IMG/VR virus record: IMGVR_UViG_3300033146_001611
Location: 1-35,794 of that record
Strand: one strand, 5' to 3'
Source: a virus
Length of the DNA: 35,794 nt
Shown: positions 1 to 35,794 of the stretch, one piece after another
How the letters are laid out: every line of letters starts with the position of its first letter
Position numbering within the stretch: the first letter of the stretch is position 1
Program-made: the position numbers and the translations under genes
The notes under the pieces: model-generated
What the model saw: the letters and a program-made list of their open reading frames with translations, nothing else
Database searches by the model: none
Told to the model about the DNA's origin: nothing

Positions 1-912
1 GGTATCGTTCATGCTGTGCATACAAGAGGGATTAACGGAGAACTATTAAGTAGCTGGAAAAGAGTTGACGGTAATAAATATATTGATAGCATTGATGGAG
101 ATGATGGAGTTATTTATGGTTGTGATACTATCCGTATCCCAGCAAAGAATAGTACAACTGATGTTCTTGGTAGTACTTTAAGTAACCCTAGTGGTAAATA
201 TCATAATAATGCAGAGACTAAGTTGTTACAATACAAATCACCTGCAATGATACAAGCTGATAAAGAACAGATGTATTTTTATGGAGAGAATTTAATAACT
301 AATGGAGACTTTAAAACTCATACCTTAACTGGTTGGAATAATTATAATGCACCAGATTTATCAGAATATTCTTATTTTGATGGTTATGATACAGCTCATA
401 TTAAATGTGATGATGTTGCATTTAGAGGTATTGAACAATCAGTGGGCAACGGTTTAAATTGTAGACATAGAATGTTCATTTATGTTGTGTCAGGGGTTGT
501 TTCAGTAAGAAGTTCCGGTAGTTCACAAGAAGTTATGAATATATCTACTACTGGAGAATGGGTTGAAGTTGATGGTAGTGTTACTATTGTTAGTGCAGTT
601 AGGATAATATCTATGGCTTCAATAGCTGAATTTTATGTTAGAAATGTGAGAGTTCAAGAAAATGGAAATGAAACTCCAGTTCAAGTAGGTTACGATGATT
701 TAACTTATGATATTGATTTAGAACACCCTTATCACATAACATTTTGTGATGTAAGCACTGACAATAAATATAAAAACTTATTAACTTATGACGCACCTTT
801 AAGTGGTGAAAATCTTACAAAAGTATATAAGTTTATACACGATAATATTGTAAGAGACAATGACGGCAATCCTATACTAGACAGTGAAGGACATATCATA
901 TATGAGGATTAA
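1..912 (+). CDS. C-terminal part of the LamG head-fibre protein (continues from 35794)
   Basis: Codons 1-303 are open from the first base, so the gene begins outside the linear window; the ATG at 16 is unlikely to be a start because no ribosome-binding site precedes it and the frame joins perfectly to the ORF at the other end. The segment FYGENLITNGDFKTHTLTGW (starts near base 286) resembles the start of CBM_4_9-type carbohydrate-binding domains (NLLxNGDFE..LxGW), followed by a beta-rich stretch. The next gene starts 2 bases after its stop codon. A carbohydrate-binding tip for a capsid fibre is the best reading; the specificity cannot be told. Confidence 0.7.
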   Translation, partial: GIVHAVHTRGINGELLSSWKRVDGNKYIDSIDGDDGVIYGCDTIRIPAKNSTTDVLGSTLSNPSGKYHNNAETKLLQYKSPAMIQADKEQMYFYGENLITNGDFKTHTLTGWNNYNAPDLSEYSYFDGYDTAHIKCDDVAFRGIEQSVGNGLNCRHRMFIYVVSGVVSVRSSGSSQEVMNISTTGEWVEVDGSVTIVSAVRIISMASIAEFYVRNVRVQENGNETPVQVGYDDLTYDIDLEHPYHITFCDVSTDNKYKNLLTYDAPLSGENLTKVYKFIHDNIVRDNDGNPILDSEGHIIYED

Positions 913-914
913 AA

Positions 915-1493
915 ATGGCATTAACATTAGACGTAACAGAATTTAAAGAGAATGAAACAATACAAGAACTAGCAAATTTAACAATACAAAATGACTTAAT
1001 TGTGGGATTAACTCCAGTTGACCCTTATGGCAAATTCAAAGAATTAGTAAACTTAAAAGTACCAATTCATAGATGGACTGGTTGTGTAATCGTACCTGAG
1101 GCTAAACTTGATGAAGAAGTTCCAAATAACTTTGAAAAATCTTCTAAAGTTAAAGTAATGACTGAATCATATCAAGAGGAAGTTATTTCTTACGATGAAG
1201 AAGGTAATGAAGTTATAACTGAAGTTACTAAAACAAGACAAGTTCCTGTTTTAGATGAGAATGATGAACCAGTTATGATTCAAAAGACTTGGAGAGAATA
1301 CACAATAGTATATGAATTTGATAACAAAGACCCTGCAATTTTAATTGGATATAGAGATAACAATAAGAACAGAAATAAACCAGTTTCAAGCAAAGAATTA
1401 TATGATTATATTAACCATTTTGGAGTTGATGCAATACGGCATAAATATGATTATTTAGATTATATTAAAGTAGAACAAGGTGATGAGTTTTAA
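915..1493 (+). CDS. Unknown acidic protein, probably fibre-associated
   Basis: 192 residues, ATG 915, with GATGAGG as ribosome-binding site at the end of the preceding fibre gene. I do not recognise a family. It is acidic and beta-rich, with a charged central loop containing DEEGNEVITEV. The position directly after a fibre gene suits a fibre chaperone or a fibre-associated subunit, but this is context only. Its stop codon overlaps the start of the next gene (TAATG), implying translational coupling. Confidence 0.6.
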   Translation: MALTLDVTEFKENETIQELANLTIQNDLIVGLTPVDPYGKFKELVNLKVPIHRWTGCVIVPEAKLDEEVPNNFEKSSKVKVMTESYQEEVISYDEEGNEVITEVTKTRQVPVLDENDEPVMIQKTWREYTIVYEFDNKDPAILIGYRDNNKNRNKPVSSKELYDYINHFGVDAIRHKYDYLDYIKVEQGDEF

Positions 1494-1993
1494 TGGTTTT
1501 CAATCCTGAACTTGGAGATTTAATATTATATCATGGTTCAAATAAACTAATTTCTAAAGGGATTAAATTTATTACTCGGAGTAGGTATAGTCATGTAGGA
1601 ATTTATGTAGGTGATGGTGTAATAGCCGAAGCTTTAGATGAAGGGTTTATTAAAACTACTAATTTAGATTTAAGTATGGCGACAACTGTTGATGTTTATA
1701 GATTGAAAGAAGGACAGTTTGATCAAGAACGACTTAATGCAATTACAGAATTATTTTTAGGTCGTAAGTATTCATGGTTTGATATTTTAAAATTATTAAT
1801 TTATGAATTAACTGGTAAACAAATTTATAAAACTAGAACTAAGAATTTAATATGTAGTGAAGCAGTTATGAGAGTTTATGAAAATTATGGGTTTGATTTA
1901 TTTCCTAATAAACTAAAAGATTATATTACACCTCAAGACATTTCATTAAACTATAAATTATTTTGCGTGAGGTGTACAAGTGAAAGTAAGTAG
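1493..1993 (+). CDS. Permuted NlpC/P60 (YiiX/YebB-like) cysteine peptidase, candidate endolysin
   Basis: 166 residues. The N-terminal GDLILYHG and SHVGIYVGDG carry the family signature, with His34 as the likely catalytic histidine; the cysteine lies after it at Cys121 in NLICSEAV, the order expected for circularly permuted NlpC/P60 enzymes of the YiiX group. Such enzymes cleave amide bonds in cell-wall peptides, lipids or proteins. It is followed by two short membrane proteins, an arrangement like an endolysin-holin cassette, placed among head genes. No signal peptide is visible, so holin-dependent release would be needed. Family assignment is good; the lysis role is inferred. Confidence 0.75.
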   Translation: MVFNPELGDLILYHGSNKLISKGIKFITRSRYSHVGIYVGDGVIAEALDEGFIKTTNLDLSMATTVDVYRLKEGQFDQERLNAITELFLGRKYSWFDILKLLIYELTGKQIYKTRTKNLICSEAVMRVYENYGFDLFPNKLKDYITPQDISLNYKLFCVRCTSESK

Positions 1994-2177
1994 TGAAAGA
2001 TTTATTAGAATGGAAGAACAACTTAAACGACAACGTGAAAAGATAGAAATATTAATTAAATCCATGGAGCGTTTACAAACTAAAGAATTTTATTTAAAAT
2101 TAAGTTTAATAATATTGTTAGTATTAGTTATGGGTTATAAAGAAGCAATAAAAGTAGGATTTTTAGGTACTATGTAG
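1980..2177 (+). CDS. Small coiled-coil/single-TM protein (XhlA-like holin candidate)
   Basis: 65 residues, GTG start at 1980 overlapping the peptidase end by 14 bases, with GAGGTG as ribosome-binding site. Residues 5-38 are a charged helix that looks like a coiled coil; residues about 39-52 form a hydrophobic segment (LKLSLIILLVLVMGY). This coil-then-TM plan is that of XhlA-type haemolysin/holin accessory proteins. Together with the next gene it fits a two-component holin. Confidence 0.6.
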   Translation: MKVSSERFIRMEEQLKRQREKIEILIKSMERLQTKEFYLKLSLIILLVLVMGYKEAIKVGFLGTM

Positions 2178-2186
2178 AGGAATAAA

Positions 2187-2411
2187 ATGAATAATTCAGA
2201 ACCAGTTATAGTGAAAACCATAGGAATAATTAAACAAAAACCATTATATAAAAGTAAAACATATTGGATAAATGTGAGTATAATCATTGGTGCGATTGTA
2301 CATACTTATTTTCAACAAAATTTAATGGTAGGACTTATTACAATAATAATGGGGTTTGTTAATATCTTTTTAAGAATGATAACAACTCATAAAATAAATT
2401 TTAAAAGGTAA
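2187..2411 (+). CDS. Two-TM holin-like protein
   Basis: 74 residues. KSKTYWINVSIIIGAIVHTY (first membrane segment) and VGLITIIMGFVNIFLRMIT (second) match a common small phage holin layout in which SKTxW precedes TM1 and a NIxLRxxT motif ends TM2. The two segments are joined by a short loop. A ribosome-binding site (AGAGGA) precedes ATG 2187. Third gene of the putative lysis cassette. Confidence 0.6.
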   Translation: MNNSEPVIVKTIGIIKQKPLYKSKTYWINVSIIIGAIVHTYFQQNLMVGLITIIMGFVNIFLRMITTHKINFKR

Positions 2412-2416
2412 ATAAA

Positions 2417-2755
2417 ATGAAAACATATACAAACACAAGTAATGAAACAGTACAATTAATTCATAAAACAAAATCAGGAAAACAGTGGTATTTTATTAAA
2501 CCAGGACAATCTAAAAAAGTTCCTGAGGAAGTTGCTAAATTAAGCGATGCTTTACAAGAAAACGCAATTGAAGATAAGGTTGAAGAATCTGAATTAGAAG
2601 CAGTCGTTGAAAAAGAATTACCTCCTAAGTTCGAAAAAGTTAAGGAAGAAAGTAAGAAAAAGAAAGCTCGTCATAAAACGAACAAACATGCTCATGAAGA
2701 ACTAAAGTTATCAGATGAAGGAAATACATTCGCTCAAGAAGTTAAGCGAAAATAA
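2417..2755 (+). CDS. Lys/Glu-rich protein of unknown function
   Basis: 112 residues. The first 35 residues predict a small beta domain (VQLIHKTKSGKQWYFIKPG); the remainder is a charged, low-complexity tail with a lysine cluster (ESKKKKARHK). I do not recognise a family. It sits immediately upstream of the head-tail adaptor gene and shares its transcript, so a minor virion or DNA-contacting role is possible. Confidence 0.55.
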   Translation: MKTYTNTSNETVQLIHKTKSGKQWYFIKPGQSKKVPEEVAKLSDALQENAIEDKVEESELEAVVEKELPPKFEKVKEESKKKKARHKTNKHAHEELKLSDEGNTFAQEVKRK

Positions 2756-2765
2756 AGGTGTTTAA

Positions 2766-4103
2766 ATGACTTATACAAATACATTACAAGTAGTTAGAGT
2801 TGCAGGAATGGGTGTAGATATTGCTGTTGAAAATTTAGGAACGGGCGACAATGCAAAAACTAGTTTTGATTTAAAAAACGGTAATGTTATTGCAAATAGT
2901 TATAAGTTATATTTCGGAGCAACGGGAAGTAATTCATTTACAGATTTAACTGAACTAATAGATTACAGTTTAGACTTAGATAAAGGATTAATTTTATTAA
3001 CGAGTGCAGGAGTTACTGCGTTAGGCACTAATAATTTATACGTAGATTATACACATTCGCCTAAATTAAGCAACACAGTTATTGAATCATATTTACCTTC
3101 AGCAGACAGAGAAGTTGAGAAATCAACAGGAACTTATTGGGGGATGCCTAAATCCTTTACTGAGTTTTTTAATGGAGAATCAACTCATTTATATCCTACA
3201 ACAGACAGACCTTATGCTAACGATTATGATGAACCTGATTCAGTTAATTTGAAAAATAGAAATGTTCTTTCAATTGATGGAGCATATTTTTTAAGAAGAG
3301 GACAACCTATCGCTAAACAATGGTCTTATAGTAGTACTAGTGATTCTTATGTTGATAATACCGCAGAAGCAAATAAATCTAATGGTATAGCATTCAAACC
3401 ATTTGGTGCAACAACTGTGGCTAATGATTATTGTTATATTGGTGCAAGTTTTAAATTCCACGGGGTTTTGTTAAATCTTTTTACGAAAGGTGTAACTGTA
3501 GGGGGGAATACTATTGAGTATTTTAATGGGGTTTCGTGGGATTCTTTCATTCCAACTGAATCTGTAACAGGAGTTCTAAATTTATCAACAAATGGAAAAA
3601 TAACTTGGAATCCGTTGAGTGGTTGGGATAAAACAACCATCAATGGAAGTAAGAGTTTATATTATATCAGAATTAAATCTGCAAGTGTTTATACAACTGA
3701 ACCTTTAGTGGCAAGTATGACTATGGATCAAGATTTTATAGTAAGTAATGATTTGCCATTATATAATATAGATTTTACATCTTACGGCGAAGTTACTTTT
3801 CTGAATAATAGATTAAGTAATGGTGTGAGAAATGTTAGAATTGATTATACTGCAGGGTTACAAGAAGATGATGAGATGAATGATTTAGTTTCAGAATATG
3901 CCTCCTTACTAGCAGGAATACGAATATTTGCAGCAATCACTGGATCAAGTTATGATGATGCGACTAGTTTTACGCTAGGTAGAAAGTCAGTAGGAATTGG
4001 AGAAGTTTATACAAATATGCGTGAAACAGTACGACAGAATGTTTTAAGAGCTCAAGCATTAAAAGAATTATTAGGTTCAAATATGATGTTAGGTGGAATT
4101 TAA
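2766..4103 (+). CDS. Head-tail adaptor/connector with inserted beta domains
   Basis: 445 residues, far longer than the usual ~100-200 for gp6/gp15-type adaptors. Residues about 20-100 form an Ig-like beta module (SFDLKNG, LDKGLILL, GTNNLYVDYT) that recurs in the tail terminator and the hub. Residues about 150-330 look like a second beta-sandwich ending in YYIRIKS. The last 80 residues are helical (EMNDLVSEYASLLAGIRIF, RQNVLRAQALKELLG), which suits the adaptor core. AAGGTG stands upstream of ATG 2766. The role is inferred from gene order, just before the stopper and the gp10-like protein. Confidence 0.6.
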   Translation: MTYTNTLQVVRVAGMGVDIAVENLGTGDNAKTSFDLKNGNVIANSYKLYFGATGSNSFTDLTELIDYSLDLDKGLILLTSAGVTALGTNNLYVDYTHSPKLSNTVIESYLPSADREVEKSTGTYWGMPKSFTEFFNGESTHLYPTTDRPYANDYDEPDSVNLKNRNVLSIDGAYFLRRGQPIAKQWSYSSTSDSYVDNTAEANKSNGIAFKPFGATTVANDYCYIGASFKFHGVLLNLFTKGVTVGGNTIEYFNGVSWDSFIPTESVTGVLNLSTNGKITWNPLSGWDKTTINGSKSLYYIRIKSASVYTTEPLVASMTMDQDFIVSNDLPLYNIDFTSYGEVTFLNNRLSNGVRNVRIDYTAGLQEDDEMNDLVSEYASLLAGIRIFAAITGSSYDDATSFTLGRKSVGIGEVYTNMRETVRQNVLRAQALKELLGSNMMLGGI

Positions 4104-4104
4104 A

Positions 4105-4500
4105 ATGCCAACAGAAAGAAGTGGAACAGGTGGAACAAACGCAGAACTGTTAAGACGAAAATTTAATGATTATTTAAGCATCATGGCATATGGCGATGTT
4201 GTTCTTGTTCATGAAACTGAAAACCTTGATAACGATAATAATGTTACAGGAATTTCAACAACGACTGAAGGTATAAGAGGCGATTTACAATTTGCAACTT
4301 ATGCTGACATTCAAGTACTAGGTCCAGGTGTAATAACTATGGGCGATGGTATTTTTTATTGTGTATATAGTGAAAATTTGAAAGAGTTTGATAAGATTCG
4401 TGCAGCAGGAATTGATTGGGAATTAACTAAACAAGTTGAAGCTGAACAGATTGAAAATCAAGAAGTTTATCAAGCATGGGTTTGTAAAAGGCGAATGTAA
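4105..4500 (+). CDS. Head-tail joining protein (stopper-like)
   Basis: 131 residues from ATG 4105; an in-frame GTG-type start 12 bases upstream is less likely because it lies in the end of the adaptor gene. The beta-rich central part (VLVHETENLDNDNNVTGIST, GVITMGDGIFYCV) resembles small head-completion/stopper proteins, which plug the connector and join head to tail. It lies between the adaptor and the HK97-gp10-like gene, the canonical order. Its stop overlaps the next start (TAATG). Confidence 0.5.
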   Translation: MPTERSGTGGTNAELLRRKFNDYLSIMAYGDVVLVHETENLDNDNNVTGISTTTEGIRGDLQFATYADIQVLGPGVITMGDGIFYCVYSENLKEFDKIRAAGIDWELTKQVEAEQIENQEVYQAWVCKRRM

Positions 4501-4928
4501 TGGTTGTTGTAGTTAGTTATGATTTAGATTTAGAAGGTGATGAGTTTACTAGCGAAGAGCTTAATGTAAGGTTCAAAATGTTGGGTGAATTTATTGTTGA
4601 AGAAATTGAAAAGAAGATTCGACAAATGAATTTAATGCGTGAGGGAGGTGGAGATTATCTTCAAGGGTGGAGTGCTAATGTAATTGGTAATGAATTAGTC
4701 ATTGAAAATACGCAAGAATATGCAATGTATTTAGAGTATGGAACTTATGCTTATCACGACATGCATGGATATGAAACATTTCCTAAAACTCCTGACCCTA
4801 AAAAAATGCACATGACTGCGAAAGAACGAAAAAACTTTCCAAAAGGCATGCAACCCTTTGCTTCTGTTCGTAGAGTTTTATACGATAAAGAATTAATGAC
4901 TGCTTTAATACAAGCTGCATTTAGTTAA
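4500..4928 (+). CDS. HK97 gp10-like tail completion protein
   Basis: 142 residues. Helical N-terminal half, then YAMYLEYGTYAY and KGMQPFASVRRVLYD, which match the YA..vE.GT...PFL..A pattern of the HK97 gp10 family, a head-tail junction protein. Last gene of the + strand structural operon; a structured intergenic stretch follows and the genes on the other side converge on it. Confidence 0.75.
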   Translation: MVVVVSYDLDLEGDEFTSEELNVRFKMLGEFIVEEIEKKIRQMNLMREGGGDYLQGWSANVIGNELVIENTQEYAMYLEYGTYAYHDMHGYETFPKTPDPKKMHMTAKERKNFPKGMQPFASVRRVLYDKELMTALIQAAFS

Positions 4929-4934
4929 AAATAA

Positions 4935-5052
4935 AGGAGGGGCTCATTTCGATGTTGCGAAAACAACTAAACCTTATCTCCTGAAGTAGAGTTCCAGATT
5001 TTAACTGGAAGTTCTCCGACCATACGAAGTATGTTAATTACATCAACTCTAC
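4935..5052 (+). ncRNA. Candidate structured RNA in convergent intergenic region
   Basis: Between the gp10-like stop and the end of the opposing operon lie nested inverted repeats: GTAGAGTT (4986-4993) with AACTCTAC (5045-5052), enclosing CCAG/CTGG (4994-4997/5005-5008) and CATAC-GAA-GTATG (5021-5033); upstream, AGGAG (4935-4939) with CTCCT (4978-4982) encloses GTTG-CGAAAA-CAAC (4954-4967). The right half folds as a three-way junction. It could be a stable 3' end of the head transcript or a separate RNA. The AT-rich 5053-5077, read on the - strand, is a U-rich tract that could terminate the opposing operon. Confidence 0.45.
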
Positions 5053-5077
5053 ATAAATATAATAAAAAATAAAAAAA

Positions 5078-5224
5078 TTAATCTTTCTTAGTTAGTGCTA
5101 CATATTCGTCATGAATAAGAAATCTAACTACATCAGATTTAGATCGCCTATGTGCATTTGCAACATATTTTAGTTCATCCATCTCTTCTATGGAGTATTT
5201 TACTGCAAGGAATTTATTTTTCAT
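5078..5224 (-). CDS. Ribbon-helix-helix (CopG/Arc-like) DNA-binding protein
   Basis: 48 residues, too short for most ORF callers. It starts at ATG 5224, overlapping the stop of the preceding gene by one base. A short basic strand (KFLAVKYS) is followed by helix 1 (IEEMDELKYVANAH) and helix 2 (SKSDVVRFLIHDEYVAL), the ribbon-helix-helix plan, in which a dimer reads palindromic operators with the strand. It is the last gene of an operon whose promoter carries a 15-bp palindrome, so it is the natural candidate for the regulator of those sites (inference). Confidence 0.7.
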   Translation of the reverse strand: MKNKFLAVKYSIEEMDELKYVANAHRRSKSDVVRFLIHDEYVALTKKD

Positions 5225-5394
5225 TACAACCAACTCTTAAATTTAAATTCTGATGCTAAGTAATAACCTACGTTCAGTGTTGTCGCATCATAATATACTA
5301 AAAAGACTCGTCCAGGTAAATCTGTAGCACCTAAACCTTTAGTATCAAATACAACAACTTCCTTGCCGTTTAAATCAGCTATGAATGGTTTCAT
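5224..5394 (-). CDS. Unknown 56-residue protein
   Basis: Starts at ATG 5394 with AGAGGT eight bases upstream. Compact beta-rich sequence (ADLNGKEVVVFDTKGLG, GRVFLVYYD). No family recognised. It overlaps its upstream neighbour by 20 bases and its stop codon overlaps the RHH start. Confidence 0.6.
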   Translation of the reverse strand: MKPFIADLNGKEVVVFDTKGLGATDLPGRVFLVYYDATTLNVGYYLASEFKFKSWL

Positions 5395-5596
5395 TTAATA
5401 TACCTCTACAATATTCAATTTGTTTTTCTTTAACTTCAGGTTGGATGTATTTAGTATACATTGACCGATTATCATTAGTTACATTTTCATATTTCTCAAC
5501 TAAAGTATTGGGGAAATATTGTGGAAATGAATAAAATAATAAAACTAATATAATTATAATTAATATTACATTAGTTAAAAAATTAAAAAATTTCAA
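5375..5596 (-). CDS. Small N-terminally anchored membrane protein
   Basis: 73 residues, TTG start at 5596 overlapping the stop of the preceding gene (TTGA), with GAGG seven bases upstream. Residues 7-24 are strongly hydrophobic (TNVILIIIILVLLFY), followed by a polar tail of about 48 residues likely outside or at the membrane face. Function unknown; membrane proteins in early operons can serve superinfection exclusion. Confidence 0.55.
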   Translation of the reverse strand: MKFFNFLTNVILIIIILVLLFYSFPQYFPNTLVEKYENVTNDNRSMYTKYIQPEVKEKQIEYCRGILNETIHS

Positions 5597-5901
5597 ACTA
5601 CATCCTCTTGAATCGCTTCTGAAGCTTCTTTTTTAGTAGCCATCCAAATTGCAACTCTATCGCTTTTGTAAATTGGTTTGTTTACATCTTTAGGATTATT
5701 TTTATCTCTTTGTGCATTTTTAAATGCAGGAAAGTTAATTTGTGCATCTTTGTTAGTCATTATTTTTAATAATAGTTGTTCAGTTGTGAAAGTTTTATCT
5801 TTCAAATCTAATCCTTCTATAATTAATTCAAATGCTTTGCTTACGTTCATCTTACAGCTTAGATACTTAGTACCTACGTCCAATGTTTTGTTTTCACTCA
5901 T
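5593..5901 (-). CDS. Unknown 102-residue early protein
   Basis: Starts at ATG 5901 with GAGGT upstream. Mixed helical/polar sequence; the middle (KDKTFTTEQLLLKIM) looks like a folded helical core and the C-terminal half is basic (NAQRDKNNPKD). No family recognised. It lies directly downstream of the recombination gene pair and could belong to the same function. Confidence 0.6.
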   Translation of the reverse strand: MSENKTLDVGTKYLSCKMNVSKAFELIIEGLDLKDKTFTTEQLLLKIMTNKDAQINFPAFKNAQRDKNNPKDVNKPIYKSDRVAIWMATKKEASEAIQEDVV

Positions 5902-5912
5902 TTTAATTTACC

Positions 5913-6323
5913 TCATAATATAATTTCCTTAGGAAATGTAACTGTTATTTTAGTTTCTTCTGTAACGAAGTCTAAAGGGTTTGTTTTAGCTAAAGTTTCA
6001 AAACTCTTAGTGTCTAATGACAAACAAAGTTTATGCTCTGTAGCCCATTTAAATGCCACCTTTGAATCATAATTTAATTTAGTAGTTTCTCTAATTCCGA
6101 TACCGCCAAGACGTTTTTTAATTCCATCTTTTGCAAATCCTGCTTCTGCATTTTCTCTTAAACAAGATTTAAGTTCTTCGATTTTATTTTTAACTTCTTG
6201 AATTGCACCTATCAAAGTTTCATTTTCTTTTTTGAATACGTTTGTTTTTTCTTTTAAGTCTTCACTATACATATTTAATTTGTATAATTCTGTTTTTAAT
6301 TTTTGTAAGTTTTCTTCGTTCAT
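5913..6323 (-). CDS. Coiled-coil recombination-associated protein (Gp157/Gam-like)
   Basis: 136 residues from ATG 6323; the in-frame ATG at 6335 overlaps the ribosome-binding site GATGAGG and is less likely. Residues about 1-55 form a long charged coiled coil. The C-terminal half has RLGGIGIRETTKLNY, KVAFKWATEHKLCLSLD and LDFVTEETKITVTFP, a beta-hairpin plus helix arrangement like small phage Gp157/Gam-type proteins that accompany annealing recombinases and protect DNA ends. Gene order directly after the annealing protein supports this; the family name is tentative. Confidence 0.5.
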   Translation of the reverse strand: MNEENLQKLKTELYKLNMYSEDLKEKTNVFKKENETLIGAIQEVKNKIEELKSCLRENAEAGFAKDGIKKRLGGIGIRETTKLNYDSKVAFKWATEHKLCLSLDTKSFETLAKTNPLDFVTEETKITVTFPKEIIL

Positions 6324-6324
6324 T

Positions 6325-6729
6325 TTAAACCTCATCTATTGATGGCGTAGGTGGTAAATCTTCGCCCTTGTAAATATATAACCCTAATCCAAACAAAGCA
6401 ACACATTTAACTAAACATCGTTGAATTGTTTTATTAATATCCATGGTTGTAATCTTATCTTTAGGTATTGATTGGTTTCTAAAGTCCATAATAGGTAACC
6501 ATTGGGTTCTTGATAATCCTTTGATAGTTACTTTAACTTTAACAATTCCTCCTGTGCTATTGATGAATGCAGGAAATCCTCCTTCAGTTTCTCCTACTTC
6601 GTAAATTGCTTTATCGTCAAAATTGATTACAGTTTCCCATACATCTGACCAAGATGCGTAAGAGAATTTACCTTTTTTCGCCTTATCTAATTCTACTGAT
6701 TTTAATTGTTTGTATATGTTTTCATTCAT
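6325..6729 (-). CDS. Single-strand annealing protein, SAK3/DUF1071-like
   Basis: 134 residues. KKGKFSYASWSDVWETV (N-terminal third), the WLPIMDFRNQSIP strand-turn, and INKTIQRCLVKCVALFGLGLYIYKGEDLP near the C-terminus (in pieces: TIQRCLVK, GLGLYIY, GEDLP) match the DUF1071/SAK3 family closely. These are RecT/Rad52-like annealing proteins that drive phage recombination and concatemer formation. It starts at ATG 6729, overlapping the stop of a 28-residue gene. With the ERCC4 nuclease and the SF3 helicase it suggests recombination-linked replication. Confidence 0.85.
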   Translation of the reverse strand: MNENIYKQLKSVELDKAKKGKFSYASWSDVWETVINFDDKAIYEVGETEGGFPAFINSTGGIVKVKVTIKGLSRTQWLPIMDFRNQSIPKDKITTMDINKTIQRCLVKCVALFGLGLYIYKGEDLPPTPSIDEV

Positions 6730-6812
6730 TTTAAATCCTCTGCATCTTGTTCAATTATTTTAATAACAGTTTCCCAATCATCATTCTCAAGTGCTTGTTC
6801 AAAAGTAATCAT
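6726..6812 (-). CDS. 28-residue leader-like acidic protein
   Basis: ATG 6812 has the strong ribosome-binding site AAGGAGGTG seven bases upstream; the ORF (MITFEQALENDDWETVIKII, then EQDAEDLK) ends with TGA overlapping the annealing-protein start (ATGA). It is helical and acidic. It may be a functional microprotein or a coupling device that raises translation of the annealing protein. The perfect ribosome-binding site is the main support. Confidence 0.55.
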   Translation of the reverse strand: MITFEQALENDDWETVIKIIEQDAEDLK

Positions 6813-6960
6813 TGTGCACCTCCTTTATTTTATAGGCATCAAAGCCTTGCGTATTGTGACATTTAGGACACATGTTGTTAGTTATCTTTTCATCTTTCCA
6901 GATTTGAGTTGAGAATTCACATCCACAACTACATTCTAAAATGTATATTTTGTTTCTCAT
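6799..6960 (-). CDS. 53-residue zinc-ribbon protein
   Basis: The ATG at 6960 directly follows a 15-bp palindrome, 26-27 bp from a TATA box, so the mRNA is probably leaderless. CSCGC (residues 10-14) and CPKCH (33-37) give a four-cysteine zinc ribbon. First gene of the recombination operon. Mini zinc ribbons of this kind may be DNA-binding or protein adaptors; the exact job is unknown. Confidence 0.7.
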   Translation of the reverse strand: MRNKIYILECSCGCEFSTQIWKDEKITNNMCPKCHNTQGFDAYKIKEVHNDYF

Positions 6961-6996
6961 ATATACTTAGTATATTGCTAGTCTTTATAACTGTTT
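6961..6996 (-). promoter_or_regulatory. Early promoter with 15-bp palindromic operator
   Basis: Read on the - strand: AGAAAC-like BRE, TTATAAAG TATA box (6990-6983), then ATATACTAAGTATAT (6975-6961), which abuts the ATG at 6960. The palindrome covers the expected start of transcription. The identical 15-mer precedes the gene at 24149 with the same spacing to its TATA box. Confidence 0.7.
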
Positions 6997-7001
6997 CTAT
7001 T

Positions 7002-7691
7002 TTAAGAGTATATATTCACATCTATACCTATGGAATTTCTGTTTAATTTCTCTGAAATATCTATAACTGTACCATTACCTACAAAAGGGTCTAAAATAAA
7101 ATCTTGTTCATTACTGAATGAATTTATTAACATATACACTAATTCAGAAGGTAACTGATTTATACCATTATTTTTTTTAGCTTTACTTACATTTTTACAT
7201 AAGTTATAAGTAAATACGTCATAATGTGTTACTCCTAAATGCCCTTCTTTAATTCGTTGTTTTATACGTTTATCTGTAGGATTTTTATAATCTTGTTTTA
7301 AGGGATTGAACGTGTAATTTTTATTTTTTGAAAATATTAATATAGTTCTATAACTTCTAGTATATTTAGATTTAGAATGACCTATGTTGGTAGGGTAGTT
7401 CCATATTAATTGTTGAATAAAATGATAGCCCTTTTTTATTAAATTTGCAAATAAAACATTATTATTTTCAGGATAATTAATAATACATAAAACACCTTGA
7501 GGAGTTAATGAATTAAAACACAATTCAGCCCATTCAACACACCATTCATCATAATTCTTTTTTTTATCATTAACTTTTGAACCGTATTTCCAACCTATGT
7601 TATAAGGGGGGTCAGTTATTATTAAATTTATATTATTAATTTGTTTTAGTTCTTCAACACAATCTCCCTGTATAAATTGTTTAATTACCAT
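7002..7691 (-). CDS. Beta-class DNA methyltransferase (N6-adenine or N4-cytosine)
   Basis: 229 residues. The catalytic motif IV DPPY is at residues 27-30, close to the N-terminus, and the SAM-binding motif I, DPFVGNGT, is near residue 200, the beta-class order. The target-recognition region lies between. It probably protects viral DNA from host restriction; no restriction partner is seen. The start at ATG 7691 overlaps the upstream zinc-ribbon gene by 11 bases. A second, different methyltransferase is encoded at 22456. Confidence 0.85.
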   Translation of the reverse strand: MVIKQFIQGDCVEELKQINNINLIITDPPYNIGWKYGSKVNDKKKNYDEWCVEWAELCFNSLTPQGVLCIINYPENNNVLFANLIKKGYHFIQQLIWNYPTNIGHSKSKYTRSYRTILIFSKNKNYTFNPLKQDYKNPTDKRIKQRIKEGHLGVTHYDVFTYNLCKNVSKAKKNNGINQLPSELVYMLINSFSNEQDFILDPFVGNGTVIDISEKLNRNSIGIDVNIYS

Positions 7692-7881
7692 TTAATTCAC
7701 AACCACATTTAACACAATGAGTTTTAGAAATATCCTCATTAACATATTTACAATTTGCACATCTTATTTTACTTATCATTGTCATATCAACCACATCTGT
7801 TTTAATATCTAAACTATTCGCGTAATTAAGCAACATATCTATTGAGGTTTGAGAACCTTCCATTGTTGCTGATAATATCAT
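7681..7881 (-). CDS. 66-residue zinc-ribbon protein
   Basis: Starts at ATG 7881, overlapping the preceding stop (ATGA). The N-terminal 40 residues predict a helix plus strand; CANC and CVKCGC in the C-terminal part form a zinc ribbon (IRCANCKYVNEDISKTHCVK region). Function unknown. Confidence 0.65.
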   Translation of the reverse strand: MILSATMEGSQTSIDMLLNYANSLDIKTDVVDMTMISKIRCANCKYVNEDISKTHCVKCGCELNGN

Positions 7882-7985
7882 CTTCCACTACACTTATCAC
7901 AATAACTTATACATGTTGTTTTGTAAACCATAAAATAAGTATGACAGCGTTTACATTTCATTTTCAAAGGGTATTTAGTTGTCAT
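7878..7985 (-). CDS. 35-residue zinc-ribbon microprotein
   Basis: Two in-frame starts: ATG 7985 (MTTKYPLK...) and ATG 7961 (MKCKRC...). I choose 7985 because it overlaps the preceding stop by 11 bases exactly as the preceding gene overlaps its own neighbour, within the same duplicated junction AAAAATGACAACT. CKRC and CDKC are the zinc ligands. MKCKRCHTYF is reminiscent of Com-type zinc fingers. Function unknown. Confidence 0.55.
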   Translation of the reverse strand: MTTKYPLKMKCKRCHTYFMVYKTTCISYCDKCSGR

Positions 7986-8172
7986 TTTTAACATTTTTAT
8001 ATTTAGGTTCAGTACCACTTAAACAAGCTCTGATGAATTCTATACCGTTATAAAATCCTATTCCGTACGCATCCATACTTCCTGCATCTTCCTGTAATTT
8101 TTGTAAAGATTCTATGTAAGATATAACGGGTTTTAAATCCCTTTGTTCTAGTTTTATTATTTCAGTTGTCAT
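7975..8172 (-). CDS. Unknown 65-residue helical protein
   Basis: ATG 8172 overlaps the upstream stop by 11 bases. Helical sequence (RDLKPVISYIESLQKL, YNGIEFIRACLSG) with no recognised family. Its C-terminus KNVKNDN ends in the same junction sequence as the previous gene (KKNDN). Confidence 0.6.
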   Translation of the reverse strand: MTTEIIKLEQRDLKPVISYIESLQKLQEDAGSMDAYGIGFYNGIEFIRACLSGTEPKYKNVKNDN

Positions 8173-8341
8173 TTTTTTTAAAAATTCTTTTAATTAAACT
8201 AGGTTTTTTCTTCAACAATGTAGTTCCAAAAAATCCTTCTTTTCTTTGAACAGTGAATCCGCCTTCACCATCATCAACAATAACGAATTGTTTTTCATCA
8301 TACGTTTTTAATTTATCTTTATCGAACTTGTACTTTTTCAT
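8162..8341 (-). CDS. Unknown 59-residue basic protein
   Basis: Start ATG 8341 chosen because it overlaps the nuclease stop as ATGA; a GTG nine bases upstream is less likely. Lysine-rich (KKYKFDKDKLKTYDEK; KKKPSLIKRIFKKNDN), with a central strand-turn FVIVDDGEGGFTVQ. Basic charge suggests nucleic-acid contact. No family recognised. Confidence 0.55.
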   Translation of the reverse strand: MKKYKFDKDKLKTYDEKQFVIVDDGEGGFTVQRKEGFFGTTLLKKKPSLIKRIFKKNDN

Positions 8342-8808
8342 TCTAGCCACTCTTCATCTTTTTGTAATTTCCATTGTTTATAATATGATTTGAAAATCTC
8401 TTTAACTATTGCTTTACTTTCAATACGACCACTTGTAAAGAAGATAGGGATGCCATATTTAACATGAATTGTAAAAGCAGTACTAATTGTCACATGTCCT
8501 GGAATTTGACTTCTGAACGCATTAGGATAAGTTTTATGTAATACTTTACCCAAAGAACAATCAACAACTATTGCAAAATATTTTAGAGACTTTGCACGTT
8601 CTAACTCTTTTTTAAATCTAGCATTACCTTTTCCTAAAGTTCCGACCAAATCATTAGGATTTTTACGTTCAATACAACACTCATTATCGAAAGCATGACC
8701 ATCTGCTTCAAAAGAATAATCTCCTACATCTAGTTTACGCCTAATTATATCTCTAGTCCAATAAAGGTTCTGCTCGCGTGTGTCTACTACAATTTTTATA
8801 TCGGTCAT
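8338..8808 (-). CDS. ERCC4-type structure-specific nuclease
   Basis: 156 residues. VDTREQ (8-13), GDY (29-31), ERK (47-49) and Asp53 make up the VDxRE..GDY..ERKxxxD metal site of XPF/Mus81/Hef-type nucleases; GTLGKGNARFKKELERA continues the domain. These enzymes cut branched DNA such as flaps or junctions. A lone nuclease domain without helicase or HhH tail is common in viruses. It probably resolves recombination or replication intermediates made with the annealing protein. Confidence 0.88.
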   Translation of the reverse strand: MTDIKIVVDTREQNLYWTRDIIRRKLDVGDYSFEADGHAFDNECCIERKNPNDLVGTLGKGNARFKKELERAKSLKYFAIVVDCSLGKVLHKTYPNAFRSQIPGHVTISTAFTIHVKYGIPIFFTSGRIESKAIVKEIFKSYYKQWKLQKDEEWLE

Positions 8809-8809
8809 T

Positions 8810-9031
8810 TTAAAATTTATCCAATGTTATGCTTTTAGAACTTTCTTCTATTGCTTTAATTTGTTTATAGGCATCTAGTTCTTTAACATTAATAGCCTTA
8901 TTTTGTTGAAATGCGTAACTAAATCTATACCCTTTTCTAAAATCATGATATAATTTAATACCACCTTCTAGTTCAATAAAGAATAAATTAGGTTTTATTT
9001 CAGAATATCCTAAGTCTATCAGCGATGTCAT
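8810..9031 (-). CDS. Unknown 73-residue early protein
   Basis: Starts at ATG 9031 and ends one base before the nuclease start. Beta-rich first half (NLFFIELEGGIKLYHDF), helical second half (VKELDAYKQIKAIEES). No family recognised. Second gene of the early operon that starts near 9170. Confidence 0.6.
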   Translation of the reverse strand: MTSLIDLGYSEIKPNLFFIELEGGIKLYHDFRKGYRFSYAFQQNKAINVKELDAYKQIKAIEESSKSITLDKF

Positions 9032-9032
9032 T

Positions 9033-9152
9033 TTACTTGTTCACATTAAAGACATTGAATAAACAATCTTTACTCTTCAAGTAGTCTTTATGTAAATCTT
9101 GAATACTTCGTTCCATATCCATTCCCAAATGTGTTTTTCTATTATGTTTCAT
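9033..9152 (-). CDS. 39-residue first gene of the early operon
   Basis: ATG 9152 follows GTGAGGCG (9169-9162) as ribosome-binding site, downstream of the early promoter. The product (MKHNRKTHLGMDMERSIQDL, then a basic tail) is helical and basic. Family unknown. Its stop overlaps the next gene's upstream region closely (next ATG at 9031). Confidence 0.5.
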   Translation of the reverse strand: MKHNRKTHLGMDMERSIQDLHKDYLKSKDCLFNVFNVNK

Positions 9153-9161
9153 ATTTAATAA

Positions 9162-9211
9162 CGCCTCACAGTTATATACAAAGTATATTGTTCATATATA
9201 TAAATGTTTCG
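9162..9211 (-). promoter_or_regulatory. Early promoter, palindromic operator and RBS
   Basis: On the - strand: CGAAACA (9211-9205, BRE-like), TTTATATATATG (9204-9193, TATA box), ATATACTTTGTATAT (9188-9174, palindromic arms ATATAC/GTATAT), then TGTGAGGCG (9170-9162). Layout and sequence match the early promoters at 6961 and 24112. Confidence 0.7.
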
Positions 9212-9232
9212 TTTATGTTATTAATTATTTAG

Positions 9233-9456
9233 AAAAAAGGTGTAAATCAGGGAGTGATACAAGCCAACATGATCTGTTTTTATGCGTTGTTTACTTCTGA
9301 CCGAAGTCAAATTAAGGAACTTTTTCCACGTTTAACGGTGTACTAAAATTCCAAGTTTATACACGTGTATTAAAAGTAAACTTGACGTCAGTTGCGACTT
9401 AATTACGTCTAATTTTAAACCACTATGATTTACAGTATTTTTTAGAGACACACAAT
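9233..9456 (-). other. Structured noncoding stretch after the papain-like gene
   Basis: The 304-base gap 9153-9456 holds the early promoter and, upstream of it, this hairpin-rich stretch: CAAGTTTA/TAAACTTG (9352-9359/9377-9384) around the palindrome TACACGTGTA (9360-9369), ACTTC-TGACC-GAAGT (9293-9307), and GACGT/ACGTC (9384-9388/9405-9409). On the - strand it ends in a U6 tract (9238-9233), consistent with a termination site of the late tail transcript. It may be a stable 3' UTR or an RNA in its own right; no coding sequence is seen. Confidence 0.45.
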
Positions 9457-10251
9457 TTATAAATGTTGTGTTTTAGGTCTTTGTTCACGAATAGTCCAAT
9501 AGTCAAAACCATTCTTTTCCATATATGTATAAGGAATGTAACAATAACCGTGGTCACCCCATTGTCGTCCCCAACTATTTCTTACAATATAATGACCTTT
9601 TAAATCATTATAACCTACAATTAACATCGCATGAGCATAAGCATTTGTGTTTTTATCCTTGATAGTTCCATCTTTGTTTCCATAAAATGAATTGTTCAAT
9701 CGGATTCCAAAAATAACTGGTGCTCCACGATTTAATGAATCTCTAACATAAGAATAATTTAAAAGATAATAACTAGTTCTATGTAAATACAGTTTTGAAG
9801 TGATACCTAATTGAATTAAACTAGGAGAGGGTTTTTTCATAAATTGTTTTTTAGACAACCCAAAAGGAAAATTCTTATCATTTACAAAACCATATTTATA
9901 TAATGATTTTAAACTATTTCTTAACCACACACCTTTGTTAGAGTCTTCATATTTATGCATTACTTTCGCAAAATACCAATTATAAATAGGACTTACGAAA
10001 GGAGTAGTGTTTTTATAATATTTGTGTAATTTACTTTCAATTAATCCCGCCACGGCAAAACCTGTGCAAGCTTGAGAGTTACCTTGATCCCGACACATCT
10101 TAAATTTAGATCTTAAATCAACAACAGTTGCAGGTGCACCCACTGTAAAATAATCATCGTATTGATAATCAGACATGTGAATGTCTTGTCTAATTATATT
10201 TGTTTTTTTGGATTTCTTCCAGTCTTTAATAATTGAAAATATATTTCTCAT
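9457..10251 (-). CDS. Papain-like (C1-type) cysteine peptidase
   Basis: 264 residues. Gln56 and Cys62 in DQGNSQACTGFA, His207 in AYAHAMLIVGY and Asn225 in VRNSWG reproduce the papain Gln-Cys-His-Asn set in order. There is no signal peptide; a propeptide-like region of about 40 residues precedes the domain. As the last gene of the tail transcript it is probably a virion enzyme or a lysis enzyme acting on the host's protein or peptide envelope (S-layer or peptide cross-links). Peptidase assignment is firm, target is inferred. Confidence 0.85.
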   Translation of the reverse strand: MRNIFSIIKDWKKSKKTNIIRQDIHMSDYQYDDYFTVGAPATVVDLRSKFKMCRDQGNSQACTGFAVAGLIESKLHKYYKNTTPFVSPIYNWYFAKVMHKYEDSNKGVWLRNSLKSLYKYGFVNDKNFPFGLSKKQFMKKPSPSLIQLGITSKLYLHRTSYYLLNYSYVRDSLNRGAPVIFGIRLNNSFYGNKDGTIKDKNTNAYAHAMLIVGYNDLKGHYIVRNSWGRQWGDHGYCYIPYTYMEKNGFDYWTIREQRPKTQHL

Positions 10252-10252
10252 T

Positions 10253-10606
10253 TTAATTTACCAATTCAATTTCGTCTACATTTAAATATGCGCCTGTATG
10301 TGCTTTATCAACTAATGTGCATTTGACTTTTTGTTTTAAAAATAAACAACTACTGGCACGACCTCCACCTTCACAAACATAATATTTACCATCTTCCAAT
10401 ATAACTTCAACAGGATTAATTAATCCATTATTTTTTATATCTTTAAAAGTATTTATTCTAAATCGACATAATTCATCAACATTTATTTGTTCAGTTTCAG
10501 GTGCGTATTGATTTTGTTCTAATGTTTTTTTATAATAATCTGATTCCTTATAATTAGAAATGTGATTATATAAATCGTAAATTCTTAATTTTGTTATATG
10601 ACTCAT
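10253..10606 (-). CDS. ParB/sulfiredoxin-fold protein
   Basis: 117 residues; ATG 10606 overlaps the preceding stop (ATGA), so the longer in-frame extension is rejected. IKNNGLINPVEVILEDGKYY followed by VCEGGGRASSCLFL corresponds to the ParB N-terminal pattern (..GxxxPVxV...Y.vxEGxxRaxA), with EGGGR in place of the EGHHR-type motif. Members include nucleotide-dependent DNA-binding proteins and small nucleases or kinases. Its position among tail fibre and peptidase genes is odd and its role is open. Confidence 0.65.
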   Translation of the reverse strand: MSHITKLRIYDLYNHISNYKESDYYKKTLEQNQYAPETEQINVDELCRFRINTFKDIKNNGLINPVEVILEDGKYYVCEGGGRASSCLFLKQKVKCTLVDKAHTGAYLNVDEIELVN

Positions 10607-11223
10607 TTTACTAACCCTATATTTAAATCTGCATAAGTAGTTGCTTCCCCTGGATAATCTCCATACGCATATGCTCGAAACCACACCCTTATCAATCCTG
10701 TCACAGTTATTGTCGTAGTTGTAGTTAAACAACTAGTTCCACCATACGTAACTTCTAATTGGTCCCCTTTAAATTTTCCGTGAATGAACCAACCATGATA
10801 GGATGTAATTCCATCAACATCTAATTGAACTGTGTTTCCACCTGTCACCGAAGACCCTCCTGAGTTAGATAATCCGAATGAAATATATCTACTCCTATTA
10901 TTATCGCTTGAACGAGTACTTCCAGAACCAGCGAAATAAAATTCTTTATATTTTCTTAAATCTTCAACAGTATAGATTGTTCCAGTTGAACCTCCTCCAG
11001 TACTAGTGTCCGTTCCATAAGATTTAATTCTTAAATATTTATCTTCGCTTCTATAAAATTGAGTGTGTGCATAATGGGATTGTGAACTTGTCCACTGCCA
11101 TTTTTTACCAATTTTATCCCCGTCAGTGCCTGGCACAGTATCTTCCATATAATTTGAATAAGGTTTGAATCCTTCAAATGCTTTAAATCCATTTATAGTT
11201 GAACCTTCTATTTCTAAAGTCAT
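10603..11223 (-). CDS. Putative tail fibre/tip beta protein
   Basis: 206 residues, rich in Ser, Thr and Gly, with alternating strands (YISFGLSNSGG; TVQLDVDGITSYHGWFIHGK; TTITVTGLIRVWFRAYAY). It looks like a beta-sandwich receptor-binding domain with a possible jelly-roll. No specific family recognised. Position in the distal tail module supports a role in adsorption. Confidence 0.55.
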   Translation of the reverse strand: MTLEIEGSTINGFKAFEGFKPYSNYMEDTVPGTDGDKIGKKWQWTSSQSHYAHTQFYRSEDKYLRIKSYGTDTSTGGGSTGTIYTVEDLRKYKEFYFAGSGSTRSSDNNRSRYISFGLSNSGGSSVTGGNTVQLDVDGITSYHGWFIHGKFKGDQLEVTYGGTSCLTTTTTITVTGLIRVWFRAYAYGDYPGEATTYADLNIGLVK

Positions 11224-11481
11224 TTATTCATCCTCCACAAATTGCAAAGTTTCAGTATCTGCTACAACAATTCCATAAATAGTTCCGTTAAAATCGCCTG
11301 CAGATAATACTTCTCCTGGTTTAATAGGAAATCCATTTGCAACAGTTACACTCGCATCTGAACCTATGAATATGGTTTCATTTCCTGTATTTTCAAATCT
11401 ACGTTTTTTCTGTGTAGTGTTGGCACTTAAAATAAGTGTTGCCGTTATCGCCACCGTTATAATTCCTGTTGAAAAAGCCAT
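11224..11481 (-). CDS. Small beta tail protein (paralogue A)
   Basis: 85 residues. RRFENTGNETIFIGSDASVT and VANGFPIKPGEVLSAG, then a strand IYGIVVADTETLQFVE, match a small virion domain seen in fibres (..NTGxxxxxIG..xVTxxNGxPxxPGE..). The next upstream gene carries the same domain, so the two are tandem paralogues. Hydrophobic N-terminal strand FSTGIITVAITATLILS may be an attachment segment rather than a true membrane helix. Confidence 0.55.
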   Translation of the reverse strand: MAFSTGIITVAITATLILSANTTQKKRRFENTGNETIFIGSDASVTVANGFPIKPGEVLSAGDFNGTIYGIVVADTETLQFVEDE

Positions 11482-11823
11482 TTATTGTACCTCTAAATAT
11501 CTTGCATCAGTTGCTTCTGCTGTAGATATTGCATAAATTGAATCTTGAGTATATAGTCTTATTGATTGGTCTGGTTTAAGTAATTGTCCATTTGAAGTTG
11601 TTACTCCGCTCGCACCAATATACATATCTTCGGTACTATTATTTTTAATAAGAATAACTTTTCGTAAAGAATTTGCTGCTTTAATTACTGTTGCACTCGT
11701 TGCTACTACTACAACTCCATAATTCATTGTTGCACTATTTAATTCTTGATAATATCCTATGTTAGCATCAACACCATATAAAATATTTCCATCTTCTTTA
11801 GGGAATGTTCCTTTAATTGCCAT
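11482..11823 (-). CDS. Small beta tail protein (paralogue B)
   Basis: 113 residues. RKVILIKNNSTEDMYIGASG, VTTSNGQLLKPDQSIRL and AISTAEATDARYLEVQ align with the downstream paralogue; an extra 30-residue N-terminal part (FPKEDGNILYGVDANIGYYQ) may be an attachment peptide. Probably part of the tail tip or a fibre network. Confidence 0.55.
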   Translation of the reverse strand: MAIKGTFPKEDGNILYGVDANIGYYQELNSATMNYGVVVVATSATVIKAANSLRKVILIKNNSTEDMYIGASGVTTSNGQLLKPDQSIRLYTQDSIYAISTAEATDARYLEVQ

Positions 11824-12285
11824 TTATACCACCTTTACTTTTATGAAGAATGCCATTTCATAGAAAGGAGGTCGGTTCTCAGTGTTTGTTGCCCCTCCAG
11901 TTGAAGAATTCACAGTTTTTACCGCGGAATAACTACCGTTATCATAATAACTAGTAGTGGCACCTGTTGAATGAGTGTGAGCCATAGTTGCGCTTCCACC
12001 AGTTGTTCCAGAGGATTCATCATCACTCATGGAAATAAATTTATTTTGTAAGTCAGGTGTGGTCTCTATTGTCGGACTTGTAATCCCTTGAGTTATAGGA
12101 GTAGTTCCATCGCATATAGCCCACCCTCTTGTTTGTAATGCTGATTTAGTTACTGCACCAGTCATACTTAGCGCGAACATTCTCACTTCACCAAGCATCA
12201 TTATATCTTGACTAACATCTGTGAAATTTTGATTCACTTGGTTAGCATCTGCTAAACTTCCATTCGTAAATGTATATGTTACCAT
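11824..12285 (-). CDS. Phage tail collar-domain protein
   Basis: 153 residues. GWAICDGTTPITQGITSPTI, PDLQNKFI, the HTHS histidine pair and C-terminal RPPFYEMAFFIKVK reproduce the collar domain found in tail fibres (GWLLCDGx..PDLRGRF..HxH..RPP..YxxAFIIK). The His residues commonly bind metal at trimer interfaces. The N-terminal 35 residues are probably helical and tail-attaching. Acts in host recognition. Confidence 0.8.
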   Translation of the reverse strand: MVTYTFTNGSLADANQVNQNFTDVSQDIMMLGEVRMFALSMTGAVTKSALQTRGWAICDGTTPITQGITSPTIETTPDLQNKFISMSDDESSGTTGGSATMAHTHSTGATTSYYDNGSYSAVKTVNSSTGGATNTENRPPFYEMAFFIKVKVV

Positions 12286-12286
12286 T

Positions 12287-13189
12287 TTATATCATCCTAT
12301 TTTTCATTGTTATTGTAAATTCATCAGTTGAAGATTTACTCTCACCACTGAACACATCTAAACTATCCATTAATTTAGTTGTATCTTCATTCCACGTTGC
12401 CACAGAGTTAATTAAAAAACCATTCGCTTCAACACTTGATAAGAAACATTTAATTGTAACTTCTCTTGTCGTAGTATTTAACAAAGGGTAACCTAATTGA
12501 AAACTTTTATACAAATCTGATTCTTCCCATTGTCTTAATAGATCATAAACTACGTCCCCTGCAACAAAAACATCAGTCGCATTGTTAGTTTCTATTTCTA
12601 AAATAAATGTGTCAATATCCCCTGTAACAGTTCCAGTTTCTGTTAATGTGTTGACTGCATCAGTATTAGTTGTTATCCAATTCCAACCTTGAATTAAATC
12701 TGCATTAAGAATTGTTTGTTCATAATAATTACTTGCATCAGAACCAAGTCTTACTTTTAATGATACGATTTTATCTAGCGTAGTTTCATCTTTCACATAA
12801 AACCATAACGCATAAGGTTTAGTTGCGTCAACAAAAGTCGTTAAAGTCCTAGTCCACGTCTTAGTTACTGATGTTGCATTAGCTAACAAATTTTGAGAAG
12901 TATCTTCAGTTACACCTGCACCTTCTTTGAAAGTTAAAGTGTTATCAGTAGTAGTATCTCCACCATTTGAACCAGTCATATTATTATCTCCTGCATCTAA
13001 TACAGTCCCATCTGTAATTGGAACTTTTATAGTTTGATCAGTTGCTGAAACTGTTGGCGTTGTATTTTTTATCCCAATACTGAATTGTGTTGGTGGCAAA
13101 TATTCAGTTGAACTTAAACTTGCATTGGGAGTCCACGCTCTTACAAGCATTGCTTCTTTTCCTTTATTGGTAATTAATGATCCGACCAT
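12287..13189 (-). CDS. Baseplate/fibre protein with jelly-roll-like domain
   Basis: 300 residues from ATG 13189, four bases after the upstream stop with GGAG ten bases before it; an in-frame ATG at 13207 overlaps the hub gene and is possible. The N-terminus (VGSLITNKGKEAMLVRAWT) resembles proteins that begin with LxTNxG.. in viral baseplate/fibre gene sets. The middle is beta-sandwich-like (KPYALWFYVKDETTLDKI; SLKVRLGSDASNYYEQ). Probably a fibre connector on the hub. Confidence 0.55.
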   Translation of the reverse strand: MVGSLITNKGKEAMLVRAWTPNASLSSTEYLPPTQFSIGIKNTTPTVSATDQTIKVPITDGTVLDAGDNNMTGSNGGDTTTDNTLTFKEGAGVTEDTSQNLLANATSVTKTWTRTLTTFVDATKPYALWFYVKDETTLDKIVSLKVRLGSDASNYYEQTILNADLIQGWNWITTNTDAVNTLTETGTVTGDIDTFILEIETNNATDVFVAGDVVYDLLRQWEESDLYKSFQLGYPLLNTTTREVTIKCFLSSVEANGFLINSVATWNEDTTKLMDSLDVFSGESKSSTDEFTITMKNRMI

Positions 13190-13193
13190 ATTT

Positions 13194-15140
13194 TTATTGC
13201 TCCACATTTATATTTATTGCTGATTCTACATAACGACCATAACCATCATCATATAAGTTTTTAATTGTCACAGTATCACTTGCAATTATCTTTAGAAGTA
13301 CACCTTTGTCATCTGTTGACGTAAATTGTGTTCGTTGACCTAAAGTGACAGGTTGCCAAGTAACACCTTTATCTGCACTTATTTCAGTTGTAAAAGTTCC
13401 AGTTGTGTTTGGCATATTAACTGTAAAATAATTAAACACAGGACCTTCAAAAACTTTATCTGTTAAAATAAATTGCCCTGCTGTTAATGAAATTTCTTTA
13501 GTTGTTGTATTCCAAGTTCCAGTAGAAGTTGCATCTTTAAATTCGTCATCGTATAAATATTCATCATACTTATTATTATTTTGCATCATTACAATATCTC
13601 TTCGAACTGCAATTCCTGATTCACCTAATTTGTTTTCTCCTAAAATACCAAATGTATGGTGTCCTAAAATAAATGAAGTTGTTGTTTCAGTTCCCCAATT
13701 TTCCGCACCCCAAATACCATAATCAGTATGTCCCCAAATTAAGGTGTCACCAGTTATATTTTTAATTTCTAATTTAGTAAATCTTCTTTCATAACGATAA
13801 GACTTAGATAAATTAATTAATTGAGTTAATATTTCAGAAACAGTTGTATCTTTAATTTCCAACAATTTCAATCGTTCATTAATTGTACTAAATACTGCAT
13901 TAACATTAAATTCATCCTCACCTACGAAAACAATATCAAGAGGGTCTGGGTAATTTACTACTATTTTTTTAACAATATATTCTCCTGTTTTTCTTGGGTT
14001 TATGGGGTCTACTACTCGAACTTTATTACCAATTTTTAAATCATATTTATCAGTTTCACATTTAGTTTTTAATTTTGCAAATGCTAAATGACTTAATAGT
14101 GAATTTAATCTAAACTCTGCATCATAAATATCAACTATGTCTTGAAAAGTATAAGTTGCAGTTTGAGTTAAACCATATTTAGCAATACTTGTTGGTTCAG
14201 ACCCAACAACAGGTGTTGGAATTAAAGTTGTATATTTCATGACAATATTATTTGTTCCACTTGAAGGAATGCTTCCTGGTTGAAATGTAAATTTATTTAA
14301 AGTTGTATCTACAGTATAATCAAAGTCATAACTACTTCCTGCAACTCCTCGTTTTTTTCTTATACCATCAACAAATAATTCTGTAACTTGTGGAGTATTT
14401 AGTAAAGTAAATGTTGCATTAGAACCAGTTCCATTAAAACTTTCTTCACGAGTATCTTCTTCATATGCACCTTTTATTTTAATTTTATTTCTAACACTTT
14501 CAATATCTTCTTCCCATATTAAATTATTATAAATATTAATACCCACTTCTAATGTTTCAGGATATGTTGTTAAACCTTCTGGTTCAAATCGTATTTGTTC
14601 AGTATCATAATCTTCAAATAAAATATAATTAACTATGCTTGTTAAAGCATTTAATCTGTTAAGATAACTTTGATCTCTTGCTAAAAATTTATTTAATGTT
14701 GCATCAGTTGAAGTTTTACCAGTTGGAACAACGCTTGCAGTCATTCCTCCTCGTTCAATTATGTTTTGTGCAATTGCTGAAACTTCTCCTTCTTCAGGGT
14801 CGATGTTTATATCGAAACTTGTGTTTAAAGATTTATATTTATATTGGTGTAAATTATCTACGCAACTAAGTTGTAATAAATTATCTCCGTTTTTAATTAT
14901 TTTAATAACTCCTCTAAATCTATAATTTTCATAAGGTGTTAATTTACCTCTTGAAATAACTACAGTCATTCCTGCAGATAAATTAGGAATTAAATTTAAT
15001 AGTTGATCAATGATAACAATATCTGCAGTGTTACCTGTATCGTTCATGTTATCCCACACAATTTTAGTGCCTTCTATAACATATTGCTTTACTTCGATAC
15101 CGTTAATTAGAAAAGAATATAATAATTGTTTTATTGCCAT
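13194..15140 (-). CDS. Tail hub/baseplate protein (gp27/gpD-like) with beta insert
   Basis: 648 residues. The first 200 residues resemble tail-hub proteins: strand-rich domains with YRFRGVIKIIKNGDNLLQLS and CVDNLHQYKYKSLN, then helices (ISAIAQNIIERGGM-like stretch). Residues about 232-310 are an Ig-like module (SFNGTGSNATFTLLN, VDGIRKKRG, SGTNNIVMKYT) shared with the tail terminator and adaptor. The C-terminal 200 residues contain WGHTDYGIWGAENWG and LGHHTFGILGENKLGESG and a beta-domain. Such hubs cap the tube and carry fibres. Tight packing with neighbours (TAAATG). Confidence 0.65.
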   Translation of the reverse strand: MAIKQLLYSFLINGIEVKQYVIEGTKIVWDNMNDTGNTADIVIIDQLLNLIPNLSAGMTVVISRGKLTPYENYRFRGVIKIIKNGDNLLQLSCVDNLHQYKYKSLNTSFDINIDPEEGEVSAIAQNIIERGGMTASVVPTGKTSTDATLNKFLARDQSYLNRLNALTSIVNYILFEDYDTEQIRFEPEGLTTYPETLEVGINIYNNLIWEEDIESVRNKIKIKGAYEEDTREESFNGTGSNATFTLLNTPQVTELFVDGIRKKRGVAGSSYDFDYTVDTTLNKFTFQPGSIPSSGTNNIVMKYTTLIPTPVVGSEPTSIAKYGLTQTATYTFQDIVDIYDAEFRLNSLLSHLAFAKLKTKCETDKYDLKIGNKVRVVDPINPRKTGEYIVKKIVVNYPDPLDIVFVGEDEFNVNAVFSTINERLKLLEIKDTTVSEILTQLINLSKSYRYERRFTKLEIKNITGDTLIWGHTDYGIWGAENWGTETTTSFILGHHTFGILGENKLGESGIAVRRDIVMMQNNNKYDEYLYDDEFKDATSTGTWNTTTKEISLTAGQFILTDKVFEGPVFNYFTVNMPNTTGTFTTEISADKGVTWQPVTLGQRTQFTSTDDKGVLLKIIASDTVTIKNLYDDGYGRYVESAININVEQ

Positions 15141-15548
15141 TTAAACGCTCCAATTATAAACTTGTTTGAATATAAAACTATACAATAATCTATTAAGGTC
15201 TGTATTACTTCGAGTCCACGTAAAATCAACACAATCAACATTGTAAGGATTATTTAAACTATCTCTGTAAATCCTACTACCTTGTACATTTGAATTAACC
15301 CAATTATTAACAGTCCATACAAAATCATATAATTTTTGGTCGGTTGTTGAACCACTAAATCCTGTTCCGTCTATTGCACCTTGAACAGTTATTAGTCGAG
15401 TCTTGCCTCCAAAATTAGCACTAACTCTACCTTCTGCTCCAGTTAAAGGTAAATTGAAATCTATAAATTTAATATTTATACCTACTTGTTCCTTGAATAC
15501 TATACCTAATGATTCAGTTCCAGAAAATATTTCCAATGTTGGTTTCAT
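15141..15548 (-). CDS. Distal tail-like protein
   Basis: 135 residues. Beta-rich sequence with GKTRLITVQGAIDGTGFSG and DVD/FTW strands (VDCVDFTWTRSNTDLNRLLY), in the position after the tape measure and before the hub where Dit-type or gp53-type baseplate proteins lie. Its start overlaps the tape-measure stop by four bases. Family assignment is by position and strand pattern only. Confidence 0.55.
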   Translation of the reverse strand: MKPTLEIFSGTESLGIVFKEQVGINIKFIDFNLPLTGAEGRVSANFGGKTRLITVQGAIDGTGFSGSTTDQKLYDFVWTVNNWVNSNVQGSRIYRDSLNNPYNVDCVDFTWTRSNTDLNRLLYSFIFKQVYNWSV

Positions 15549-16423
15549 TTTAAGCCACCCATGATTTCAGTTACAAAGTTTTTTTCAATAGCTATACTTT
15601 GTTTTCCAGCAGTGTCTTTTTCTTTTTGATTTAATGCTAAATTAGGTAATACTACTTGAGTATAAAAATTAGGTTTTTCTGCATGTCTTGTTGATACTAA
15701 TTGTCCTCCTTCATCAAGACCTACACCTTCTAATGCTAAGTCTGCATAAGTTCCACTATAACTTGAACCACCGCCTGCTTTTCTTATTTTAGCACGTAAT
15801 GCATCGTTTAAATCTTTACGTAAAGTTGCTTCACCTTTTGCAAGATTTTGCGAAACTGTTTCCCAATGTGCAGTTGTTTTAACAGATTCAATTAAACCAG
15901 TTAATAAAGTATTTTGCTCTGCACTTTGTCCAGTTATTTTTTCTAAAGTTTCAGCATTTAATACAGTCCAATCTCCAACTTTATCCGTATTTTTAGTTAA
16001 TCTATCGAATACTGAATCATAACTATCGTATTTATAAACAATATTGTCCATCTCATCTAAAATGTTTCGTTCTCTAGCTTCTCGTTCAGTTAATATTTCT
16101 GTAATCTTGCCTGTTTGATTATCAATACCTATAATTTTCCGTTCACCTTCAATCATAGCTTTTTCATAAGTTTGACCGAATTCTGCTTCAGGATTAAAAT
16201 TACTTGCACTTTTTGGAGAAACACGTTCAATTAATCGCATAATTCCTGTTAAAGTTAAAACTCCTGCAATGCCGCTCATTCCCATTCCAGCCATACTTAA
16301 TTTACTAGATTTATCTTGGATGCCAGTAAGTTTTTTTAATTCTTGTAACATTAATTTATCAATTTGCATACCGTCTCCAGACCCACTCCCTCTATTGATT
16401 TTAATTCCTGCAACTGATACCAT
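15545..16423 (-). CDS. Short tape-measure-like protein
   Basis: 292 residues. It follows the chaperone and precedes the distal tail gene, the canonical tape-measure place. A hydrophobic segment near residues 43-67 (LSMAGMGMSGIAGVLTLTGI) and long helices (EREARERNILDEMDNIVYKY; LAKGEATLRKDLNDALRAKI) fit. At about 1.5 A per residue it would specify a tail of only some 40 nm, much shorter than typical siphoviruses. Alternatively it is an ejection protein of a short tail. Confidence 0.55.
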   Translation of the reverse strand: MVSVAGIKINRGSGSGDGMQIDKLMLQELKKLTGIQDKSSKLSMAGMGMSGIAGVLTLTGIMRLIERVSPKSASNFNPEAEFGQTYEKAMIEGERKIIGIDNQTGKITEILTEREARERNILDEMDNIVYKYDSYDSVFDRLTKNTDKVGDWTVLNAETLEKITGQSAEQNTLLTGLIESVKTTAHWETVSQNLAKGEATLRKDLNDALRAKIRKAGGGSSYSGTYADLALEGVGLDEGGQLVSTRHAEKPNFYTQVVLPNLALNQKEKDTAGKQSIAIEKNFVTEIMGGLK

Positions 16424-16869
16424 TATCTTCCTCTAGTTTGAATACTTTTTTTTGCACGTTCTAACCCATTTACTGCTTCTTTATTAAACCATTCAACTTC
16501 AGTTTTTTTAAATAAATCTACAGACTCAGAAGATGCCCCCCTTTGAACATCTTCCTTTGTGGGTTGTGTGACGGATTGGATTTCAATTAATCCGTGACTT
16601 TGCAAAATAAGTTTAATTTTATTGCGTAATATTGAACCTTCTTTTGGTGTTAAAGTATCAATTTGTTTCTTCTTTAGATTTGTTAAATTGTATTCAAATA
16701 AAGTTAGCATGAAATTTTCATTAATTACATCTTTAATAATAGTGCTTTTATTAATAATTTTGTTTGCTAAACCATTTGTTAATTCGTAAAACTTAACTTT
16801 AGTTCTAATGACATCTCCAGGTAACTTTAATTCAACAAAGTCATCACTAAGTTTCTTTCTATTAAACAT
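16423..16869 (-). CDS. Tail assembly chaperone-like protein
   Basis: 148 residues, lying between tube and tape measure, where the gpG-type chaperone lies. N-terminal beta strands (FVELKLPGDVIRTKVKFYEL), then helices. Usual family members make a second product by frameshifting; a G6 run occurs in this gene but the shifted frames stop within a few codons, so no such product is supported. Start ATG 16869. Confidence 0.55.
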   Translation of the reverse strand: MFNRKKLSDDFVELKLPGDVIRTKVKFYELTNGLANKIINKSTIIKDVINENFMLTLFEYNLTNLKKKQIDTLTPKEGSILRNKIKLILQSHGLIEIQSVTQPTKEDVQRGASSESVDLFKKTEVEWFNKEAVNGLERAKKSIQTRGR

Positions 16870-16872
16870 TTT

Positions 16873-17829
16873 TTAACTCCATGATGCGAATACATCATTT
16901 TTTGGTTTTTGTGCTGTAAAACTTACTGTTAATACTACAATTCCGCCACCGATTGATGCAGGTTTTGAAATGTTATCAATTGAACATTGATCTAATTTAA
17001 TACTTGCCGAATTAACTCCGTTTGCTAAATCAACATGAAATTCTAAATTTGTTGGAGCAATAGTTGAACTTGAACCATCAACTGGTCCGGAAGTTGCAGT
17101 CTGTCCATAAAAATCTGCGATTAAAGTTGTTGCCAATGATGAACTCATAACAATACTTATTGTTCCTGTTATTGACCGACCACTATTAACTGGTAAATTA
17201 ATAAATCTTGATTCAATACTACGATTTTCACCAGGCGTATTTGCAAAGTTAATTGTAAAATCTCTAACACCTGATAAAGTTGAAGGTGATGTTCCCCATT
17301 TCCAAGTTCCGCCGATTGTTGTGTAACCACTTTGAGTTGGACTTGTATAAGAACTAGATGTTGCTGTATATTTAGATTTTTGACCAACAAAGTTTGCTGA
17401 ACAAGTTACCATTTGACCTATTGAACCACTTATTGAAAAGTCAGTTCCATAACATCCTGAATAAATAAATCCTGAATTAGTTTCAGTTGAATTAAAATCT
17501 TCTAATGTAAAACATTTAATATCCGAAGCACCAGTTCCATATGAATCTGATGTTGTTAAAGTTGAACCTGAAATAGGACCAACCCACCCTTGTAAAAAAG
17601 TCCAATCTGTTAAGTTCCAAGTTAAAGAACCACCACAATCAAAGACACCTATATTAGTTTTGACAGGATTTAATCCGTCGCCTAACCCTCGTTCATAAAT
17701 GTAATTATTATTACCTGGATTACAGTCTGATGATTGTACTCTACCTATAACCGATGGTGTTGCAACTGCTGTTCCGTATGTTGTTTCGAAACCATACTTA
17801 ATTCTTGTTAAATCTTGACTTTGACTCAT
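16873..17829 (-). CDS. Major tail tube protein
   Basis: 318 residues. The N-terminus (LTRIKYGFETTYGTAVATPS) is the usual tail-tube start, with YGxETTYGTA, followed by beta strands and a C-terminal strand-rich domain (GGGIVVLTVSFTAQKP). Tube subunits stack as hexameric rings that guide DNA. The residue 40-90 region is loop-rich and Gly/Asn-rich. The start overlaps the preceding stop (ATGA). Confidence 0.75.
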   Translation of the reverse strand: MSQSQDLTRIKYGFETTYGTAVATPSVIGRVQSSDCNPGNNNYIYERGLGDGLNPVKTNIGVFDCGGSLTWNLTDWTFLQGWVGPISGSTLTTSDSYGTGASDIKCFTLEDFNSTETNSGFIYSGCYGTDFSISGSIGQMVTCSANFVGQKSKYTATSSSYTSPTQSGYTTIGGTWKWGTSPSTLSGVRDFTINFANTPGENRSIESRFINLPVNSGRSITGTISIVMSSSLATTLIADFYGQTATSGPVDGSSSTIAPTNLEFHVDLANGVNSASIKLDQCSIDNISKPASIGGGIVVLTVSFTAQKPKNDVFASWS

Positions 17830-18026
17830 TTTATAAATACCTCATTATAATTAACTGAATACTTTGAACAAACAGGATCGTTAAAATTAATATATTTTTG
17901 AATAAATACATCTTCTGCGTTGATTGATTCAGTTGAACTTATTGGTGCATCAAAGTTAATATAAGTTGCACTAACTAATGATGCCATAATTGTTAAAGTA
18001 ATTAATAATATATATATTAGTTTCAT
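17826..18026 (-). CDS. 66-residue secreted protein with two tandem repeats
   Basis: Residues 1-20 (MKLIYILLITLTIMASLVSA) are a signal peptide with an Ala-x-Ala-like end; the mature part is two copies of one repeat: YINFDAPISSTESINAEDVF at 22-41 (to Lys44) and YINFNDPVCSKYSVNYNEVF at 45-64 (to Lys66). It lies between tail terminator and tube and overlaps the tube start. A secreted or membrane-tethered product in the tail module is unexpected; it may act on the host surface during late infection. No family recognised. Confidence 0.65.
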   Translation of the reverse strand: MKLIYILLITLTIMASLVSATYINFDAPISSTESINAEDVFIQKYINFNDPVCSKYSVNYNEVFIK

Positions 18027-18028
18027 TT

Positions 18029-18721
18029 TTATTCTCCTGCATTAAATGCATTAAATTGTATTTCTATCATGTGGCGATAGATACCTTGATTCTCATCAAA
18101 AGGTATTGGATTAATTCCTATAAACACCGGGTTAAATAATTTAGCTTTAATCCCTTTTCTCCAATTCGCTTTAATTTGTTTCTTAATTTCTCTTGCTAAA
18201 TATTGTGTTACTTGTGCGCCTTCTAAATAATCAGTGTCACCTTGACACATCATATTTTTATACGATAAAACATCAATTTGAAAAACCATTGTCTCGTAAG
18301 TATCATCTTCACTCATTCCTTGAGGAACAGAATTCTCAGAAATATTAAGCACTGCTAAACGAGGAAAAGAATTACGTTTTAAAGAATCTCTAGGTTTATC
18401 TGCATATATCCAATTTGTTCCAGTTTGAATGTCGATAGAAATGTTATCTGTACCTGAAGGCGGAGCAATAGAAAATAAGATTAACGAGTTTCGTAAATCA
18501 ATATTATAATCTAAAAAAGGTGTGACTTCCGTTCCACCAACTGATACAGATTTAATACAAGATAAGTTAGAAGGTAAACTGAATGACTTAGTTACACCAT
18601 CACCAGATAATATAATTGTCGAATTAGATAATCGTTCAGAGAGTCCGCTCCGAGTCATATCAGGGATTATTGTTCTTAAGAAATGTGTTAAAATATCTTC
18701 TGGTTCAGTTATAATTGCCAT
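18029..18721 (-). CDS. Tail terminator protein with beta insert
   Basis: 230 residues. First gene of the late tail transcript. N-terminal helix, then residues about 36-110 are the shared Ig-like module (GDGVTKSFSLPSNLSCIKSV; VGGTEVTPFLDYNIDLRNS; SGTDNISIDIQTGT). The rest (FPRLAVLNISENSVPQG, TMVFQIDVLSYKNMM, LAREIKKQIKANWR, RHMIEIQFNAF) fits small tail terminators of the gp17/gpU kind, which cap the tube at the head side. ATG 18721 with GAGGGT upstream. Confidence 0.6.
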   Translation of the reverse strand: MAIITEPEDILTHFLRTIIPDMTRSGLSERLSNSTIILSGDGVTKSFSLPSNLSCIKSVSVGGTEVTPFLDYNIDLRNSLILFSIAPPSGTDNISIDIQTGTNWIYADKPRDSLKRNSFPRLAVLNISENSVPQGMSEDDTYETMVFQIDVLSYKNMMCQGDTDYLEGAQVTQYLAREIKKQIKANWRKGIKAKLFNPVFIGINPIPFDENQGIYRHMIEIQFNAFNAGE

Positions 18722-18787
18722 TTAGTTATACCCTCTTGAGTTTTAAAAAAATAAGTCACTTGACTATTTAACATAAATTAACAAGGG

Positions 18788-18806
18788 GTAGTATATAAAC
18801 ACTATT
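18788..18806 (-). promoter_or_regulatory. Late promoter of the tail module
   Basis: On the - strand AATAGTGTTTATATACTAC, a near-copy of the AATTGTGTTTATATACTAC element found four times on the + strand. The start of transcription is expected about 25 bp downstream, near 18768, giving a leader of about 47 bases to ATG 18721. Confidence 0.7.
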
Positions 18807-18814
18807 AATTAGAA

Positions 18815-18984
18815 TTAGAAAATGTGAGGGGTTTCCCCCTCTATATAGCGACAGCTCAAATCACTAAATATATTATCTTCGGAAGGAGGCTGATAAAACC
18901 CCCCTTAAAGAAATCACGCAATAAAACTTAATAATGTAATATGTCTAAACTATATAAATCTATCGCCTCTATTTCTCTTGGATT
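18815..18984 (-). other. Hairpin-rich tail of the replication transcript
   Basis: After the last replication gene (stop at 18985) the - strand carries AAGGGGG/CCTCCTT arms (18906-18900/18889-18883) and a 6-bp stem GAGGGG-GAAA-CCCCTC (18841-18826) capped by a GNRA tetraloop, ending some 20 bases before the late tail promoter. A TTTATATA at about 18954-18947 could even start a separate RNA. A transcript end or a small RNA is likely; no gene is seen. Confidence 0.45.
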
Positions 18985-19164
18985 TCACTCCCTCCTGCTC
19001 TTCAACAATTCCTTTTCAGTCGTTTGTATCTTTTCAATACATTCCCAACAACCAGCCTTAACTGCACCTGTTGAAGTTATATGTAATTCAACTCGTTCTC
19101 CATTCTGTAGTAACTTCTTACATTCGCTACATTTACCTTTTCCTGTATATCTTATTTGTACCAT
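18985..19164 (-). CDS. 59-residue zinc-binding protein
   Basis: ATG 19164, overlapping the preceding gene by 32 bases. KGKCSECKKLLQNGERVELH and GCWECIEK supply two CxxC pairs about 29 residues apart, a treble-clef or zinc-ribbon arrangement, then a charged C-terminal helix. AGGAAAACA-type ribosome-binding site. Similar to small viral zinc proteins that look like LIM/HNH knuckles; no catalytic histidines are apparent. Confidence 0.65.
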   Translation of the reverse strand: MVQIRYTGKGKCSECKKLLQNGERVELHITSTGAVKAGCWECIEKIQTTEKELLKSRRE

Positions 19165-19360
19165 TGTTTTCCTCGTAAATTAAACCTTTGTAATTATTGG
19201 TCATATATTCTTTTATTATTTGTTCATCTTTCGTGAAGTATTTTACACTTTCACTGATTTTAACTAAATCCAATACTGGAATTTTAGTTTTGTCGCTCAT
19301 CTCTATTAAATAATCAATCAATTCATTCACTTCTTTTATAAATATTAGTTCGCACAACAA
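19133..19360 (-). CDS. Unknown 75-residue helical protein
   Basis: The start is uncertain: TTG 19360 gives 75 residues, while GTG 19330 gives 65; neither has a good ribosome-binding site. The sequence is helical (EVNELIDYLIEMSDKTKIPV; ISESVKYFTKDEQIIKEY). No family recognised. It lies in the replication transcript between two small genes. Confidence 0.5.
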   Translation of the reverse strand: MLCELIFIKEVNELIDYLIEMSDKTKIPVLDLVKISESVKYFTKDEQIIKEYMTNNYKGLIYEENNGTNKIYRKR

Positions 19361-19373
19361 AGATTGTACGAAG

Positions 19374-19580
19374 TTATTTTCTTATTGCATTTTTTAAATG
19401 CCTAGTTAATTCTTTTACGATTTCATTATTTTTTAAAAAATAACCATCTAGCCAAGTATTAATATCTTCAACTGCAACCCATTTTTTATTTTCAAATTTT
19501 AAAGCTTTTTCTTTTGTTATTGTTTCAGGAGAACCCGAATATATTAATCTTTTAATTTCTTTCGTTGTTTTAATTTCCAT
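19374..19580 (-). CDS. Unknown 68-residue protein
   Basis: ATG 19580 lies in the end of the preceding gene, which it overlaps by 11 bases; the longer in-frame version starting at 19628 is less likely. KFENKKWVAVEDINTWLDGY suggests a small domain similar to those that bind DNA polymerase or helicase partners, but no family is recognised. Basic C-terminus (LTRHLKNAIRK). Confidence 0.5.
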   Translation of the reverse strand: MEIKTTKEIKRLIYSGSPETITKEKALKFENKKWVAVEDINTWLDGYFLKNNEIVKELTRHLKNAIRK

Positions 19581-19752
19581 TTTCTGTTCCAAGTTTACAA
19601 TCCTTGTGTTCTTTAGTAAAACACTCACCTATAGCAATCAACATATTCATACTTATATTACCTTCAGGCATAACTTGTTCTTTCTTACATCTGTTACAAA
19701 TCATAATATTAGGTGATACATCGTATTTTAAAACAATCCATTCAGTTTTCAT
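19570..19752 (-). CDS. 60-residue Cys-rich protein
   Basis: ATG 19752 overlaps the preceding gene. CNRC (19-22), Cys44 and a later HKDC can provide a zinc site; KYDVSPNIMICNRCKKEQVM then ECFTKEHKDC. Function unknown; one of several mini zinc proteins near the helicase. Confidence 0.6.
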   Translation of the reverse strand: MKTEWIVLKYDVSPNIMICNRCKKEQVMPEGNISMNMLIAIGECFTKEHKDCKLGTENGN

Positions 19753-19855
19753 TTATCTTACCTCTATGACTACAAACTTTACAAATGTAACTTTTATTAG
19801 CCAATTCCTTTAAATTAAGTGATCTGCATTTAAAACATTTTGTTATATAACTCAT
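19742..19855 (-). CDS. 37-residue zinc-ribbon microprotein
   Basis: ATG 19855 overlaps the helicase stop (ATGA). TKCFKCRSLNLKELANKSYI followed by CKVC gives a compact four-cysteine ribbon. Translation is probably coupled to the helicase. Function unknown. Confidence 0.6.
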   Translation of the reverse strand: MSYITKCFKCRSLNLKELANKSYICKVCSHRGKINEN

Positions 19856-21597
19856 TCTTCAACCTCTTGTTCTTTTACAAAGTCCCAGCCTTCGTCAGCA
19901 ATCATATAATTATTACCTATTTTATGTAATTGTTTACAAACAACTAATTTATCTAATTGTTTTCTTAAAATATCTTCATCCTTCAATAAAATATCATTTA
20001 AATCTGTAACATTTAAGCCATCTGCATATCCACTAATTGTAGTTAAACAATCTAAAGGTGAAATCAAAACTTGTTTATTCTCAGATTTGATATGTTCAAA
20101 CATATAAGCATCAGGCAATATTGAAACCTCGAAACTATTTTGCACTTCATTAACACCATTTTTAAATCTGAGCCCCTCCCATAAATATATATCTTTATTA
20201 TCATAATACGTTCGTCTTGTAGCTCCACCAGTTTCAACTTCTATGGCTTTCTTAATTTGTCTGTCTGAAACTAATTTAATTTTATGCATCTTACAATAAT
20301 GTGTATAAACTTTTCTAAATTCACTTTTACTTATATGTGCAGTATAGTCTTGAATAATCCATTCATCTAAAAATGCTTTAATACTATCTGATTTTCTAAT
20401 CCATTTGTTTTTAATAATTGAACCTGCTTCTGCAGTACTGAATGATTTATTCATCATTAATCTATCTAAACCATCTAATCCCCAATTTAAAAATCCTGAG
20501 ATTTGATAAGGCGTAAGTAATTCTTTTAATATATCTGGATTTTGTAACTTAACTAAATCCTTTTGATCTTCAGTCAACATATTAATTTCTTTTTGAGGTA
20601 TGAATGAATAAGGGAAATCAATAATGTTCCATCTGTCAAAGAATCCTTGAGTTAAATCTTTAGTTTGTGGTAAATTGTTCGCAGTAAAAATCATCTTCGC
20701 ATAATTCTTGAATTTGATAGAGTTCTTAAACTTACGATTAGCTTCTAAAACATCATTTCCAGTTGCAGCTTTAAAGTTTCCCGTATCTTTTAATGCCTGA
20801 GTACTTATTTCAGATGCAATATTAACTAATTTGTTATGTAGTCTTGCTAAAGCAAACCCATCCTTCTTTTCCATAGAGTTTAAATCCACATTAGACATGT
20901 TATCTCTTCCTAACATATGCGTAAATATGTCTAACAATTTAGATTTACCATTTCGCCCTTTACCTACGAATACAAACGCCTTTTCAAATTTATATTTTTT
21001 AAATAAAGTATATCCAACTAGTTCTTGTATGCCTTTAAAGATTTCTGTAGTATCAACAATCTCATTAACAAATTTAATAATTTTATCACAGTGTGCTGAC
21101 GGGTCATACGAAACATTTAATTTATTAAAGAAGAATTTATTTGGTGTGAATGGTGTTAATTCTCTAGTAAATATATTTAAAATTCCATTTTTAACAGGAA
21201 TTAATTCAGGATATTTGTTTTGATTATTAAATAAATCATCAGGTTCAATATATGTATCTTGTTCAATCTTAGCAATAATTTCATTAATAGCTCTCATATT
21301 GGAATAATCTTTTAAAACATTTCTGCAAAATTCTTTAATGTATGTTCTACCATTCGGTTTATATATTCCGTCAACATAAAACCATAGTTCAGGTTTTTCA
21401 TCAACTCTGGTTGTATGTATGTGTTTATGTTTTTCAATATGTTTAACAATCAATTCATTAGCTTTATCTTTTGCTCTTGATTGTATTGCGAAATGAACTT
21501 CATTAACTAATAAGTCATAATCAGATTTTAATTCTTCTTCATTTAACAATCTACTTTTCTCTGCGATATTTGCAGGGATTCTACTTTCTACATCCAT
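19852..21597 (-). CDS. D5-type SF3 replicative helicase
   Basis: 581 residues. Walker A GKGRNGKS at 212-219 with the usual SF3 context; KLVNIASEIS, then FKAATGNDVLEANRKFKNSI and FTANNLPQTKDLTQGFFDRW are the B, B' and C motifs of the D5/RepA-like group. Residues about 60-200 are the D5_N domain; the C-terminus has a wing-like extension (DILRKQLDKLVVCKQL). There is no archaeo-eukaryotic primase domain at the N-terminus, so priming must come from the host. It is the central replication enzyme of this virus. ATG 21597 overlaps the upstream gene. Confidence 0.9.
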   Translation of the reverse strand: MDVESRIPANIAEKSRLLNEEELKSDYDLLVNEVHFAIQSRAKDKANELIVKHIEKHKHIHTTRVDEKPELWFYVDGIYKPNGRTYIKEFCRNVLKDYSNMRAINEIIAKIEQDTYIEPDDLFNNQNKYPELIPVKNGILNIFTRELTPFTPNKFFFNKLNVSYDPSAHCDKIIKFVNEIVDTTEIFKGIQELVGYTLFKKYKFEKAFVFVGKGRNGKSKLLDIFTHMLGRDNMSNVDLNSMEKKDGFALARLHNKLVNIASEISTQALKDTGNFKAATGNDVLEANRKFKNSIKFKNYAKMIFTANNLPQTKDLTQGFFDRWNIIDFPYSFIPQKEINMLTEDQKDLVKLQNPDILKELLTPYQISGFLNWGLDGLDRLMMNKSFSTAEAGSIIKNKWIRKSDSIKAFLDEWIIQDYTAHISKSEFRKVYTHYCKMHKIKLVSDRQIKKAIEVETGGATRRTYYDNKDIYLWEGLRFKNGVNEVQNSFEVSILPDAYMFEHIKSENKQVLISPLDCLTTISGYADGLNVTDLNDILLKDEDILRKQLDKLVVCKQLHKIGNNYMIADEGWDFVKEQEVEE

Positions 21598-21826
21598 TTT
21601 TTACACACCTTTTAAATACACATATTCCACATGCTCTTCCACTATTATCTATAATTTCTTGTTGTCCAACTGAGAATTGTAAATCAATAGTATTAAGTCT
21701 TGTTAGAAATAGTTCTTCTGAATCTGAATTTGAATTCCAGCATATCGGAAGTATTCTTGCAGGTGTAGGAATTTTATGTTTAATGAATAATTCTTCTACT
21801 GCTATTTCCAATTGATTTTTGTTCAT
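21581..21826 (-). CDS. 81-residue protein with Cys-rich C-terminus
   Basis: ATG 21826 with GTGAGG seven bases upstream; an in-frame GTG at 21838 is part of that ribosome-binding site and is rejected. The C-terminal CGICVFKRCVKNGC has four cysteines in 14 residues, with Cys29 elsewhere, and could hold zinc or an iron-sulphur cluster. First gene of the replication operon. A helicase loader or primase-associated zinc module is conceivable but unproven. Confidence 0.6.
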   Translation of the reverse strand: MNKNQLEIAVEELFIKHKIPTPARILPICWNSNSDSEELFLTRLNTIDLQFSVGQQEIIDNSGRACGICVFKRCVKNGCRK

Positions 21827-21832
21827 TTTCGA

Positions 21833-21870
21833 CCTCACAACATTTTTTAATGTATGGTCATTTATAAAGG
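21833..21870 (-). promoter_or_regulatory. Promoter and RBS of the replication operon
   Basis: On the - strand CCTTTATAAATG (21870-21859) is a TATA box; transcription should start near 21840, just before TTGTGAGG (21840-21833) and ATG 21826. No palindromic operator is seen here. Confidence 0.55.
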
Positions 21871-22168
21871 TTGCGATTAGTAAACTTTATAATACATCTT
21901 ACCCATCTTAACGGAAATGTAAAAGTAAATTGCTAAGTAGTGTTTATCCAACGGAGACCTACTGCCCAGTAACAATTAATTTTCAAGAGTTGAAAAATAT
22001 TGGAGCTCTGTACTGCTTGAATTCATAGAGTTAGGGAGGATAGGGAGGAAAGTGATATATAGTAAACCTATGGTGTAAAATATATAGAGAGTAAGGGTAA
22101 AAAACATGTTTTGCTTAACTATCCTACCGGAAGGTATTATTTTATAATAAAAAAAAAGAATAGATAAA
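21871..22168. other. Noncoding divergent region with hairpins and a tandem repeat; origin candidate
   Basis: The 383-base gap between divergent operons has no gene. It contains TTTTCAA-GAG-TTGAAAA (21980-21996), ACTG/CAGT palindrome (21961-21970), two tandem copies of TAGGGAGGA (22032-22049), AGGATAG/CTATCCT (22037-22043/22119-22125), and TACC-GGAA-GGTA (22125-22136) with a GNRA loop on the + strand, next to the AT-rich 22137-22168. Next to the helicase operon, this could be a replication origin or encode a structured RNA. Confidence 0.45.
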
Positions 22169-22204
22169 TTTATAAATAAACGAAATATATAAAGTATTGT
22201 GAGG
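22169..22204 (+). promoter_or_regulatory. Promoter and RBS before the 22210 gene
   Basis: TTTATAAATA at 22169-22178 and CGAAATATATAAA (22181-22193) are both TATA candidates; ATTGTGAGG (22196-22204) is the ribosome-binding site, five bases before ATG 22210. The first TATA places the start of transcription near 22199. Confidence 0.5.
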
Positions 22205-22209
22205 AAATC

Positions 22210-22440
22210 ATGGTATTAAAAAAAGAACTTGAAAAAGAAATAGAAACATTACAATTCTCAGTTAGAGCATACAAAGGACAACATACTAAAATGAAAAAAG
22301 TAGTTGAAAATTTACAAGAAGTGAATAAACAACAAGAGAGGATTATACAAATTCTTAAAGCTACTAAAGCAAGAAAACATATACCGCAACAAGTTAAAGA
22401 ATTTATTAAAAAACAATTCCCCAACCTTAAGTTGTTTTAA
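22210..22440 (+). CDS. 76-residue coiled-coil protein
   Basis: Almost wholly helical and charged: LKKELEKEIETLQFSVRAYK, then KVVENLQEVNKQQERIIQIL, a coiled coil of about 50 residues, and a basic end (RKHIPQQVKEFIKK). First gene of the packaging transcript. It may oligomerise as a small terminase partner or a transcription adaptor; no family recognised. Confidence 0.6.
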   Translation: MVLKKELEKEIETLQFSVRAYKGQHTKMKKVVENLQEVNKQQERIIQILKATKARKHIPQQVKEFIKKQFPNLKLF

Positions 22441-22455
22441 AATAAGGTGTCACAT

Positions 22456-23661
22456 ATGGAAATTATTAACAAAACAACCAATACAGAGCGTAAGCCCTTA
22501 GATTTCTTTGAAGATTTCCAAGGTAATTTGAAAGAATTATCAACAACTCATTTAGAAAAATTAAAAAATAATATTATTAATAATGGTTTCATAGCCCCTA
22601 TATTCGTATGGGAAGGGCATAATTTCATTTTAGATGGTCACCAACGATTAGCTGCAATAAGGTCTTTAATTGATGAAGGTTACACTATGTCTGAAGGGTT
22701 ACCATTTGTTACAATACAAGCAGATTCTAAAAAAGAAGCGGCTAAATATGTTTTAGCTTATAATTCTCAATTTGGTTTAGTTACTCATGATGGATTAGAA
22801 GAGTTTAGTAAAGAGTTTGATTTAGATTTAGGTGAAATGTCTACTGAATTAAATTTAAACTTTCCAGATTTATCTCTGGAAGATGATGAAGTAGAAGAAG
22901 ATACTACTGCCGTTGAAGAAGATGATTACGAAGTGCCTGATGAAGATAGTATTAAAACTAAAATTGAAAAAGGTCAAGTTTATCAATTAGGTCGTCATAC
23001 TTTGATGTGTGGGGATTCTACTAGTTCGGAAGATGTAGGTATTTTATTGAATGATGTGGATATTGATGTTGTTGTAACTGACCCTCCTTATGGTATCAAT
23101 GAAAAAGGGGATAGAAGTGAGCGAGGTGGTGCTTGTCAAGGTAACAATCTCAAAGATTTTAAAGATGATTCTATTAATTATGCAGTTGAAGCATTTAAAA
23201 TAGTTCAACAAAAAAAGATTAAAACTCAAATTTGGTGGGGGGCTAATTATTATTGTCACCACATACCTCAATCGAATAATTGGTTAGTATGGGATAAACG
23301 TGTTGAAGAAAATCAAAAAGATACTCAAAGCGATTGTGAATTGGCTTGGGTGTTAGATGGTCATAGTTCAGTACGAATATTTAGACATTTGTGGAAAGGT
23401 ATGATTAAAGGTAGCGAACATGGTCAAAAAAGAGTTCACCCTACTCAAAAACCAATAACTTTGATGGCATGGTGTATTACTAATTACAATAAACAATCAA
23501 CAAAAATATTAGATTTATTCGGCGGTTCAGGTTCAACACTTATAGCGTGTGAACAATTAAAGAAAGATTGTTATATGATGGAGTTCGAACCACATTATTG
23601 CCAAGTTATAATTGATAGATGGGAAAAACTAACAGAACAAAAAGCAGAGAGGTTACTATGA
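22456..23661 (+). CDS. ParB-domain/DNA methyltransferase fusion
   Basis: 401 residues from ATG 22456 (RBS GGTG). Residues 15-110 are a ParB/Srx domain with ILDGHQRLAA (DGHQR 60-64); then an acidic linker (about 140-165); residues 175-395 are a methyltransferase with DPPY at 209-212, HPTQKP, and FGGSGST at 355-361. Such fusions are common in phages next to terminase genes and methylate viral DNA at a sequence site; the ParB domain may aid targeting. The stop overlaps the small terminase start (ATGA). Confidence 0.9.
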   Translation: MEIINKTTNTERKPLDFFEDFQGNLKELSTTHLEKLKNNIINNGFIAPIFVWEGHNFILDGHQRLAAIRSLIDEGYTMSEGLPFVTIQADSKKEAAKYVLAYNSQFGLVTHDGLEEFSKEFDLDLGEMSTELNLNFPDLSLEDDEVEEDTTAVEEDDYEVPDEDSIKTKIEKGQVYQLGRHTLMCGDSTSSEDVGILLNDVDIDVVVTDPPYGINEKGDRSERGGACQGNNLKDFKDDSINYAVEAFKIVQQKKIKTQIWWGANYYCHHIPQSNNWLVWDKRVEENQKDTQSDCELAWVLDGHSSVRIFRHLWKGMIKGSEHGQKRVHPTQKPITLMAWCITNYNKQSTKILDLFGGSGSTLIACEQLKKDCYMMEFEPHYCQVIIDRWEKLTEQKAERLL

Positions 23662-24020
23662 CAAGTGCAAAAACATTAACTGTTGCTAAATTCAATAAAG
23701 CGATAGATGGTTCAGCAGGTATTATTACAACTATTGCTAAACGAATGCAAGTATCAAGATATAGGTTAAGTGTGTGGTTAAATAGTGATAAGTGCCCGCA
23801 AGAAGTTAAAAACTCACTAAAACAAGAAAAGGAAAAACTATTAGATTTGGCAGAATCAAAACTAATTAAAAAGATTAATGAAGAAGATTACGCTTCACTT
23901 AAGTGGTTTTTAGCAACTCAAGGTAAAAGCAGAGGTTACTCTGAGAAACAAATCATTGAACACGAAGGTAAGTTTGAACCTATTCAAGTTGTACTAGCGG
24001 TTCATGAAAAGAAAGACTAA
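23658..24020 (+). CDS. Small terminase subunit-like DNA-binding protein
   Basis: 120 residues, ATG 23658 overlapping the methyltransferase stop, RBS AGAGGT. FNKAIDGSAGIITTIAKRMQ and VSRYRLSVWLNSD make a helix-turn-helix like that of phage small terminases, followed by helices (EKEKLLDLAESKLIKKI) and LKWFLATQGKSRGYSEK, a pattern usual in this family. It would recognise viral DNA for packaging. The large subunit lies 1.8 kb downstream, beyond an intervening membrane-protein cassette. Confidence 0.75.
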   Translation: MTSAKTLTVAKFNKAIDGSAGIITTIAKRMQVSRYRLSVWLNSDKCPQEVKNSLKQEKEKLLDLAESKLIKKINEEDYASLKWFLATQGKSRGYSEKQIIEHEGKFEPIQVVLAVHEKKD

Positions 24021-24028
24021 TCTCGCCT

Positions 24029-24094
24029 TGTAGTCGACACCTACGCATTTCTTTAAAAAACAAAACCTCTTTTTAAGTTAATGAGTCGGCTACA
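24029..24094 (+). terminator. Strong stem-loop between small terminase and early promoter
   Basis: TGTAGTCGAC (24029-24038) pairs with GTCGGCTACA (24085-24094), one G-U; an inner stem pairs CTTTAAAAA (24051-24059) with TTTTTAAG (24070-24077). It lies between the small terminase gene and the promoter at 24112. It may end the upstream transcript or be a stable RNA; the U-tract inside is part of the inner arm. Confidence 0.4.
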
Positions 24095-24110
24095 TCTTTA
24101 TTATTAAAAA

Positions 24111-24148
24111 CGAAAGGTTTATATACTGGAGCAATATACTAAGTATAT
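24111..24148 (+). promoter_or_regulatory. Early promoter with 15-bp palindromic operator
   Basis: CGAAAGG (24111-24117, BRE-like), TTTATATA (24118-24125), then ATATACTAAGTATAT (24134-24148) abutting ATG 24149, 27 bp from the TATA centre, so the mRNA is probably leaderless. The palindrome is identical to the one at 6961-6975. Confidence 0.75.
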
Positions 24149-24457
24149 ATGGTATCAAAACAAACTTTAATTGAAATAGGAGAATTACTTCCCGAAGTTA
24201 AGGAAGATATAGTTGAGCAATACAAAGATGGAATTAAAACATATGAAATTGTTTTAAGTTTATACAATTCTGAATTAAATTTTAATAATGCAGATATTAC
24301 TTCTGACCAACGAATTTGGACTGAGTCGGAATTAACTAAGATTGTTAATAAAGTTATTGATGAAATTCCTGAACCATCTAATCAAGAGATACAAAATCAA
24401 ATTGAAGATGATCGAATGGATTTCGAAGAGCAGATGCGAATTGAAAGTGACTTCTAA
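24149..24457 (+). CDS. Unknown 102-residue acidic protein
   Basis: Leaderless start at ATG 24149. Acidic helical sequence (SKQTLIEIGELLPEVKEDIV; NQEIQNQIEDDRMDFEEQMR). No family recognised. First gene of an operon otherwise made of a microprotein and four membrane proteins. Confidence 0.6.
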   Translation: MVSKQTLIEIGELLPEVKEDIVEQYKDGIKTYEIVLSLYNSELNFNNADITSDQRIWTESELTKIVNKVIDEIPEPSNQEIQNQIEDDRMDFEEQMRIESDF

Positions 24458-24458
24458 A

Positions 24459-24545
24459 ATGGTTTTAACTAAAGAAGAAGCAATTATTTTAATAAAAGAG
24501 GATATTGCACATAGATTTGCAGATTTAAAGGAGTGGTTGAAATGA
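24459..24545 (+). CDS. 28-residue microprotein
   Basis: ATG 24459 directly follows the previous stop; the product (MVLTKEEAIILIKEDIAHRF, then ADLKEWLK) is a single amphipathic helix. The stop overlaps the next start (ATGA). Support is its tight fit between genes. Confidence 0.45.
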   Translation: MVLTKEEAIILIKEDIAHRFADLKEWLK

Positions 24546-24715
24546 TTTTTAAAACATTAGCGATATATACTTCACTGATTGCATTAGTTAATGTATTATT
24601 GATGTTTTGGGCAACATCTATTACAAACAATAATATTAAAAAAGTAATAATTAAAGTACAATGCTCTTTGTTAGCGATTCAAATATTAGGTACTGTTTGG
24701 TGGATGGTGGTTTGA
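24542..24715 (+). CDS. Two-TM small membrane protein
   Basis: 57 residues from ATG 24542 with AAAGGAG upstream. Hydrophobic segments at about 4-25 (KTLAIYTSLIALVNVLLMFW) and 40-57 (CSLLAIQILGTVWWMVV), with a polar loop NNNIKK. Function unknown. Confidence 0.6.
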   Translation: MIFKTLAIYTSLIALVNVLLMFWATSITNNNIKKVIIKVQCSLLAIQILGTVWWMVV

Positions 24716-24716
24716 A

Positions 24717-24926
24717 ATGAAAGAAACAGAAAGAAATTCAATTACAGCATTAGTAGTATCAGCAATCACTACTTTTTTATTTTACAAATATGTTAATATA
24801 TTAGAATTATTTGGGGTATCTGATTGGTGGTGGATATTAATATTCGCAGTAGTAAGTGGAAGTTTATTCAATAAACTTAATGAACAATCTGCAAATGCAA
24901 GAGTTGCAGATAGCAACAAATTATGA
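24717..24926 (+). CDS. Small membrane protein
   Basis: 69 residues. Segments at about 9-25 (TALVVSAITTFLFYKYV) and 35-51 (SDWWWILIFAVVSGSLF) are membrane-spanning; polar C-terminus. Function unknown; neighbour of three other membrane proteins. Confidence 0.6.
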   Translation: MKETERNSITALVVSAITTFLFYKYVNILELFGVSDWWWILIFAVVSGSLFNKLNEQSANARVADSNKL

Positions 24927-24936
24927 GGTTAAAAAA

Positions 24937-25206
24937 ATGAATGAATATAAACAAATAAAAGCGTGGGGAATCGCAAGTTTAGTGTCCTCAATAGTAGGAA
25001 TAATATTATTATTAATGCCTTATTTCGGATTACCCTGTTCAATAATGGCTTTAGTATTTGCAAGTAAACAAAATAAATTAGGAAACACAGGAATAGCAAC
25101 ATCAGGAAAAATAGTTGGAATTATAGGAATTGTATTAAATTCAATAGTATTACTTATTTTATTATTTGTATTGATGGTATTTGGTATAAGTGGAATACCT
25201 GTATAG
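24937..25206 (+). CDS. DUF4190-like membrane protein
   Basis: 89 residues from ATG 24937 (RBS ATGAGG). KAWGIASLVSSIVGIILLLM, then LPCSIMALVFASKQNKLGNT and SGKIVGIIGIVLNSIVLLIL match the two-TM DUF4190 pattern (AxxSLxxGixg...P..gi.algfa......G.a.aGxilGiiG). These are usually host-encoded small membrane proteins. In a virus it may alter the membrane or exclude other viruses; function not known. Confidence 0.65.
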   Translation: MNEYKQIKAWGIASLVSSIVGIILLLMPYFGLPCSIMALVFASKQNKLGNTGIATSGKIVGIIGIVLNSIVLLILLFVLMVFGISGIPV

Positions 25207-25215
25207 GTGAATGAG

Positions 25216-25440
25216 ATGAAAGAGAACACAAGAATAATAATATTTATCATAGGGCTTATAATTGTTATATTTATGGCATATGTAGCAAACACTTATGAAG
25301 AACCACAATTTATTATTACTGAAAAAAACATTTCAATAGAAGATTTAAGTGCAAGTCCATTCATGGATCACACTAATGATATTGAAAATTACGTAAATCG
25401 TGCGCCAGTAATACTGAGTCGTGCAATCACAGTTATTTAA
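25216..25440 (+). CDS. Single-TM protein with external tail
   Basis: 74 residues from ATG 25216 with AGGTGA upstream. Residues 6-24 are hydrophobic (RIIIFIIGLIIVIFMAYVAN), the remaining 50 residues polar and probably extracellular. Last gene of the membrane cassette. Confidence 0.6.
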   Translation: MKENTRIIIFIIGLIIVIFMAYVANTYEEPQFIITEKNISIEDLSASPFMDHTNDIENYVNRAPVILSRAITVI

Positions 25441-25870
25441 CCATAACGAAATACGCGTCCCCTCGCGGAGTTATCTTGTATGTCTCCGTCATTGAGTGTT
25501 GGCAACTGACATGAGAAGGGAATAGTTGCACTTTATTATACTGCTACACGACACTTGGATAAAATTCGTATAAAGGTTCGTAATCCCATTCCAAGTAAAG
25601 CAACTAAACTCTTGCAAAATTGTACGAAGGTTCCAAAGTATATACATCCTTACGACTAATTTGTTTTGGTTGGTCGGGCAAGTGCTAAGGTTTCCTTTAG
25701 CGAGGTAATCTAAATTTGACTGCTATGAAAGACTAGCGCATTTATGTTGCAAAGGGGTTCAAATCTGTTTAGCAACCAAATTAAAAACAAGGACTTAAAC
25801 AAATGTTATTGACGGTGGGAAAGACCACAACTTTATGCCTAAGCGTGAGATAAAACTCCGTGGAGGCTCT
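25441..25870 (+). ncRNA. 430-nt hairpin-dense noncoding region before the large terminase
   Basis: No gene fits. Inverted repeats occur in series: CGGAG/CTCCG (25466-25470/25484-25488), GCAACT/AGTTGC (25502-25507/25524-25529), ACTTGG/CCAAGT (25553-25558/25591-25596), TTTGGTTG/CAACCAAA (25665-25672/25773-25780) enclosing GCTAAGG/CCTTTAGC (25684-25690/25694-25701), and GGTGG/CCAC (25814-25818/25825-25828). Base composition is visibly richer in GC than the flanks. It could be a large structured RNA on the packaging transcript, or a pac/cos region. GGAGG at 25862-25866 is the terminase RBS. Confidence 0.5.
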
Positions 25871-28267
25871 ATGTTCAAAATGGTTAGAAAAGTAAACATC
25901 ACATTATCCAAAAAACAAATGCAGGCAATACAAGTTCTTAGAGATGACACTACAACTGAATTGTTCTATGGCGGTGCAGCAGGCGGGGGAAAAACTTGGC
26001 TAGGTGTATTGTGGCTAACTTTAAGTGCGTTAGAATATCCTGGAACTAGATGGATGATGGGACGATCTAAACTTAAAATCCTTAAAGAAACTACGTTATT
26101 ATCATTCTTTGAAGTTGTAAAATTAGTAGGTATGCACAGAGATAAAGATTACAAATACAATTCTATGTCTGGAGTAATAACATTCACAAATGGTTCAGAA
26201 ATATATTTAAAAGATTTATTCTTATATCCAAGTGATCCTGAATTTGATTCGTTAGGTTCAACTGAATATACTGGCGCATTCATTGACGAGGCATCAGAAG
26301 TTACAACTAAAGCAAAAACTATTGTTACATCACGTTTAAGATTCAAGTTAGAAGAGTTTAATCTTATTCCTAAATTATTATTAACATCTAACCCTTCAAA
26401 GAATTTCTTATATACTCAATTCTATAAACCAAACAAAGCAGGAACGATTCTTAATTATCGAAAGTTCATCTCTGCATTGGTTCAAGACAATCCTTACATT
26501 TCACCACATTATATTGAAAACTTAAAGAAGTTAGATCCAGTATCTAAGGAGCGTTTGTTCTATGGAAACTTTGAATATGATGACGACCCTGCTAAATTGA
26601 TGGAATACGATAACATTGTAGATATATTCACTAATCAGTTTGCAGAAGATGAATCTGACACTAAATACTTAAGTTGTGACGTTGCAAGGTTCGGTAAAGA
26701 TAAAGCAGTTATAATTATTTGGAAAGGATTATTTATTGAAAAGATATATGATTATGGTAAATGTTCAATCAAAGAATTACATGATAACATCATCAGATTA
26801 TGTAAACAACACAAAGTTCCATTCTCAAACGTAGTTGTAGATGACGACGGAGTAGGTTGTGTAATTCCTGATACAGAAGTATGGACTGTTAAAGGTTGGA
26901 AAAAAGCTGAAGATGTTCAAGAAGGTGAACAAATTTACAGTAAAGATGAAAATGATAATTTAATTATTGAAACTGTTAAATCTAATCGTAAAATTGAAAA
27001 TATGAAAATATTGAAAAATGAAGATTACGAATACAGTTGGACGCATCTAATGCCATACAAAACAAGAAAAGAACATTCAATGAAAGTTGGAACTTGGCAA
27101 GACACATTAAAATTAAAACAAATCTATTTAGATAATAAATTTAATTGGACTGGTAAGGCTGATGAAGATATAACTTTTCCTGCAACTGAATACGCTATGC
27201 CTAATGGTGGAATTAAGCAATTAGATAATGAATTGAATTTAACTAAAAGTGCATTTGCTAAGTTTTTAGGTTGGTATGTATCTGAAGGTTGTATTGATGA
27301 TCGCTATGTATTGATTGCTCAAAATGTAGATAGTCCTCACAATAAAACGATTAGAAGTATTTTGGATGAATGTGGATTTAATTATTATATTAAACCCAAA
27401 GGTCGAGAACAGTTTTATTCAATAGGTCATAAAGGATTAGTTAAATGGTTAAAAGAACATTGTTACACTGGTAAAACGTATAATTGTTATAATAAAAAAA
27501 CACCTGACTTAATTAAGAACTCAACTAAACGAATTATTGATTTATACTTAGATGAATTTATTAATGGTGATGGCTATTATCACAAAGGAATGAGAACTAT
27601 GATTACAAGTAGTCCTGTTTTGGCGGACGACTTACATGAATTAGTATTAAAATCTGGTTCGTATGCAAATAAACGAATTAAACACAAAAAAGGTTCAACT
27701 TCAGTAATTGAAGGCAGAACTTTAACAAGAACTACGGATTGCTTCGTTGTTTACGAATGGAGTAATAAACACATATTACACAATGTAGGTGAAACTGAAG
27801 AACGAATTGGAACAGTTCATAATATTAAAATCACTGGTAAAACTCATTTATTTATGAATCGGTTTAAAAATAATCGAGTGTTTTGGACTCATAACGGTGG
27901 AATAGTAGATTGGCTACCTAACGTCACTGGTTTTGTTAATAACGGAAAAGTGATTGATGAAGATAACCAAACTTTAAACTATGCAAATCTTAAAACTCAA
28001 TGTTATTTCAAATTAGCTGAATATGTTATGGCGAATAAAATTGGCTGTTACAAAGAAGTTCCATCTGAAGTTCAAGAAAATATAATTGCAGAACTTGAAC
28101 AAGTTAAACGTGCGGACATAGATAATGACCAGAAAGTTAAACTTGTAAAAAAAGATGTAATGAAAGATAATCTTGAAGGGCGTTCACCTGATTATGCAGA
28201 TTCTATGATGATGAGAATGGTATTTGAATTGAAACGTGATGTATTAATTGATTTCTTAGACCTTTAA
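25871..28267 (+). CDS. terL: Large terminase (TerL) interrupted by an intein
   Basis: 798 residues including a 346-residue intein; the ATG at 25871 is chosen for its GGAGG four bases upstream. The processed protein would be 452 residues, normal for TerL. Walker A GGAAGGGKT is at residues 34-42 and Walker B FIDEASE follows; the nuclease part begins with CDVARFGKD and VVVDDDGVG. The intein lies between GVG (327-329) and GGIVDWL (676 on), inside the conserved nuclease motif, so splicing is required for activity. It powers DNA packaging at the portal. Confidence 0.92.
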   Translation: MFKMVRKVNITLSKKQMQAIQVLRDDTTTELFYGGAAGGGKTWLGVLWLTLSALEYPGTRWMMGRSKLKILKETTLLSFFEVVKLVGMHRDKDYKYNSMSGVITFTNGSEIYLKDLFLYPSDPEFDSLGSTEYTGAFIDEASEVTTKAKTIVTSRLRFKLEEFNLIPKLLLTSNPSKNFLYTQFYKPNKAGTILNYRKFISALVQDNPYISPHYIENLKKLDPVSKERLFYGNFEYDDDPAKLMEYDNIVDIFTNQFAEDESDTKYLSCDVARFGKDKAVIIIWKGLFIEKIYDYGKCSIKELHDNIIRLCKQHKVPFSNVVVDDDGVGCVIPDTEVWTVKGWKKAEDVQEGEQIYSKDENDNLIIETVKSNRKIENMKILKNEDYEYSWTHLMPYKTRKEHSMKVGTWQDTLKLKQIYLDNKFNWTGKADEDITFPATEYAMPNGGIKQLDNELNLTKSAFAKFLGWYVSEGCIDDRYVLIAQNVDSPHNKTIRSILDECGFNYYIKPKGREQFYSIGHKGLVKWLKEHCYTGKTYNCYNKKTPDLIKNSTKRIIDLYLDEFINGDGYYHKGMRTMITSSPVLADDLHELVLKSGSYANKRIKHKKGSTSVIEGRTLTRTTDCFVVYEWSNKHILHNVGETEERIGTVHNIKITGKTHLFMNRFKNNRVFWTHNGGIVDWLPNVTGFVNNGKVIDEDNQTLNYANLKTQCYFKLAEYVMANKIGCYKEVPSEVQENIIAELEQVKRADIDNDQKVKLVKKDVMKDNLEGRSPDYADSMMMRMVFELKRDVLIDFLDL
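26858..27895 (+). other. Intein with LAGLIDADG homing endonuclease in TerL
   Basis: Residues 330-675 of the precursor. Block A CVIPDTEVWTVKGWKKAEDV begins with Cys1; a DOD endonuclease is present, with FLGWYVSEGC and IDLYLDEFINGDGYYHKG; the C-terminal block is THLFMNRFKNNRVFWTHN, ending in His-Asn. The residue after Asn is Gly, not the usual Cys, Ser or Thr. Exact extein joining to DGVG-GGIVDWL makes the boundary firm. Confidence 0.9.
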
Positions 28268-28308
28268 ACGAAAGTTTTATAAATAGAGTACTTATATAAG
28301 TATATAAG
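28268..28308 (+). promoter_or_regulatory. Early-type promoter with palindrome
   Basis: CGAAAG (28269-28274), TTTATAAAT (28276-28284), then the 14-bp palindrome TACTTATATAAGTA (28289-28302) and ATATAAGG. It shares the layout and the AAGTATAT half-site of the other early operators but not the exact 15-mer. Confidence 0.55.
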
Positions 28309-28560
28309 GTGTATATTGTGAGGGTAAAAGATTATTTTAGAAAGGTATTAAAACAATTCTTATTTCATAGTGAAGACTATGTTGTACCTGTAAAAGTAAT
28401 TGAATATGTTGATGTGGATAGATTATTATTTAGTATACCTGGTCTAGATGATGCTGAAACGAAAGAATTTACAAAACTTATTAAAAATTCTATAAAAGAA
28501 AATAAAATTGTTATAACCTCACGAGATATTAGACAAGTAATTGTACTGAAGAAAAAGTGA
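28309..28560 (+). CDS. Unknown 83-residue protein
   Basis: Start uncertain: GTG 28309, near the expected transcription start, or GTG 28318. Basic N-terminus (RVKDYFRKVLKQFLFHSE), then a mixed domain (VIEYVDVDRLLFSIPGLDD; ETKEFTKLIKNSIKENKI). No family recognised. First of a four-gene group before the portal. Confidence 0.5.
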   Translation: MYIVRVKDYFRKVLKQFLFHSEDYVVPVKVIEYVDVDRLLFSIPGLDDAETKEFTKLIKNSIKENKIVITSRDIRQVIVLKKK

Positions 28561-28567
28561 GGATATA

Positions 28568-28783
28568 ATGTATACAGAATTAATAATGAACTTTTTAGAT
28601 GAACATGCAGGTTTACATTTCTCAGTTAAGAAACTACAAGAAGAATTACATCTTGCAAATAGGCGAACCGTACATGCTAGTATGACTCGTATTATGAAAT
28701 ATGATTGTTATGAACATCTCATGAAAACATCAAATGGGACTCGTGAAATAATAACTTCGTATTACGGAGTGAGGGTGAATTAA
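28568..28783 (+). CDS. Winged-helix DNA-binding protein
   Basis: 71 residues, ATG 28568 (RBS GTGAGG). LIMNFLDEHAGLHFSVKKLQ, then EELHLANRRTVHASMTRIMK is a helix-turn-helix with the typical ARRT..SL recognition helix, followed by wing strands (REIITSYYGV). It is a candidate for the late-promoter activator or a repressor of the early promoters. Confidence 0.7.
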   Translation: MYTELIMNFLDEHAGLHFSVKKLQEELHLANRRTVHASMTRIMKYDCYEHLMKTSNGTREIITSYYGVRVN

Positions 28784-29206
28784 ATGGAAGAAGAACCAAT
28801 AAAAACAAAACAAGCTAAACTATCTTATAAAGAAAAGTTATTAGCGAAAATTAAGGAATTTGCTGTAATGGATAGCGTTCCTGTAAGAGTTAAAAGACGT
28901 ATGCAAGAATTAAAAAACGAATCAACTGCGAATAATCAAAGATTGGGTTCAGGGATTAGTGCTGAATGGGTAACAGTTCCACCTAATAAAGTAATACAAA
29001 ACTTAGAATCAAGTATACGTGATGGAATTGGAACTATTTCTTATAGAGTAATGAAACTCGACAAAGATGGAAAAAAGATTTTAAATCCTACTAAAATGAC
29101 AAATCAATTAGGAAATGAAATTGATTTTGATGGAGCTTATGAAATTGATCATGAAGTAATTGAAACATTTCGATTTGGGGAAAAAATAAAGGTAATTGTA
29201 AGATGA
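28784..29206 (+). CDS. Unknown 140-residue protein
   Basis: ATG 28784 with GTGAGGGTG upstream. Basic N-terminal 50 residues (KLSYKEKLLAKIKEFAVMD; VRVKRRMQELKNES), then a beta-rich part (GISAEWVTVPPNKVIQNLES; GTISYRVMKLDKDGKK). No family recognised. Overlaps the next gene by four bases. Confidence 0.55.
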   Translation: MEEEPIKTKQAKLSYKEKLLAKIKEFAVMDSVPVRVKRRMQELKNESTANNQRLGSGISAEWVTVPPNKVIQNLESSIRDGIGTISYRVMKLDKDGKKILNPTKMTNQLGNEIDFDGAYEIDHEVIETFRFGEKIKVIVR

Positions 29207-29694
29207 TAACAGAAACAAGAAGATTTGTTCAAAGAGGGAATATTGTTTTAGTAAAAAGAGATATGCCTGCTGAACAATTAACTGATAAAGATATTTTAAC
29301 ACATATTCAACAACATAATGCAGAACTTAAAAGGATTAAAGAAGAAAAAGATAAATCTTTAAAGTACGCTGTATCAATGGATGAAAAGACTGATTTTGTT
29401 AATAATAGTTTAAAAGATTTTAAGAAATTTGAAAAATGGGCAACTAAACTTCAAGTAAGTAAACTTAATGTTATTATTGATGAAAATATGGCTGCAGCAA
29501 TTGAAGAAGTGGACAAGTTATATGTTGTTAATAATTCAAAAGATAAAGCGTGGAATGCTGCTAAGAAATATGAAAAACTTCAAGATATTATCGGGCGATT
29601 ACCTGAAGTAGCTGAAAAGATTTCTAAAGAAATTATGACTAAATATATTTTTACAGATTGCATGTTTAAGAACCCTTGGAACTTAACTGAGTAA
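29203..29694 (+). CDS. Unknown 163-residue helical protein
   Basis: Starts within the end of the previous gene (ATGA-type overlap). After a short beta segment (RFVQRGNIVLVKRDM) it is mainly helical and charged (THIQQHNAELKRIKEEKDKS; EVAEKISKEIMTKYIF). No family recognised; the stop overlaps a late promoter. Confidence 0.55.
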   Translation: MITETRRFVQRGNIVLVKRDMPAEQLTDKDILTHIQQHNAELKRIKEEKDKSLKYAVSMDEKTDFVNNSLKDFKKFEKWATKLQVSKLNVIIDENMAAAIEEVDKLYVVNNSKDKAWNAAKKYEKLQDIIGRLPEVAEKISKEIMTKYIFTDCMFKNPWNLTE

Positions 29695-29711
29695 TTGTGT
29701 TTATATACTAC
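29693..29711 (+). promoter_or_regulatory. Late promoter before a small RNA
   Basis: AATTGTGTTTATATACTAC, identical to the element before the protease (32149) and head fibre (34186). No coding start lies within the next 174 bases before the portal, which has its own copy at 29845. Confidence 0.7.
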
Positions 29712-29729
29712 TTTGTTTTATTTTTTTAC

Positions 29730-29843
29730 ATAGGTAAAGGTAAGGGGTACTTTAATGTTGTTTTTATACTGCATTAGAAACAAGTTTAATTCGCCTCACA
29801 ATGAAATATTCATGTTTTTATTCTACCTCTTACCGCCTTTTTT
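29730..29843 (+). ncRNA. Candidate ~114-nt late small RNA
   Basis: From the TATA box at 29700-29707, transcription should start near 29730. GGTAAGGGGTA (29739-29749) pairs with TACCTCTTACC (29824-29834), 11 bp with one G-U, enclosing a loop region with ATGAA-ATA-TTCAT (29802-29814). The GCC + T7 tract at 29835-29843 ends it like an archaeal terminator. The loop includes CGCCTCACAAT (29792-29802), complementary to GTGAGG-type ribosome-binding sites of early genes. Next to it, the portal gene has its own promoter. No reading frame of use is seen. Confidence 0.6.
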
Positions 29844-29844
29844 T

Positions 29845-29863
29845 AATTGTGTTTATATATAAG
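29845..29863 (+). promoter_or_regulatory. Late promoter of the portal gene
   Basis: AATTGTGTTTATATATAAG, one of the late elements. Transcription should start near 29880, so the leader before ATG 29886 is only a few bases, though GGTG (29877-29880) precedes it. Confidence 0.65.
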
Positions 29864-29885
29864 ATGAATTTAGTTTGGTGTAACA

Positions 29886-32150
29886 ATGGGATTTTTAAAT
29901 AATATTCAATCAATGGTGTCTAAGTCAAAGGAAGTGGTTTTAAGTTCTTTTGTTGGCGGATTAAGTAGTGAACAAGACATAAAGAATAGATTACCAATTA
30001 CTCCTGATTGGTTTTTAAATCCTATATTTGGACAACCTCGAGGAGTTAATTTTTATGAATTAAGACAATATGCGTCTGCACCTTGGGTACAGATGGTTAT
30101 TCAAACTATCAAAAAAGAAATTACTAATATTTCTACAGACCTTGTTAATGTTGATGAAGATGATGAAACTAAATATGATAAAGAAATTAAAATTATAGAA
30201 GAGTTCTTTGATTCAATAAATTCTAATGATGAACAATTAACTGATATGATGGCTGCAGCAATTGATGATGTAGCTAAAATTGATTCAGGAGTTTGGGTAA
30301 AAGTATTCTCTGAAGATTCTTTTCATAAACAACAAGTTAATATTGTTAATGAGTTAGGAGATATAACTGGTCAAGAAGTTACAACTGTTTTAAAACCATT
30401 CGGTCAAAGAACGCTTACTCAATTATGGTATGCAGATGGAGCTTCATTTACTAAACAAGTTGATCCTTACCGAAGATTACAAGCTTACTTTCAATATTCT
30501 TATAAAAAACCAATGCAGAAACCTAAACAATTCTTCCCTGAAGAGATTGCATGGATGCAGTTAAATAAACGAACAGAATCTATTTATGGATTTTCACCTT
30601 TACAATCAGCACAACAAATTGTTGAATTAATGATTCAATCCACTAGATGGAATAAAGATTATTTCAAAAACAATGCAGTGCCTGATGGAATCATTGGTTT
30701 AGTTAATTCTAACCCTGATAGTTTTAATGCATTCAGTAAACGATGGAAGAAAGAAGTTCAAGGTAAAGCACATAAATTAATGTTTCACAATACTGAAGTT
30801 AATTTCCAGCCTTTAACAGGTGTTGCTAAAGATATGGAGTGGCTTGAAGGACAGAAGTGGTTCATGCATATGATATTTGCAGTTTATGGAGTATCGCCTC
30901 AAGAAGCAGGTTTCCATGAAAATACTAATAATGGTAATACCTCAGGACAAGAAAGAGTGACTGTTAGAAATGCAATCAAACCATACTTAACAATGTTTGA
31001 AAGAGTTATTAACAGACAAATCATTCCTGAATTGTTACAAGATAAACATCCTAAAATCAAATTCAAATTTAGTCCTGAAGATCACGATCAAGAGAAAATC
31101 TTATTTGAAAACTCTATGAAAGAAATTCAAGCTGGAACTTTAACAGTGAACGAATATCGAAGACAAAGAGGGAGAGATTCAGTTGAGTGGGGAGATACTC
31201 CTGTTTCAATGCAATTCGGAGATAATGCTGATGATGATGAGTCAATTGATAATGATGTTAGTGAGTCTAATAGGACTAGTGGCAGCAGTGCTTCTAAACC
31301 TGCTCCTGATGGAAATGTTACAAAACCCGAAGAAGGGGGCAAGAAAGACAAGAAATTAAAAAAACAAGATTCTTTTCCTGAGGCGGAATCCTACCAACTA
31401 TTCTTGAAAGAACACATAAGTAAGTGGGGAGAAAAAGTTATACAGTCGCTCGGCGAAGTAAACTTAACTAAATCAGGAACTATCAACCAATTAACATATA
31501 AACATACTTATAAAAAAGGATTTAGTGATTTTGTTAATAACTTAATGCAAGGAATAACAACAACTGGATTCTTTAAACAGATTTCTCAATTTGTTAAACA
31601 AAATATGGCTGTGGGATTAGTTGAAGCAGAAGATGAATTAAATTTAGATATTGGTGCAGGTCCTTTATTCAGTTCAACCGTTCAACATTTAGCACAACAA
31701 CAATTAGATGGTTATATGATTAATGGGCATAAATGGCACGGAATTAAAGGTGTTGCAGATGATGTTAGAAATGATATTTTGAAATTGGTTGAAGATAATG
31801 TACGAAATAAAGTTACAGTATCAGATACAGCTAAAGAGATAAATATTTATTTTGATAATGTTAGCACAATTCAATCTCGAAGAATTGCAAGAACGGAAAC
31901 AACAAGATTTCTTAACGAAGGTAAATTGACTGGATTTAAAGAGTCAGGTGTTCAAGGATTAAAAACATATAAGGCAGTGGGTGATTCACACACTAGCGAA
32001 CAATGTAAAAGATTAGATGCGAAGTATAGATATAATGGAATTTCTTTTGATGCTGAGTTTACAGATGATGTTACAGGCAATACTTGGCAATATCCTCCAA
32101 CTCATTGTAATTGTAGATGTAGGATTGGATTTCAAAGACAGGATTCATAA
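29886..32150 (+). CDS. Portal protein fused to MuF-like head morphogenesis domain
   Basis: 754 residues. Residues 1-430 are the portal (EIAWMQLNKRTESIYGFSPL; QSAQQIVELMIQSTRWNKDY), which makes the dodecameric ring for DNA entry. After a Ser/Lys-rich linker (about 455-500) the C-terminal part has the SPP1 gp7/MuF signature: ARTET (668-672), SEQCKRLD near 706, and HCNCRC (740-745). Portal and MuF are usually separate; here they are one chain. The protein runs to the promoter of the protease gene. ATG 29886 is supported by the promoter. Confidence 0.88.
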   Translation: MGFLNNIQSMVSKSKEVVLSSFVGGLSSEQDIKNRLPITPDWFLNPIFGQPRGVNFYELRQYASAPWVQMVIQTIKKEITNISTDLVNVDEDDETKYDKEIKIIEEFFDSINSNDEQLTDMMAAAIDDVAKIDSGVWVKVFSEDSFHKQQVNIVNELGDITGQEVTTVLKPFGQRTLTQLWYADGASFTKQVDPYRRLQAYFQYSYKKPMQKPKQFFPEEIAWMQLNKRTESIYGFSPLQSAQQIVELMIQSTRWNKDYFKNNAVPDGIIGLVNSNPDSFNAFSKRWKKEVQGKAHKLMFHNTEVNFQPLTGVAKDMEWLEGQKWFMHMIFAVYGVSPQEAGFHENTNNGNTSGQERVTVRNAIKPYLTMFERVINRQIIPELLQDKHPKIKFKFSPEDHDQEKILFENSMKEIQAGTLTVNEYRRQRGRDSVEWGDTPVSMQFGDNADDDESIDNDVSESNRTSGSSASKPAPDGNVTKPEEGGKKDKKLKKQDSFPEAESYQLFLKEHISKWGEKVIQSLGEVNLTKSGTINQLTYKHTYKKGFSDFVNNLMQGITTTGFFKQISQFVKQNMAVGLVEAEDELNLDIGAGPLFSSTVQHLAQQQLDGYMINGHKWHGIKGVADDVRNDILKLVEDNVRNKVTVSDTAKEINIYFDNVSTIQSRRIARTETTRFLNEGKLTGFKESGVQGLKTYKAVGDSHTSEQCKRLDAKYRYNGISFDAEFTDDVTGNTWQYPPTHCNCRCRIGFQRQDS

Positions 32151-32167
32151 TTGTGTTTATATACTAC
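32149..32167 (+). promoter_or_regulatory. Late promoter of protease-capsid unit
   Basis: AATTGTGTTTATATACTAC overlapping the end of the portal gene. The start of transcription is predicted near 32188, so ATG 32192 follows at once; the in-frame ATG 32153 lies within the promoter and is rejected. Confidence 0.75.
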
Positions 32168-32191
32168 ATAATTTTAAAAAAGGGTACAAAG

Positions 32192-33082
32192 ATGGAAAAA
32201 TCAACAAATGGATTTGAGAAACGTGACAGAATTGAACTATTTCAAAGTTTAATGAAACAACCAGATGGTAATTATATCGCAGTATTAAGCGATGATTCTA
32301 TTGATAGAGATGGCGATATTATTGGAAAAGCTGCACTTAATAAAGTTATAAATGAAGATGATGGTGTAGTTTCAATATTAGTCGACCACGAAAATAAAGT
32401 TAATAATTTGGTCGGTGAATGGGTTAATAGACGGATGGAAGTAATTGATGGGCATAATGCATTAGTTGCTGAACCAAAATTCTATTTATCAAATCCTCAA
32501 GCACAAATGATTAAAGGTATGTTGGATGATGGAGCACAAATGGGAATCTCAATTGGAGCTATTTCACGTGAATCCAAAAAAGTTAAAATTAACGGTAAAA
32601 CACATACAGAATTTACCGCGTTGGAATTACTTGAAGCAAGCTTCGTAGCTATACCAGCTAACAAACACGCTCATGCAGTTGCAATTGCAAAATCACTTTC
32701 CTTAAATAAACCTAAGGAGGTAACTAAAATGGACAAAGTAGAACAAATAGAAAAAAAACTTTACGATGAAATGGTGGCTAAAAACTTAGAAACAACTAAG
32801 GATTTAGAATCATTACAAAAAGAATTTGATGTATTCAAAACTGAATCAGAAGAATTGCTAAATAAACAAAATGGTGTAGTTGAAGGTTTAAATAAAGAAC
32901 TAGAAGCAAATGTTATTATGTCTAAAGATTTAGAAGCATCTAATGATAAAGTGGAACAATTAACAAAACAAATTGAAGAACTGACTAATAAACAATCTGT
33001 ATTTAAAGCACAAGGAGAAGAAATTCTTACTAAACAAAATGCTGTAAATATAGACGGTGCACTACCAGTTATATTTAAATAG
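32192..33082 (+). CDS. HK97-type prohead protease with C-terminal scaffold
   Basis: 296 residues from ATG 32192. His66 in LVDHE and Ser120 in GISIGA are the catalytic residues of the herpesvirus-like prohead proteases; ELLEASFVAIPANKHAHAVA completes the domain. Residues about 178-285 are a coiled-coil scaffold (delta-domain-like). A second start inside the frame gives the scaffold alone (next entry). The protease cleaves itself, the scaffold and perhaps the capsid N-terminus during maturation. Confidence 0.88.
   Translation: MEKSTNGFEKRDRIELFQSLMKQPDGNYIAVLSDDSIDRDGDIIGKAALNKVINEDDGVVSILVDHENKVNNLVGEWVNRRMEVIDGHNALVAEPKFYLSNPQAQMIKGMLDDGAQMGISIGAISRESKKVKINGKTHTEFTALELLEASFVAIPANKHAHAVAIAKSLSLNKPKEVTKMDKVEQIEKKLYDEMVAKNLETTKDLESLQKEFDVFKTESEELLNKQNGVVEGLNKELEANVIMSKDLEASNDKVEQLTKQIEELTNKQSVFKAQGEEILTKQNAVNIDGALPVIFK
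32729..33082 (+). CDS. Nested internal start: scaffold protein
   Basis: AAGGAGGT at 32714-32721, the strongest ribosome-binding site in the region, lies seven bases before an in-frame ATG (32729) inside the protease gene. The 117-residue product (MDKVEQIEKKLYDEMVAKNL...) is the coiled-coil scaffold alone. This is the arrangement of lambda C/Nu3. Predicted, not proven. Confidence 0.7.
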   Translation: MDKVEQIEKKLYDEMVAKNLETTKDLESLQKEFDVFKTESEELLNKQNGVVEGLNKELEANVIMSKDLEASNDKVEQLTKQIEELTNKQSVFKAQGEEILTKQNAVNIDGALPVIFK

Positions 33083-33091
33083 GTAAATAAA

Positions 33092-34156
33092 ATGAATAAA
33101 GGAATGTTTAGTGGAAGAGAACAAGGTTTCACAGTCGAAAAAGCATTTAATGAATCTTTCGGAGAATCCTTCGATGTTTCAGAGGACGCTTTCGGTGGAA
33201 TGAGTAAGGAGTATGTGAATCCTTTTACAGGTAACGATTTAAGATCTGTTGCTAAAAATGGATTTGCTACAATGAATAAAGCAATCACAACTGCTACAGG
33301 TGGAGCAGGTACTGCAGGTACTGCTATGGTTCCTGTATGGGTAGATAATAAAATTGTTGATAGAACTATTAAAGAAACACCTTTAAGAGCTTTGTTACCA
33401 AGACGTGCTGTGAAAGGTATGACTTACGATTACGTACCATTAACTGCCAAAGGGGGAGCTACTTTTTATGCAGAAGGAGCAACTATTGCAGACCAAACTG
33501 ATACTTTTGACAGAGAAAGTGTAACTATGAAGTTCGCTTATGCACGTGGTAAAGTAACTGGTCAAGCTATGGCAGCTATGAAAGGATTTATTGATCCTAT
33601 GAAATTAGATTTAGATATTAAAGCAGCTAGTCTTTTAGAATTAGAAGAAGAAACTATTATTAATGGTGACGCTTCTGTAACTGCAACTGAATTTAGTGGA
33701 TTAATTAAATTAATTACAACTAATACAACTGATATGAGTGGTGTAACTTTAACTCTGGCTTTATTAAGAGCTGAATTTGCAGCAGCATATGCTAGTAATG
33801 GTCGAACTAATTTAGTAGTAACTGATATGGCAACTCATAATTTAATCAAAGGTTTATTATGGGCTAGTCAAATGCAAACAACTGCACCTCAAGAAAACGA
33901 ACCTGGTTTCGGTATTGTAGATGCTTTTAAGTTAGATGGTAGATTATTTATTACTGATAAATTTATGCCAACTGCTGCTGACTCAAAGAGAATCTTATTC
34001 TTAGATACTCGATATGTATTTATGGCTGTATTACAAGACATAACTTACGAAGAGAAGGCATCAACTGACGATTACTACACATATATTATGAAAGAGTACT
34101 TAGCATTAGTTGTTAGTCACGAAGCATCTTGTACACAAATGTACGATATTGCGTAA
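33092..34156 (+). CDS. Major capsid protein, HK97 fold
   Basis: 354 residues. The N-terminal 65 residues are helical and Gly/Phe-rich; TPLRALLPRRAVKGMTYDYV and AKGGATFYAEGATIADQTDT, the E-loop region, then VTMKFAYARGKVTGQAMAAM and LLELEEETIINGDAS are the HK97-fold capsid signature. A prohead protease upstream makes N-terminal cleavage probable, but the site cannot be placed by reading. Start ATG 33092. Confidence 0.88.
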   Translation: MNKGMFSGREQGFTVEKAFNESFGESFDVSEDAFGGMSKEYVNPFTGNDLRSVAKNGFATMNKAITTATGGAGTAGTAMVPVWVDNKIVDRTIKETPLRALLPRRAVKGMTYDYVPLTAKGGATFYAEGATIADQTDTFDRESVTMKFAYARGKVTGQAMAAMKGFIDPMKLDLDIKAASLLELEEETIINGDASVTATEFSGLIKLITTNTTDMSGVTLTLALLRAEFAAAYASNGRTNLVVTDMATHNLIKGLLWASQMQTTAPQENEPGFGIVDAFKLDGRLFITDKFMPTAADSKRILFLDTRYVFMAVLQDITYEEKASTDDYYTYIMKEYLALVVSHEASCTQMYDIA

Positions 34157-34185
34157 GGGAAACCTTACATTTTTTTCTTTTTTTT
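34153..34185 (+). terminator. GNRA-capped terminator hairpin of the capsid gene
   Basis: GTAAGG-GAAA-CCTTAC (34153-34168) is a perfect 6-bp stem with a GAAA tetraloop that includes the capsid stop codon, followed by a T-rich tract to 34185. It is directly followed by a late promoter. Confidence 0.75.
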
Positions 34186-34204
34186 AATTGTGTTTATATA
34201 CTAC
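34186..34204 (+). promoter_or_regulatory. Late promoter of the head-fibre gene
   Basis: AATTGTGTTTATATACTAC; expected transcription start near 34225, leaving a leader of about 34 bases to ATG 34259. Confidence 0.75.
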
Positions 34205-34258
34205 TTCTATTTTATTTAAGTTAGATTTTACAAATTAATATACTTATAGGTTTATACG

Positions 34259-35794
34259 ATGGTGGATTCAATAAATGATTTAGAAATTGCTTGTTTAAAA
34301 GAAGCGTTAGGAAGTTCAAGTAATGATATAACAGATTTAAGAGCTGCATATTTAAGAGATGGTGGTTATACGGATTGGATAGCTTGGGCAAATGATTTGT
34401 CTGGAAATACTAAAGTAATGAATGAAGATGCTTTATTATTAGCATATCAAACTATTTCAAATTCCCCTGATTTAATGACTGCGTGGAGAGAATTCTTATT
34501 AGATTGTGGTTATTTGTTATTTCCTAAAGAAGGTTTAATTCAACTTTTATTTAAAACAGGTGTTGTTAAAAATGAGAGTACAGGGGTTTATGAAATCGTT
34601 GATAAACAAGGAGATGAAACAAGACCAATTCAAGAAGGTAAATGTTATCAATTTGATGGTGTCGATGATTACATTCAACTCCCTGATATGTTCAGTAATA
34701 AAGTAGAGTTTAAGGCAAGATTTAAAAGTGACAAGACTGAAACTGCAGTAAATCAACTTTATTATGGGTATAAAGATGAAGACAATTGGTTATATGTTGC
34801 AACTGGAGAGGTCACAGGTGCTGTCGATGATGAAAGTTTATCGATAGTTATAAAACATGATGGTGCTTATGTGCTTACTACTATGGTTCGTCTTGGAACA
34901 AGTTATTTTAATGATGGAAAGTATCACACTGTTGATGTATTATTAGATGGAGTTAATAATAAAATAATTGTTGATGACATAGAAAGAAGTATTCATTATA
35001 AGGATGGAACTAGCGGTACTACGTTAAATTTAACTGGATATGACTCAAGATTAGGTGGCAGAAGTGCTCATTTTGAAGGGAGTATCAGTTCATTTATAGT
35101 TCCTGATATGGTCACTTTAAAATGCGATGAAGGAGCAGGAATAACTGCCTTTGATTCAAGTGGTAATGCAAATCACGGAACAATAACAAATGCAGACTTA
35201 AGTGTGTTTCATTCAACTAATAATGAATGCATTAGTAATCAAAACGATAATGGATATTCAACTGGATTATATTGTGAAGATGATGGACTTGCTTCGACAC
35301 CTTCTACCAAAGTATCAGGAACTTGGGAATGGACTACTTCCCAAATAGAAGCATCAAAATATGATAGAGTTCATTATATGAGTGATGTTGTTGGTGGTTA
35401 TTCACACGTGAATGCTTATGCTGTATCTTTATATTTTAATGTTAGTAATTATGTAACCGACGGCTCTACATACAAAATTAAAATTGATAGAAATGAAAAT
35501 GGACTAACTTCGTGTTATATTAAAGGAAGAACCGGGTATCCTTTACTTGGTGATGAGTGGGAACTTATTACAACATTTACAGATAATGAATTTACAACTA
35601 GCAATTATTTTGTATATCAATCTGTTGAAGGTTTGAGTATTAGTGATATAAAAATAGATGGAGTCATACAAGATATACATACCTTTGATAAAGATACAGC
35701 AGAATTTAGTGATTTATATTTACCCCTTAAAAGTGATGGATTAGATGTATTTAATAATGAACCAACATATAAGGGAAGAGTTAAATATAATGCT
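34259..35794 (+). CDS. Large head-fibre/decoration protein with LamG domain, N-terminal part (continues at base 1)
   Basis: Starts at ATG 34259 behind a late promoter and is open to the last base after exactly 512 codons; base 1 continues the same frame to 912, giving 815 residues if the genome is circular. The N-terminus is a helical segment. Then comes a concanavalin/LamG-like fold: YQFDGVDDYIQLP, and later CDEGAGITAFDSSGNANHGT, the usual DEGSG..DSSGNGN signature. Its place straight after the major capsid gene suggests a capsid fibre or decoration protein that binds host surface sugars; a tail fibre is less likely because the tail genes are on the other strand. LamG is recognised by motif; the role is inferred. 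Confidence 0.8.
   Translation, partial: MVDSINDLEIACLKEALGSSSNDITDLRAAYLRDGGYTDWIAWANDLSGNTKVMNEDALLLAYQTISNSPDLMTAWREFLLDCGYLLFPKEGLIQLLFKTGVVKNESTGVYEIVDKQGDETRPIQEGKCYQFDGVDDYIQLPDMFSNKVEFKARFKSDKTETAVNQLYYGYKDEDNWLYVATGEVTGAVDDESLSIVIKHDGAYVLTTMVRLGTSYFNDGKYHTVDVLLDGVNNKIIVDDIERSIHYKDGTSGTTLNLTGYDSRLGGRSAHFEGSISSFIVPDMVTLKCDEGAGITAFDSSGNANHGTITNADLSVFHSTNNECISNQNDNGYSTGLYCEDDGLASTPSTKVSGTWEWTTSQIEASKYDRVHYMSDVVGGYSHVNAYAVSLYFNVSNYVTDGSTYKIKIDRNENGLTSCYIKGRTGYPLLGDEWELITTFTDNEFTTSNYFVYQSVEGLSISDIKIDGVIQDIHTFDKDTAEFSDLYLPLKSDGLDVFNNEPTYKGRVKYNA

Follow-up and report, generated by a model that had tools for sequence, protein, structure and literature searches.

What is made from a structural-gene promoter that stands a short way upstream of another copy of itself, in front of a portal gene? 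This arrangement occurs in the window analyzed here, the whole 35,794-nucleotide AT-rich record of a head-tail virus (IMGVR_UViG_3300033146_001611). A sequence-only reading of this DNA had placed a small late RNA between the two promoter copies and proposed that its loop masks early ribosome-binding sites. Temporal control in tailed viruses is usually ascribed to sigma factors, antiterminators, repressors or nucleases. Here we report that the element is very probably a functional non-coding RNA gene. On sequence evidence, we put the probability that it acts as a late trans-acting antisense RNA masking early start regions at roughly one half.

Virus and promoter classes

The window encodes a head-tail gene set comprising a D5-type primase, terminase, a portal fused to a MuF domain, protease, capsid and tail genes; the terminase large subunit belongs to Terminase_6N and is encoded separately from the portal-MuF protein. 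The host is probably an archaeon, judging from the form of the promoters and from relatives among haloarchaeal viruses: TATA-like boxes lie ~28 bp before the predicted starts, distant relatives carry TTTAAATA boxes upstream of their portals, the ERCC4 nuclease (8338–8808) matches only haloarchaeal viruses, and the top portal match among the matches listed is a haloarchaeal virus. Counting against this assignment, the terminase is closest to Bacteroidota phages and the primase to bacterial phages. A terminase search of genome contigs and a 20-mer search of a genome collection yielded no host genome, and the latter returned no copy of the RNA.

Several further features of the genome were recorded. 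A papain-family (C1) cysteine protease, unusual in a tailed virus, is encoded beside the tail genes (9457–10251, −). The terminase large subunit (25835–28267) carries an intein-like insertion at about residues 342–687, directly after the DDDGVG motif, beginning CVIPDTEVW and finishing FWTHN; the terminases of distant relatives are uninterrupted at this point (DEDGVGGGVVD), and the close relative described below keeps the insertion almost identical. Upstream of terL, an apparently non-coding block (25449–25536) is 93% identical to that relative, conserved above most genes, and contains the inverted repeats CGGAG..CTCCG and GTTGGCAAC; it is possibly another structured RNA or a packaging site. 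The divergent intergenic region between two early operons (22006–22160) holds conserved GGGAGGATAGGGAGG-like and CGGAAGG-like blocks and is a possible replication origin or RNA.

Gene content and the type of promoter served to assign the labels "early" and "late". Exact copies of the 16-mer TAATTGTGTTTATATA are found at 29692, 29844, 32148 and 34185, preceding the small RNA, the portal, the protease and gene 34260, and a copy with one mismatch lies at 18792 (−), before the tail operon 18721−. Apart from the copy at the small RNA, each stands before a probable virion-structure operon, so the label "late" is reasonable for this class. The exact late-promoter copy that the sequence-only reading had put at 29693 is therefore real (29692–29707), and its spacing to the portal's copy is 152 bp rather than the 174 bases given there. 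In the close relative, the small-RNA promoter is kept at the same offset, as AATTGTGTTTAAGTA. In the late class, TTTATATA lies ~28–30 bp before the point where conservation of the RNA begins; in the early class, TTGTGAGG is preceded at a distance of 28 bp by a TTTATAAA box, at 21840− as well as at 22197. Early-type promoters at 6958–7015, 9173–9215 (−) and 24094–24151 have a common module, in which a palindrome-like ATATACTWWGTATAT between the TATA-like box and the start is a candidate operator of a viral repressor.

A predicted, conserved three-way junction

The RNA gene sits between gene 29203 and the portal gene (Table 1). Its 5′ end is predicted to lie about 28–30 nt downstream of the TATA-like box, and sequence conservation sets in sharply at ACATAGG in both viruses. 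The predicted fold is a three-way junction, consisting of a bulged 11-bp closing stem (one G–U pair included), a hairpin P2 and a hairpin P3 with an open loop; its energy in the window falls ~4 standard deviations below that of shuffled sequences (z about −4). The closing stem and terminal T7 tract, by which the element had originally been delimited, are both present in the sequence. Within the loop, CGCCTCACAAT is located at 29792–29802. Folding predictions, which had been proposed as a check on the accessibility of CCUCACAA, leave this segment mostly unpaired, with mean unpaired probabilities of 0.87 in the window and 0.76 in the relative. No Rfam family matches the RNA at gathering threshold.

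Table 1 Features of the small RNA locus and candidate targets in the window
Feature	Position	Strand	Remark
Structural-gene-class promoter	29692..29707	+	AATTGTG, then TATA-like box TTTATATA; precedes small RNA
Small structured RNA, ~117 nt	29728..29844	+	Same fold in both viruses; 5′ end predicted, 3′ end in T-run
Outer helix AGGU/GCCU	29732-29735 / 29835-29838	+	Separated from P1 by AAA bulge
Closing stem P1, 5′ strand GGUAAGGGGUA	29739..29749	+	Unchanged in relative
Hairpin P2	29753..29776	+	UAAUGU/GCAUUA in window; UUUUAAUGU/ACAUUAAGG in relative
Hairpin P3, bearing recognition loop	29777..29818	+	Predicted for each virus separately; stem differs, loop same
20-nt loop GUUUAAUUCGCCUCACAAUG	29784..29803	+	Invariant between the two viruses
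Closing stem P1, 3′ strand UACCUCUUACC	29824..29834	+	GCCCUUUACC in relative, pairing kept
Run of 7 T, candidate terminator	29838..29844	+	After closing stem; run interrupted in relative (TTTAATTTTAATT)
Portal gene's separate promoter copy	29844..29859	+	Portal ATG 29886; copy also present in relative
Leader of first small ORF (ATG 9152), leftward early operon	9155..9172	−	Candidate target; TGTGAGGCG..ATTAAA, −20.9 kcal/mol
Start of first gene of replication (primase) operon, 5′ end and SD	21823..21844	−	Candidate target; −21.4 kcal/mol, relative −19.5; TTGTGAGG kept
SD of gene 22210, rightward early-type operon	22195..22204	+	Candidate target; 10 bp, −14.1 kcal/mol in both viruses
Probable GTG start 28318, first gene after terL	28314..28323	+	Candidate target; 10 bp, −14.3 kcal/mol in both viruses
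GTGAGGGTGAATTAA(ATG) before gene 28784	28769..28784	+	Candidate target; −19.6 kcal/mol in window, −16.8 in relative

Portal and capsid searches disclosed one close relative, the 22.9-kb viral contig IMGVR_UViG_3300005264_000095, with the same gene order around the element and with a terminase 95% identical outside the intein and a portal ~73% identical. It carries the element at the same place, with identical promoter spacing and the same fold. The 5′ strand ACATAGGTAAAGGTAAGGGGT and the loop GTTTAATTCGCCTCACAATG are unchanged: all 20 loop bases are invariant, while the P2 and P3 stems, the other loops and the 3′ strand of the closing stem vary. Folded separately, both RNAs adopt the same predicted three-way junction. 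In a hand alignment, none of the 24 consensus pairs is broken and 6 are altered one-sidedly through G–U; the two-sequence consensus fold reaches z −6.1 against column shuffles, in an alignment made with the structure in mind. An unsupervised MAFFT alignment recovered the closing stem with no broken pair and gave a different inner helix, which makes the inner hairpins less certain than the closing stem. The relative's RNA alone scored only slightly better than shuffles (z −1.3), and true double-sided covariation is absent because the RNA is known in two viruses only.

Further copies of the RNA were sought in several ways. An exact 16-mer and two gapped patterns, run against viral contigs, returned the one relative plus chance matches. 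A covariance model applied to 89 sources (0.95 Mb) found the two known copies, the next best hit having an E value of 0.19, and a search of 15 whole records gave nothing convincing. A broad terminase search produced 80 loci, almost all of them distant; their portals, at best 44% identical, are not accompanied by the element. In the distant relatives L040 and L042, the portal leaders contain, just upstream of the start, ATCACCTC / ATCACCTTACCCCTC, which resembles the 3′ end of 16S rRNA (anti-SD).

Predicted pairing with start regions

The loop-complementary sites listed in the sequence-only reading are all present: ATTGTGAGG at 22196–22204 and 28315–28323, TTGTGAGG at 21840–21833 (−) and TGTGAGGCG at 9170–9162 (−). 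Their description as four ribosome-binding sites needs revision at one of them. The 28315 site is complementary to the loop as claimed and belongs to a start codon, not to an SD, since it overlaps the probable GTG start 28318, which has its own likely SD (AAGGTG) upstream. The start of gene 28784, absent from the first list, is a further predicted target; its predicted partner is the loop's left half (GUUUAAUUCGCC), and ~12 bp of this duplex persist in the relative despite a changed SD. Taken together, the candidate targets cover the whole invariant loop.

Conservation of the pairing was assessed in the close relative. All three testable TTGTGAGG sites are kept there, as had been suggested as a check; the 9162–9170 site was compared in the window only, as the region is off the relative's contig. 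Four orthologous starts (21826(−), 28784, 28318 and 22210) have duplex energies of about −13 kcal/mol or lower in the window and the relative alike, and the next best, 28568, reaches −10.8 in the window and −12.2 kcal/mol in the relative. The late starts 29886, 32192 and 33092 pair weakly, between −4 and −7 kcal/mol. The four-site total, defined as the sum of the four best sites with the weaker virus's value taken each time, was equaled by none of 1000 shuffled loops, by 1 of 1000 shuffles in which CCUC was kept, and by 2 of 1000 genomic 20-mers of like G+C. Because the loop and the SD share CCUC/GAGG, some complementarity to start regions is expected, which the CCUC-keeping shuffles partly control, and the p-values are somewhat optimistic because the complementarity was first spotted by eye. 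By exact matching, 7 of 47 starts have at least 8 complementary bases against 0.5–0.9 expected, some of them being AT-rich matches common everywhere. If transcription begins 28–30 nt past the TATA-like box, the early mRNA 5′ ends at 21840 and 22197 would lie within TTGTGAGG, and the duplexes there would be shorter.

The motif and the RNA also tend to occur together. TTGT before GAGG near an ATG was counted in 2 of 36 cases in the window and 3 of 24 in the relative (one on the antisense strand of a gene), as against 2 of 1160 in ~80 distant relatives without a detected RNA, all with a homologous terminase and many with a homologous portal (best 44%) and capsid. The enrichment in the window alone over the distant relatives has a Fisher p of 0.005; as a single lineage is involved, this co-occurrence counts as one event. 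The pattern named beforehand as fatal to the idea, relatives that keep the motif and have lost the matching loop, was not observed: the relative keeps both, and the distant viruses are essentially without the motif.

Alternative explanations

The main rival to an antisense RNA is that ATTGTG(AGG) represents the DNA site of a viral regulator that activates late promoters from just upstream of the TATA-like box and represses early ones at or after the start, the copy in the RNA loop being one more such site. In archaea, regulators placed upstream of the TATA box commonly activate, and those placed downstream of it commonly repress. ATTGTG is common to the late promoter (AATTGTG-TTTAWATA) and to the early start motif ATTGTGAGG, and the start of the motif falls 28 bp downstream of the TTTATAAA box at 21840 and 22197, where transcription is expected to start. 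However, by a rough estimate a six-base sharing has a chance probability of a few percent, and the distance between motif and TATA-like box varies (28, 28, about 31–33 and 40). The 28784 site, moreover, lies inside an operon with no TATA-like box near, and its pairing involves the opposite half of the loop. A regulator site would explain neither the invariance of all 20 loop bases nor their open position within a conserved fold, and we consider this reading unlikely.

It is also rather unlikely that the element is simply a structured terminator or leader separating the portal from the operon upstream, either halting read-through or leading a longer portal message from tandem promoters. A stem with 7 T behind it, immediately ahead of the portal promoter, has the expected form, and the interrupted T-run of the relative could allow read-through into the portal message there. 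Nevertheless, the portal has its own promoter copy, and conservation starts at the predicted RNA start, not where the upstream gene ends; furthermore, an invariant loop of 20 nt and a conserved P2 would be superfluous in a simple terminator.

The statement that the upstream promoter drives no gene has to be qualified, because a 35-codon frame (ATG 29755–TAA 29862, MLFLYCIRNKFNSPHNEIFMFLFYLLPPFFNCVYI) does follow it; frame and codon tests nonetheless disfavor this frame, and a small protein gene appears improbable. The relative opens a 33-codon frame (MFFATTLRTMFNSPHNGFTGFCPLPPLILIVFK) from the matching ATG, FNSPHN and LPP are common to both products, and the invariant loop is read in the same frame in both viruses. 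In the hand alignment, however, the homologous TACT[G/A]CATTA, the best-conserved inner stretch, is read in different frames, and substitutions are distributed 10/14/16 by codon position, without coding bias. Among 14 identical residues, 12 also keep their codon, compared with about two thirds in neighboring genes, which indicates constraint on the nucleotides. An SD-like AAGGGG is sequestered by the closing stem, and the open frame continues past the T-run and into the promoter of the portal.

We also consider it improbable that the RNA is produced together with the portal as a virion or packaging RNA, forming part of the packaging motor or head and analogous, though unrelated, to the phi29 prohead RNA. 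The length of ~117 nt, the three-way junction with its bulged closing stem, the late-type promoter and the adjacent portal gene would all suit such a function. Yet there is no Rfam match (RF00044 is absent among matches up to E 10), the terminase large subunit is ordinary with no phi29-type motor, and relatives with homologous terminase and portal lack the RNA. By inspection, a 4-nt match between the P2 and P3 loops (UUGU/ACAA) is found in the window only and not in the relative. Pairing with early starts would also stay unexplained. Mimicry or titration of ribosomal RNA, offered in the sequence-only reading as its own alternative, is weak and was set aside, as only the CCUC core is common to the anti-SD whereas the invariant part spans 20 nt; the flanks of the invariant segment also pair with start regions.

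Discussion

Complementarity of the loop to early starts suggests an RNA switch that would end early translation late in infection. We infer transcription, the RNA's start and stop points, the timing of the promoter classes, binding and repression from the sequences. On the firing of late promoters, the small RNA gene would be transcribed from its own structural-gene promoter, and the compact three-way junction would display the invariant 20-nt loop. By pairing over 10–16 bp with early-type messages at their 5′ leaders and start regions, this loop would block ribosome access and bring early translation to an end, whereas late messages, having no matching start regions, would be spared. Pairing is predicted for the replication operon, for the operon of gene 22210, for two small genes ahead of the portal (28318 and 28784) and for the early operon that runs leftward. 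Of the original proposal of a late RNA masking early starts, what stands is a structured RNA whose promoter is of the structural-gene class and whose complementary segment is conserved and mostly unpaired; one of the sites is not a ribosome-binding site.

Parallels exist in Archaea and among phages. In Methanosarcina mazei, the archaeal trans-acting sRNA162 has been experimentally shown to mask a ribosome-binding site (PMC3510493). The RNA described here is likewise small, with a single-stranded region predicted to pair with ribosome-binding sites in trans; sRNA162, however, is host-encoded and acts in metabolic regulation, whereas the present RNA is virus-encoded, lies behind a late-type promoter, has several predicted viral targets and is known from sequence alone. 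Halovirus phiH makes its antisense RNA as a counter-transcript, by transcription across the target itself; in contrast, the RNA reported here is encoded away from its candidate targets, and its short loop would pair with several starts. As far as the citing article's account goes, the phiH RNA (Stolt and Zillig 1993, cited in PMC6210493) resembles the present one in being an antisense RNA of an archaeal head-tail virus that controls the virus's own transcripts, a role that is predicted here. Among phages, P22 sar, lambda OOP and lambda aQ are cis-encoded antisense RNAs with one target each, of which P22 sar blocks translation initiation (reviewed in PMC12197685). The proposed RNA shares with these three the action of a small viral RNA on viral messages in a developmental switch, and differs in that it would act in trans, on about five early targets. 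Phi29-type pRNA (RF00044) is similar in length and three-way junction, and a late association with the portal is suspected here from gene position; the present RNA, however, shows no covariance-model match and no conserved loop–loop complementarity, and its virus has an ordinary terminase.

That one late viral RNA brings about a coordinated early-to-late switch, masking ~5 early operons or genes at once in a probably archaeal tailed virus, is a tentative but serious possibility. We know of no multi-target trans-acting viral RNA of such kind described in Archaea. The prediction is sharp, as it specifies individual bases of the loop and of five start regions, and can be tested with plasmid reporters. 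If it is true, a late RNA silencing several early messages via one loop would constitute an RNA-only timer; and if the host is an archaeon, viral RNA regulation in that domain would be extended beyond the phiH counter-transcript.
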